Source: Owenia fusiformis
Lineage: Eukaryota; Annelida; Polychaeta; Sabellida; Oweniidae
Assembly: GCA_903813345.2 (NCBI GenBank)
Contig: CAIIXF020000006.1
Span: 33,455,524 to 33,519,523 of the forward strand
Direction: 5' to 3'
Length of the DNA stretch: 64,000 nucleotides
Of the stretch, positions 1 to 64,000 are shown in pieces; the first letter of the stretch is position 1; each line of letters starts with the position of its first letter. Below the pieces are notes generated by a model. That model searched no databases, was not told the DNA's origin, and saw only the letters and a program-made list of their open reading frames with translations. The position numbers were made by a program, and so were the translations under genes.

Positions 1-1874
1 CCTTCGACTCTTTCTCAAGATTTGGGCCCTATATTGTACCCCTACCTTATCATCCTGGTGTCTCGTTTATAACACCACAATGCGAAGTTACTTAAGCATG
101 ATAAAAAGTGTATGTGTGGATGGGGGGGAGATTTGACCCCTCACTTGTATACTCAACCGGCCAAGTATTAACAGTACAAAAGGGAGAAAAAATCCATCAG
201 GTCCATAATTCTACACGTTCACGTACAAGTTTAAAAAACGTGTATCTTAAATTTATTTAGAACTACGCCTTTGTACCAGCGACACACTTTCACATGTGCG
301 TCTTTACAATGAAACACAATAACGAAAATTGCAACTTTAGGATCTTTAAAAAAGTTGCAATATCCTTCCTGGTTAGAATAGGTTTCCACGTACAACTAAA
401 AACACTATATAAAATAACTATCTATACACCATCAATGCAAATATATGCTTTCTTCCATTCGGATACTCATAGCATCTTTCTGTTTCACCTGAAACACAGG
501 GCTGAGAAGAAATGAGATGACATGGTTTATCATGATGGCTTTCTTAGAGAATACGGGATGTCACATTCATTGCAACACACCTTGCAACAATGTCTTATGA
601 GGGTAATTTCTTATATTGAGAAGTTTATCATCTATTGAAATTAAATACTTGTAGCTACAAAAGGCGAATTTGTTTCAGCAGTCCTAGCTCGACATATTAT
701 AAAGAAAACAATATTTACAACATGGTATTCTTAGTAGACTGTTCAATTTGGAATTCGAAGCTTAGCCAAACATCAGCTTTCTAAAGTGCAAATTCACATT
801 AACAAATTAAGATAAGATCCACAATATGTTATCAAATGGTTAAATGCGCAAAATGTGTAGATATGTTTTCCTTAATAATGTGTGAGGAGGCCTTTCAGGC
901 AATTTTTCGAAAACCTAGTGAGAACAAGTTTGGTGTAGAGGGGAAGGGGATATCTCCCACCTCGGTCTCTCTAATGCCTAGGCCACATATGCGCCAGACA
1001 CCGGCCGATGAGTAGTCATCGGCCCATTTCTAAATCAGTTTCGACAAAAATTATGTAATTCGGCAATTTTAGTTACAAAACATGAAGGTTCATTATGTAA
1101 AATTTTGAAGACTATTGGTGTATATTTTTTAACAAAATACCAGCACCAGTCCTGTTACTTTTGGAACACCCTGTACCCTCTGGAGGTGGTAAAAAAACTA
1201 AAATGAATCCGATATACACATAATCACAAGTGAATCATCTATTAATACATCACTCTCATTTTAATAATGATGATTTTGATTTAATAATGATGATTTTGAT
1301 TTATATCAAAAGTGTTCAATAACGCAAATGCGAGTAGGTAGTTACCAGTTTCACCACCAGGTGGCTCGCTCGGGTCAGATAGCATGGCGGGTATAGTAGA
1401 AAGTTCCCTTTAACTTTAATTACATAGGTTTTAGTGGTTCAATTTTCATATAGCCCTTATGTATCGAATAGTTATGCAAATTAAAGTATGTCCAGTAAAA
1501 GAAAATGTCCAATACAAGAAAAGATATTTCACTTTTTGTGATTTTGTAATATGGGGTCTATGGGGAATCAACCCGAACTAGAAGTCACATTTTCAAAAAA
1601 TATTAAATTTTTTTGTTGATAAACAATTTTCGAAACCATATTTTTAGATGAATTTTTACATGTAGATTTCAAATATGACATCACTTTGACTGAATTTTGA
1701 ATATTTAATGATGTTATTTTGTGGAGCCCATGTCTTGCCACATCACGCGTGGAAATGACTTTGACAAACCTTGGACATCTTTCTTTCAGTCCATTGACTC
1801 TAAAATAACAAGAATTTGCATTGTAGGAGCGTAAAATTGGTTATTTGAATGCCGCCTCTTGTATTTCTCATCTG
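1..1874. other. AT-rich non-coding stretch, no gene recognised
   Basis: I find no convincing exon here on either strand. The N-terminal nucleoside-hydrolase exon, expected upstream of the gene at 9852, should carry an Asp-rich DTDxGxDDA-type motif, and I could not find it. A 20-bp unit is duplicated in tandem near 1262-1301. Around 1170 the text ttttggaacaccctgta resembles the end of a mariner-like transposon, but I see no partner end. Confidence 0.5.
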
Positions 1875-2078
1875 CAGGCCTGTCAACTTGGGAACACCTA
1901 ACATGAGTGACTTGGAAATGTTGAACACCTCCCCTCAAAATGTGGACACCTTGGTCCAAATCTGAACACCCTGATCCAAATTTTGAACACCTTGGTTTAA
2001 ATTTTATTACATCTTGCCAAATTTTGAACACCTCAAATTTTTCGCACTCGCTACGCTCGCGTTTCAAACATCCATCAA

Positions 2079-2110
<32 letters not shown>

Positions 2111-2352
2111 CGTACGTACGAAAAATTTCGAACGGAATGCGTGACATATACGTAATTCGTGTGAAAAGTCCGAACGTAATGCGTGCATTTTTTGCCGTCG
2201 TTCGTATTTTTGCTATGTAGACGATCTTTTTTAGAAAAGTAAAATGCGTATTTGCGTGACATTTTCTGTCATGCAAAAATAACTGGCGTGACTTCAAATT
2301 CTTCAGCAAATGCGTGACAAATACGCAAATTGCGGGACAGTTGACAGGCCTG
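1875..2352. mobile_element. Non-autonomous TIR element, copy 1, with 6-bp target duplication
   Basis: The ends are perfect 14-bp inverted repeats, CAGGCCTGTCAACT and its complement. The hexamer CATCTG lies immediately outside each end (1869-1874 and 2353-2358). The interior holds a run of about 30 G at 2081-2110 and repeated 'gcgtgacatatacg'-like motifs, with no transposase. A second copy lies at 37415-37900 in the opposite orientation. The CAG...CTG ends resemble hAT elements, but hAT normally makes 8-bp duplications, so the superfamily is uncertain. Confidence 0.8.
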
Positions 2353-2394
2353 CATCTGCCTCTTGTACACAAAGTTACTGAAACCAACTGCTAA

Positions 2395-2930
2395 GGTGGA
2401 TTTTTTGTTCCAGGTATTACATTTGTGCAGGGTAACACTAATGTGGATTCTTTGTTCCAGGTATTGCATGTGTGCAGGGTAACACTAATGTGGATTCTTT
2501 GTTCCAGGTATTACATGTGTGCAGGGTAACACTTATGTGGATTTTTTGTTCCAGGTATTACATGTGTGCAGGATAACACTAATGTGGATTCTTTGTTCCA
2601 GGTATTACATGTGTGCAGGGTAACACTAATGTGGATTCTTTGTTCCAGGTATTACATGTGTGCAGGGTAACACTAATGTGGATTCTTTGTTCCAGGTATT
2701 ACATGTGTGCAGGGTAACACTTATGTGGATTTTTTGTTCCAGGTATTACATGTGTGCAGGGTAACACTAATGTGGATTCTTTGTTCCAGGTATTACATGT
2801 GTGCAGGGTAACATTAATGTGGGTTCTTTGTTCCAGGTATTGCGTGTGTGCAGGGTAACACTAATGTGGATTCTTTGTTCAAGGTATTACATGTGTGCAG
2901 GGTAACATTAATGTGGGTTCTTTGTTCCAG
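2395..2930 (+). repeat. 47-bp minisatellite made of splice acceptor plus exon start (left part)
   Basis: About 11 near-identical 47-bp units. Each consists of tctttgttccag, which looks like a pyrimidine tract with AG acceptor, followed by 35 nt that translate as ITCVQGNTNVD, the same residues that begin the nucleoside hydrolase exon at 9852. The array is interrupted after 2930 by a LINE insertion and resumes at 9619. Units differ by a few substitutions (aacactaat/aacattaat, gattc/gattt/ggttc). Confidence 0.9.
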
Positions 2931-3507
2931 ATAAGAACTTACATAACATTCAAAAATGTCTTTGAAAGAGAGGGTTATTTAGATATACAAAATAAAAATT
3001 ACAGACAAGCAATAAGTAGATTTAGGCTTAGTTCACACAAATTACATATAGAAATTGGTCGTCATTTGAAGCCTAAGCCAAGACCTTTTGATGAACGTTT
3101 ATGTAATATGTGTGGTATTTTAGAAGATGAACAACACTTTATCATGGTGTGCAAGAAAAATACAACAGAGAGAAAACTTTTGTTTGACACCCTTACGCAA
3201 TTTAATTTTGTAGGAAGTCCTAACTTTATTTACAAAAAGCTTTTGTCTCATAAAAATTCTTATGTAATTTTACACCTAGCAAAGTTCATTTATCATTCAT
3301 TCAAAAAACTGGATTAATATTGTAACAATGATACATCACACTGATGTTTTAAATTCCGTCATGTTGTATCTGTATTTTACAATTATCTCATTTTGTATTT
3401 TACATTTTGTGATGCTGTAATTGTATTTTACAACTTTGTATATTTTCTACGAAGTAGTTAGTTTAGTCTTAGTTTAATTTTGTATATTGTAGTTTGTAGT
3501 GACTTAA
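2931..3507 (+). pseudogene. LINE (non-LTR retrotransposon) 3' fragment: ORF C-terminus and UTR
   Basis: The frame ending at the stop at 3315-3317 encodes the C-terminal tail of a non-LTR retrotransposon polyprotein. It has a segment reading RFRLSSHKLHIEIGRH and a zinc-knuckle-like CNMCGILEDEQHFIMVC (Cys-x2-Cys-x8-His-x4-Cys). The 5' part is missing, as expected for a 5'-truncated LINE copy. Its start at 2931 directly abuts a minisatellite acceptor. The 3' UTR continues to 3507, is interrupted by the TTAA-flanked element, and resumes at 9567. Confidence 0.75.
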
Positions 3508-4046
3508 GGTACGTTCACACCAACGGCGAATGCCACGCTTTAAATCGGCGAGCAAAGCGCCGTCATTTTTGTCATTTTTCTTCATACCAACGGCGCTTTG
3601 ATGGCGCTTTAAAGCGGCTTGTAAAGCGGCACCAAAGCTTGATTAAAGCGTCGGGGTCGTAATAGGTCGTAGAAAAGCTCAGAGTAAAGCGGGATATTCG
3701 GCAAGAGCGCCAAAAAATGTTAAAATTTTTAAAAATTTTGGTCGCTCTGTTACGAATCGATTAAGCGCCGAGAGCGTATCAAAGCTTAACAAACCGTAAC
3801 AAAGCTCAGAAAAGCTTGACCCAAAGCGTAGGAAAGCTTAACATAGCTCTGATTGGTTCCCCACGCTATGACCAGGCTTTGTTACGCTTGAAATTACGCT
3901 TTGATAAGCTTTTATAAGCATTATTACGCTTTGATGCAATTATGACGCTTTAAATCAGGCTGTGATACGATTGCCAAGCTCTGTTGTGCATTGTTACGCT
4001 CTGTTAAGCTCTGTCACGCATTGGAAAATGTCGAGATAGCCGATTT

Positions 4047-4361
4047 CATGGCGCTTTTGATCCAATGACTATATAAAGATGCAGTAGATCCATAAAACCA
4101 TTGCATCTTTGACTCAGAACACGATGGCAGAACAACAAGATCCAGAAATTCCAGATGGACCAGAGCATGACCTATCTGAATAAGACATGATGTTTGACGC
4201 ACGGCGTGAAAGAGCGTAAGAGAGCATGAGGAAGCTTGTCAAGCGTAACAAAGTCTAACAAAGCGTTTCAATTCTTGATGTAAGCGTCTCAATTTGTTGG
4301 AAAGCTTGAGAGTCCTTCATGAAAGCGTAACAAAGGGTGTCAGATATTGATGAAAGCGTCT
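4047..4361 (+). repeat. Promoter-like segment of the TIR transposon, first copy (second at 8693-9003)
   Basis: This roughly 310-bp segment recurs in direct orientation at 8693-9003. It holds a TATA-like ctatataaag followed about 50 bp later by an ATG with a 19-codon ORF. The arrangement looks like the promoter and N-terminal end of a deleted transposase gene. Confidence 0.6.
4124..4183 (+). pseudogene. 19-codon ORF behind a TATA box in the TIR element (possible transposase N-terminus)
   Basis: The ORF encodes the acidic peptide MAEQQDPEIPDGPEHDLSE and then stops. A TATA-like sequence lies at about 4069-4077. The same promoter and ORF recur at 8769-8828. I do not recognise the peptide. A deletion-derived remnant of the parent transposase is the simplest reading and is an inference. 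Confidence 0.4.
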
Positions 4362-4566
4362 GACCTCGTGTCAGATCTTCATGCCAGATCATAACAAATC
4401 TTGAGACATCTTAACGAAGCGTGTAAAGTGGTAACATACCGTGAAGAGACTGGGGTCCCCGCTTTGAACCAAGCTCTGTTAAGCTTTCCTACGCTTTGGG
4501 TCAAGCTTTGCTGAGCTTTGTTACGGTTTTTTAAGCTTTGATACACTCTCGGCGCTTTAATCAATT
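4362..4566 (+). repeat. ~200-bp repeat unit of the TIR element (copy 1; others at 8014-9230)
   Basis: The unit starts cagcgtctgacctcgtgtc, passes through actggggtccccgc and aagctctgttaagctttcc, and ends tcggcgctttaatcaatt. Complete or partial copies recur at 8014-8240, 8246-8392, 8393-8502, 8503-8693 and 9004-9230. Confidence 0.75.
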
Positions 4567-4793
4567 CTTAAATTCCCAATAATGCCAAATACGAAAAATA
4601 GACGCAAAAAACTACAAGTAGTTGGTCAAATAGTTTATTGTACCTAACTAAACTAAAACAATAAACTACAATAGAAGTTACATAATATTATAATGCGTTA
4701 ATTAAAAGATGTTACGTAATAATACAATAGAAAATACATAACAGTACATTGCATTAAAGTAGTTACATAATAGCATATAATATTATGACCTCC
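4567..4793 (-). repeat. Ngaro terminal repeat B2
   Basis: 227 bp, nearly identical to 4991-5217 and 7701-7927 in direct orientation. The single difference I saw is atacg versus acacg near the start. Confidence 0.8.
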
Positions 4794-4990
4794 CAGTCCA
4801 GTACACCCTAATTCAATTAAGGGGAGGGTGGGAGGGAGCATTAGCTAAAAATATTACATGTTTAGTGCTTGGCTGCAGTAGCTGAAGTGATTAGATGATC
4901 TAGACATAATTAAAAGTTCATGACCTTTGCATGAACTGCAGAACCAGATGGCAACCTCTATAATTTAAATCTATTTCAACTGAAATTAAA
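4794..4990 (-). repeat. Ngaro repeat A2
   Basis: 155 bp of it (4836-4990) recurs at 7546-7700, immediately upstream of the truncated RT. The outer 42 bp (4794-4835), including a G-rich ggggagggtgggagg, is present only here. Confidence 0.75.
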
Positions 4991-5217
4991 CTTAAATTCC
5001 CAATAATGCCAAACACGAAAAATAGACGCAAAAAACTACAAGTAGTTGGTCAAATAGTTTATTGTACCTAACTAAACTAAAACAATAAACTACAATAGAA
5101 GTTACATAATATTATAATGCGTTAATTAAAAGATGTTACGTAATAATACAATAGAAAATACATAACAGTACATTGCATTAAAGTAGTTACATAATAGCAT
5201 ATAATATTATGACCTCC
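4991..5217 (-). repeat. Ngaro repeat B1
   Basis: Follows the tyrosine recombinase stop directly on the minus strand. It is a direct copy of 4567-4793. Confidence 0.8.
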
Positions 5218-5233
5218 GAACCCAAACTTGATG

Positions 5234-6160
5234 TTAAGTAGAAGTAGTAGAAGGTAGGTTAGTTGAAAAAGATTTTGCCATCTCTACTTTTGAAGCTACA
5301 GGTAATTCAAGATAAACCTTATATGCGTCTGACTTCCAGTCACCTAGAATCTGGATGACATTAGGGGGAAGGCCTCTTTGTAGAGCCCAAGATGCGCCTC
5401 CCCTCCTAAAGGAATGAGGTGAAAAACAAGTACGGTCATAACCTGCCTTAGCTAAGCATGTGCCCAGGAGAGATGAGAACAGGGAGGGGGGAAAAGGTTT
5501 ACCTCTGGGCAACGTAAAGAGGGGGTAGTCTGGGCTGGAGGGGAAAGTAATAGCAAGGGCAGATAGTAGTGCAGATACTGGGCAAAGGGGGTGGCCTTTG
5601 ATCTCAGTAAGCGGCACTTGCAAGATTCTCTCTCCAGACTGAATAGTCTTTGACCATTTCACATTAAGTAAGACCCCCCAGGGAAAAAATGTTACATCTC
5701 TCCTGCACAAATGTTTGCTCTTGTCAAACTCTGAAGGTAACACATTAGATCTCCTAAACAGGCCATAGAAAGCAACTAAACAGACACCCCAGAAAACCAC
5801 ATGAAGGGGATCATCCATATTTAGTTGCTTCCTAATGTCCAGCAAATGAGTTGGAGTAATAGCAGATTTCCTAATTGGTTTCCTGCCTAGGGTCTTTGTG
5901 AGACCCAAAATGATGGTGTCCAGCCTATAATTGTTATTTAATGGGTTTGCATAACCACTTTCCAAGTGGAGTAGCCTGACAACATTAAGATACAGTTTCA
6001 CTGATGCTGGAGTAATGACCCCAGCTAATGAAGCAACATAGCGTTCCAGGTGTAATTGATTAACTGGTACTGGGTTGTAACCCATATTGTTACAAAATAC
6101 TAGATATTTTTGGAGCTGGGCTGCATATGTTGATCTGGTAGAGGGGGTGTAGCAATTCAT
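5234..6160 (-). CDS. Tyrosine recombinase of the Ngaro-like retrotransposon
   Basis: 308 residues from the ATG at 6160, which overlaps the RT stop in an ATGA arrangement. The open frame extends 9 codons further upstream without another ATG. The enzyme class inserts a circular DNA copy of the element by site-specific strand exchange through a tyrosine nucleophile. An N-terminal SAM-like domain comes first (STRSTYAAQLQKYLVFCN). The catalytic domain contains the first Arg in GLFRRSNVL, the H-x-x-R box in SPHSFRRGGASWALQRG, and the tyrosine in GDWKSDAYKVYLELP near the C-terminus. The frame is intact from start to stop, so the insertion is young or under little decay. The last 20 or so codons are duplicated at 7928-7995. 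Confidence 0.9.
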   Translation of the reverse strand: MNCYTPSTRSTYAAQLQKYLVFCNNMGYNPVPVNQLHLERYVASLAGVITPASVKLYLNVVRLLHLESGYANPLNNNYRLDTIILGLTKTLGRKPIRKSAITPTHLLDIRKQLNMDDPLHVVFWGVCLVAFYGLFRRSNVLPSEFDKSKHLCRRDVTFFPWGVLLNVKWSKTIQSGERILQVPLTEIKGHPLCPVSALLSALAITFPSSPDYPLFTLPRGKPFPPSLFSSLLGTCLAKAGYDRTCFSPHSFRRGGASWALQRGLPPNVIQILGDWKSDAYKVYLELPVASKVEMAKSFSTNLPSTTST

Positions 6161-7551
6161 GCGTAGTGTAGCGATTGTGTTATCCAATTCTTCTTCCAGC
6201 TCAGCCAGTTGCGGACCTGCGGCAGAATGGAAAACAGAGAATTAAAACTCATGTGTGGTATTAAGTCCATAACAGACATTCCTGAACAAGGGAAGCGGCC
6301 AGGGTATAACAAGGCTTCCAAGGATAGGAGGGCATGGGGTTCATGAAGTCTGGAGATTGTATCTGCCATCACATTATTTAGTCCCTTGACATGGTGTGCT
6401 CTTAGATCAAAGTTGTAAGTCACTGATATCCAGAACATATGTCTTAGTATATCCATAATAACAGGATGTCGAGACCTCCCATAGTTGATCACTGCCATTG
6501 CAACAGAAGAATCGGTTGCAAGTTGAACCTTCTTATTTGACCATGTGTGCCCCCATCTCAATACAGAGAAGTATGCAGAGAGTATCTCCTTATAATTGAT
6601 ATGGTAATCCTTAAGAGAAGGGGTATCACGATGGAAATTTATATATGCCCAATCTCCATCATAGTATAAGCCTGCTCCAGTATTGCAAGCATCCAGCTCG
6701 ACAGTCACAACTGGATTGTTGTCCATTATTAAAGATTTTCCATGGAATGTGTCTATGTACTTAATCCACCAGTCTATGTCTTTATAGAATTGAGTCCCTA
6801 GCATGTATTTGTGTTTGCTGCGTTTGAGTGATCGTATGGTATCCAGGATCCGTTGGAGGAAATGCCTACCCCCTTTGACGACCTGGGTTGCCCAATGAAG
6901 TTTACCAGCCAATGATTCAAGCTGGGATCTAGCGGCGCGTTTTTTGCTTGAAAATTCGATGAGTAATGCTTTCAAGCTATTTAGATTTTCCTCTGGCAAT
7001 GTCAGTTGCATTTTTATAGTATCAATGTTTATGCCTAAGAAAGTTAGAACCTGTGTAGGTCCTTCCACCTTTGACCAGTTTATGCTCAGACCAAGGGACC
7101 TGATCAATCCAATCAATGTGTCCCTTGCTTCTTGACACTCCTTATATGTAGAGTAAACTAGGCAGAAATCGTCGAGATAAACAACAATGTTGTGAAATCC
7201 TCTGTTGATCATCATACGCTTAACAGATTGCGTAAGTCTGTGGAATATTTCTGGAGCTTTCCGTGCTCCAAACATGAGTCTCTTGTCTATCATATATGTA
7301 TATGAATTGTCACCTCGAAATTTCCACTTAAGGCCAGTATACAGATAATCACTGGGAGATATCGGCACTGATCTATACGCTTCTGATAGGTCCACCTTAC
7401 ATAAAAAGTATCCATGCTTAACTAAAGCAGTAACTTCCGATAGAGATTGATACTTAAAACTGTTTTTTGTAGCATAGTCATTTAATCCATTTCCATGCGG
7501 CATAGAACAATCATGAATCAGCCTAATCTTTTGATACTTAAAACTGAGCAT
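6157..7551 (-). CDS. Reverse transcriptase/RNase H of the Ngaro-like retrotransposon, N-terminally truncated
   Basis: 464 residues from the first ATG at 7551, which lies in the A repeat and is probably not the native start. The RT fingers are cut off just before RLIHDCSMPHGNGLNDYA. The palm follows with KVDLSEAYRSVPISPSDY (motif A) and the YLDD box in VVYLDDFCLV (motif C). The RNase H domain has VELDACNTGAG, the helix KEILSAYFSVLRW, LATDSSVAMAVIN and HHVKGLNNVMADTISR. This RT-RH order without an integrase, followed by a tyrosine recombinase, is diagnostic of the DIRS order. The protein would lack about the first 100 residues of a normal RT, so this copy is not autonomous. Confidence 0.9.
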   Translation of the reverse strand: MLSFKYQKIRLIHDCSMPHGNGLNDYATKNSFKYQSLSEVTALVKHGYFLCKVDLSEAYRSVPISPSDYLYTGLKWKFRGDNSYTYMIDKRLMFGARKAPEIFHRLTQSVKRMMINRGFHNIVVYLDDFCLVYSTYKECQEARDTLIGLIRSLGLSINWSKVEGPTQVLTFLGINIDTIKMQLTLPEENLNSLKALLIEFSSKKRAARSQLESLAGKLHWATQVVKGGRHFLQRILDTIRSLKRSKHKYMLGTQFYKDIDWWIKYIDTFHGKSLIMDNNPVVTVELDACNTGAGLYYDGDWAYINFHRDTPSLKDYHINYKEILSAYFSVLRWGHTWSNKKVQLATDSSVAMAVINYGRSRHPVIMDILRHMFWISVTYNFDLRAHHVKGLNNVMADTISRLHEPHALLSLEALLYPGRFPCSGMSVMDLIPHMSFNSLFSILPQVRNWLSWKKNWITQSLHYA

Positions 7552-7995
7552 TAGCTAAAAATATTACATGTTTAGTGCTTGGCTGCAGTAGCTGAAGTGA
7601 TTAGATGATCTAGACATAATTAAAAGTTCATGACCTTTGCATGAACTGCAGAACCAGATGGCAACCTCTATAATTTAAATCTATTTCAACTGAAATTAAA
7701 CTTAAATTCCCAATAATGCCAAATACGAAAAATAGACGCAAAAAACTACAAGTAGTTGGTCAAATAGTTTATTGTACCTAACTAAACTAAAACAATAAAC
7801 TACAATAGAAGTTACATAATATTATAATGCGTTAATTAAAAGATGTTACGTAATAATACAATAGAAAATACATAACAGTACATTGCATTAAAGTAGTTAC
7901 ATAATAGCATATAATATTATGACCTCCGAACCCAAACTTGATGTTAAGTAGAAGTAGTAGAAGGTAGGTTAGTTGAAAAAGATTTTGCCATCTCT
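7546..7995 (-). repeat. 450-bp direct repeat of 4836-5285 flanking the Ngaro coding region
   Basis: It contains partial A (7546-7700), B (7701-7927) and the recombinase C-terminal codons plus spacer (7928-7995) in the same order as 4836-5285. It looks LTR-like, but it includes recombinase coding sequence. It is best explained by a fusion of two element copies or by an opened circle. Confidence 0.8.
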
Positions 7996-8013
7996 TGGAG
8001 CCCGAACAGGGAC
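7996..8013 (+). other. Primer-binding-site-like 18-mer matching the 3' end of tRNA-Lys
   Basis: The sequence TGGAGCCCGAACAGGGAC differs at one base from the complement of the tRNA-Lys(UUU) 3' end used as a primer-binding site by many LTR retroelements. It lies exactly at the junction between the Ngaro repeat (ending 7995) and the host TIR transposon (resuming at 8014). No LTR is recognisable beside it. Confidence 0.5.
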
Positions 8014-9230
8014 AGCGTCTGACCTCGTGTCAGATCTTCATGCCAGATCATAACAAATCTTGAGACATCTTAACGAAGCGTGTAAAGTGGTAACATACCG
8101 TGAAGAGACTGGGGTCCCCGCTTTGAACCAAGCTCTGTTAAGCTTTCCTACGCTTTGGGTCAAGCTTTGCTGAGCTTTGTTACGGTTTTTTAAGCTTTGA
8201 TACACTCTCGGCGCTTTAATCAATTCGTAACAGAACGCCCAAAATAGCGTGTAAAGTGGTAACATACCGTGAAGAGACTGGGGTCCCCGCTTTGAACCAA
8301 GCTCTGTTAAGCTTTCCTACGCTTTGGGTCAAGCTTTGCTGAGCTTTGTTACGGTTTTTTTAAGCTTTGATACACTCTCGGCGCTTTAATCAAGCTCTGT
8401 TAAGCTTTCCTACGCTTTGGGTCAAGCTTTGCTGAGCTTTGTTACGGTTTTTTAAGCTTTGATACACTCTCGGCGCTTTAATCAATTCGTAACAGAACGC
8501 CCATGCCAGATCATAACAAATCTTGAGACATCTTAACGAAGCGTGTAAAGTGGTAACATACCGTGAAGAGACTGGGGTCCCCGCTTTGAACCAAGCTCTG
8601 TTAAGCTTTCCTACGCTTTGGGTCAAGCTTTGCTGAGCTTTGTTACGGTTTTTTAAGCTTTGATACACTCTCGGCGCTTTAATCAATTCGTAATGGCGCT
8701 TTTGATCCAATGACTATATAAAGATGCAGTAGATCCATAAAACCATTGCATCTTTGACTCAGAACACGATGGCAGAACAACAAGATCCAGAAATTCCAGA
8801 TGGACCAGAGCATGACCTATCTGAATAAGACATGATGTTTGACGCACGGCGTGAAAGAGCGTAAGAGAGCATGAGGAAGCTTGTCAAGCGTAACAAAGTC
8901 TAACAAAGCGTTTCAATTCTTGATGTAAGCGTCTCAATTTGTTGGAAAGCTTGAGAGTCCTTCATGAAAGCGTAACAAAGGGTGTCAGATATTGATGAAA
9001 GCGTCTGACCTCGTGTCAGATCTTCATGCCAGATCATAACAAATCTTGAGACATCTTAACGAAGCGTGTAAAGTGGTAACATACCGTGAAGAGACTGGGG
9101 TCCCCGCTTTGAACCAAGCTCTGTTAAGCTTTCCTACGCTTTGGGTCAAGCTTTGCTGAGCTTTGTTACGGTTTTTTAAGCTTTGATACACTCTCGGCGC
9201 TTTAATCAATTCGTAACAGAACGCCCAAAA
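8014..9230 (+). repeat. Tandem and partial copies of TIR-element internal units
   Basis: Five complete or partial copies of the ~200-bp unit (8014-8240, 8246-8392, 8393-8502, 8503-8693, 9004-9230), with the promoter/mini-ORF segment at 8693-9003. The short minus-strand ORFs here sharing VYQSLKNRNKAQQSLTQS are translations of this repeat and not genes. Confidence 0.75.
8769..8828 (+). pseudogene. Second copy of the 19-codon ORF behind a TATA box
   Basis: Identical in translation to 4124-4183, with the same upstream ctatataaag. Confidence 0.4.
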
Positions 9231-9566
9231 TTTTTAAACAGTTTAAACTTTTTTGGCGCTCTTGCCGAATATCCCGCTTTACTCCGAATTTTTCTACGAC
9301 CTATTACGACCCCGACGCTTTAATCAAGCTTTGTTACGCTTTGGTGCCGCTTTACAAGCCGCTTTGAAGCGCCATCAAAGCGCTGTTTGAGCGAACGCTT
9401 AAACAGTTTAAATTTTTTAGCGCTCTTGCCGAACATCCCGCTTTACTCCCGAGCTTTTCTACGACCTATTACGACCCCGACGCTTTAATCAAGCTTTGTT
9501 ACACTTTGGTGCCGCTTTACAAGCCTCTTTAAAGCGCCATCAAAGCGCCGTTGGTGTGAACGTAGC

Positions 9567-9618
9567 TTAATATGTCATTGCAATGACATCAGAGAGTCAA
9601 TAAAAGATATATATATAT
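9567..9618 (+). pseudogene. LINE 3' end with TA-rich tail
   Basis: After TTAA, the interrupted LINE resumes and ends gagtcaataaaag followed by (at)n, directly joined to the minisatellite. The same gagtcaataaaagatatata end appears at about 61257-61282, which supports it being a LINE 3' terminus. Confidence 0.6.
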
Positions 9619-9851
9619 ATTACATGTGTGCAGGGTAACACTTATGTGGATTTTTTGTTCCAGGTATTGCATGTGTGCAGGGTAACATTAATGTTGGTTC
9701 TTTGTTCCAGGTATTACATGTGTGCAGGGTAACACTAATGTGGATTCTTTGTTCCAGGTATTACATGTGTGCAGGGTAACACTTATGTGGATTTTTTGTT
9801 CCAGGTATTACATGTGTGCAGGGTAACATTAATGTGGGTTCTTTGTTCCAG
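9619..9851 (+). repeat. 47-bp minisatellite of splice acceptor plus exon start (right part)
   Basis: Five units continuing the array at 2395-2930. The final unit runs without a break into the genuine coding exon at 9852. In the last copy the exon continues as GTGGATCAGGTC, where the other copies turn back into the pyrimidine tract after GTGGAT. Confidence 0.9.
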
Positions 9852-9937
9852 GTATTACGTGTGTACAGGGTAACACTAAGGTGGATCAGGTCTGCAGGAA
9901 TGTCTTCAGGTTACTTAAAGTTTGCAAACGCCTTGAT
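9852..9937 (+). CDS. Nucleoside hydrolase exon a
   Basis: Acceptor tctttgttccag, donor GATgtaagt. Starts with two bases completing a codon, then 28 codons beginning ITCVQGNTKVDQVCRN. It is the last unit of the minisatellite. Confidence 0.85.
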
Positions 9938-12900
9938 GTAAGTCCATTTGATTCTTGTTAGGTTTTTATTTTAATAGGTAGCTGATTAAATCACATCTTC
10001 CCTATCCCTTCTTGTGTTGCCATCAGAAAATCTGAAAAAATGTTTATTTATATAAAACATATTTTCAACAACTATGAGTTACTGCTACTTAAATAATGTA
10101 CCTTTAACGATCGTATAATGTACTTTCTTTATAACTTTATATTATTATGCCACCAACAAAAAGTGGTGACATATTGGAATTGTTCTTTGTTTTTTCTGAC
10201 AGCGGTTTGCGATCGGCAGTTGGTGGTTGGTGGTTGGTACTGTCTGTAACAAATTCTTACAACTTCCAATATCTTAACAAATACTGTTTAGACTGACTTT
10301 AATTTTTTTCAAAATCATCAACAAGTTATAAGAAGTTCAAATCTGACTTTAGACTTAAGATTTGACCTTCAATGACCTTTTCAAGGTCAAAAAAGGTCAA
10401 CAAGGTCTTTTTAACTTGAAATCGACCAAATTTTTTTAAAGATCATGTACAAGTTCAAATGATTAATCTGACTATAGATTTGAGATTTGAACTTCAATGA
10501 CCTTCTCAAGGTAAAAAAAATTTGACCTTTTCCAGGTCAAAAAAAGATAAAAACTGTATTTTTTCAACTTGCTTTAAATTGACCATTTTTTCAAAATCAT
10601 CTACGAGTTCTCAGAAGTTCCAATATTTATTCAACGAGCATCAAATTGACCAAATCTTTTTCAAAATCATCCAAATTCTCTGAAATTCAGACCTGACTTA
10701 ATATGAACTCATTAAATTGTGAGCAACTTGGTGATGACATTTTTATTCAACGAGCATCAAATTGACCAAATCTTTTTCAAAATCATCCAAATTCTCTGAA
10801 ATTCAGACCTGACTTAATATGAACTCATTAAATTGTGAGCAACTTGGTGATGACATTTTGTCATGTTATTGCCTTGTATTAATTGAGGATGGATACATTT
10901 GATAAGTCACCCTAAAAGATAAAATCATATCTTTAATACGTAGGTCATCATTTAAGAGAGAATCATATCCTTAATATTAGGCATCATTGAATATGAATGT
11001 ATATTATGTGTGTCTTAAATATACTGCTACCACACCTTTCATGCAGAAACAGGCTACTTAACTGATCAGTTCACTATTCCAGATTCCAGTGTATCAGGGG
11101 GTGTCTACTTCTCTTGTGGGAATAAATGCAGGCCCATCATTTTACCATGGAAACGATGGATTTGGAGATGCACCTGAGGAAGAGCCACAAGATTATTCTG
11201 CCCTTGTTCAGAAAGAACATGCTGTCAATACCATAGTGAGACTTGTGAATGGAAATCCAGGTACTTTGGTTGCCATATACTCGATTTGTCTTTAATTTGA
11301 TGAACGATTTATGCAAATGCCAATATGTCCAATATCCAAAAAAGTCAAATTAAGTAACGCCAAGTTAAAAGAACAATACAGTAAATAGATGGATTTTTAG
11401 CATTTAGTAATGTTAAAAGAAAGCTTCCTCTGCACTTGAATGAGACATAATCATTTGCCTTACCCAGTCTAAACATGACTCATGTGGGAATCAAACCTAG
11501 AACCCTTAGATCCAAAGTCTGATGCTCTACCAACTGAACTATAAAGGCTTAAGCCACTTCAGCTGTGCTGTAGAAGCAACTTGCTATCCAGGTTCGTTAC
11601 AGGCTAAATGCACAAACCATATACATCTATTGACAGTCACTAATTGGAATAATGGTATAATGAACCTCTGTAAGTGGAACACTGTTTTGAGGTTCCAAAA
11701 GTGTTCCACTTACACAGATTTTACTGTTCTTTAACACTAGTATTTATTTTCAGGTAAGCTAACTTTGATTGGATTGGGACCCCTGACAAATATTGCAATG
11801 GCAATCAGATTGGATCCTGATTTGGGTAAAAAGCTCAAAGACTGTTACATCATGGGTGGAAATTATCAAGGTATGTTTTCTTATACAGATGTAATAAATT
11901 TTAAAAGCATTAATTTTTTACTTTGATTCTGTTCCAACTTCAAAAAAATATGAATTTCCTATTATTAAGGAAGGGAAAGTTGGTTCAATAAATTTATGCA
12001 CACAAGTCTAAAGCTTAGATTGATGTCTCCTATGATGACCATACCAATATATGCCTTTTGGTGTCCTTGCATTTATCATGATGTACAGTGCGTATCAAAA
12101 AAACAGATTGTTATCTCGGAAAAGCACAAAACCATTGATAACAGCATTGATTTCATTCAATGCACCATAAAGCCATGTGTCTCCTCTTTACAATGATATA
12201 TCCTTTTCATTCAATGTACCAAAAAGCCAAATTACTCCTCTTTGCAATGGAATATCAATCATTTACAGGGAGTCATGACTGGCCGAATGATCATTAATTT
12301 TGCAAAGTGGGACAAAATTCAGCTCGGACCTAAGTTTTAACATTGCAAAAGTCAGTACAAGGAGCATAGGGGCTATTGGAAGAAGGTGTGACAGGTGTGG
12401 CATAGACAGTAACGTGTTCATACTCATACTCTTGCAAGAATACATCCTATACCCCTCCAAATTGCCACCATTTCCTTGCACATAAAGATGCGCTCATCTG
12501 TCCACGTCATGCATGGTTCAGCCCTGAGTCATCTGTGGGTTAAAGCAAAGAAAAGCAGCCCATGGGCAAATCTTTCTCGAGGTTTTGCAATATCTGGTGG
12601 ACGAATTGTGAGCACAAATCCTCCTCAGATAGCTCCAAAAGAAAAAGTCACAACAATTCAAGTCAGGGGAACGTCCATTGGCACTTAGCCCTTGTACTGA
12701 TTTTTGCAATATCTAAAACTTGGAGCAGAGCGGATTTTGACCCACCGTGCAAATGGAAGGGTTTCTCACCCAACCATTACCAAATGTGAATGAATGACAT
12801 ACCATTGCAAAGAGGAGAGACGTGGCTTTATGTTACATTGAATTAAATTGATGTAGTCATCACTAGTTTTGTGATTTTACGAGATAACTACTTGTTGCGT

Positions 12901-15153
12901 TTTTTTTGATACGCCCTGTATTTTTGAAAATACTTTTTATTGATTAAATGTCTGTCGGTCTTTTAACTCTAAGGGGTGGTCCAGTGTATCAACAAGGGGA
13001 AGCTGGGCCCAAAATTAAAACATGAAACATGAAGCCCAGTTTGTTATCTTAATGTAAAGAATATAGTGCACTAAATATTAGACCTGTTTCCAGTAGGTGA
13101 CCCATAGGCATTTTTTGGTTGCCCAGTTCATGTGTTTTAGGAGGGACTAGTTTTCTGCTACCCCTCCCCAACCTTCCCCATGTCTGCCATTTTTTGATTC
13201 CAGGAAAGGGTAACATTACAACAAGTGCAGAGTTCAATTTCCATAGCGATCCTGAGGCAGCACATGTTGTCCTTAATGAACTTGGTTGCCCTATCACCAT
13301 AGCAACCTGGGAACTCTGCCTTCAGCATAGTTTAACTTGGGTAAGTGTTGGGGATATGTTCAGAGGGATAACAAGGCAAAGTCCATTGCCAAAAGTGAAC
13401 AGTAAATGTCATTGGCGGCAGTCGCTCAGGCACCTGTGAGTTTCGAACACTGGTGCCAAAAGCAAAAATAATGTTTCTTGTTTGGTATTTCCTCTTTATC
13501 TCATGTTTCAATATGAGTTTTATTGAACAAGATCTTTCTGGGGAGACATTGTACAATTTCGCCAGTAAAGATGGCGAACTGAGTAATTGTCAATTTCAAT
13601 TTTTTTAGTTTTCATTGAATTAAATTTATGGTTGATGTTTTGCTTTGATATTTGAACCAAATGGGAACTCTGGAGTATGATAATTTGTTCATATTGTATT
13701 GTGCATGAGCGCCACAGTTCAATGATATCTTCCAATGATGATTACTGAATATTGGTAACTGGTCATGTTATGTCAAAATGATGCGGCTACTGGACAGCTT
13801 AGCTCCCCATTATAAACTCTCACAACGTTACCGCATCACCACACATCAGTTATCTTGTCTGTAAAACCCAAATCCAAATAACCTTCCCTTAAGCGGTGGA
13901 AGATATCATTGAACTGTGGTGCCCACGCATGGTATATGAACAAATGATCATACTCCAGAGTTTCCATGCCTGATTTGGTTCAAATGTCAAAGCATTATGT
14001 CAACTATAATTAGTTTAACTCTATCAATGAAAACAAAAAATATTGAAATGAACAATTACTGCCTGCCATCTTAGATATGAAGGTTACAGCCATTACCTTC
14101 GCTTGATACTGACCAATGAGTTGGGTGAAGAATTGTAAATCATTTCCATTGATGTGCTTCCAGGAATGGTATGGCAGATTTATTAATCAATCAACTGAAA
14201 AAGCAAAATTAATGAAACGCATCGAAAAAAATAACATTGAAAACTGGTATGGGGGAGGAGGAACTACCAAACTATATGGCACTGCTGATGAAATTACTAT
14301 GGCAACGGCACTAGATAAATCTGTTGCTATAGAAGCCAAACATGTATATGCTACATTGGAGTTGAATGGGTCGACAACTCGGGGTCAGATGGTGGTAGAT
14401 TGGAACAATCATCTGCAAAAAGCATCAAATGTTATTCTAGTCACAAAATTAGACCATGGGAAATACAGTGATATGTTATTTGATGGCTTGAGCAATTAAA
14501 CTGTGTTCATTGAAAGGATTATGCAATAAGAAGTTGTTTTTAAATGTGCTAAATGCTCAAAATACTCTCATGATTAATTCCTAATTACATGCAGAACTTG
14601 AGTATTGCAAAAGTATGTGTTATATGTAAACTTGTGTGCGTAATTTTAACTAATGTAAGTTGTGTGAGTGAGTTGTTCGTGAAATGGGTGAGTGAGTGGG
14701 TGAGTATGTGGGTGAGAGTGAGTGAGTGAGTGGTTGGGTGGGTGGGTGGGTGGTAGGTGAGTGAAGGGAGGGAGTGGGAGTTGAGTTTATTGATTGTTTA
14801 CTACAATGTAATGTATTTTACTGTAGGACACCTACAATGAGATCAGAAAGCCTGATACGCACAAATCAAACTTCATGCTACAAATCGAGAAAAAAACGGT
14901 GACAAAATGTTTAAATGAGAAATGGCCTACCTATATTCCATGTGATGAGATTGCAATGTCATTAGCATGTGACAATGAATTGTCACAGGACAGTCAGCAG
15001 GTTTATGCAACTGTAGAGTTAAGTGGTACACATTCCCGAGGACAAATGATTGTTGACTGGGAACAGTCGCTAAAGAAACCAACTAATGTTACCATAGTAA
15101 CAAAACTCAAGCACAATGAATACTTGGACTTATTGAAGGGGTCAGTTCTATAA
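9852..15153 (+). CDS. Inosine-uridine-type nucleoside hydrolase, 5'-incomplete gene with two possible terminal exons
   Basis: Coding exons join in phase: 9852-9937, 11083-11260, 11754-11870, 13204-13340, then either 14164-14499 or 14827-15153. The protein belongs to the nucleoside hydrolase (IUNH) family, which splits nucleosides into base and ribose in salvage. Family landmarks in order: ITCVQGNTKVDQVCRN, HGNDGFGD, LIGLGPLTNIAMAI, CYIMGGNYQ, TTSAEFNFHSDPEAA (the substrate-side EFN box) and a C-terminal Asp segment (CDEIAM or ADEITM) before YAT(L/V)EL and RGQM(V/I)VDW. The N-terminal DTDxGxDDA calcium-binding exon is not found; it lies upstream of this window or has been missed. Substrate specificity cannot be told. 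Intron 1 to the next upstream exon holds the 47-bp minisatellite and nested transposons. Confidence 0.9.
10148..10870. repeat. Interspersed repeat with internal ~117-bp tandem duplication
   Basis: It starts gccaccaacaaaaagtggtgac and ends near gatgacattttgtcatg. The segment at about 10625-10739 is duplicated at 10740-10858 (both begin ttattcaacgagcatc). Related text (tcaaatctgacttta...gaccttcagtgacctt) recurs at 19860-19950 and 35890-36040. It is probably a non-coding transposon family. Confidence 0.55.
11083..11260 (+). CDS. Nucleoside hydrolase exon b
   Basis: Acceptor tcactattccag, donor CCAGgtactt, phase 0 in and phase 1 out. Encodes IPVYQGVSTSL, then HGNDGFGDAPEEEPQDYSAL. Confidence 0.9.
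11480..11551 (-). repeat. tRNA-derived SINE head
   Basis: On the minus strand it reads TAGTTCAGTTGGTAGAGC (box A region), then GGTTCTAGGTTTGATTCCC (box B). The acceptor stem does not close and the anticodon stem is imperfect, so it is a SINE promoter and not a working tRNA. It lies in the intron after exon b. Confidence 0.6.
11668..11717. repeat. Short hairpin (MITE-like) in intron
   Basis: Arms ctgtaagtggaacac and gtgttccacttacacag flank a loop of about 18 nt. Confidence 0.6.
11754..11870 (+). CDS. Nucleoside hydrolase exon c
   Basis: Acceptor tattttcag, donor CAAGgtatgt, phase 1 in and out. Encodes GKLTLIGLGPLTNIAMAI through CYIMGGNYQ, the family's conserved core. Confidence 0.9.
12086..12918 (-). 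mobile_element. Degenerate Tc1/mariner-type element
   Basis: The ends are inverted repeats CAGTGCGTATCAAAAAAAC and CAGGGCGTATCAAAAAAAAC, flanked by TA (12084-12085 and 12919-12920). The minus strand keeps transposase fragments, notably RSPDLNCCDFFFWSYLRR, the block around the last catalytic Asp of mariner/IS630-family enzymes, but with stops and frameshifts. It sits in the intron between hydrolase exons c and d. Confidence 0.8.
13204..13340 (+). CDS. Nucleoside hydrolase exon d
   Basis: Acceptor ttttgattccag, donor TGGgtaagt, phase 1 in and 0 out. Encodes TTSAEFNFHSDPEAAHVVL and TIATWELCLQHSLTW. Confidence 0.9.
13552..14090. repeat. Fold-back element (inverted arms of ~180 bp) in intron
   Basis: The left arm (about 13560-13740, ending cagttcaatgatatcttcc) is matched in reverse complement by 13895-14085 (starting ggaagatatcattgaactg). 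A spacer of about 150 bp separates them. No ORF of note; a MITE-like palindrome just upstream of terminal exon A. Confidence 0.7.
14164..14499 (+). CDS. Nucleoside hydrolase terminal exon, version A
   Basis: Acceptor gatgtgcttccag, phase 0, 111 codons and stop. Starts EWYGRFINQSTEKAKLM and contains TADEITMATALDKSV, YATLELNGSTTRGQMVVDW and VILVTKLDHGKY. It is homologous to version B at 14827-15153; both accept splicing from exon d in phase 0. An ATTAAA overlaps the stop region. Confidence 0.85.
   Translation, partial: EWYGRFINQSTEKAKLMKRIEKNNIENWYGGGGTTKLYGTADEITMATALDKSVAIEAKHVYATLELNGSTTRGQMVVDWNNHLQKASNVILVTKLDHGKYSDMLFDGLSN
14655..14770 (+). repeat. GTGA/GTGG simple repeat
   Basis: Low-complexity run of gtgagtgagt and gggtgggtgg between the two terminal exons. 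Confidence 0.8.
14827..15153 (+). CDS. Nucleoside hydrolase terminal exon, version B
   Basis: Acceptor ttttactgtag, phase 0, 108 codons and stop. Starts DTYNEIRKPDTHKSNFML and contains YIPCDEIAMSLACDNE, YATVELSGTHSRGQMIVDW and VTIVTKLKHNEY. It keeps the family's cysteine-Asp pair (PCDEIAM) where version A has TADEITM. An AATAAA starts at the stop (15152-15157). Confidence 0.85.
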   Translation, partial: DTYNEIRKPDTHKSNFMLQIEKKTVTKCLNEKWPTYIPCDEIAMSLACDNELSQDSQQVYATVELSGTHSRGQMIVDWEQSLKKPTNVTIVTKLKHNEYLDLLKGSVL

Positions 15154-15864
15154 TAAATGTGTATAACAGACGATAGAATTTAAATTGTAAGTACGACTAT
15201 CATACTGGGGTTTATTTCTCGAAAGTTTGTAAAGTTGCGAATTGGTAAGTTGTAAGTTTGTAGAAATAACTTTAAACTTGCATTTCTCAAAGTTTAGTAT
15301 CTTTGCAAAAATAAGTAACTTTTTTCTTAAAGTTCCTGAACAATGATGTCATGTGCGATTTTTATTGTAACTTTATGTACGCATCTGGAGGTCTTGTAAG
15401 TCTTTTGTAAGTCTTCCTTTACATATTTACTTTCATTTTTACAGTACTTGTACATCAAAGATAGTTCAAGTATACAGGAAATTCATTTTTGTCCAATATC
15501 CATTTGGATTTGAATACATTCAATACAATTCCATACATTCAGTGCTAAAACGTTGATAACATGGACTATATTCAATCACATGCTTCGATGTTCTTGCATT
15601 AATATAGCTTTGTTGGAATTGCTGGAAACGTCACAGCTGACAATGGAATATGGGAACTACGTCACATGATGTCACATAGCTTATCATTCATAAACTTACT
15701 AAAAAGATCAAATCTTTTGAGAAATACAATTTGCGATTTCGTAACTTTTTGAAACTTACTAAATTAGTAAAGTGACTAAATAGTACATGTAACTCAAGAA
15801 CTCAAGCAGGACATGGGCCCCTAAAACCAAAAATTGGGTTGGGTTGGGGTAGGGTTGCCCCATA

Positions 15865-18600
15865 GTATTTTATGATAGAATTATATCCTAGTAGACATGC
15901 GATATTGTACTCATGTATAACCTACTAGTAATGCAATATTGAACACATATATTCTATGATAGAATTATATCCTAGTAGACATGCGATATTGTACTCATGT
16001 ATAACCTACTAGTAATGCAATATTGAACACATATATTCTATGATAGAATTATATCCTAGTAGACATGCGATATTGTATCTCATGTATATCCTAGTAGTAA
16101 TGCAATATTGAACACATGTATTCTATGATAGAATTATATCCAAGTAGACATGCAATATTGTACTCATGTATATCCTAGTAGTAATGCAATATTGAACACA
16201 TGTATTCTATGATAGAATTATATCCGAGTAGACATGCGATATTGTACTCATGTATATCCTAGTAGTAATGCAATATTGAACACATGTATTCTATGATAGA
16301 ATTATATCCTAGTAGACATGCAATATTGTACTCATGTATATCCTAGTAGTAATGCAATATTGAACACATGTATTCTATGATAGAATTATATCCTAGCAGA
16401 CATGCGATATTGTACTCATGTGTATCCTAGTAGTAATGCAATATTGAACACATGTATTCTATGATAGAATTATATCCTAGTAGACATGCGATATTGTACT
16501 CATGTATATACTAGTAATGCAATATTGAGCACATGTATTCAATGATAGAATTATATCCTAGCAGACATGCAATATTGAACACATGTATTCTATGAGAAAA
16601 TTGTATCCTAGCAGACATGCAATATTGTACTCATGTATTCTATGATAGAATTATATTCTAGCAGACATGCGATATTGTACTCATGTGTATCCTAGTAGTA
16701 ATGCAATATTGAACACATGTGTTCTATGATAGAATTATATTCTAGTAGAAGCGATATTGTACTCATGTATATCCTACTAGTAATGCAATATTGAACACAT
16801 GTATTCTATGATAGAATTATATCCTAGTAGACATGCAATATTGTACTCATGTATATCCTAGTAGTAATGCAATATTGAACACATGTATTCTATGATAGAA
16901 TTATATCCTAGCAGACATGCAATATTGTAGTCATGTATATCCTAGTAGTAATGCAATATTGAACACATGTATTCTATGATAGAATTATATCCTAGTAGAC
17001 ATGCAATATTGTACTCATGTATATCCTAGTAGTAATGCAATATTGAACACATGTATTCTATGATAGAATTATATCCTAGTAGACATGCGATATTGTATCT
17101 CATGTATATCCTAGTAGTAATGCAATATTGAACACATGTATTCTATGATAGAATTATATCCAAGTAGACATGCAATATTGTACTCATGTATATCCTAGTA
17201 GTAATGCAATATTGAACACATGTATTCTATGATAGAATTATATCCTAGTAGACATGAGATATTGTACTCATGTATATCCTAGTAGTAATGCAATATTGAA
17301 CACATGTATTCTATGATAGAATTATATCCTAGTAGACATGAGATATTGTACTCATGTATATCCTAGTAGTAATGCAATATTGAACACATGTATTCTATGA
17401 TAGAATTATATCCTAGTAGACATGCGATATTGTACTCATGTATATCCTAGTAGTAATTCAATATTGAACACATGTATTCTATGATAGAACTTTATCCTAG
17501 TAGACATGCGATATTGTACTCATGTATATCCCAGTAGTAATGCAAAATTGAACACATGTATTCTATGATAGAATTATATCCTAGCAGACATGGAATATTG
17601 AACACATATATTCTATGATAGAATTATATACTAGCAGACATGCAACAATGTACTCATGTATTCTATGATAGAATTATATCCTAGCAGACATGCAATATTA
17701 AACCCATGTATTCTATGATAGAATTATATCCTATTAGACATGCAATATTGTACTCATATGTTCTATGATAGAATTATGTCCTTGCAGACATGTAATATTG
17801 TACTCATGTATTCTATGATAGAATTATATCCTATTAGACATGCAATATTGTATTCATATATTCTATGATAGAATTATATCCTAGTAGACATGCGATATTG
17901 TACTCATGTATTCTATGATCGAATTATATTCTAGCAGATATGCAATATTGTATTCTATGATAGAATTTTATCCTAGCAGACATGTGATATTGTAATCATG
18001 CATTCTATGATAGAATTATATCCTAGCAGACATGCGATATTGTACTCATGTATTCTATGATAGAATTATATCCTAGCAGATATGCAATATTGTATTCTAT
18101 GATAGAATTTTATCCTAGCAGACATGCGATATTGTAATCATGCATTCTATGATAGAATTATATCCTAGCAGACATGCAATATTGTACTCATGTATTCTAT
18201 GATAGAATTATATCCTATTAGACATGCAATATTGTACTCATGTATTCTATGATAGAATTATATCCTATTAGACATGCAATATTGTACTCATGTATTCTAT
18301 GATAGAATTATATCTTATTAGACATACAATATTGTACTCCTGTATTCTATGATAGAATTATATCCTAGTAGTAATGCAATATTGTACTCATGTATTCTAT
18401 GATAGAATTTTATCTTATTAGACCTGCAATATTGTACTCATGTATTTTATGATAGAATTATTTCCTAGTAGTAACGCAATATTGTACTCATGTATTCTAT
18501 GATAGAATTATATCTTATTAGACATGCAATATTGTATTCTATGATAGAATTTTATTGACATGCAATATTGTATACATGTTTTTTTATGATATTGTAAATA
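15865..18600. repeat. Large satellite block with dimeric and monomeric zones
   Basis: About 2.7 kb. From 15865 to about 17580 the unit is mostly an ~84-bp dimer whose halves read ctagtagacatgcgatattg and ctagtagtaatgcaatattg. From about 17580 to 18600 a simpler ~50-bp monomer (tattctatgatagaattata plus a gacatg half) dominates, with short ~36-bp variants. No ORF. It lies about 700 bp downstream of the nucleoside hydrolase gene. Confidence 0.9.
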
Positions 18601-19173
18601 CAGTAGTGTGTACAAAATGGTACAAATGTATTTGATGATATTACTGCTAGTCTACAATTATACAATATTATAGATATGTATTCTATGATATTGTAAATTT
18701 TGCACACATGTATTCTATGATATTGTAAATATTGTACACATGTGATGGAAATATACAGAATATTAGATGTGCAAAATAAACCAAAATTTTATGTTTGATT
18801 CTGTTAAAGTTATTAAGGCATATTGAATGATAGTAATAAGAATAAAGTAAATCTTAAAGGCCTCATCTAAAGTTTGAAAATATATGCTTATCGTTCTTTT
18901 TTTATTATTTTTCATGACTTTAAAAGTTATTTTATAAATTTTTGAAAATTTTGAGCGAAAAAAATTTGTCAGATTTTTATTTTTCATATATTCGAATTTC
19001 CTTCCATTTTTCAAATAAAAGCTGAAATTTTTAAATCAAATATCCAACTATTCAGGAAAAACATATTGACTTTTTAACACCACTGTGAAGATTTAACAAA
19101 GGACTTTCTATTTGAATAATAAAATGTCATACCTAATTTGCCACTTAAATGTTTTAGCATATTAAAAATGTGG

Positions 19174-19212
19174 GCACCCTAAGTGACATCATTGTGATGT
19201 CATTTAGGGTGC
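19174..19212. repeat. Near-perfect 39-bp hairpin
   Basis: 18-bp arms GCACCCTAAGTGACATCA and TGATGTCATTTAGGGTGC with one mismatch and a 3-nt loop. Confidence 0.7.
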
Positions 19213-19599
19213 AAAAATGTTTTGAAAATAATTCAAGATTTTTTTTTTTTCTCAACTTTCAAAATAGACCAATGTTGTAAATTGTAAATGGTGTAAATTG
19301 TTGGTCTGAGAATCAATTTTCATTAATCCTAACAATTCTATTGTTGTTATTTGCTAAAAAAGAAATGAGATATCTGATCAAATTAAGAAGTTGTTTTCTC
19401 ATCAAACAAAGTTTGTTATGGATATAAAGAAGCTGCCTGTCCATTCATCTGTCAAATACATGAAATAATGGTTGACAGAGTGGGTTAACATTTTACAGGC
19501 CAGTGCCTTATGGAATTTTCAATATGGCCACTCAATTCAAAATGGCTGTCATTTATAATAATGTAATCTTATAATCACTTGAATACCAGCTGACCGATC

Positions 19600-19796
19600 A
19601 TGGGCGTAGCGCTATTTTTCTAAGTAGTACGCCACCACCACAGGAACAAGAGTTGAGTGAATCAAAAAACAAGCATTCAGGGGGGTCTGGGGGTTCTTCC
19701 CCAGGAAAATTTTGAAATTTGGTTGTATTTGTAGCGAATTTGCAACCATCTGGTACGCCTGTGCGTACCCAGCGTACTGGGCACTACGCCCGTGCC
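19600..19796. mobile_element. Short MITE-like element ending in GGGCGTAG
   Basis: The ends atgggcgtagcgc and gcactacgcccgtg are imperfect inverted repeats about 200 bp apart. The interior has ggggggtctgggggttcttc. I could not define a target duplication. Confidence 0.45.
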
Positions 19797-20775
19797 GAAC
19801 TGCCGATATAGTTCAAGTATTATATGCTGGTGGCCATTAGTGGTTAGACTGGCTTCAGTTTTTTCAAAAGCATCTACAAGTTTTCAGAAGATCAAATCTG
19901 ACTTTATATTTAAGATTTGACCTTCAGTGACCTTTTCAAGGTCAAAAAACTAGCACTAAAACCCCTAGAACTGGCCCGGCAAGGTGGTAATAATGTCTTG
20001 TTTTTGATTATCATGGTATCCACAATAGAATTTGGACTAAATTACAGTTATATGCTCAAGAAGGAATTTTTAATAGGTTAGGACAGCTCTATTCAAAATT
20101 GTGACCATTTTTAGTGAAAAATGTAATTTTTGATAAATCAATGACCATGTTCACAGATTTTGTTCATATGTTGATGTCAGAACATACAAGCTCTACATGC
20201 TTAAAAAGAATTTGTAAGATGGGCCATAAATTAACAGTGGCCGCCTCATTTCAGAGGAATTGTGGTCATTGATAGCTGAAATACCAGTAGATGGATTTGG
20301 TTCACATTTATAATTTGTTGATGCCTTAGGGCAGGAACGTATAATGATGTATGACATCTGGTTGAGACAGAATTTTCAGAAACCTTGATGAATTTTTTTC
20401 TATTTCAACCTAGTGTCTGGACTCCCCCTCCCCTATTTACTTTACTAACAGTCTTAGCTTGTAATGTTAGGACTAGCTAGGCATGTCCTGCCACATCGGG
20501 TAACAGGAAGTGGAAATAATCTGACTCATTTGAATAGAGCCAGTCAGATTTGATTGTTTTCTTAGCCAGTCCGCTCTCCATGTAAATCAATGCATGTGAA
20601 GAACTGTATACCTGTATATACCTGTATATACCATTTCTTCTGGAAGAAGGAAGAATCCTATATTATCCAGATCTTGTTATATGTAAGGTCTTACTAAGTG
20701 GGAAAAAGGTGGGGTGGGGGTTGTTTTCTTGAAAGCTCAGTGGACATGGGTTAAAGGGGCTGTCATCTAGTTGTA

Positions 20776-21275
20776 GTGGTACTTTAGGTTGTGGAAGTGT
20801 TTGTCAATTTGCGCCTTGAACTGGTTGACATTGTCAGCATCTATTGCAGTCTGTGGGAGATTGTTCCAGTCTTTCACAATTCTGTTTCCGAAAACATTCT
20901 TCCTGACATTCAGTCTACTGTATCTTGTATTGAGCTTCTCAGTGTTTCCTCTGGTTCTATGAGCTTCAGATTTTTCAGCAATGTCAGTGATATTAATCCT
21001 GTCAAGACCTTATATGATTTTGTAGGTTTGGATGAGATCCCCTCGTCTCCTTCTGTACAGGAGTGATGGTAGCTTCAGGTATCTTAGCCTATCCCCATAA
21101 TTCATGTCCTTAATTTCTGGTACAAGTTTTGTCGCTAGTCTTTGGACCTTTTCTAGCTTGTCAATATCCATGTTGTGGTGAGGATTCCATACGCTGTTTG
21201 CGTATTCCAAGTGGGGTCTTACAAGTGATATGGGAACTGAATTAATGCACCTTCTTATTCTCCCCTTTGTAAACT
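20776..21275 (-). pseudogene. LINE reverse-transcriptase C-terminal fragment with one stop
   Basis: On the minus strand the frame reads CINSVPISLVRPHLEYANSV, WNPHHNMDIDKLEKVQR, RRRRGDLIQTYKII, then a TAA at about 21010, and continues in the same frame through DRINITDIAEKSEAHRTRG and NVFGNRIVKDWNNLP to a terminal stop. This is the highly conserved tail seen after the RT domain of many non-LTR retrotransposons. The single in-frame stop and missing 5' part mark it as dead. Confidence 0.8.
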
Positions 21276-22411
21276 TTATTTCATTAAATTCATATCATAG
21301 AGGGGGGTCTCACAAGGGCTTGTAGTTAGACTAATTTGCTCTAGTTAATCAAGATAACAGCAAATGTTGAACTAGGTGCCAACGGAATTCTTGAAATGTT
21401 AAAGGGAGTATCATGACAAGTATATCTATCAAATAAATGATTTAAATTGTATTTCGAATGTATTAATATTCAAATGAAATAATTTTTAGAATTATAATTA
21501 AGACGGAAGGGCATCAAAATGCTCCATATACATTGCAACTTTAGAACAGTTTACATTACAAATAAAATTAGATAAGATTTTACTTGTTGTGGATTTTCTC
21601 CAGGTAAATTTTTAAAAAATTATCTCTTCTATTTTGGCCATTAGATACATTTGTTGTGGAATGTAAGATATGTTTGTGTCATATAGGCCATAAGTTTGTA
21701 TACGTGTGTAATTGAAAATTATTATATCGCAAGTAAATGCTCAAATTAGTCGACGCTAAGTTTATATACTCTATTATCGCCCATGAAGATCTCTTACAAA
21801 AATCAAATATTTTCATAATAAAAAATCAGTATTATTCTTATTCAATGTAAGTAATATAGTAAAGGCGTATAGTAAAAGAGAGGTAGGTCACTTCGATCAG
21901 TAGGATCCCTAATCCAACTGTATTTAGTTCGCACTGGACAAAACCACAAAATTCTTTCATATTTTGGCGGTGTTCATTTTTGGTGTTCATTTTATTGATG
22001 TTCTCTTGGAATAGGTTTTCTTGACAATAATCAGAAAAATGTATATTCACGTGACATATTCTGTCAATTACAACCTCGCATGCACACATGTGCCATGTTT
22101 TTCTTGTTGTTTTTTTGTTCCATTGGAATTTGTGTTTTACACAACTTCCATGGAAGGAGAAAAGTTGATGTAAAAGCATGAAGATATAACAGTTAACAGC
22201 ATCAGGTCAAATGATATGATTTTCATGTCTTTTCTTGCTTAAAGTGACCAGTCTTCAAGGAGTTCAAATAATTTCTATTTTAGATCACATAGAAGAATGT
22301 CTATCGGACTTCGTTAAACCAGCTGCAGTATCCTGAATGTACCAATAAAAGGCCTATCATATGATGTAAACACAACTTATCGTTCAAAGTGGATTGAGAA
22401 AAAAAATAAAG
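21276..22411. other. Region upstream of the METTL24-like gene
   Basis: No coding exon recognised. A tttctattttag at about 22276-22286 could be the acceptor of a 5' UTR exon leading to the ATG at 22412. I cannot place a promoter. Confidence 0.35.
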
Positions 22412-22600
22412 ATGACAACTGTCATATATAATACTTTTGCAAGTATCATCAACTTCAAGCGACGGAAACGTTGGATTTACTTCATAATTCTTGTGATGTT
22501 AGTGTACATGCTGTTTTATTGGACATCTGATGGTGAACCAGTTTTCTCATTGGAAAGCCGGGTTAAATCTGGTGTTAAGTGCAAGAGTAAAGTTTATGAG
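22412..22600 (+). CDS. METTL24: METTL24-like exon 1
   Basis: ATG at 22412 preceded by aaataaag, donor GAGgtaaga, phase 0. Holds the basic KRRKR and the single transmembrane helix. Confidence 0.8.
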
Positions 22601-25600
22601 GTAAGAATTTATAGATAACATATATTGAAAGCCCATGATAACATTTAGACTGATTCAGCTTCTCTCAACATTGCTTGTAGAAATTAAGATTGCTATTTGC
22701 ATTAACACTTGCAGACTTATGAGTTGAATGCTTAGATTCTTAGATGTCCTTAATTGACACCCTCTTAACACATAGGAAAGACAAATGATGTTGAAGTGGT
22801 ATGTATTTGTAAAATATATGTACCCAAGATAATGAGTAGCAGTGTTATCTTGATTGTGTGTTTTCCAGATTAGTGAGATATTAGATGACAGTGCTTTCCT
22901 GCTGGAACGTCATTCTAAACAAGATTTGGAGGATCTTTTCTTTGAGTGGGTAATTTTGTAATTGTTATTATTCTACAGTTGGCACAAAACAATGCAATCC
23001 ACAATTGAAATAACTTTGTTGAAAACACAAGGGTGTTCTTTATCTTATCTATCTAATTCTAGGCTCAGTTTCAAATCTAAAAACTGGGGAAGGGGGGAGG
23101 GGGGTCGCCCCCAACGCCCTCCCCCTTCCAATGCCAATACTGTGTATGTTTGGACAATTTTATATTTTTCTCATAATGTATTTTGGAAAATTTATAATTT
23201 TTCTCATATTAAATTATATTCTGACATTTCAAACATGTTTTTAATTGTTCCAGTTTCAGCAATTGTATGATGGTATTGCCTATTTTGATCCAAAACTAGC
23301 ATATTAAACAGCTCAGTTTGCATGGAGACTTCCTAAATGTTTTAGTGGTCTTAAATTTCAGTTTCCTTGTAACAGTCAAAGTGCAGTGTCGTGACAAGGC
23401 CCATTATGGACCTAGATTAGACTTTCTAAACATATTAATGATCTTAAATTTCAGTTTCCTTGTAACAGTCAAAGTACAATGTCGTGACCAGGCCCATTAT
23501 GGACCTAGATTAGACTTTCTAAACATATTAGTGATCTTAAATTTCAGTTTCCTTGTAACAGTCAAAGTGCAGTGTCGTGACAAGGCCCATTATGGACCTA
23601 GATTAGACCTTCTAAACATATTAGTGATCTTAAATTTCAGTTTCCTTGTAACAGTCAAAGTACAATGTCGTGACAAGGCCCATTATGGACCTAGATTAGA
23701 CTTTCTAAACATATTAATGATCTTAAATTTCAGTTTCCTTGTAACAGTCAAAGAACAATGTCGTGACCAGGCCCATTATGGACCTAGATTAGACTTTCTA
23801 AACATATTAGTGATCTTAAATTTCAGTTTCCTTGTAACAGTCAAAGTGCAGTGTCGTGACCAGGCCCATTATGGACCTAGATTAGACCTTCTAAACATAT
23901 TAGTGATCTTAAATTTCAGTTTCCTTGTAACAGTCAAAGTGCAGTGTCGTGACAAGGCCCATTATGGACCTAGATTAGACCTTCTAAACATATTAGTGAT
24001 CTTAAATTTCAGTTTCCTTGTAACAGTCAAAGTACAATGTCGTGACCAGGCCCATTATGGACCTAGATTAGACCTTCTAAACATATTAGTGATCTTAAAT
24101 TTCAGTTTCCTTGTAACAGTCAAAGTACAATGTCGTGACAAGGCCCATTATGGACCTAGATTAGACTTTCTAAACATATTACTGATCTTAAATTTCAGTT
24201 TCCTTGTAACAGTCAAAGTACAATGTCGTGACCAGGCCCATTATGGACCTCGAGAAGATGGCGGATGGGAAGTTTGCATGGAGAATTTCTATGAGATAAA
24301 GAAGCCATGTCTGATATACTCCTTTGGGTATGTGATTAATAGTGTGTTCCTATATTAGATATACATGTATCATGACTGCATATATCCAATGAACATATTC
24401 ACCCATTTGAATATTACGGCAAACCTATATTTAGACTAAAGTGTTGACTATTTTTTGTACCCCCTACACAGTAGTATGTCTAATGTATGTTGATCTTATT
24501 TCAGAATTGATCATGATTTCCGCTTTGAAAAGGACATTGAGGAAAAGTTGGGATGTGAGGTACATGCATTTGACCCAAGGTAAGTATACACTCAGGGATC
24601 TCGCCGGTTTTCTCCTAGAGGGTGCCTTACCTTAATATGACCTTGGTCAGAATATCTCTTTCATCATTTTGAAAGGGTGTAAGCAAATTTCAACATGGTT
24701 GTCTGTGACTTTTGAATTTCCAGCACCCAGTTGCATCAATGCTGGGGAGACCACGTCACCTTTAACTATTTACAGAGCAATACTATAAGGCTGTAACCTT
24801 TTACAATCTAAACCTTAGAGGTGCTAAAATCTATTCCTTCTAGTTAATCATAGGTACTGTCTTACCAATATTACAATCATAACTGCATCAATTACAATTT
24901 GAAAACTCCATTTCTCCGTTCCACGTTCTGGTCTTGAAGACCAGAAATTGAAGCTTCCATTATATTTTAGAAGCCGAGAAAATTCAATACCAGATATATA
25001 CACATTCTTACCCCAATCAATTCTAACACAGCGCTTGCATTAGGTTAGAAAGTCCCAAGGACGCAATTTTTTTAAAAAAGTGTGTCCTTTGAAAAAAAGT
25101 GTGTCCCCTATTTCTAGTCATATTTTCAGTTTTTGATTTCTTGCCGCGAATTTAAAACGGAAGTAAACATTAAGTACGGACTGAATAAATGCATGTTCGT
25201 TCATTCGACAATGAATACATTTTATTTCATGAATAACCTAATATTTGTTTCTGAATAGGAAAAACTGTGACGTGTCATGGTTTCAAATCTAAAAATAAAC
25301 AAAGTCGAAAAAATTCGAGAGAATCATGATTATTTGTAAATATTCAACATGTTGAGCCTTATTTACGATTCAAATAAAGGTGAGAGATCATAATTATTTG
25401 GTTTTGTTAGGTATCGTTGTAAACACATTGTAGTATTGACCTAAAAAAAATTTGCGTCCAAAAAACGGAAATATTTTCAATTTTTGCGTCCTCCAAATTA
25501 TTTTTGAGTCCTTAACATGTACGGAATGCCGTTAATGCAAGCCCTGCTAACATCATCCGATATATTCTCCCTAACTTACAAATGTTTTGGCTCTCTCAAA

Positions 25601-28600
25601 ATGAGGTTTAGTACCCCCAAGAATATTTAAGCAAGGGATTAAAAACTTAAGATATTAAAACTATGTCCCCAGAAATTAATGTGGGGTTGTGGAATGGTCA
25701 TGTTTATGCAATGCAAACACCCCAATTCCCCAACCAAACCAACTCTCCTATACAGCCCACATTGTAGGGTTGCTACATTAATTTTATTTTGTTAGAATGT
25801 ACAAATGTAGCTATGAGTAGAAAGTCTGTACAGTTTTTGAAAAATATGGATGCAAGCTCAAGCAGAGTTTACATTACAATATGCAATTCTTTTGTGTCTT
25901 TAATGAATTTGTGTATGATTGCTTTAGTTTCTCTAATCGATATAAACAGTAACTATCAATAAACACTAATCAATCATATAATAATGAAAAATTCAATACT
26001 GTATAATGATATCCAAGCCCTGCAAAATGAAATACATTTGTTGATTTACTATAAAGGTATCCTTGGTTATCATCGATATATAAGTTGAAACAAACATCCA
26101 GCGCAGTATATCTCCAGGCTGGATAACTAACAAGTACTGATGTCACCTCTTGTTGTCGGTATTTTTTGAGGCGCTTCAGGGCACTGAAATTAAAAAGATT
26201 GTTCTCAATATCATGCGTTCCAATGCTAATCATGCCCATGGTTTTCATGTCACTACCACAAGTGGTGACATGCTAATCATGCCAATGGTTTTCATGTCAC
26301 TACCACAAGTTGTGACATGCTAATCGTGCCCATGGTTTACATGTCACTACCACAAGTGGTGACATACTAATCATGCTCATGGTTTACATGTCACTACCAC
26401 AAGTGGTGACATGCTAATCAGGCCCATGGTTTTCATGTCACTACCACAAGTTGTGACATGCTAATCATGCCCATGGTTTACATGTCACTACCACAAGTGT
26501 TGACATGCTTATGCCCATGGTTTTCATGTCACTACCACAAGTGGTGACATGCTAATCATGCCCATGGTTTACATGTCACTACCACAAGTGTTGACATGCT
26601 AATCAGCCCCATGGTTTTCATGTCACTACCACAAATTGTGACATGCTAATCATGCCCATGGTTTACATGCCACTACCACAAGTGTTGACATGCTAGTCAT
26701 GCCCATGGTTTTCATGTCACTACCACAAGTGGTGATATGCTAATCATGCCCATGGTTTACATGTCACTACCACAAGTGTTGACATGCTAATCATGCCCAT
26801 GGCTTTCATGTCACTACCACAAGTGGTGACATGCTAATCATGCCCATGGTTTTCATGTCTTTACCACAAGTGGTGACATGCTAATCATGCCCATGGTTTA
26901 CATGTCACTACCACAAGTGTTGACATGCTAATCATGCCCGCCCATGGTTTACATGTCACTACCACAAGTGTTGACATGCTAATCATGCCCATGGTTTTCA
27001 TGTCACTACCACAAGTGGTGACATGCTAATCATGCCCATGGTTTTCATGTCTTTACCACAAGTGGTGACATGCTAATCATGCCCATGGTTTACATGTCAC
27101 TACCACAAGTGTTGACATGCTAATCATGCCCGCCCATGGTTTACATGTCACTACCACAAGTGTTGACATTTAATCATGCCCATGGTTTTCATGTCACTAC
27201 CACAAGTGGTGACATGCTAATCATGCCCATGGTTTTCATGTCTTTACCACAGGTTGTGACATGCTAATCATGCCCATGGTTTTCATGTCACTACCACAAG
27301 TGGTGACATGCTAATCATGACCATGGTTTTCATGTCTTTACCACAGGTTATGACATGCTAATCATGCCCATGGTTTACATGTCACTACCACAAATGTTGA
27401 CATGCTAATCATGCCCATGGTTTTCATGTCACTACTACAAGTGGTGACATGCTTATCATGCCCATGGTTTACATGTCACTACCACAAGTGTTGACATGCT
27501 AATCATGCCCGCCCATGGTTTACATGTCAATACCACAAGTGTTGACATTTAATCATGCCCATGGTTTTCATGTCACTACCACAAGTGATGACATGCTAAT
27601 CATGCCCATGGTTTTCATGTCTTTACCACAGGTTGTGACATGCTAATCATGCCCATGGTTTTCATGTCACTACCACAAGTGGTGACATGCTAATCATGAC
27701 CATGGTTTTCATGTCTTTACCACAGGTTATGACATGCTAATCATGCCCATGGTTTACATGTCACTACCACAAATGTTGACATGCTAATCATGCCCATGGT
27801 TTTCATGTCACTACTACAAGTGGTGACATGCTAATCGTGCCCATGGTTTTCATGTCACTACTACAAGTGGTGACATGCTAATCATGCTCATGGTTTTCAT
27901 GTCACTACTACAAGTGGTGACATGCTAATCATGACCATGATTTTCATGTCTTTACCACAGGTTGTGACATGCTAATCATGCCCATGGTTAACATGTCACT
28001 ACCACAAGTGGTGACATGCTAATCATGCCCATGGTTTTCATGTCACTACCACAAGTTGTGACATGCTAATCATGCCCATGGTTTTCATGTCACTACCACA
28101 AGTGGTGACATGCTAATCATGCCCATGGTTTTCATGTCACTACCACAAGTGGTGACATGCTAATCATGCCCATGGTTTTCATGTCACTACCACAAGTTGT
28201 GACATGCTAATCATGCCCATGGTTTTGATGTCACTACCACAGGTTGTGACATGCTATTCATGCCCATGGTTTTCATGTCACTACCACAAGTGGTGACATA
28301 TTGTTATACTCTCTAACTTTTTGTGGATGGTGTTAGGAGTTTGGCAGTTGGTATATATAACAAATGACAGGTGGTGACATTTTGCGTGTTAATGCCTTGT
28401 AAATCCATAAATACTGTGTATTAAGACTTGTTTGGTCACTGAAGAAGAATCACATTGGATTTTTGTTAGTATTTTACGATGCTGTCAAACCCTAAAAATG
28501 TTCTCGTGGGATTCCGCTGGACCATTACTATGTCTTATCATGAATTGATATATATATATATGGGCATGTATTGTTGGATATATTGTTAATGTTAAGCCAA

Positions 28601-29812
28601 GGAATTTGCTCTTCAAGTGTAATATTAATCACTATGTCTTGTTCATTTTCAGTATGGAAGTGATTGATCATAAGTATTCATCTAATGGATGGTATCATAA
28701 CCTGGGACTGGGAGGAGAAAATGGACATATGGTAGATGGTACCTGGGAAGTTAAAACCTTGGAGCAGATTATGAAGGACTATGGCCATTATTATAGTGTA
28801 AGTACACTGTAGGGAAATCAAGGTGTCTCAGAATGAAACATGTATCATGTTTCCCCATTCTCTACAATTTCCATAGTTGAATGTGGATTCATTTCAATAA
28901 AATCTCAGTGTAAATGAGAATAGAATTAGTTATTTAATAGTGCAATCTTTTTTGTCTTTGGATGTGTATTTAAAACATTTATGACAACCCACAATTTGCA
29001 CCTTCTATAGAATTTGACTCACACTTTGGTTTCTCTAAGTTTGAAAAGAAATATCTTCTATAAATGCAAGATAGACGTCCTTGGTAAATGTAATGGCAGT
29101 TTCCACATCAACAAAGTTGCTTGCCCTTTTTCAGTATAATAAAAATGTGTGCAAACAGTATCATAAGTAGTTCTAACTAGATTCATCTGGTTAGTATCGT
29201 AAGTAATGTACATCAAAAACTTTCAATATGTACTACATAGGGTATAGTAGGGTCGGGGCCAAGTCAAACTGCTTCAGCAACAGGTTGGTCAGGGTTCTAA
29301 TGGCACTGTGGAAAATTATCTAAAATTTTCTGAGTATCCTGACGAACTGTTGACATCTTTTAGTAATGCAGGGTTTCAATGGCATATCAAATTTTTGGCC
29401 TGAAATATGCCCGATATAACCCACAGCGTATTAATATATTATCTCTTACTTTTATTTTCAGAAACCAATAGACTATCTGAAATTAGATATTGAGTTCTCT
29501 GAGTGGCTCGCACTCCCAGAAATGATTGCGAGTGGGATTCTGAGCAAAGTTCGCCAAATTGGGATGGAGGTCCACACTCCCGAAATAGACAGTTTAAAAA
29601 AGCCATATTCCAAATGCACCTGGTCGCAGAAGCAAACTGTCTGGCATATGCTTAATACATTGAAACATTTGGAGAGAGAAGGTTTCAAATTGTACTATTT
29701 TACACCAAATCAACGGATTGAGTATTTATCGAAAGTTAGCTTCAAGCGACGTTTTTGTGCTTTTCAAGTTTATTTTTTGAATACAAAGTTCCGATTCCCA
29801 GAACATGAATAG
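22412..29812 (+). CDS. METTL24: METTL24-like membrane-anchored methyltransferase, complete coding region
   Basis: Proposed join: 22412-22600, 22869-22945, 24199-24327, 24505-24579, 28653-28797, 29462-29812, giving 321 residues, close to vertebrate METTL24 in length. A short cytosolic N-terminus (KRRKR) precedes one membrane segment (WIYFIILVMLVYMLFYW), as in a type II anchor, so the catalytic part probably lies in the secretory pathway lumen. The domain shows EDGGWEVC, KKPCLIYSFG, LGCEVHAFDPS (SAM-site region), WYHNLGLGGENG, DYLKLDIEFSEWLALPEM and VRQIGMEVHTPE, the conserved order of this Rossmann methyltransferase family, whose substrate is unknown. The exon 2 donor is the least certain join. 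A polyadenylation signal AATAAA lies at 29973-29978. Confidence 0.88.
22869..22945 (+). CDS. METTL24: METTL24-like exon 2
   Basis: Acceptor tgtgttttccag; encodes ISEILDDSAFLLERHSKQ and DLEDLFF. Donor chosen as GAgtgggt (end 22945, phase 2) because it alone joins exon 3 in frame. The stronger-looking TGGgtaatt (end 22949) would give phase 0 and a frameshift. Confidence 0.65.
23318..24198 (+). repeat. 93-bp minisatellite of splice acceptor plus exon start, open in the coding frame
   Basis: Nine 93-bp units precede the genuine exon 3, which is the tenth. Each unit has cttaaatttcag (acceptor-like), then 52 nt encoding FLVTVKVQCRD(K/Q)AHYGP, then 41 nt of intron-like sequence. As 93 is divisible by three and contains no stop in this frame, the frame is open from 23318 to 24358. 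Units differ by linked changes such as gtgcag/gtacaa, aag/cag and gactttc/gaccttc. Confidence 0.92.
24199..24327 (+). CDS. METTL24: METTL24-like exon 3 (last unit of the minisatellite)
   Basis: Acceptor cttaaatttcag, donor GGgtatgt, phase 2 in and out. Encodes FLVTVKVQCRDQAHYGPR then EDGGWEVCMENF and KKPCLIYSFG. An alternative acceptor cttgtaacag 14 nt further in would need a phase-1 exon 2. Confidence 0.8.
24505..24579 (+). CDS. METTL24: METTL24-like exon 4
   Basis: Acceptor gatcttatttcag, donor CCAAGgtaagt, phase 2 in and out. Encodes IDHDFRFEKDIEEKLG and CEVHAFDP. Confidence 0.9.
24580..26242. other. METTL24-like intron 4, proximal part
   Basis: Apart from the TIR element at 25029-25546 I see no coding sequence here. 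The palindrome ttctggtcttgaagaccagaa lies near 24930. Confidence 0.5.
25029..25546. mobile_element. Non-autonomous TIR element with 6-bp target duplication
   Basis: Ends CAGCGCTTGCATTA and its near complement TAATGCAAGCCCTG, with CTAACA immediately outside both (25023-25028 and 25547-25552). The interior repeats tgtgtcc motifs and carries no ORF. It shares the CAG...CTG ends and 6-bp duplication with the elements at 1875 and 37415, although the interiors differ. Confidence 0.75.
26243..28310. repeat. 47-bp hairpin minisatellite (~43 units) in METTL24-like intron 4
   Basis: Each unit reads catgcccatggttttcatgt then cactaccacaagtggtgaca then tgctaat. ATGTCACTAC and GTGGTGACAT form a 10-bp arm pair with one mismatch around a 5-nt loop. 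Variants (gtttac, gtgttgac, ctttaccacagg, cccgcccatgg) alternate in longer-period patterns. The block ends at 28310 by running into a unique gtggtgacatattg sequence resembling the interspersed element at 10148. Confidence 0.9.
28653..28797 (+). CDS. METTL24: METTL24-like exon 5
   Basis: Acceptor gttcattttcag, donor AGTgtaagt, phase 2 in and 0 out. Encodes MEVIDHKYSSNGWYHNLGLG and TWEVKTLEQIMKDYG. Confidence 0.9.
28798..29461. other. METTL24-like intron 5
   Basis: No feature recognised beyond the splice sites. Confidence 0.5.
29462..29812 (+). CDS. METTL24: METTL24-like exon 6 (terminal)
   Basis: Acceptor cttttattttcag, phase 0, 116 codons and stop. Encodes KPIDYLKLDIEFSEWLALPE, VRQIGMEVHTPE, an Arg/Lys-rich RIEYLSKVSFKRRFCAF and the family's C-terminal YFLNTKFRF. 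Confidence 0.92.
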   Translation, partial: KPIDYLKLDIEFSEWLALPEMIASGILSKVRQIGMEVHTPEIDSLKKPYSKCTWSQKQTVWHMLNTLKHLEREGFKLYYFTPNQRIEYLSKVSFKRRFCAFQVYFLNTKFRFPEHE

Positions 29813-32116
29813 AAAGAGGATACCAATTGTATAAAGTGCCATTTTGTTTTTAACTTTAAAAAGTCAAAACAGCTTTTGTAGTTTACCACCTCTTCAAGCC
29901 AAAGTTATATTTGTGTATATTTTAGTTTAGGAAATGGCTACAGATACAAGAATTTTACATAGAAGAATCTTTAATAAAATATTTGTATCATTTTGATTAG
30001 CTTTTTTATATACTCATATGAATGTTATAATATTTTTAACATTTGATTTAAGCCATAGGATATATTTCAGCTTGAAAAACTTTAACTCTAGAGAGTATTT
30101 TTTTTCAAAAAAGTGATCTAATAAAAGTGCTCTTTGAGAGCAGTTGATCTAACTCTATAAATAAAAAGGGCAATATTTGAGTGCATTTGAATATATCTAT
30201 GAATGATGAGCAGATAGCATTATACTGTATTGTAATCAATATTGTGTATATACAGGGTGTCCAATTTGTAATATAATTCAGAACACATGGTGCCTGAAAA
30301 ATATATCCAGCAAACATTTGTTTTTTGAAATACATGTAAAAGGGTACAAGGGTAGATCTAATTTATTGCATACTTGATATGTTACTTATGATTAAAAAGA
30401 TATTCCATTTTATTGTGCAGTACAGATGTTGACCATATTAATCATGTTTGTTTTAAACATAAAGAATGGGGTCTGTCGGGGATCTTTTTGGAACTTATAT
30501 TTTCAGAGCTATCATACATTAAGTTTAGGGTTCTGTATGTTATGTATTAGGCAAGAGCCCCCCCCCCTCCCTTGGGAGATGTGCTGTGATTGGCAGATTT
30601 GAAGAAATGCAGTTTTATAAGAAAATGATTAAACACATATCATGAGTTCTGAATTTGCAATTAGTTTGTCAATTTACATATTTTGAATGTTTTAAGCAGT
30701 CAGTATTGCAACATGTTGGACATGAATTAAGGTAGTCAGCTGGTTAGGCTTTTTCAGTTGTAAAATCTTCAGTAGAGTAAAATTTTCTAGCAAGTCTGTG
30801 TACTCAGATGTATAGAGACTCTCTGACCAGCTACCTACCTTAATAAAGAAAGAATTCTATATGTTCTTGTATATGGTGCAGTATAACCCAAGGACATGAT
30901 GGTGTTGTGCTTTTTTATCATACAACATATATGTATATCTGCACTGTGGAATATATTCCATCATTGTTTCCCCTACGCATCACATGCAAGCTGACATTGT
31001 TTTAACTAATCTCATCTTTATTGTATATAAATATATGTTGGTACTCATGATACCATTTCTTACAATATGAAAGTATATTTGTGTCCTAGTATATCTTACT
31101 CATATAATATGTAATTTACATTAATTGTTATGTCCTAGCAGTACACCAATCAAAACCTTGCATTGAGTGAACTACATGTATGTGCGTGTAACCTCCTGAG
31201 TTGATTGTTTGATTATACCTGGTGTCCCAAAGAAAATGAGCCACTTTTTAACAAGTATTTTCTCTTCAATAGATCAATCAAATTCATTGAAAATTTCTAT
31301 GAAGTAGCCTAAGGGTAGCATTAGCAAGTCGTACAAATATGAAAGAGATTGGTTACATATTATGTGAGTATGACAAATGCATGTCAAGAAATCCAATATC
31401 AGAGCTGCGCAATTAGAGCCTCATAGTGTTTGTGCCAGCTATCAATTGATAGCATCTGTCAATCAATTTTAGTCTCAAAAAAGCTTGTTTATGTTCCAGA
31501 TCTATTAATTTGTTTCATTGTTCTTCATATCCAAAATCCATTCTGTCCAAAATTTCAGTTTGGAAGGATTAAAGACCTTTCAGTGAAATTGATAGGGCAA
31601 TTATTGAAAAGTGTATCAAGGTAGGATGGGATGGAAGATGAATCATAAAGGAATTACTAGAATAGTAATGGAGTTGGAGTCATGTAACTGTAAATAGACT
31701 TTGAAGAAAAATGCACTGTATCCAACATGCATTAAAAAGAAGGGATAATTATGTTGTTGGGGCAACATTGGTTGGTCCGTTGGTCCGTCCGTCCATCCGT
31801 TGGTCCGTCAACATTGGCCGCACAAATAAAAACTGCTATTCGGATTGAGTCATATCTACATTCATTTTATCCATATCCATAATGCCTATTTGACCTATCA
31901 TTGCCATTTCCCAAGTTCGCCTGGTTTTCGAGAAATTGCTGATTTTGACGTCAAAAAGTCAAATTTTCTGTAAATACTAGACACTTTGTTGAAGTAGAAC
32001 TTTCAAATAACTTGTAGTAGTTGCTGTATGAGCAACTTATGTCCTTTCTAGATTTCAAAGCTCTTGGAATTAAAGTTTTTGGTGTTTACTTTATAAAATT
32101 TGACAAAAAGTAGGAC
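29813..32116. other. 3' UTR of the METTL24-like gene and intergenic sequence
   Basis: AATAAA at 29973-29978 probably ends the transcript. Beyond it I see only transposon-end-like scraps (acagggtgtccaatttg near 30255, ctggtgtcccaaag near 31221) and a gtccgtccgtcc-bearing repeat start near 31755-31815. No gene recognised. Confidence 0.5.
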
Positions 32117-35100
32117 TTATAGCGAGATCAATAGTGCAAGAAAACAGGCAAATAGTTCCTTCATGGAACGAAGCATGAAACTTTCCACATATCATCAGAA
32201 TACCATTCCCTTTGATTTAAGAGCCAGAGCCATTTTTGTGGTCCACTAGAATGATCAAAAAATAGTAAGTACCCCCTCCCACCAAATCCCATGGGGGTGG
32301 GGAGATATAGGAATATTTTTTTCATAAAGAAATGTCTTTGAATATGGTCATACTACAGTTTTAGAGTGCTATTTTCATGGTAAAGAAATTTTGCAAACAT
32401 AACAAGATGATTTATCATTGATTTCCATCATTGATAAAGACTAATCATGGGCGACGCCCACTTTTTATACCTTGAACATTTAGATTATTAAATCTCTATC
32501 ATGGGTTGAACAAATGAATGTAATTCAATTTTCTGGATAACACCAGATACCTTTTTGATGTTAGGTGCTATAATTAATCTTAGCATTTGACTTTTTAAAG
32601 GCTTACACCATAGCACAACCCTGTTTAGAAGAAGAAAGCAAGCAACAAATGTCCCAGATCTACAACATGTATCCACTATTCTATGTACATGTATGTCAAG
32701 TCTCTATTTTCTCCGGAAGAGAACCTATGCTACAGATACAACTTTCCAGAATTAAGATGATGATGTGCTTAAACAGTTTGATGAATGGTGTGCTGACCCA
32801 GTGCCTAAACAGTTTGATGAAAGGTGTGCTGACCAACAGAATGTACCAGTCTTTAAGTTTTGGTTTCCGATTATTTGAATCGAAATACTGTGCCTTAACT
32901 AAGTGTGGGCTATCAGAGAGGGAATTTCCCTCTTTTTCTCCAGTCAATTAGCAATCTTATCACCTGGTTTTTGTTTTTTGACCTTGTCAATATGCTTGCT
33001 GAGTACCAGTTCAGTATATCATCAGAACTCAAAGTTCAAAAATGGATAGCTTTTGGAAAAGAAAAAAATTAGAGATATCTCACTTCTCATGAAATTGCAG
33101 CTGCCCTTTGACATGGTAGGACTATGTGTCTTCCCTTATTTCATGCCCCAACAGGTTCAGACATTATATCTGGATTCCAATCATTGAACGTTTTGTTGTG
33201 ATTTTATACAATAGAGACAACAATGAAATAACTGTAAATGCTGCAAGACAAGAAATGTTCACAAAGAAAACAACTCAAATTGAGAACATCCCACCATAAG
33301 TTGCATAAGTTGGTTCCAGACAATTATACCTATGTCAGTCCTCGCTTCACGCTCACAATTGAGTTGGGAATCCATTACCACAAAGGCTGGGAAAATAATT
33401 TGGGTGCCAGTGTGGAAAACATTGCCCAAGCTTCAGATGCATGCCAAATGCTAGTAAAATGCAGCTGCAAACAACAGTGCTCAACAAAAAGATGCAAGTG
33501 CTTTTTTTTGTCATTCTAGTGAACCACAAAAATGGCTCTGGCTCTTAAATCAAAGGGAATGGTGTCCTGATGATATCTGAAAAATTGCAAATGTGCCCTC
33601 CCATCAAATCCTGGGGGGAGGGGGAGGGAAGTATTTTTTTGTTGATTTTTTTAAATATGATCTATATTCATTTTTAGTATGTTATTTTCAGTGTTTAAAA
33701 ACAATTTTCAAGATTGCATCCGTATTTCTCATGGATATTCATTATTAAAGCCTGACCAAGGGCGACACCCACTTTATCAACATGTTAATATACAAGCTAA
33801 TGAGTCTTCTATTATGAATAGGAAAATTACCTAATAAGGCTGAATAAAATTGATAAGATAAGTCAGTTATTTATGTTAAGATGATAAGTGCTTTAAGTAG
33901 GTTAATTGAAAGGGCACATCCCTTTTAGATATAAAGATATAATAATATATAATTCACAATTAATGATACATTATTTTGACTTTTAATGAGAGCACTTTGA
34001 CTAATTGATACAAGTTACCTTATTAGGTATCTTAACTGCAGTTCAAATATCCTATTTTGTGCATTTAAGCACTTCAACACTCTATTATCATTATCACTGA
34101 GCTAGGTGTCATGTCCATTACAATCCCTGCATTTTACTAGCATTTGGCATGCATCTGAAGCTTGGGGCAATGTTTTCTACACTGGCACCCAAATCATTTT
34201 CCCAGCCTTTGCTGGTGTAGTGTCTGAACCTGTGGGAGCATGAAATAAGGGGAGATGCAATTTCATGGGAAGTGAGATATTTCTAATTTTTTACTTTTCC
34301 AAAAGCTATCCATTTTTGAACTTTGAGTTCTGATGATATACTGAACTGGTACTCAGCAAGTATATTGACAAGGTCAAAAAACAAAAAAACAGGTGATAAG
34401 CTTGCTAATTGACTGGAGATTTTTTTTTTTTTTAACATATTATTTATTTCCTTCATAAACAAAAAATACACAAAATATCTACTACCAATCGCCATAGGCA
34501 TTCGCTCTTTATCTCCTATTGACTGGAGATAAAGAGCGAAATTTCCCTCTCTAGTAGCCTACACTTAGTTAAGGCACAGTATTTTGATTCAAATAATCTG
34601 AAAGCAAAACTTAAAGACTGGTACATTCTGTTGGTCAGCACACTTTTCATCAAACTGTTTATCACTCCATTATCTAGATTCTGGACAGCTGCTGTATATG
34701 TAGTATAGGCTCTCTTGAGAATTTAGCGACTGCAGACTGTGACTGTGGCGGCCTTTCTGGTTCCGGTTCAACCCATGAAAGAGGTTTAATAGCCTAAATG
34801 TTCAGCATATGAAAAGTGGGCGTCGCCCATTACTAGTCTTTAACAACTATGAAAATCAAAGAGAAACCATCTGGAAATAAAGAGGAAAATTCTCCTGTCC
34901 TATTAGCCCTTACATAGTCAAGGCACAGTATTTCAATTTAAATAATCAGAAACCAAAGCTTGAAGACTGGTACATTCTGTTGGTCAGCACACCATTCATC
35001 AAACTGTTTAGGCACTTGGTCAGCACACCATTCATCAAACTGTTTAAGCACATCATCATCTAAATTCTGGACAGTTGTGTCTGTAGCATAGGTTCTCTTC

Positions 35101-35683
35101 AGGAGAGTATAGAGACTCGACATACATGTACATAGAATAGTGGATACATGTTGTAGATCTGGGACATTTGTTGCTTGCTTTCTTCTAAACAGGGGTGTGA
35201 TATGGTCTAAGCCTTTAAAAAGTCAAATGCAAAGATTAATTATAGCACCTTACATCAAAAAGGTATCTGGTGTCATCCAGAAAACTGAATTACATTCATT
35301 TGTTCAACCCATGATAGAGATTTAATAACCTAAATGTTCAAGGTATAAAAAGTGGGCGTCGCCCATGATTAGTCTTTAACAATGATGAAAATTGATGATA
35401 AATCATCTTGTTATGTTTGCAAAATTTCTTTACCATGAAAATAGCACTCTAAAACTGTAGTATGACCATATTCAAAGAAATTTTTTATGAAAAAAATATT
35501 TCGATATCTCCCCACCCCCATGGGATTTGGTGGGAGGGGGTACTTACTATTTTTTGATCATTCTAGTGGACCACAAAAATGGCTCTGGCTCTTAAATCAA
35601 AGGGAATAGTATTCTGATGATATGTGGAAAGTTTCACGCTTCGTTCCATGAATGAACTATTTTTGCACTATTGATCTCGCTAT
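32117..35683. mobile_element. Large imperfect palindrome of transposon-derived sequence
   Basis: The left arm (about 32117-33500) is matched in reverse complement by the right arm (about 34120-35683). For example taccccctcccaccaaatcc (32270) pairs with ggatttggtgggagggggta (35524), and cagcaagtatattgac (34356) with gtcaatatgcttgctg. The gggcgtcgccca motif occurs in both arms. Arms keep broken coding text: LDDDVLKQFDEWCADQ (minus, 34938-35123) and NIAQASDACQMLVKC with CSCKQQCSTKRCKC (plus, 33238-33519), a CXC-type cysteine motif of the kind seen at the C-terminus of proteins in invertebrate transposon families. No intact gene. Confidence 0.7.
33238..33519 (+). pseudogene. Fragment with CXC-type Cys-rich motif, inside the palindrome
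   Basis: The frame reads NYTYVSPRFTLTIELGIHYH then ENIAQASDACQMLVKCSCKQ and QCSTKRCKC before losing similarity. The C-x-C-x3-C-x4-RCKC pattern resembles the terminal Cys-rich domain of repetitive 'uncharacterised' proteins. No acceptable start or continuation, so I read it as a relic. A partial inverted copy lies at about 34120-34250. Confidence 0.45.
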
Positions 35684-36601
35684 TAGTCATTTTCAGGAAA
35701 CTTTCTCATGTATAAAGTCAATGGCAGGTTTTCTGATTGACAAGTTTCTTAAAGTTTGCCTTATACTTGATCATTTCTTGCAATGAATTACATCATTTCT
35801 AGATTTAAGCATTCCCTACATATTGCTCAACATATGTCAGCATCAATTTTTACCGTTTTTGAGATATTTGACATAAAAAAAACAGTAAAAATAAGTTATT
35901 TTTCAACTTGCTTCAATTTGACCAAATTATTTTTTGAAAATCATCTACAAGTTGCCAGGAGTTCAAATCTGACATTAGTTTTAGGATTTGACCTTTACTT
36001 GACCTTCAGTGACCTTCGAAAGGTCAAAAAAGTTGATTTTTCAAATTGATTTTTGGATGTAAATTTTGGTCAGGTTAATCACAAAAGACCTTACTGAGCT
36101 CTGAATAAGTAAGATTTTCAAGGTCAAAGGTCATCAAACTAGGTCACACAACTGTGCTATCTAAGTTTCTCAAAGTTCGAGACTACAAATCCAAATTAAT
36201 ATTTTTGTTTGAAAGTCAGAATAAACATTCCTCTGAAGGTTCCAAACTGTGTGAGCACAGGACCGTGGGTCCTTCATTAGACCAAAGGATTTTAGCCCGA
36301 CCCAATGCATTGTAGGATGATTTAACAATGTATGTGTTGTTACCAGACCTTTGAATGAGTGCAGCAGCATGATTGGATTAAATGAGTGGATTAAATTATC
36401 AACAATGAATTGAGTCATGTGCTTAAATCATATTAACACATTGCAAAAGAGCTTGTACAGCATCTCCTAAGATTGATTTTTTTGCAATTGATTGAGAGAA
36501 CCTCTCCTCATGCTTAAATTGATGAATTTTTGGACAAACATCAATATTTTGATTAAGTTTTTGATTTGGTTTCTCAACATTAGTGTTCTATTAGGTTTTA
36601 C
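35684..36601. other. Intergenic stretch 3' of the SLC5 gene
   Basis: Contains another copy of the interspersed family (gaccttcagtgacctt...ggtcaaaaa, about 35890-36040). No gene recognised; this side receives the SLC5 3' UTR. Confidence 0.4.
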
Positions 36602-36810
36602 CTAATGGTAATAGCCTAAGAGAAAGGCTAACAGAATCATTGCTGCTACAGCATTTATGTCCAGCAGTCTTTTCCATTTGGGCTCCTCCTTGAGTAGAGC
36701 CATACGTTGAGAGTGTTGCTCAGGAGCAGCATCCTCTGTCTTGCTGTTCATACCACAGATTACATTCAACCAATGTTTCCATACAGACAGCCTGCCACTC
36801 ACCTCAGAAT
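36602..36810 (-). CDS. SLC5 exon 14 (terminal)
   Basis: Acceptor tattttcag, phase 1 in. Encodes [19 protein letters not shown] and the last helix [18 protein letters not shown] before the stop. Confidence 0.9.
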
Positions 36811-39800
36811 CTGAAAATAAGTTGACTTTAAGTAATTATTTTGGATGCCTGCACTGGGATTCATGGTTGAATTGAATCAAAGGCAGCGGACTGGGTTATT
36901 GAGCTACAAAATGAATCTAAAGTCTACTGAAAATGTATTAGTCATTTTTTAGAACTATGAATACACTTTTCGAATTCAATAAATCTGAGACTAACATAAT
37001 AGTAAAGTCTTATTGGTGAAAAATTGCAGATTCTTTCGCTTTGAAAATATTTTTTGGGGATCTCATTGGAATTAAATACAAATTGTTGAAATTGTTTTTT
37101 GTTGTGCTATATTGTAATCAGTTTGCCGGGTGGTTGGGTGGGCAGGCGGGCGTCCCGAATAATCTTGTCTACAGGTTTCCAGCCAAACCGTTTGAGGGAT
37201 TCATTTGAAATTCTCAGGGATATTTCTACCCATGAAAGTTTAGAACTGATTAGTTTTTCGGCATTCTGGGTAAATGTTAAGGCGGCCATTTTGGATTTTC
37301 CGTCCTAAAATCTTGTCTGTCAAGGCTTGTCTACAGGTTTCCAGCCAAACTGTTTGAGGGATTCATTTGAAATTCTCAGGGATGTTTCTACCTATGAAAG
37401 TTTAGAACTGATTACAGGCCTGTCAACTGTCCCGCAATTTGCGTATTTGTCACGCATTTGCTGAAGAATTTGAAGTCACGCCAGTTTTTTTTGCGTGACA
37501 CAAAATGTCATGCAAATACGCATTTTACCTGGTAATTGTCACGCAAATATGTTTCTTTAAAAAAATTTTCAAAATATGTTTATGATACGGTAAAAATACG
37601 AAAGTCGGAAAAAAACGAACGCAATTTGTTCGGATTTGTCACGCGAATCCCGTATATGTCACGCATGTTCATTGGAAATTTTCGTAGCTCCCCCCCCCCC
37701 CCGTTGACGACATCGCGAGCGTAGCGAGCGCGAAAAATTTGAGGTGATAAAAGTTTAGCAAAGGTGCTCAAACTTTGGCCAAAGGTGTTTAAAAGTTGGC
37801 CAAAGGTGTTCAAAATTTGGACAAAAGTGTTCAGATTTGGACTTCGGTGTCCAACATTTGTAAGTCACTCATATTAGGTGGTCCCAAGTTGACAGCCCTG
37901 TGATTAGTTTTTCAGCATTCTGGGTAAATGTTAAGGCGGCCATTTTGGATTTTCCGCCCTAAAATCTTGTCTGTCAAGGCTTGTCTACAGGTTTCCAGCC
38001 AAACTGTTTGAGGGATTTATTTGAAATTCTCAGGGATGTTTCGACCTATGAAAGTTTAGAACTGATAAGTTTTTCGGCATTCTGGGTAAATGTTAAGGCG
38101 GCCATTTTGGATTTTCCGTCCAAAAATCTTGTCTCTCAAGGCTCGTCTATAGGTTTCCAGCCAAACTGTTTGAGGGATTCATTTGAAATTTTCAGGGATG
38201 TTTCTACCTATGAAAGTTTATAACTCATTAGTTTTTCGGCATTCTGGGTAAATGTTAAGGTGGCCATATTGGATTTTCCATCCCGAAAAGTGTATTCTGT
38301 TCAAGGGTGCGATTCTGTTCACCGTGTAGCTTATTATTGTTTAAAGAGAAAGTAAAAGTGAGATTATGCAAATTAGTGTATAAGTAGAACTTGTTTGTTT
38401 TGTAGTTATAATTATGATAACCTACCAACTCTCATTTCTTCTAAATTGCCATTCTCAACCGTTTCATCCAATTTCGAGTTTGATGCATTGATGTTCATTG
38501 AAGGATCATTTGGTGGTGTGTCAACTCTGTTCGCATTGTGTGTAGCAGCATCGTCTGATTGTTCCTCTGCTACATCATCAATCATTTCAATTGGCACAAT
38601 GGCATCTGCAATCCCATTAGCAGGGACTCCATCACCATTTTCCTTTACATGTGGACCATTATTCCCTGCTATACTCTTTGTTTCTATATGTGGGGCTGTT
38701 TTAGTGCTGGTCTTTAGGTCTATTTCCTCCTTTGTCTCGCTATTGGGGTCTTGATATATTGTCCACCAAGTTACGCCTTTGAGCTGCAACAAAGTAAATA
38801 GTCCGTATTTCAATTATTCCAACATTTTCTATCATAAACCAAGTAGAAGGTGATGATTACTGAGAAGCAATGGTCCAGAATAGGATGTAAAAAGAGTGTA
38901 TGTGTAAGTCTAGATATGAGTGCACATTGAATTACACGAGGAGTTCCTATGTTCGTTTTCAATGATAATATGTGTAAATCACTTGATATTATCCAAGATG
39001 TATTAATCATCTTCAATGATGGTAAACAAAACAAACCATTCAACACAATCAATTAAAATGAGATCTGAACTGACCTGTTGATCAATGGGAGGCTCTGTCA
39101 AAAAACTGATAGCTGTGATAGCTACTGCGGTTATGATGAGTAGAAGGGGTCCAAAATAGGTGTAGTGGACCATAACAACAGCAGGTCTTGTATCCTCTTC
39201 CCCACAGCCTGGGGGTGTGTAGACAAAGTCTAGGATCATACGTACCACACCACAGAAGTGACCAATCAGGATGCCCCAGAATGCTCCCTAAATTAAAATC
39301 AATTTGATTGGTTTAGAAATGAATTAGGTCCATGTAAGTGAGCTTGCTCTATTTTTCAAAACATAATGCCCATCATGGACTTTCAATAGATTGAATCCCC
39401 ATGTGCACGTGTATCCCATATTGTACTTTTTAATCAATTAGCAACAAGACAATTACTCTGATTGTAAGTATTCAGTCCAAAGATCAAAGAGTAAGGAACA
39501 CATCAACAGTGTACTCACATGTTCAGTCATTCTCTTCCAAAGCACTGCCATAAGAAACAAGGCCCCCACAGGGGTGCCTAAATAGCCTTGGACTGCCTGT
39601 ATGTACACAAACAACTGGCCTCCTTGGGATGTCTGCACCATTGGGACCCAAAGTATGCTCACCCCACACAGTATTATGATAAAAACCCTGCAATATTATA
39701 TTACACATGTATGTATAACCATGGTGATTGGTTCTCTAAATTTTAACTACAATGAAAGACTTCTCCTTAATGGCTTTGGGTGACAATGGCTTACTGATAT

Positions 39801-42800
39801 GGTTGATGTGGTAACTTAATCATGGCATCTGCTTCACCAAAACTAACAAACTGACCATAATGACTACTTTCAAATCATATGCCTTACCCAATCTAGACCA
39901 ATTCCTAAAGTACTAGATGCTTACCTCCCAACTATAAGTAGTTCTCTATCATGTGCATGTGGTCTGACCCTCCTCCATAGGTCCATTGTGAAGAGTGTAC
40001 TCGCACTGTTGAATATACTCGTCAGTGAACTCATTATGGCTGCCATCATAACTGCCATTAACAGTCCCTTTAAACCTATATACATGTATGAGGCAAAGAT
40101 GTGTAGTTCATACTTTTCAACTAGAACGTTTTAACTGTATTTTTGTGAAATATTTTTCTATTCTCCTTTTAGCAAAACATAAAAAAGGTGGAACAAATTT
40201 AGAAATATCCTTTTTACATTGGTAGTTGAGAGGTTTTACCCAGTTTTGTTTCATAATGATTATCCCATCGAACGAAGTTCAGAGGGATAAAGGGAACGCC
40301 TCCGTCCGTCCGTCCGTACGTACGTCCGTCCGTACGTACGTCCGTCCGTCCGTACGTCCGTCCGTACGTACGTCCGTCCGTACGTACATCCGTACATACG
40401 TCCGTCCGTCCGTCCGTCTGTCCGTCCGTCCGGGCAATAATTCAAATACCGTTGGCCCGATTTTGTTCATATTTTGTACACATATACCCTATGGGGGTAG
40501 AAGTTCTGCTCGAAAGCCGATTTTCAAAATGGCCACTCGTTTCAAAATGGCAGCCATTTTAGTGACGATTTTACAGTAATTTAGGTGCAATATGTAAAAC
40601 TGTAATAGCAATATGTTTTAAATGTAAGAAAATTATAAAGGACATTAATAATGCTACAAATGTATATATTAAAGAAGCACATGGCAGCCATCTTGAAAAA
40701 TGGCGGCCTTTTCTCGTCATTTTACGATTTTTGCTGTAACTCAAAAATTAGTGGAGCGATTTTGTTCATATTTGGTATGTGAATACTATAAGCATTGCAG
40801 ACTGTCTAAAGACACTTTTGGTAGAAGGCGGCCATTTTGAAAAATGGCCGACATTTTAACGTATTTTACTATAACTCGAAAAGTAGTGGAGCGATTTTGT
40901 TCATATTTGGTATGTGAATACTATAAGCATGGCAGACTGTCCTATGACACTTTTGGTAGAAGGCGGCCATTTTGAAATTTTTTTTGAAAAATGGCCGCCA
41001 TTTTAACGTATTTCACTATAACTCGAAAAGTAGTATAGCGATTTTGTTCATATTTGGTATGTGAATACTATAAGCATGGCACACTGTCTATTTCTAATGA
41101 CGCTTTTGGTAGAAGGTGGCCATTTTGAAAAATGGCCTTCAAAATGGCCGCCATTTTAACGTATTTTTCTGTAACTCGAAAAGTAGTGGAGCGATTTTGT
41201 TCATATTTGATATGTGAATACTTTAATCATGGCACATTGTCTAATAAAACTTTGGGGAGTAGTCGGCCATTTTGAAAATGGCCACCATTTTTATGTGTGT
41301 TATTTTACAAGTACGTGTGCGATTTTTCAAAAATTTTAGAGGTGGCTACTTAAAAGCATATTATTTCTTCTGATGGCAACTTGGCTAGTGAGCAACCATT
41401 TTGAAAATGGTGGCCTTTCTGGTGTGTTGTTTTATGATATTTGCGCTTCGTTTGTAAAAATGCCAGCCATTTCTGTTCGATGGGATTCGCTACGCTTTGG
41501 CGTTGCCGTTGTTCTGGTTCTTATGGTTTATGGGGGCTCATGTTTTGGCATTATTATTTTAAGAGTTGAATTGATCTTTCTGTCTGAAGTATTTTCCAAG
41601 ATGGAAACAGATCTCATTTACCACCAAGAAGTGTTGACATATTCATTTTTGTTGATGACTGGCATTCAATATCTATTGCTCTAATTACAACAACCAGATA
41701 CATTTTGTCAAGACAATATCTTGTTAAAAATGTTCAGACTGTTGTCATGTTTCAGTTCTGTTTACTTAGTATTATAAGACTTTTGTGGGCTCACCAACAG
41801 GTAGAAATTCCATGACCAGCTTTGGGTATGCAATATTGGAGCAACCAACAGGGTTGTTGCAATGTTTCAGGCATTCATCCATGTCAATACATGCTACCTC
41901 TTCTGCAACAACACATACGAGGGGTGATCCAAAAGTCTTGGACGCCTCACTCTAACTTTGCTATTTTATAATATAATTACATGAAACTTTCAGATAATAA
42001 AGAGCAACATCTTAACAACTTTATGTATAAGTTTCACCAGAAAATAATATATTTTAGCTACTTTTCTAAATATTTTAAATACTGGGTCCCTGTCACCCGA
42101 AACGGTATTTAAATAAAGCAAATCACGTCACAACTGTTAAAATGGCAAAAACTTAAGGTGCACGTGCACAACCTAACACCAGTCATGATATGAGAGAATT
42201 TCCGATTTTTCAATCTGAGTGTCATCTGCCACCATCATCTTCACATATTAAGACCTACTTTTCTAATATTTTAAACGAATTTGAACACATTTTTCGTACC
42301 ACTTTACCAATGAATGGAAGGCATTTATGGAACTGCCATTGCTTATGTGATACAAATGCTGCTGGAGTGCCACTCTTAACCTAATCCAATGAATAAAAAC
42401 ATTTTCTTTCAACCATCCTTTTCAACTTGGAGAAAAGGAAGAAAATCATACAGAGCCATATCTAGACTACATTCTGCATATGGTGGCTGCTCGAGGTCAA
42501 TAATAGTGAGGATATCTTTGTTGTATATTCTTTGTTTCACAATTGATTTCTTTCATGTTCTGCATTTCAGCAGCCATCTTGGAGCACAAATTATACCAGA
42601 ATGAGGGTTGCTTGTCTGATGTCATTTCTTTTGAATTTGACATATATGGCCATCGTCATATGTGACATTATAATTAAAACACAATTAATTGGTTGCCTAG
42701 TAACAAAGGAAGTAAACTAGAATGGTTTAAACATGGTTTAACATTCAAACTTCAAAGAAAGATAGTGGTCAAGACTTGCGAAACAAGTCAAATGGCAGCA

Positions 42801-45800
42801 ACATTTAAGGCTGAAAGTTGCCATGTGTGAATACCGTTCCGGGTGGCAGGGTCCCTATATTAAAAACTATCTAAAAAACTACATAAATTATATAATTTCT
42901 CCATGAAATTAATACACAAAGTAGTTAAGTTGTTGGTCTTTATTATTGGAAAGTTTAAAGTAATTTTATCAAAAACTAACAAAATTAGAGCAGGGCGTCC
43001 AAGACTTTTGGATCACCCCTCGTACATTATACATTAGCCACTGATACAGCATTCTGTAACTTAGTTTTTACTTCTGTTATATATGCATATTACAAGTATG
43101 CTATAGCGATTGATTAAAACATAAAGAGAAGTAAAATTATCATGTTTAGCCTGTTATAGTGGGCAATTCTTAGAAGTTATTCTGTTGACTACTTCATTGT
43201 TGATCTTGGTAATACAAGCTTTTGCAAAATTAGCTTCTTACCTGGGTAGAGTGCCCTACTGATCATTCCTGGCAGAACTATGAAAAACATGGGTAGTAGT
43301 TTAAGGTACCCTGCTAATATGGCGCCACCTTTTGCATGCATCAAGTTCTTTGCTGCCAGAGCCCTCTGTACAATAACTTGGTCGCAACACCAGTACCAAA
43401 GACAGCCTGGTAGAGCAGAATTAGAAAGAATGGACATGTCTATATAAGGAAGTAATAGCTTGTATGCGTACAGTCGGGTTGTCTGCATATAAATAAACAT
43501 TTTTGTTTGCATGCACACAGACTGATAGGGCATAAAAAGAAGGTTGTTTGTATGTAATAATACTGTTGTTTGTGTGTACACAAACTGATGGGGCATGAAA
43601 AAGAAGGTTGTTTATATGTAATAATACTGTTGTTTGCATGCACACAGACTGATGGGGCATGAAAAAGAAGATTGTTTGTACATAATAATACTGTTGCTTG
43701 CATGCACACAGACTGATGGGGCATGAAAAGAAGGTTGTTTGTACATAATAATACTGTTGTTTGCATACACACAGACTGATGGGGCATGAAAAAGAAGGTT
43801 GTTTGTACATAATAATACTGTTGTTTGCATGCACACAGACTGATGGGGCATGAAAAAGAAGGTTGTTTGTACATAATAATACTGTTGTTTGCATGCACAC
43901 AGACTGATGGGGCATAACAAGAAGGTTGTTTGTACATAATAATACTGTTGTTTGCATGCACACAGACTGATGGGGCATAACAAGAAGGTTGTTTGCACAT
44001 AATAATACTGTTGTTTGCATGCACACAGACTGATGGGGCATGGAAAAGAAGGTTGTTTGTATGTAATAATACTGTTGTTTGCATGCACACAGACCGATGG
44101 GGCATGAAAAAGAAGGTTGTTTGTATGTAATGATACTGTTGTTTGTGTGTACACAAACTGATGGGGCAGGAAAAGGAAGGTTGTTTGTTTGTAATAATTA
44201 TGTTGTTTATGTGTACACAAACTGATGGGGCATGAAAAAGAAGGTTGTTTGTACATAATAATACTGTTGTTTGTGTGTACACAAACTGGTGAGGGCATGA
44301 AAAATAAGGTGTTTTGTTTGTATAAAAAGGTTTCGGGCATGTATAAAATGGCTGAATTCCATCTATAATACATTTAGCCTCATACACAGCCCTTAAACAT
44401 ATACAGAACAAGAAGATTGGAGTAGGATTTCTTGGATCTGTGCTCTGGCCTAAGATAAGGCCCTTACCTATACTGGATTGTAGTATGATTCCAGGCCATG
44501 GATTATCAGATGTGACGGGGTCTCTGAACAGATGAAAGGCATCTTTCCTTGGGGCACCACATGTCCCATTGTAAGTGGAGTTATTTTCCCCTATAGATGG
44601 CACAGCCTTTTGGTATTCTTTGATTAAACCGTCGTAGCCTCCGATTCTTACAAAACCTTATGAAAAACAAAGGTAATTTAAGAAAAGTAAAAAACAATTT
44701 AACCCCCTTAAGCCACAGATTTATGTCATATATAATAGAATACAACCATATTGAAAAATATACATGTATGAAGAAGTTCATATTTATCCTATCACTTCCA
44801 TCAAGCCCTTTAATTAAAAATACAAGTTTGGTTGTAACAATGTATGCACATGTATATAGTTACTTTTTAAGAAAGATTAAGACATTTGGATAAAGAAAAT
44901 AATGTATGACAACTTTGATTTACGCTTTAAAGTACATGTACATGTAAATGTTACTGACATCAATATAGAACACAGTGCATATTCTTAATGAAATCACCAC
45001 CAAGTAGCTTCTCAAATGTTATGAACTGTGAACAGTAAACTTTGTATAGTGTGAGCATTTAAAGAAAATCAGACAAGTGGGTTTCCTGGAATCATGATGA
45101 CAAAAAACATAACAATGATGAATGTGATAAGGATCATGTCACCATCATAACTACTACAGGGTGACCAAAAAAATTGAAACCCTCCATTTCTTCAATATTT
45201 TTCTTGAATGGAGGTTAATTGCTCTGAAAGGCACACAAAGACTTCATTCAACGTGGGATCCTATGGCAAAGTTTCAATAATCATAGTCTTATATTGATAG
45301 AGTTATGGTTGTTCCAAAATATGCTCCAAATGTCGTCCATTTCCAATGTTAGGTTTTCGGATGAATCACATTCCCTTCTTTCTGAACATGTAAACTCAAG
45401 AAATAGTGTGTTCTGGGATCACAAATTCCAGATGAAGTGCTTCAAAGGCCCCTTCATTCTGTTAAATGCACAGCTTGGGCTGCCAATTTCCAAACATGAA
45501 ATCATCAGCCCCTTTTGGTTTGAGGTTGATAATGGCAACACTGTTACTGTTAACACACAGCGCAATATTGGCATTCCCAGGGAAGTTCTAGGCAGTTGTA
45601 GAGTGACATAGAGGCTTCAATAGACAAGAACAGTGGTTCTAGAAGGATTGAGCTACTCCTCACACTTCTAATGATAGCATAGCCTGGCTCACTAGTCATT
45701 TCTATGAGAAGATTATCTCTCCTAGGACGGAGAACCCATGGTCATCCCACAGTCTTGATCTCAATGCCCCTGACTTCTATATGTAGGGTTATTTAAAGGA

Positions 45801-48800
45801 TAATGTGTATGAAAATAACTCTACTGCAATTGCAGAATTCCAACAAGCAATGGCTGCAAAATTTGAGCATATTTTGAAATACCCATAACTCTATCATTAT
45901 AAGACTATGATTATTAAAACTTTGCCAGAGGATCCCACATTGAATGAAGTCCTTGTGTGCCAAATCTCAGAGCAATTTACCTCCATTTAAGAAAAATAAA
46001 GAAGAAATGGAGGGTTGCATTTTTTGGGGTCACCCTGTATATCCCACTGGTGGTGTGATGAACTAGGGAGCTTTCTTACTCATAATTGTGAGAGATGTGG
46101 CACCAAGCATCATGATGATGGTCTGGAGTGTGTCCGTGTAGATAACAGCAGCTAAACCTCCTACAACATACCCTTACGGAAAATAATTGCTGCGACAGCG
46201 CTGTGACAGCGCTGTCGCAGCGCTGTGACAGCATATAGGCTTAAAATGATGGCTGGATCAATTTCAGCAACAATCCTCTCACATCCATACGCTGCGAGAA
46301 CGCTGTGAGAGCGCTGTCACAGCATTCTATTTCCATCCATCGCTGCGAGAGGGATGTGACAGTAATTAAGTGGCTGGATCAATTACAGCAACATCCTCTC
46401 TTAGCCACAGTTTGTGGCAGCGCTCTCACAGCACTCTCACAGCCCTCTCACAGCAGGAAGTACCAATGCATTGTGGGTTAAAAAATTCAAACTAAAAATC
46501 AGTTAGAGCAGGAATTTTGTAGGAGGAAAGAACAAAGGAGTTATGCTGAAATGGCCATCATATCATTACTAATTTACAAAGCATATGTAAGGTATTGTAC
46601 TACTGATTATTTATAGATACCTTTGGAATGTTCTAGTGATCTAAGAAAAAGGATCAAATGAAATGAATTTTGTGCAAGTTAGTACATACTGCATGGTTAA
46701 ACTAAAGGTCTGAAATATCAATATATTAGCACATATAGACATTATAGTGCATCATAAAGGATAAAATTGATACAATTGGGGCAATTTGCATGTACATGTA
46801 CAATAACAGCTATTACACATCTTTCAAACTGAACAATGAAATTCAAGGTAAAAACCAAATAAGGAGTGCAAAGATATATAAGCTGGCTTGAATCCATAAA
46901 GTAAGTTTCTAATTAAATGCAAACTTGATCTAGGGTGCAAATATATAGTCATCAGTTAGATGGAAATGCAGGGTCTTGGTAGCTAAATGTTTTCTGATAT
47001 CCCTTATCTTCTTGTCTTGTTGCTATAGGTAACTTAAATTTATGTGTAGGAAGGATGCATAATCAATGCCATATATGGCAATGCTGTGAGAGCGCTGTCA
47101 CAGCCTCATTTGCATGGTACATTCCGATGGGCTGTCACAGCGCTGTGAGAGCGCTGTCGCAGCGCTGTGAGAGCGCTGTCGCAGCGCTGTGACAGCGGGC
47201 TGTGAGAGTGCTGTGACAGCGGGCTGTGAGAGCGCTGTGACAGCGGGCTGTGAGAGCGCTGTGACAGCAGGCTGTGAGAGCGCTGTGACAGCGGGCTGTG
47301 ACAGCCAGTAAATTTGTATAAGGGTAATGACAGACTTGTAAAATGCTGCAAAGTACAATCAGTCACGGATGGCCATATATGGGGCATTAACATGTAAAAC
47401 TATCTGTAATACCTCAAAAATCATTGATATCTAAAATGATTTGATATTGAACTTCAAACATATGAGAAATTTAGTATGAAGATAAAAATGGATATTTCTT
47501 TGATTAACATCCATTAAGATTCTCAATGGAGCAATTTTTCGCACAAAACAATGGGACAACCCACTTGTGAAAATTATTAGTAAACTGTCATCAGTCATCC
47601 CTCATATAATTTTTTTAGATATGGTATGTATATTTGGATGAATTGATAAAAAGAAATTTGAAGATCACCGCAAAAAATCGTTCACATCATTGAAGAATGA
47701 AATTTATTGTTAATGGTATCAAATGTAAATATGGATTGGTATTTTCTTGAGGGCTTTGGTTACTTATTTTCACACATGAAATTGTCAACCTTTTATATGT
47801 TGCACTTTTATATGGGTTTGTGTCTAATTGAGTGTAAAGTGTCCTTTCCATACTTTTAGGAGGGGAGTGTACCTACCAAGTACAGTATAGAGGCCAGTGA
47901 TGAGTAGCAGAACTGCTATAGAGAGGTACATGTCCCAGCCAAGTGCTAGTTGGATGAAAAGACCACCAGCAAATATACATACCTACATAGAATAAGCAAA
48001 TGTGCTTAAAGGGGCATTCACTGGCAAAATGTTATGGAAAATTACTCATTTAGGTATTTTTAAACTGAAACTGGGGAAAATGATAAGCTACTAGTTTAAA
48101 TTTTCCTCTGAACCTAATACATTTGTGTGCTTAAATAGTTGCATCAACTACCAAACAGGGACTTAGGGATGGTGTTGAATTATCAACAGTTGTGGAATAA
48201 CGTACTCCCTCTCCTCATCTTACCTCATCTCCTCAAAATTTTAAAATATTGATCTTGATATATCATTCACTTGAATAACTGTTGATAATGGAACACATCC
48301 CTAATGTACTACTGATTACAGATTCCAATAGTGGATTAAAATCAAAGGATGGGTATCGATATGGCAAACTTTTTGAACACATGTTTCTCTTAAACCAGTC
48401 ATCAAAAAATTCTGAAAATTTTACACATTGTCAATTTAATGGTCATCTTTTGAATGGTAACAATATAATTGGACAAATATATCTATACTTTCATCTACAT
48501 TGTTTTAGAAAACACATCAAACACTTGTTTTGTTCTTGGTATCATGTTTCCAGAGTGAAATGAAACATCTTTCCGAACCTCATTGGAACAAAACGACATA
48601 AACGCAAACAAAGGAAATTTTGGTTGATTTTAAAAAGTATCTTGTTAATCAAATAAAAGATTTCTCTTGATTTTTATCTATTTTGGAGGGATTTTGTTTT
48701 AATTTTTTGAATACTTTTTTTAAAATCAACCAAAAATTTCTTTGTATAACTATAATATTGAGAGGTCTAAAAACATGTTGTATATGCTATTTTGTTCCAA

Positions 48801-51800
48801 CAAGGTTTGGAATGACATTTTATTTCATTCTCAAGAATTGGTAGAAAGGAGCAAAAACAATTGCACTAAAAAAACAAAAAATGTTAACAAAAACAGTTAT
48901 ATAAAAAAATATTTTAAATAATTTTCGCATTAAATTGTTGTCAATCAGTCAACATTACATAAAATACTGTGTTTTTTTACGGAATGTTTTCAATGATTGG
49001 TTTAAGAGAAAAACATTGATGAATTCAGTTCTCCATATCGATACCACTCCTTTTCAAATAAATGCTCAGAGGGTCTTTAATCACGGTGCCCATGTCAAGC
49101 TGCGTGCCTACTTAGGCGCGCAGTTTGTTTCGATCACAAACTGCGTGCCTAAGAACATTGGATCATTTAAGTTGGAGTCTGTATTTTGAAACGTTATTTA
49201 AAGACATTTATCCTGCATTGTTTTCTTGTTCAATGCGTTCATTCTGTGGCGAATATACGAATCTTGCAAATACTAGCAAAAACTGTGTGCAAATGAATCT
49301 TAGTTTTCAAACATAAGCAGATTAATGGCATTTTTGTCACTGATTTAATGGGAATTTATACGTAAATCGATCTAGCACTTTAAACATAAATGACAAATAC
49401 TTTAGACTCGTTTTATATTTAATTCCTTACACATTTATCATGTTTAATTCAAAATATTTCGAAATAAAACAGATAATCAGGAGATTAAAAAGAAATAAAG
49501 CACAAACTGCGCGCCTATTTTAGCCAGAAATTACAATCTGTGCGCATACACTATTAAAACTACATATTATCATTGGAATTTCTACAGAGGTACATGTAGG
49601 TGTTTTCGATGTAGCTTTGGAAATTTTGCTTTATCGTCAGATTTTATGAGATTTTCATATTGAAAGTCAAAATGTATAATACAAGTGACAATTAAGTTGG
49701 GAACGAAAAAAACATTTATTTTCAGATCACCATCTTGGTGGATGGACTCTCATAGTGTTTCAATTATGGGGTTCTACTATTAGACACATATGTGCCTTGT
49801 ATGGCGCTTATGTTTTCTAATAATACAAAACAAGCTTGGATAGGCAAGCAGTTTTGAAATATAAGGCACGCAGTTTGGGAAATACATGTGAATATAGGCG
49901 CGCAGTTTGACAAGAAAAATAAAATGTTTAAATCACGTTTATGGCGTATTATCGTTTTGAACACAAACTTTGCTGTTTTAATCAGATGGAGTGATCCTAT
50001 ATATTCTAGCATACACAGACACAATGGCTGAACAAACGGCAAATGACGATAAAAAGACATAGATATAACTTTACACTGTAAATTTTGAACACAGAAGTTA
50101 CTTAAGACCCTTATATTGAGATAACTAGGTTTACATTGGGAAAAACATTGAGTACTATGAGTAAATTAAGTTCATCTTCACAGAATGGTAAGTCTTTAGA
50201 ACGAGACTAACCTTGTATTTTTCGTATTTTGGCTCTTTTTGGGAGTCGTGTCCTCCCCGTCTCACATTTTGAAATATGCGCGCAGTTTGTCAGAGTTTCA
50301 AACTGCGTGCCTAGTAGGCACGCTGCTTGACATGGGCATCGTGTTAATTGTAAGTGCTTTTTATAAAGAAAAGTATTGGCAATTTAGGCATCACTTTCAT
50401 TCTTGAACATATATTTATTAACTCATTGTTTTTCTTAATCTTACTGCTATCTTGGTGACAATATAGAGTACAACAGCAAGGCAGCTGAGATAGATGCGGA
50501 TCCTACTGCCTCCGAATCTTTTCTCCAAATACTCAGGGAGGGTATATACCTAGTCACAATACATGAAGTCCAGTTATTTCAGCATTAAATCATCATCGAA
50601 AGCTTTATTGTTCAATCATATCATTTCATCTGTAAAGATGAGTTTGAAATATCTGGAAGGAGGAGGGAAATTAGCGCAACAGATTTTGGACAGTCATATG
50701 TAAATGCAAACAACCCACACACATGTTATTTCTGAAATGTTTTCCTAATTTTCGACCCCTTCCATCCTTGCTTTTTTGTTGCGTTTTGACACATAGTTAA
50801 CCACTTTAAAGGAATAAGTGATTCCTTCAGGGGTTCTAAAGATACCCATTACGGGTGACCAAACTTAGCTGAAAGCAATGATTTTCCCTATGGGAAAATA
50901 ACATGGGAAATATTGTTTTCCACTTTATCTAAAAGGAATCATTTATTCCATTTAAGGGATTAACTGTGTGTCAAAACGCAACATATTGACGCAAGAAAAA
51001 TTAAAAAAGCATGGATGGAAGGGGTTAAAAATCAGGAAAACATTTCAGAAAAAACATGTGGGAGGTTTGTTTGCATCTACCCTCTCTAGAAGCGATTTTC
51101 CTGGAGGTAATGCATTAGCCTAACATATGCACTTGTTTAAATTCCCAGGAAATGGCCAAAATCAAACATATGACTGTCCAAAATCAGTTGCGCTAATTTC
51201 CCTCCTCCTTTATAGTTTTACATACTGTTTCGTCTTGCTTTATTGACTAGAATTATGAAATGTAAAATACTTCAATTTGCTTAGAATTTGGATTATAACT
51301 TTTAATGGGGTCTCTAATAAGTTGATATGCCATGTAGTACAGTTGTAGCTGTTTTTCTTTCATAGGTTGGCTCATATACCTAGTGTAGTTTCTTAGGACA
51401 CAGCTAAGAGAGGTCATATCACATCTGGTTTAGATTGTAACTTGAGTTTCAAAGTGTTTTTTTGCCATCAACTCTTAGTATTATAGAAAAAACATTTTGA
51501 ACTTACCCCAGCTGAAATGTAAATTGGTAGGAACAACCAACCAAGTGCTATAAGTAGAGGAATACACTGAAATGAAAATGCATAAGTGAAAGACTGAACG
51601 TGGAATTGTCCATTATGTATAAAAAGCCTATTGCTAAATGCTCCTCTCACAAAAATATCTCATGAATTTTAATAGAACTATGAAAATCAATCTTATGTAA
51701 CATTTTAAATTGTTAAATTTGATCCTAAATTAAATATCTAAAATATGATATCAGAAACCAGAGAACCCTCTATGAGATACTTGTATTACATTTTAAATTG

Positions 51801-52401
51801 CAAAACCTACACTCCATTCATAGAGCACAATAGCTATGCCAGATGCAGCTCCTGTTCCCGCCAGCCCTATGAAATGTTCACTGCCAACATTACTGGCAAA
51901 TAATGAGGCTCCGACTGGCCACCATGCAATCTCTCGTCCTGCTAGGAAATAACCTTTAACGCTACCTCGGTTCTGACGTAGAATACACTGAAGGAAAGGC
52001 CAAAAAGGGATATCACAAATTACAACTGTCTGGTGCCAGGGTGATGCCCAAGATGTATTGAGAAATACATTATACTGTTATGTACATGTATTTCACTTTC
52101 CTGGGCAAAAAGTATTTAGGTACAGTGTTTGAACCTGGACAATAAACACTTAAGCACAGTCATACTCTTCCCAAATTATTTTCTTTATTGACAAATGGTT
52201 AAAAAGGTTTAAAGATTTTTTTAATATTTGGACTCATCAGAATAAACACTTTCTGTAGTTGTTTTTTTAACTAGTTTCCCCTTTTGTTGATTTGTTAAAA
52301 GTGTTCAATTTGTTACTTACCCACAATCCAACTGCTAACAGAAAACCAAAGTAAAGCACAATGACCAAAATATCTGCCCAATGGTTGAGACCTTGTTCCA
52401 T
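36602..52401 (-). CDS. SLC5-family sodium/sugar cotransporter (SGLT type), complete coding region in 14 exons
   Basis: Minus-strand join of 14 exons (52401 down to 36602) giving 723 residues; every junction keeps phase. The start ATG at 52401 has a good context (caca before, G after). SLC5 proteins couple Na+ entry to uptake of glucose, other sugars or inositol across the plasma membrane with about 14 helices. Landmarks: [20 protein letters not shown] (TM0/1), [39 protein letters not shown] (sodium/substrate helix), [49 protein letters not shown], Cys-rich loop [51 protein letters not shown] with the sugar-contact Gln, and a final hydrophobic helix. The Cys-rich loop suggests the SLC5A9/10/11-like side of the family; the substrate is not determined. 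The penultimate exon encodes a long acidic cytoplasmic loop unlike the vertebrate one. Confidence 0.95.
37150..38290. repeat. ~162-bp tandem repeat (about 4 units) in SLC5 intron 13, interrupted by a TIR element
   Basis: Units start near tctacaggtttccagccaaa at 37168, 37330, 37984 and 38146 and contain ggcggccattttggatttt. Subtracting the TIR insertion (37415-37906) restores the even 161-163 bp spacing. Confidence 0.85.
37415..37900. mobile_element. Non-autonomous TIR element, copy 2, with 6-bp target duplication
   Basis: Same family as 1875-2352 but inverted. Starts CAGGCCTGTCAACT, ends AGTTGACAGCCCTG, with TGATTA on both sides (37409-37414 and 37901-37906). It carries a C run at 37690-37702 where copy 1 has the G run. 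Confidence 0.85.
38426..38783 (-). CDS. SLC5 exon 13
   Basis: Acceptor tttgttgcag, donor GTTGgtaggt, phase 0 in, 1 out. Starts LKGVTWWTI (typical end of the last conserved loop), then a long polar, acidic stretch ([29 protein letters not shown]) predicted to be a disordered cytoplasmic loop. Confidence 0.9.
39075..39287 (-). CDS. SLC5 exon 12
   Basis: Acceptor taatttag, donor CAACAGgtcagt, phase 0 both sides. Encodes [31 protein letters not shown] and a helix [20 protein letters not shown]. Confidence 0.95.
39519..39687 (-). CDS. SLC5 exon 11
   Basis: Acceptor tattgcag, donor CATgtgagt, phase 2 in, 0 out. Encodes [36 protein letters not shown] (sugar-contact Gln) and LWKRMTEH. Confidence 0.95.
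39925..40075 (-). CDS. SLC5 exon 10
   Basis: Acceptor atgtatatag, donor GGGAGgtaagc, phase 1 in, 2 out. Encodes [20 protein letters not shown] and [14 protein letters not shown]. Confidence 0.95.
40300..40433. repeat. (CGTC/CGTA)n simple repeat
   Basis: Alternating tccgtccg and tacgtacg runs. It creates apparent ORFs rich in Arg/Thr/Asp or Arg/Pro/Ser that are not genes. It begins the longer repeat that follows. Confidence 0.9.
40434..41420. repeat. Tandem ~140-160-bp repeat with AAAATGGC palindromes in SLC5 intron 9
   Basis: At least four units share agtggagcgattttgttcat, ggtatgtgaatactataagc and ggcggccattttgaaa. They are separated by palindromic ccattttgaaaaatggcc. No ORF. Confidence 0.8.
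41795..41902 (-). CDS. SLC5 exon 9 (Cys-rich extracellular loop)
   Basis: Acceptor tgtgttgttgcag, donor GTTGgtgagc, phase 1 both sides. Encodes [19 protein letters not shown] and [17 protein letters not shown] transposon ends 16 bp upstream of the exon's first base. Confidence 0.95.
41918..43022. mobile_element. Mariner-like non-autonomous element abutting SLC5 exon 9 acceptor
   Basis: Inverted ends CGAGGGGTGATCCAAAAG (about 29 bp perfect), flanked by TA (41916-41917 and 43023-43024). The 1.1-kb interior has no recognisable transposase, but contains inverted copies of gtcacccgaaacggta (about 42093) and its complement-like taccgttccgggtggc (about 42831). Confidence 0.8.
43242..43406 (-). CDS. 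SLC5 exon 8
   Basis: Acceptor tgctctaccag, donor CCAGgtaaga, phase 1 both sides. Encodes [36 protein letters not shown] and [10 protein letters not shown]. Confidence 0.95.
43480..44320. repeat. ~63-bp minisatellite (about 13 units) in SLC5 intron 7
   Basis: Units read gcatgcacacagactgatgg, ggcatgaaaaagaaggttgt, ttgtacataataatactgtt, gttt, with gtgtgtacacaaactg variants at both ends. Length varies by 1-2 bp. All three minus frames stay open for long stretches because the unit lacks stops and its length is not always a multiple of three; the resulting ORFs (up to 387 codons) are artefacts. Confidence 0.9.
44468..44656 (-). CDS. SLC5 exon 7
   Basis: Acceptor tttttcataag, donor ATAGgtaagg, phase 1 both sides. 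Encodes [20 protein letters not shown], an N-glycosylation sequon NNSTYNGT, and [18 protein letters not shown]. Confidence 0.93.
45157..46037 (+). mobile_element. Degenerate mariner-family element with ~150-bp inverted ends
   Basis: Ends CAGGGTGACCAAAAAAAT and CAGGGTGACCCCAAAAAAT, flanked by TA (45155-45156 and 46038-46039). The inverted similarity continues for about 150 bp (to agagttatgg). The plus strand keeps transposase text: [38 protein letters not shown] and, after frameshifts, [11 protein letters not shown][15 protein letters not shown], the mariner DDE region. Stops and frameshifts mean no active enzyme. It lies in SLC5 intron 6. Confidence 0.85.
46080..46160 (-). CDS. SLC5 exon 6
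   Basis: Acceptor gtatgttgtag, donor ATGAgtaaga, phase 1 both sides. Encodes [20 protein letters not shown] and ATSLTIM. A transposon ends 11 bp from its first base. Confidence 0.95.
46171..47324. mobile_element. TIR element with palindromic GCTGTGAGAGCGCTGT subterminal repeats
   Basis: Ends CCCTTACGGAAAATAATTG and CCCTTATACAAATTTACTGG (complement), flanked by TA (46169-46170 and 47325-47326). Both subterminal zones (46190-46450 and 47080-47305) are built from gctgtgacagcgctgtcgc-type units that are themselves near-palindromes. The 600-bp centre is AT-rich without an ORF. The ORFs with SQPAVTAL or SHSPLSQR repeats at 47098-47393 are translations of these units. Confidence 0.8.
47877..47982 (-). 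CDS. SLC5 exon 5
   Basis: Acceptor ctatgtag, donor CTTGgtaggt, phase 0 in, 1 out. Encodes [20 protein letters not shown] and [15 protein letters not shown]. Confidence 0.95.
48545..48840. repeat. Fold-back (hairpin) element in SLC5 intron 4
   Basis: Left cattggaacaaaacgac and right tattttgttccaacaagg are inverted copies, and so are aaattttggttgattttaaa and tttaaaatcaaccaaaaatt inside them, with a short AT-rich loop. Confidence 0.7.
49082..50343. mobile_element. Non-autonomous TIR element with repeated GGCGCGCAGTTTG motif
   Basis: Ends CACGGTGCCCATGTCAAGC and CACGATGCCCATGTCAAGC (complement), flanked by TTAAT on both sides (49077-49081 and 50344-50348). The motif agg(c/a)(g/a)cgcagtttg or its complement occurs about nine times, mostly near the ends but also inside (49506, 49866, 49896). 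No ORF with recognisable transposase. Confidence 0.8.
50445..50549 (-). CDS. SLC5 exon 4
   Basis: Acceptor attgtgactag, donor ATAGCAgtaaga, phase 0 both sides. Encodes [20 protein letters not shown] and [15 protein letters not shown]. Confidence 0.95.
50657..51210. mobile_element. MITE-like TIR element in SLC5 intron 3
   Basis: Ends aaggaggagggaaattagcg and its complement match for over 40 bp. The interior is a partial palindrome around ttttccctatgggaaaataa and repeats acatgggaaa. No clear target duplication. Confidence 0.7.
51507..51566 (-). CDS. SLC5 exon 3
   Basis: Acceptor ttttcatttcag, donor CTGGGgtaagt, phase 0 both sides. 20 codons: [20 protein letters not shown]. Confidence 0.93.
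51811..51987 (-). CDS. SLC5 exon 2
   Basis: Acceptor tttccttcag, donor GGAGTgtaggt, phase 0 both sides. Encodes [39 protein letters not shown] and AIVLYEWS. Confidence 0.95.
52321..52401 (-). CDS. SLC5 exon 1 (start)
   Basis: ATG at 52401, donor TTGTGGgtaagt, phase 0. Encodes [20 protein letters not shown] and LLAVGLW. The open frame extends upstream without another ATG, so this start is preferred. Confidence 0.85.
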
Positions 52402-55400
52402 TGTGCTTTTTGGTTGTGCTTTTTGGTTGTTCCTCCCAATCAATTGTGCACAAAATGTGTCAGGATTCAATCCTTTACAATATATTTAACTTTCACTCGA
52501 ATATTGTCTCCCTTGTCATTCAAATCACTTTCACATGTTATGCAACTTATAAGTGGAGCTCTGCTATGCTCAAGGTTTCTTAATTTGGAGAGGCTGTCAG
52601 ATTAACGTTTGTCCAAATACTACATGTATGGCCTCTTTGTCAAAGCACTAGCATGGATCAACAAACCACTGAGGATCAAATGCCCCCTTCTTAAATACTT
52701 TATCACTAGGTTTGTTGTTAATATTCTATTTATCGAGTTTATCATTTGTTTTTCTATCATCTGCTTTAATTGTTTTTTGAAACAAGTGGAATATTTTATC
52801 TGGTAATAATTCTTAGTATTCTTTCCAATAGTTCTCAATTTAAAAAATTATTTCATTAAGGTTGTTAGAAGTGTTTGTATTTGTAACCATGGGAACTCAC
52901 TTAGAATGCAGATAGAAATGCAAGAACTCTAAAAGTCACTCTAAATTAAAACTAAGGTTGCAAAATTGAATTAAAATTAATGCAAATTTGGATTTTGTCA
53001 ACAAACATATGATTAAGATGTGAAAAGCTTGATAATTAACTTGATACTTATATATTTTCTATAGATGATATAATAGCATAGATTAGTTTCAACTTCAAAG
53101 CTGTCTCACCTCATCTTTAGTTTGGCAGGCTAGCAAAAACAAATGTTTCTTTATCAATTTAACAAAAAATTAGTCCATCCATTGAAAAAACACATTTATT
53201 CATGGTGTTCATGGGTTAATGAACTTTTTGGTTTCCACTTAAATTTTAATGATGGGTCTACATTTCAGCTGTAACAGGCTGCTAGTTTAATAAATTTCTA
53301 TTGGATGTTGTTTTCTTCTTGATATTGCCCCTTGTGTTTTTTCGATATCCTTATTTTTAGTAAGGAATCATTGGATTGAATTCAAACTGGGCTACTATGT
53401 TGGCAGTTGAAATAATGTTGTAATTTGATAGTGTTTTGTTTATGTTGATTTCTCAACTACAAGGTGTCAAGTTCAAAACTCCCATGGCATGCATACTGCA
53501 TAACATCATACTAGTAGTGTTGTTGTTACTACGAGGGGAGAGCCATTTGATTTTCAGATGAGGGCCTTTTATTTCTCCCCTCCTCTGACAAAACTGAATT
53601 TTTCGACTTTGACATGTAAACTGCATATAATTGTATTAATTTTTTCTCTATTTTGGGAGAAGGAACCATTTGATTTTAGTTTGGGGTACATTATCTTTCT
53701 ATCCTCACTAGAATTTTTTTCTGAAAAATTTAAAACAAAAATTTACTGATGTCCCATGTTCTTTTACTTTTCAGATTCTGATTCCGGTTCCTGGAATGTT
53801 GGAGAGCTGGTACGTTGTTTGATATTGTTTGCATCTGTAGTGAATCATATTTGGGATACTGGGGATTTGTTTTCCCAATGTCAGTTTACTCTCTCATGTT
53901 TTTTGTTTTGGTCTTTTCCCTTGTACATTTGTGCTGACACATCTTTATAGGTGATTAACAAGATCCACAAGGAAGCAAGACCGTAAATGTCACTTTTAAC
54001 AACTTAACCACATCTCTGCTCTTGAAAGATCTAGGTGAGCTTCACAATCATGCAGTTTTTGGAAATCTTCCAGGTTAAAAAAATCAAAAATGTTGATACC
54101 AAACAGCGGCACTTATGCTAAACACTGGGAGCCTGTACTAAGGGGAGGCATCAAAAGTTCAATGTCTGATAGGAAACTTAATAAATCTAATTTTTAGTTG
54201 GAAACCCCCCCCCCCCCCCTCCCCTAAAAACTAAATACAATGAAAGTTGATCGTGGACTTTTTGCATGTTTTAGCGACTCGGACTTGATCGGACATGAAA
54301 GGTCCATGTGCAGTACTGCAAGTGATTTTAGACAGTCATATCTCTCACCATGAGTACTTTCTGGGCATAAATACAGTTAAGTGGTTTTCATTAATATAAA
54401 ACAATATGTTTTCTTTCAAGTGAAGTCCCCATGATGATAAAAATATCAATCAAACAATTAGAAAAATTATAAATAGGGACCCCGCATCAACAAATTTTTC
54501 AAAATGTTGAACTTATTTGCTCAAAAGAGGATCTTCTTTTTGTGATTTTTATTGCATAAAAACATTATTCAACAAGGGGTCTAAAACATCTCCAAAAGTA
54601 AAATGGTATTGAAAGTCTAGTTTTGAAGATATCAATTTTCGATGACCAAAATCATGCTGAAAACAATGGATAGCATGAGTTTTCCCATGGGAAATGTGGT
54701 TTTTAACTTTATCGCATTTCAATACCCATCCCCTTTTCAGAAGTTATTAATATAGTGTAGAAGAAACTTTTGATACATTTAAATTCAGAAAAAAAAGATC
54801 CTCTTTTTAGAAAATAAGCCTTACATGGTTTTAAAAAGCGACAATGTGGGGTCCTAATCCATAATTTTTCAGAGAGTTGGATTGATATTTTACTTTCATG
54901 GAAAATATCATATTGACACTCGGCCCTCGGTCAATATGATATTTTTCTTGGCCAATATCATATTTTCCCTTGGAATAAAATTCATATTCCATCCCTCCCA
55001 GTAGGCATAATATTCCATGTTGCATGCATCTTGGTGAAGAAGGCATCGGGTAAAGTCTATATTTTTAAACCCTTCCAAGGCATTTCGAGTCGAAAATGCA
55101 AAAAATGAAATGTTGAAAGTCGTCGGATAGCAAACTGAAATAGCTTTGCCCCCTCCCCCCATTTACATGTAACTAGATTTATTTAGTTTTCTATCAGATA
55201 TTGATCTTTTGATGCCTCCCCTAAGTCAATATAGGATCAAGTTAGCCTGTCAGGGGAGAGAGCTTTATCCAAGGTGCGTTTTTGTCATACTCTGTGGCAG
55301 TGCTAGTCTTCAACATAGATGTACTCTATTCCAAGACACTGCCATAAGATTTTACTACAACTACATTTGTGCTTTTGACTCATTTATCACTCAATAGAGG

Positions 55401-57130
55401 GCAGAGTAGGTAATTGATCTGACGTCATATGACCATATAAGGTCATGGGCAGCATAATAACAACATTGAAGCAAGGAAAAAGCATCGTGTGTAAATTTTA
55501 TACCTAATTATTCTAAATTTTAGAGTATACACCGAAATAATAACAACACTTTTAATGTTTTGATGTAGATGAGTACACAAGGTACGCGCTAGGCCATAAG
55601 ATATTGGCGGAAATATGTAGGAGACCGAGAAATCGACGATGGAAATGATGGTGTTCATAACTTGACCTGAAAATGAGTTGAAAGGTTTGTAGTCGTTTTA
55701 CTATACTTACGTTTGCGCTACAATCTCAACAAGTATCTGTCATAACGCTATGAATTAACAAGTTCCAGAATCTACGCACATTTTTGCACATATCTGCTGT
55801 ATTTATATTTCCGATCTGAAGGTGTCAAAAGGCTAAAATTGACGGGGAAAGTTGGTGATATTTGAAGTGGACAAAAATGGACATTCGCCATCTTTCTTTT
55901 GATGACCTAAATAACAAGGTCATGAACTCTCTATCCACTGAGCTCTTCCTTTTGTCAACAAATTGATTTCAATTAACAGAAATTGGATTAAGCCAATTTC
56001 AATAAAAGTTTTGTGTAGGCAAGATGCCATTTAGTAATTGTATTCAAACTGGTTGGCTATCATTAAGGCGCTAATTATCTGTTATCCCAAGGTCCTGCAA
56101 TTTGTTTCCTTGCACTAGACTAGTTCTAAAGGTCTCCTTCTTGTATTGTTACTTGTACTATGATGATAAATGATAGCTTTATTATCTTGATTCATGATTA
56201 TTTGTTTAAAGGCAAAATCTGATCCAGAAAGCAATTTTTCCACAAATTTATTTTAATATAGTCATAAATAACGTATTAAAATTAATTGATCCATCAGATT
56301 GGCCCCCACGCGATTAGTTATATCATACATAATATATAGTTTTGTTTTGGTTTATTGTTTCCTTGGTAATCACGACGTCACTGCAACCATATGATTGTTA
56401 TGTAATCAAATAACAAAACAACTTGGCATTATGTGACGTCATGATTTAATGGACCAACACGGGCCGTATTCGAATATTGCTTATTAAGCAGTTATAACGA
56501 TTGTTAGAGTGAAATAATTTTCACTATACTGATGAGAAAACATGTCCAAATACATTTATTAAAAAATTATATCGATTCCTTAGGTCAATAATACCATTTC
56601 ATATCTGCTTTAAATGTACATGTTAAAGCACTTTGGAAGAATTTACACCGAATCTCAAATAATTTCTCCACTTGATAGTGTACCATGGATCTTTAAGAGA
56701 TAATATATTTGAGATTCTAAATGAGAGATTCTACATGTTGGTTGCAATTTCGTCCTTTCTGATCCTATCTTTTCATGATCCATTATCTTTTTTTAGCATA
56801 TTAAGGAGTTTACCAAAGGTGCAATCATAGCTTACGATCGCTGACCTTGAATTGTTCTGGATTCATTCAGATCCTCGCCTCAATATTCCCAGAAATTTGT
56901 ATATCATATATGTTTTTTATTTTCCCGGATTAAAGCTTGACGAAGCTCATTAATGATTTCTACAGAAGGTTGTTTGTCAAACAATTCCCAGAAATAGTAA
57001 TCCATATTATTTTTTGTTTTGTTTGTTTTGTTAGCTTGTAATCCATATTATTTTTTGTTTTGTTAGCTTTCATCATTGTCAATAATTAATTATTAAACCA
57101 ATCAAATGTATGATTTTATTTTTATTTTTC
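52402..57130. other. Region upstream of the SLC5 gene; no further gene recognised
   Basis: It should hold the SLC5 5' UTR and promoter, but I cannot place them. A palindromic TGACGTCA-like tgacgtcat occurs near 55421. One TIR element lies at 54143-55220. The other short open frames show no family resemblance. Confidence 0.4.
54143..55220. mobile_element. Non-autonomous TIR element, CTAAG target duplication
   Basis: Ends GGGAGGCATCAAAAG and its perfect complement; similarity continues inward about 50 bp. CTAAG lies outside both (54138-54142 and 55221-55225). Near each end is a C-run (54206-54221) or its G-run counterpart (complement of 55150-55160). The interior shares ttttcccatgggaaat and taactttatc with the element at 50657. 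Confidence 0.75.
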
Positions 57131-57233
57131 CAGAATGGATAAAATCAATATGTAGAAGTGATAGTTCAGGTACAACAAAGAAAAGACTTTACGGGTTTAA
57201 CACACGATCAGATTCAGCAAGAAAGGATAAAGT

Positions 57234-57339
57234 ATGAGGTTCTGTTCTAAAATAACAAGAAAGATGGGTGCTATATATATTCCTAGTGCTATCACTATAT
57301 GGGTGATAGTTATTAGTTCATTAGTGCAATTCGTGACAG
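57234..57339 (+). CDS. Possible first coding exon with hydrophobic N-terminus
   Basis: ATG at 57234 opens 35 codons plus one base up to the donor GACAGgtaagt. The start MRFCSKITRK is basic and is followed by a hydrophobic segment (AITIWVIVISSLVQFV), as in a signal peptide or anchor. A ttttatttttccag acceptor ends at 57133, so the piece 57134-57339 could be an internal exon with 5' UTR. No downstream exon could be linked within the window, so the gene's identity is unknown. Confidence 0.4.
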
Positions 57340-59579
57340 GTAAGTAAAGATTCAATATTTTATGTTTATGTTATCACAAACTTGAATTTACTGATTGACA
57401 CAAAAAGTTACAGTGTCAAACTTGTGATGATCTTTTTTAGTATCTCTATAACTTCTCAAAAATGGTGTAACAATTATTAATCAGATAGAAAAATACTGAA
57501 ATAGGTAAATAAATAAAAATTATATTTCCCTCTACTGTATTATTATATTATCTCAGTTAAAATACTGTGATCTTATTCGCCAAGGAGGAGTCAATAGTTT
57601 TTATGGTTGACCATGTGGTGGTTCTGTATCTTGAGTATCATAATTATATAGTTGAAGGTTCCTTGTAGGAATCAAATTACTGTGAAACAAGGTATATTGT
57701 TTGTTGGCCTTATTTGCACTTATTTATACTCCAATATTAAGGAAGTATAACAGAGAACTATTATTTAGAGCCACAACTTTGAATAGAGGGTTTGTGTTCA
57801 ACACTCTCATATGAAGTGAATAGACAACAGGGTTTTTATTATTATTATTTGAATATACCAAGGCTTTTGGTAAAAATAGTAACTTGATCGATGTGAATAT
57901 ATACCACCAAACCTGAGACATTTTGACTGGGAATGGTTTACTAACAAATAAAATGTTTTAATGTTCAGCCTAAAAGGGTTTTATTGCTTTATAAATGATG
58001 TATTAATAAAATTTATTTCATAACTATAGTATATTCTCCAAGCATTGTCAAAAAAAATCTTACCTGAATAGTAGAAACGTGTCTATTTCAGCTATATTTT
58101 GAGATGGCAACATATGTTTTTATTATATGGCATTTGTTTATTATTTTAAGAAGTGGTTTAAAATTATTTGATTTCATTATAGAGTTTTATTGATTTACAT
58201 CAGAAAAGTAATGTAAAGGTTAGCCTGCCAAATACATACATCTGTTTAAATTTAGAAATTATTAAAACAAACAGGTTTATATGGTATATATCATAGAAAA
58301 ACATTTGTGTAAATATTTGCTGAAGTATGACATACGATTCTGTTATAAATTTCAATTAACTAGAGATTTAATATTCTAGTATGTAAAATCACAACAACAC
58401 ATTTTAACTATTGAGTTGTAAAATGAATGAACAAGGATTTAGGAAAAGATAACTATACAATATGCCTTATTACAAATACATGTAGTTATTTTACCCCAAA
58501 TTATGGGAAAATGTCATTCATTATAAATGGGCTGGTGGCCTTTGGATGTGGAATTTACTTCATTTCACACTTGGAAAATTACCCATGATTCTCTAAATTT
58601 GCTGTTTCAGCTATCTTATCCCATATTTTATCATAAACTTACTTAAAAGGGTATCGTCTTGCCACCAGCTTGGCAGCGTGCATGTGGGAGAGTGTCCATT
58701 TCTTGTTTGAACATTTCCATACAAATCATGAGATGGATTGACATTGAAATTTTCAGGAATGCATCTTGCAATGAAGATTTAGAACTGGTCATTTTTGGGA
58801 ATGTTCAGTGAATTATTTTTATTTATTATTTATTTATTTGGATTACGGCAGCCACTTTCCAATTTAAAAATGATATTGTTATGTATCAATAATGTTCTTA
58901 CATTTATAATCTAAATCATTGTTTTTGACAATGACCACAGATTCTCATGCAAATTGCATGTTCATTCTAATACATGTATTGGGAAAATGATCTATACCCT
59001 GATAGGTGCAACACTTCAAACCATAATATGTTAGATAAGTTTCAGTTCAATCAGAGTTCAAGTTTCCATATAATTCTACAAATGTGGTTAATTTTATTTT
59101 TGTAACAATTTGCTTTCACTTATCATTCTCAATATTCCATTTCCTGACAGTTACCATCATAACAGCATTTCACCCATTAATCATTTGTCTTTTTTGGTAT
59201 GACAAACAATATATAAACATATGTACTTGTATATATATATATATAAGGCCATTCAAAATTTGATATATGTGTAACGTCCCTACTCCTAGCTATGATTTTT
59301 AAAATCTTACCATAATGATGATATGCAGTCAGAAAATGAGACTCTTATAAAGGTTAACACTAACACTCTTCGTGTAGTGTTATACATTTGAATTGATCAT
59401 AAACATATATATAAGGAGGATTATGTTGTATGATGTAATATTTTTTGATAACATGAAATGGAATTATGCTATAGAAAATACAAAACCCATTTTTGTATCT
59501 AATAAAGACCAGGGTAAGGCAAAAATAGAAACATGATTAATTTTAAAATTTAAACTTGGCCAATATTCACTTATTTATT
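57340..59579. other. AT-rich stretch, nothing recognised
   Basis: No exon, RNA gene or transposon end that I can support. It may be intron if 57234-57339 is a real exon. Confidence 0.45.
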
Positions 59580-60835
59580 TATAGAACCTGTTCACTGCAC
59601 TTTTTGCACTTAGAATGTTGACAAGGACTGATATAGTGATGATCTTTCTGTGTTCACTGCACTATTTGCACTTAAAATATTGACAAGGACTGACATAGTG
59701 ATGATCTTTCTGTGTTCACTGCACTTTTTGCACTAAGAATATTGACAAGGACTGGCATAGTGATGATATTTCTGAGTTCATTGCACTTTTTGCACTTAGA
59801 ATATTGACAAGGACTGACATAGTGATGATCTTTCTGTGTTCACTGCACTTTTTGCACTAAGAATATTGACAAAGACTGACATAGTGATAATCTTTCTGTG
59901 TTCATTGCACTTTTTGCACTTAGAATATTGACAAAGACTGACATAGTGATAATCTTTCTGTGTTCATTGCACTTTTTGCACTTAGAATATTGACAAGGAC
60001 TGACATAGTGATGATATTTCTGTGTTCACTGCACTTTTTGCACTAAGAATATTGACAAAGACTGACATAGTGATAATCTTTCTGTGTTCATTGCACTTTT
60101 TGCACTTAGAATATTGACAAGGACTGACATAGTGATGATCTTTATGTGTTCACTGCACTTTTTGCACTAAGAATATTGACAAAGACTGACATAGTGATAA
60201 TCTTTATGTGTTCACTGCACTTTTTGCACTTAGAATATTGACAAGGACTGACATAGTGGTGATATTTCAGTGTTTTCTGCACTTTTTGCACTAAGAATAT
60301 TGACAAGGACTGACATAGTGATGATCTTTCTGTGTTTATTGCACTTTTTGCACTTAGAATATTGACAAGGACCGACATAGTGATGATCTTTATGTGTTCA
60401 CTGCACTTTTTGCACTAAGAATATTGACAAAGACTGACATAGTGATAATCTTTCTGTGTTCACTGCACTTTTTGCACTTAGAATATTGACAAGGACTGAC
60501 ATAGTGGTGATATTTCTGTGTTCACTGCACTTTTTGCACTTAGAATTTTGACAAGGACTGACATAGTGATGATATTTCTGTGTTTTCTGCACTTTTTGCA
60601 CTAAGAATATTGACAAGGACTGACATAGTGATGATCTTTCTGTGTTTACTGCACTTTTTGCACTTAGAATATTGACAAGGACTGGCATAGTGATGATCTT
60701 TCTGTGTTCACTGCACTTTTTGCACTAAGAATATTGACAAGAACTGACATAGTGATGATCTTTCTGTGTTCACTGCACTTTTTGCACTAAGAATATTGAC
60801 AAGGACTGGCATAGTGATGATCTTTCTGTGTAGAC
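59580..60835. repeat. 62-bp minisatellite (about 20 units)
   Basis: Unit: tgttcactgcactttttgca, cttagaatattgacaaggac, tgacatagtgatgatctttc, tg. cttagaat and ctaagaat variants often alternate, giving a 124-bp higher-order period. The minus-strand ORFs with SLCQSLSIFLVQKVQK are translations of it. Confidence 0.92.
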
Positions 60836-63800
60836 CATCATAACCTAATGGGAATTCTTACTTTACTTCTCTGTCAATGCACATCTGCATACAAGTACAT
60901 TTTCCATTTTTCATTGATTAAAAAGAATAAAGGTGCAGTTGTTTCGTTTCCTGTTTTTTCTTTCTATTGAGGTATGTGGTTGGTATGACTTTTGTTTTGT
61001 TCCTTAAATGCTTTCAAAAATAAATTACATATTAGGTATTTTTATGATATGCGACATAAGAATAAGGGAAGATGCTTCTTATACAAGATAAGTAATATCT
61101 TCAGAGTTTGACATGCCAAATTAATATCTAACAAATATAATCAAAGACAGATTGTTTTGAAGGGGTTTAAATCGAGAGGGTCTCTAGCCCTCGTCTTAAA
61201 TAAAAATTTCAGACTGAAAACATTGTTTTAATAGTCATTTATATGACATGATTATTGAGTCAATAAAAGATATATATATATAGGCAAAAATTAGAAAACT
61301 TGGTAATATTTTGATTGATTAAGAATCAAATTCTATATATTAAGAAAAGGTGATGACTCGTACTTTTAAACCTTTATCTCAACCCCCTATTGCCACATTT
61401 ATGTGGTATTTGATACAATGCCATTTTATGACCCACAAATGTACATTTGGTTTTATCAATGGAAATGGTTGGTGTGAACTTAATCACATTTAGACCCTTT
61501 ATACTACTACACATTGTCACTTCCCGATTCTAAAATCTTTCCACCATTTCTTCTTTTTATTCCAATTTCACCCTAGTTTTGAATGTGGTATCTGATTTTC
61601 TTGCATTTCTATATATTTAAGAGTATGTAATTCTTGGTTGTGGATTCTAGCACTTGAAAGTTAAACTTATTTCAACTGTATTTTGCATCTTAAAACATGA
61701 CTATCATAGTTCGTCATTTATGGGAATATGCTCTCTTTGCCATACTTCACAATGACATGTGTATTTTAAAACTATTTAGTTTTTGATAACATTTATCAAA
61801 AGCATACAAGGAGCCAAGGACTTCAGTGTTACAGGAATTGATCATGTGATCGGGAACTATGTTACTACCTGTGAATAAAAGCATGGTGTTAATATATTTA
61901 GAATCAAAATTGTGAGATCGCATGTAGGGAAAATATCAAAATACAGGCACGCACATAGAACAAACACATTTTTGAAAAAAATTCAAAATGTATCACTTGT
62001 TCTCGAGATTTAGTACAGTACATGTATATGATTTGAGTATATTCTAATTGTCATTTTTGTAGAGGCAGTCAGTTGTATTATTGATTCAGTAGTGTAGATA
62101 GGTTCAAAGTAATTCTGTTATTTACATATTTATCAAATATTGGATTGATCCATACTTATATTATTTTATCAGATTGAATTAAATGAGTTGACATTTTTTT
62201 ACAGCTTACGCTATAACACATTGGCATTTATTGATATTTTTGTAATGTTTTAAATGTAATGTACAATGTTAGCCTTACTCCCTTTGGGACATCCTTGTTT
62301 TTGATGTATAGCTCCTTATGAATGTTTCTATTAATTTGTATGATATACGAAAGTAAAGATTTACATTAACTAGAATCATGAAATAATATTGTGCATTATA
62401 ACTGTCAAGAACTTTGTCAATATATATAAGTGACAGTTATCAAAAGCTAGGTTTTGTATTTCATTTTTGGACGAAATCTAACTTCATCAACATATAATTA
62501 TATGATTAGCATTCTTTGGTTCTCCTTATCTCTTGGCATATTTATTTGTTAGTTCAAGTCTAAAAGTTTAATTTATCATATTTTTCACACAGAGGAGGGA
62601 TTTAAATTGTAGATGCAATTCCATGTCTTTATTTCTGAATGAAGTATATAAAATTCTAATATTTTTATCATATTATTTTGATTAATTGCCTTACATTTGC
62701 ATTACAGTAACTTCTATGCCCCTCTTTTATTCTACAATAATTGTTGTTGCAAAAACTTGTTAAACTTGACCATCTTCCTCCAATGAGGATTGGCTCCCAG
62801 CATCTAAACTCAATATTTTCCAACAATGAAAACCCCAAAATGTCACTGTTTTCTGAAATTATAACCGACTATAAATTCAGAATAAACAGTTTAAAAGATT
62901 CGATCACTTGTGAGTTTTGGAATTTTTTGTTCGGAAATAAGACCAAAATTCACGATTCAAATGTTGAAGTGAACAAAATGGCGGCTGTTTGAATTCAAAT
63001 TTTGTATCACGACATAGGGACAGAATATCGATGTTGCACTCTGGGAGTCAATCCTCCTTGAGCTTAATCTATATTATTAAGCAATGATACTCTTCATATT
63101 TTGCACAAAGGAAGGGATGTAGTTCACAGTAACTTACACTGACTTCTGACCTGAATATCATTACGATCAGAATTTAAGGCAAATTTATTAAGATGAATTG
63201 AATCTATGATTTCATTTGTGGCGCTTTTCTCCATATTATAAAAAGTATATTTTATAGTTTTTATGCATCAATTTACATGTTGAGTATTGATGAGACAAGT
63301 TGGTGTTGTATTAACAGGCGGAAGTTTTTTAATAATCAGAATATGTGATAAAAAATGAATGTGGGACTTTAGACTCCACCAATACCAGATCTTAGGCTTT
63401 ACCAATTTGACATTTCAGACTCCACTAATAACAGAGAAAACCAAATAGAAATTAGAATATATAAAATAACGCAAATTCCTAAAAACCTAAACTTCTATGA
63501 AACCTAAACATCATAGCCATTTCTGTCATCAGAAAATTATTCAAACATTTTATTAACAATTGGAGAGACAAAAGTCAATTTTTATGTTTGGCACATTTTA
63601 TAATTATAAACAGAGGAATGTGTAAGGTATGTAGAAGAAGAAACACAGAAACACATTTACTTGTGTAGAATGAGAAAATTTATGGAGATTGATAAAGAAG
63701 TTCCAACTTTAAAAGCGTGACATATGTTATTGCAATAATGATTTTATTGAGAATTCTACTGAATGTACTTGATGACCAGAAGAGTCCTTAACAAAGGTCT

Positions 63801-64000
63801 ATAAATCTACTACTGTTCAACCTAAACCTGCCATCTGTAGTTAACACAACAAGGACCATTTAATGTTGCAGCGAAGAGTAGAGTGAAAATGTTAAAGGAA
63901 AATAAAAAAGTCAGAACTGTAATCTTTGCTTAGGTATGATATAAAATATACTGAATGAAGGGATATGAAATAATGACCGATTTTTATTAGAAAATTTCTC
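60836..64000. other. AT-rich stretch with a LINE-like 3' end; no gene recognised
   Basis: gagtcaataaaagatatata at about 61257-61282 matches the LINE terminus at about 9590-9618. Near 63625 the plus strand reads MCKVCRRRNTETHLLV, faintly like the zinc-knuckle tail of the LINE at 2931, but with stops. The 83-codon open frame at 62741-62992 has no recognised relatives and no splice context I can defend. Confidence 0.4.

Follow-up and report, generated by a model that had tools for sequence, protein, structure and literature searches.

A minisatellite of ten acceptor sites across the intron 2–exon 3 boundary of a METTL24-like gene in the annelid Owenia fusiformis

Minisatellite-like duplications of intron–exon boundaries, termed 'mirages', have been described in amphioxus, in Adh3 and subsequently in globin genes, and have been proposed as a source of new introns (PMC3087553). 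In that account, haplotypes carry six and three units with AG/GT signals in many of them, unit lengths are 150–160, 157 or 10–72 bp, and RT–PCR suggests that regular splicing of the Adh3 and globin genes is undisturbed (PMC3087553). BflGb6 resembles the case presented here in that its units join the 3′ end of an intron to the 5′ portion of the exon that follows, an AG being present in many of them; edge units are also less homogenized, as they are here (PMC3087553). In human segmental-duplication genes, internal tandem repeats share this boundary position and either alter splicing or stay within the exon; the study counts 27 intron modifications, 66% of which also show an alternative transcript that retains the repeat, so the possibility of alternative transcripts from boundary repeats is not new (PMC2812944). 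Among annelids, one report places minisatellites within intron 1 of the metallothionein genes of earthworms (PMC12783039). An annelid minisatellite across an intron–exon boundary was not found in the literature that we searched, which is not proof of its absence from print. Zhuo et al. (2007), on introns from tandem arrays in human genes, reportedly tie such arrays to splice sites and intron formation, to judge by the title.

TRF, run on the whole stretch of DNA analysed (64 kb; hereafter the window, to which coordinates refer unless a locus is named), delimits an array of period 93 bp with 9.9 copies, 96% matches and 0% indels (Table 1). Within it lie ten copies of CTTAAATTTCAG, each exactly 93 bp from the next, and the first exonic bases after these copies are at 23362, 23455, 23548, 23641, 23734, 23827, 23920, 24013, 24106 and 24199, the exonic share of each unit being 52 bp (that is, ~17 codons). 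Both results confirm what a first-pass annotation had described as ten 93-bp units, each with an acceptor and the start of exon 3; of the extent that it gave (23318–24358), the array itself is real and the limits need slight correction, as the array proper begins near 23326 and exon 3 occupies 24199–24327. With head-to-tail units of minisatellite size and a splice signal repeated across an intron–exon boundary, the array has the traits of a mirage. It differs from the amphioxus mirages, which are known from a cephalochordate and through RT–PCR, in its annelid host, exact period, ten acceptors and stop-free frame and in being known from DNA alone, and it is unlike the human boundary repeats, which lie in primate-specific paralogues, have transcript evidence and in some cases form new introns (PMC3087553 and PMC2812944). 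The annelid identity of the host agrees with three matches above cut-off to the erythrocruorin linker C-terminal family, an annelid family, and in view of this marker an amphioxus source, which the mirage literature had suggested, was set aside. GFP-family genes (present in amphioxus) and mollusc haemocyanin drew no match, both being weak negatives as control genomes drew none either, and a COX1 search detected no mitochondrial sequence. A DNA search of the 498-Mb assembly found, at its sensitivity, the array at a single locus and no second haplotype copy. The absence of that copy, together with the 96% similarity of the units, might indicate that the assembler multiplied or collapsed copies; we regard such an artefact as highly improbable, given that the total of ~0.9 kb fits inside one long read, that the units carry mixed variants with a diverged unit at the left edge, and that tandem arrays occur often in other parts of the genome.

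Table 1 Features of the METTL24-like gene and its array (window coordinates), and of a second boundary array (coordinates in sampled piece L024)
Feature	Position	Strand	Description
Exon 1, coding part	22412–22600	+	Hydrophobic N-terminal anchor WIYFIILVMLVYMLFYW; donor GTAAGA, phase 0 end
Exon 2	22869–22945	+	Donor GTGGGT, phase 2 end; matches exon-2 end in L001, L009 and L002 (L006)
Exact 14-bp copy of exon-3 AGTTTGCATGGAGA (24271–24284)	23315–23328	+	Left end of array
93-bp tandem array	23326–24250	+	Each unit: last 41 bp of intron 2, then initial 52 bp of exon 3
Nine extra copies	23362–24198	+	Each starts after a duplicated acceptor (CTTAAATTTCAG, then TTTCC...); phase as at 24199; no stop
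Authentic exon 3	24199–24327	+	129 bp; L001 and L002 share its acceptor position and phase; donor GTATGT
Exon 4	24505–24579	+	Part of joined gene model
Exon 5	28653–28797	+	Part of joined gene model
Exon 6 with stop codon	29462–29812	+	Part of joined gene model
Second boundary array	L024 9447–9836	-	Three copies; intron end + start of exon for first KH domain of Bicaudal-C

Joining the six exons through the acceptor at 24199 gives 321 residues, and a nearly identical protein (with X typed before exon 6) matches Pfam Methyltransf_22 over residues 95–243 (69.9 bits, cut-off 22.4; E = 3.3e-19), whereas exon 3 alone has no Pfam match. The family assigned in the first pass is therefore borne out at the level of Methyltransf_22; 'METTL24' is the name that we presume to fit this gene, its orthology to vertebrate METTL24 being putative. 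Pfam labels that the translated repeats received (TMEM131L, DUF5400, DUF5485, a bee-toxin model) were taken as composition artefacts.

The exon structure was assessed against paralogues in the same genome, in which an exon search returned 16 matches at E up to 1; nine loci (52.5 kb) were compared, counting L006, which is the upstream flank of L002. The METTL24-like paralogues L001 and L002 have the same domain, and their exon 3 starts at the same codon and in the same phase as in the array gene (one base and eight codons, then a conserved Cys); in L003, L004 and L005 the exon appears to begin later, in phase 0. Exon 2 ends with EDEFF plus two bases followed by gtaagt in L001 and L009, with EDAFF plus two bases followed by gtaagt in L006, and with EDLFF plus GA followed by gtgggt in the array gene. 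As the junctions match in position and phase, 22945 to 24199 is the homologous junction, and this comparison supports 22945 as the predicted end of exon 2 and 24199 as the predicted true acceptor. The donor at 22945 was preferred over TGG/gtaatt (22949, phase 0) and TTTT/gtaatt (22957, phase 2, in frame with 24199 and giving 325 residues) because its exon-2 end agrees with the paralogues. An acceptor at 24236 combined with the phase-0 donor at 22949 gives an uninterrupted 310-residue product, but was ranked below 24199, since the latter position is the one used in L001 and L002. At both of these loci the exon-3 edge is without an array, unlike that of the array gene, and across the nine paralogue-region loci (52.5 kb) none of the three arrays that passed our filter (unit of at least 20 bp, at least three copies; L003 3731–3884, L006 3165–3226 and L008 4579–4746) lies at the exon-3 edge.

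No stop interrupts the coding frame between 23300 and 24355; it ends with a stop at 24358. Given a frame open through the entire array, exon 3 might begin at 23362 and the gene might constitutively encode a repeat-containing protein; this is very unlikely, as L001 and L002 contain just the counterpart of the short exon, its acceptor matching in place and phase, and no purifying pattern is apparent among the units. Across the nine upstream units we counted 20 codon differences relative to the consensus, and the 8 that are synonymous all fall at two linked positions; counted as distinct substitutions, two are synonymous and five change the amino acid, and no coding constraint is visible in these differences. 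Exon 3 runs on unbroken solely from 24199, which places the authentic boundary at the terminal copy, beside the intact exon.

Because all ten acceptors are identical across the last 12 intronic bases, acceptor strength does not single out 24199. A weak exception is CTGAT at 24182–24186, which fits the yUnAy branch-site consensus and precedes 24199 alone (the other nine tails have GTGAT, ATGAT or GTGGT), its A lying just 13 nt away from the final G of the acceptor. When duplicated acceptors are nearly identical, the donor-proximal one can be favoured, which here would be 23362. We think that the last acceptor (24199) is mainly used; as it adjoins an exon of normal size (129 bp), the upstream units are probably mostly removed with intron 2.

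If upstream acceptors were used, joining them one by one to the rest of the gene predicts proteins of 321 + n × 31 residues, up to 600. The proposal that the array is frame-neutral proved correct, in that all ten acceptors are phase-compatible and each unit adds 31 residues without a stop, and so did the proposal that the repeats are hydrophobic, their best 19-residue window reaching 1.82 against 1.87 for the N-terminal anchor. The array might accordingly be pictured as a generator of in-frame isoforms that differ in hydrophobic segments, with array length varying among individuals. The match of the ten acceptors over 12 bp, their common phase and the predicted range of products are compatible with such a role, as is the frequency of repeat-retaining transcripts at human boundary repeats (the 66% given above; PMC2812944). 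Against it, the unit differences lack coding constraint, a single-anchor protein would probably have its topology disturbed by segments nearly as hydrophobic as the anchor, and each unit contains an AG 14 nt inside that, if used, leads to a truncated product; on balance we consider this role unlikely. That inner AG (24213 in the last copy), once suggested as an alternative acceptor, gave a truncated product with every one of the three exon-2 donors tried (94, 118 and 98 residues), and with the donor at 22945 it and its nine upstream equivalents all reach a stop after 94 residues.

Nor did we find support for the significance that had been attached to the preservation of frame. As a measure for the 13 intronic codons of a unit, the probability that random DNA stays stop-free over 13 codons in a row is 0.45 in a 150-kb sample of the genome, and 13 codons before acceptor-like tails in the right phase are open in 1044 of 2103 cases (0.50). 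Periods divisible by three occur in 23 of 46 other arrays (from the samples, the window and the paralogue loci) against a nominal chance of 1/3, some of these being coding repeats such as TPRs. The joint chance of a frame-neutral, stop-free 93-bp unit is thus about 0.15–0.25, so frame neutrality alone is not a pointer to function; together with the unconstrained unit differences, this suggests that the in-frame state of any upstream-acceptor product is most likely luck.

To place the array among those of the genome, we surveyed fifteen 10-kb pieces (150 kb) and nine more (90 kb) at round coordinates picked blind. Arrays passing the filter numbered 12 in the window, 20 in the 150 kb and 12 in the 90 kb, and one of the 32 arrays in the combined 240 kb spans an acceptor with homology support. 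This second boundary array comes from the 150-kb sample and lies at the exon for the first KH domain of Bicaudal-C (Table 1), which matches PDB 6gy4 (E = 1.2e-7) and scores 25.8 bits against Pfam KH_BICC1_1st, just below the cut-off of 27. The spacings between its three acceptors are 128 and 133 bp; the middle one leads into a shifted frame, and the first keeps the frame yet meets stop codons. The second sample (90 kb) contained no further boundary array that we recognized. Array edges were judged by eye with open frames of at least 30 residues, and Pfam was applied to nine first-sample frames and to zero second-sample frames, so further mirages may have been missed. Extrapolated roughly from the one case, the genome total would be ~2,000 boundary arrays (Poisson 95%, ~50 to 12,000). 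A larger picture, in which boundary minisatellites are common here (hundreds to thousands) and provide spare acceptors that vary among alleles, the frame-neutral ones yielding variable membrane-like inserts, seems to us quite doubtful.

Several other arrays were recorded. A 64-bp array at 43503–44314 of the window (12.8 copies) was considered as a second boundary case and not counted, because it lies inside an intron and crosses no exon edge; long open frames enter it in three minus-strand frames, and the surrounding gene, from the look of its exons, is presumably a sodium/solute (SLC5-like) transporter, one exon piece of which had no Pfam match. Two arrays with the same 47-bp unit (2391–2930 and 9618–9886) flank a recombinase-like frame (5237–6241, minus strand; Pfam matches under cut-off) and a reverse-transcriptase frame (6160–7554, minus strand; RVT_1, E = 1.1e-14), an arrangement that would fit a DIRS-like element lying within the array. 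In the sampled pieces, a 1308-residue open frame in L013 (4777–8700, minus strand), possibly a repeat protein, runs over the left edge of a 96-bp array (5083–10000; 51 copies, 94% matches); a 30-bp repeat in L028 (6378–6830, minus strand; ten copies, 98% matches) encodes PLYFMSIDRY within a 151-residue open frame; and a 210-bp array in L032 (167–9436, ~44 copies) occupies most of its 10-kb piece.

The units of the 93-bp array are recent and reshuffled. All four combinations are present at the unit site pairs 21/34 and 34/61, as exchange between units would produce; sequence has therefore passed between units, or the same sites have mutated more than once. Exon 3 itself carries the Q variant of a K/Q site, in common with units 2, 5, 6 and 8, which suggests that the array may be a source of variants for the coding sequence. 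Inner units are near-identical and the intronic tail ahead of the first acceptor (23362) differs at several sites, diverged edge units being usual for tandem arrays. At the left end lies the exact copy of AGTTTGCATGGAGA, 956 bp (that is, 9 × 93 + 119) from its counterpart in exon 3; among 2,000 random 395-bp genome pieces, none matched that part of exon 3 over at least 14 bp, the longest match being 12 bp. On one reading, the copy would be the trace of a founder duplication of 119 bp from which 26 bp were lost before the array expanded.

Such a founder would have broken the frame, and the 93-bp unit could then be a survivor of selection in a setting in which upstream acceptors are used at a low, leaky level and the boundary arrays that persist are chiefly those with in-frame leak products. 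The spacing, the improbable 14-bp match and the frame neutrality of the unit are in keeping with this, but the Bicaudal-C array has spacings of 128 and 133 bp with stop codons met from both upstream acceptors, the amphioxus units cited above are not limited to multiples of three (PMC3087553), and the chance figure given above needs no selection. We therefore hold this filtering by frame to be rather improbable.

Taking these observations together, we consider it likely that the array is a boundary minisatellite of the mirage type that arose as a mutational by-product, with upstream units mostly spliced out, an in-frame state due to luck and no selected function. A segment straddling the junction of intron 2 and exon 3 would have been tandemly duplicated and would have grown to ten units through slippage or unequal exchange with gene conversion, in a minisatellite-rich genome. 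The nine upstream units, which would sit within intron 2, would probably be mostly removed along with it, and their acceptors would be near-identical decoys that are possibly used at some level.

The array apparently adds another phylum to the known splice-site minisatellites. These elements are little studied, and the presence of two cases within one genome, one frame-neutral and the other not, means that a simple census could ask whether mis-splicing selects for frame-neutral unit lengths. Boundary arrays also matter for annotation, as gene predictors may call false repeat-rich exons at them.
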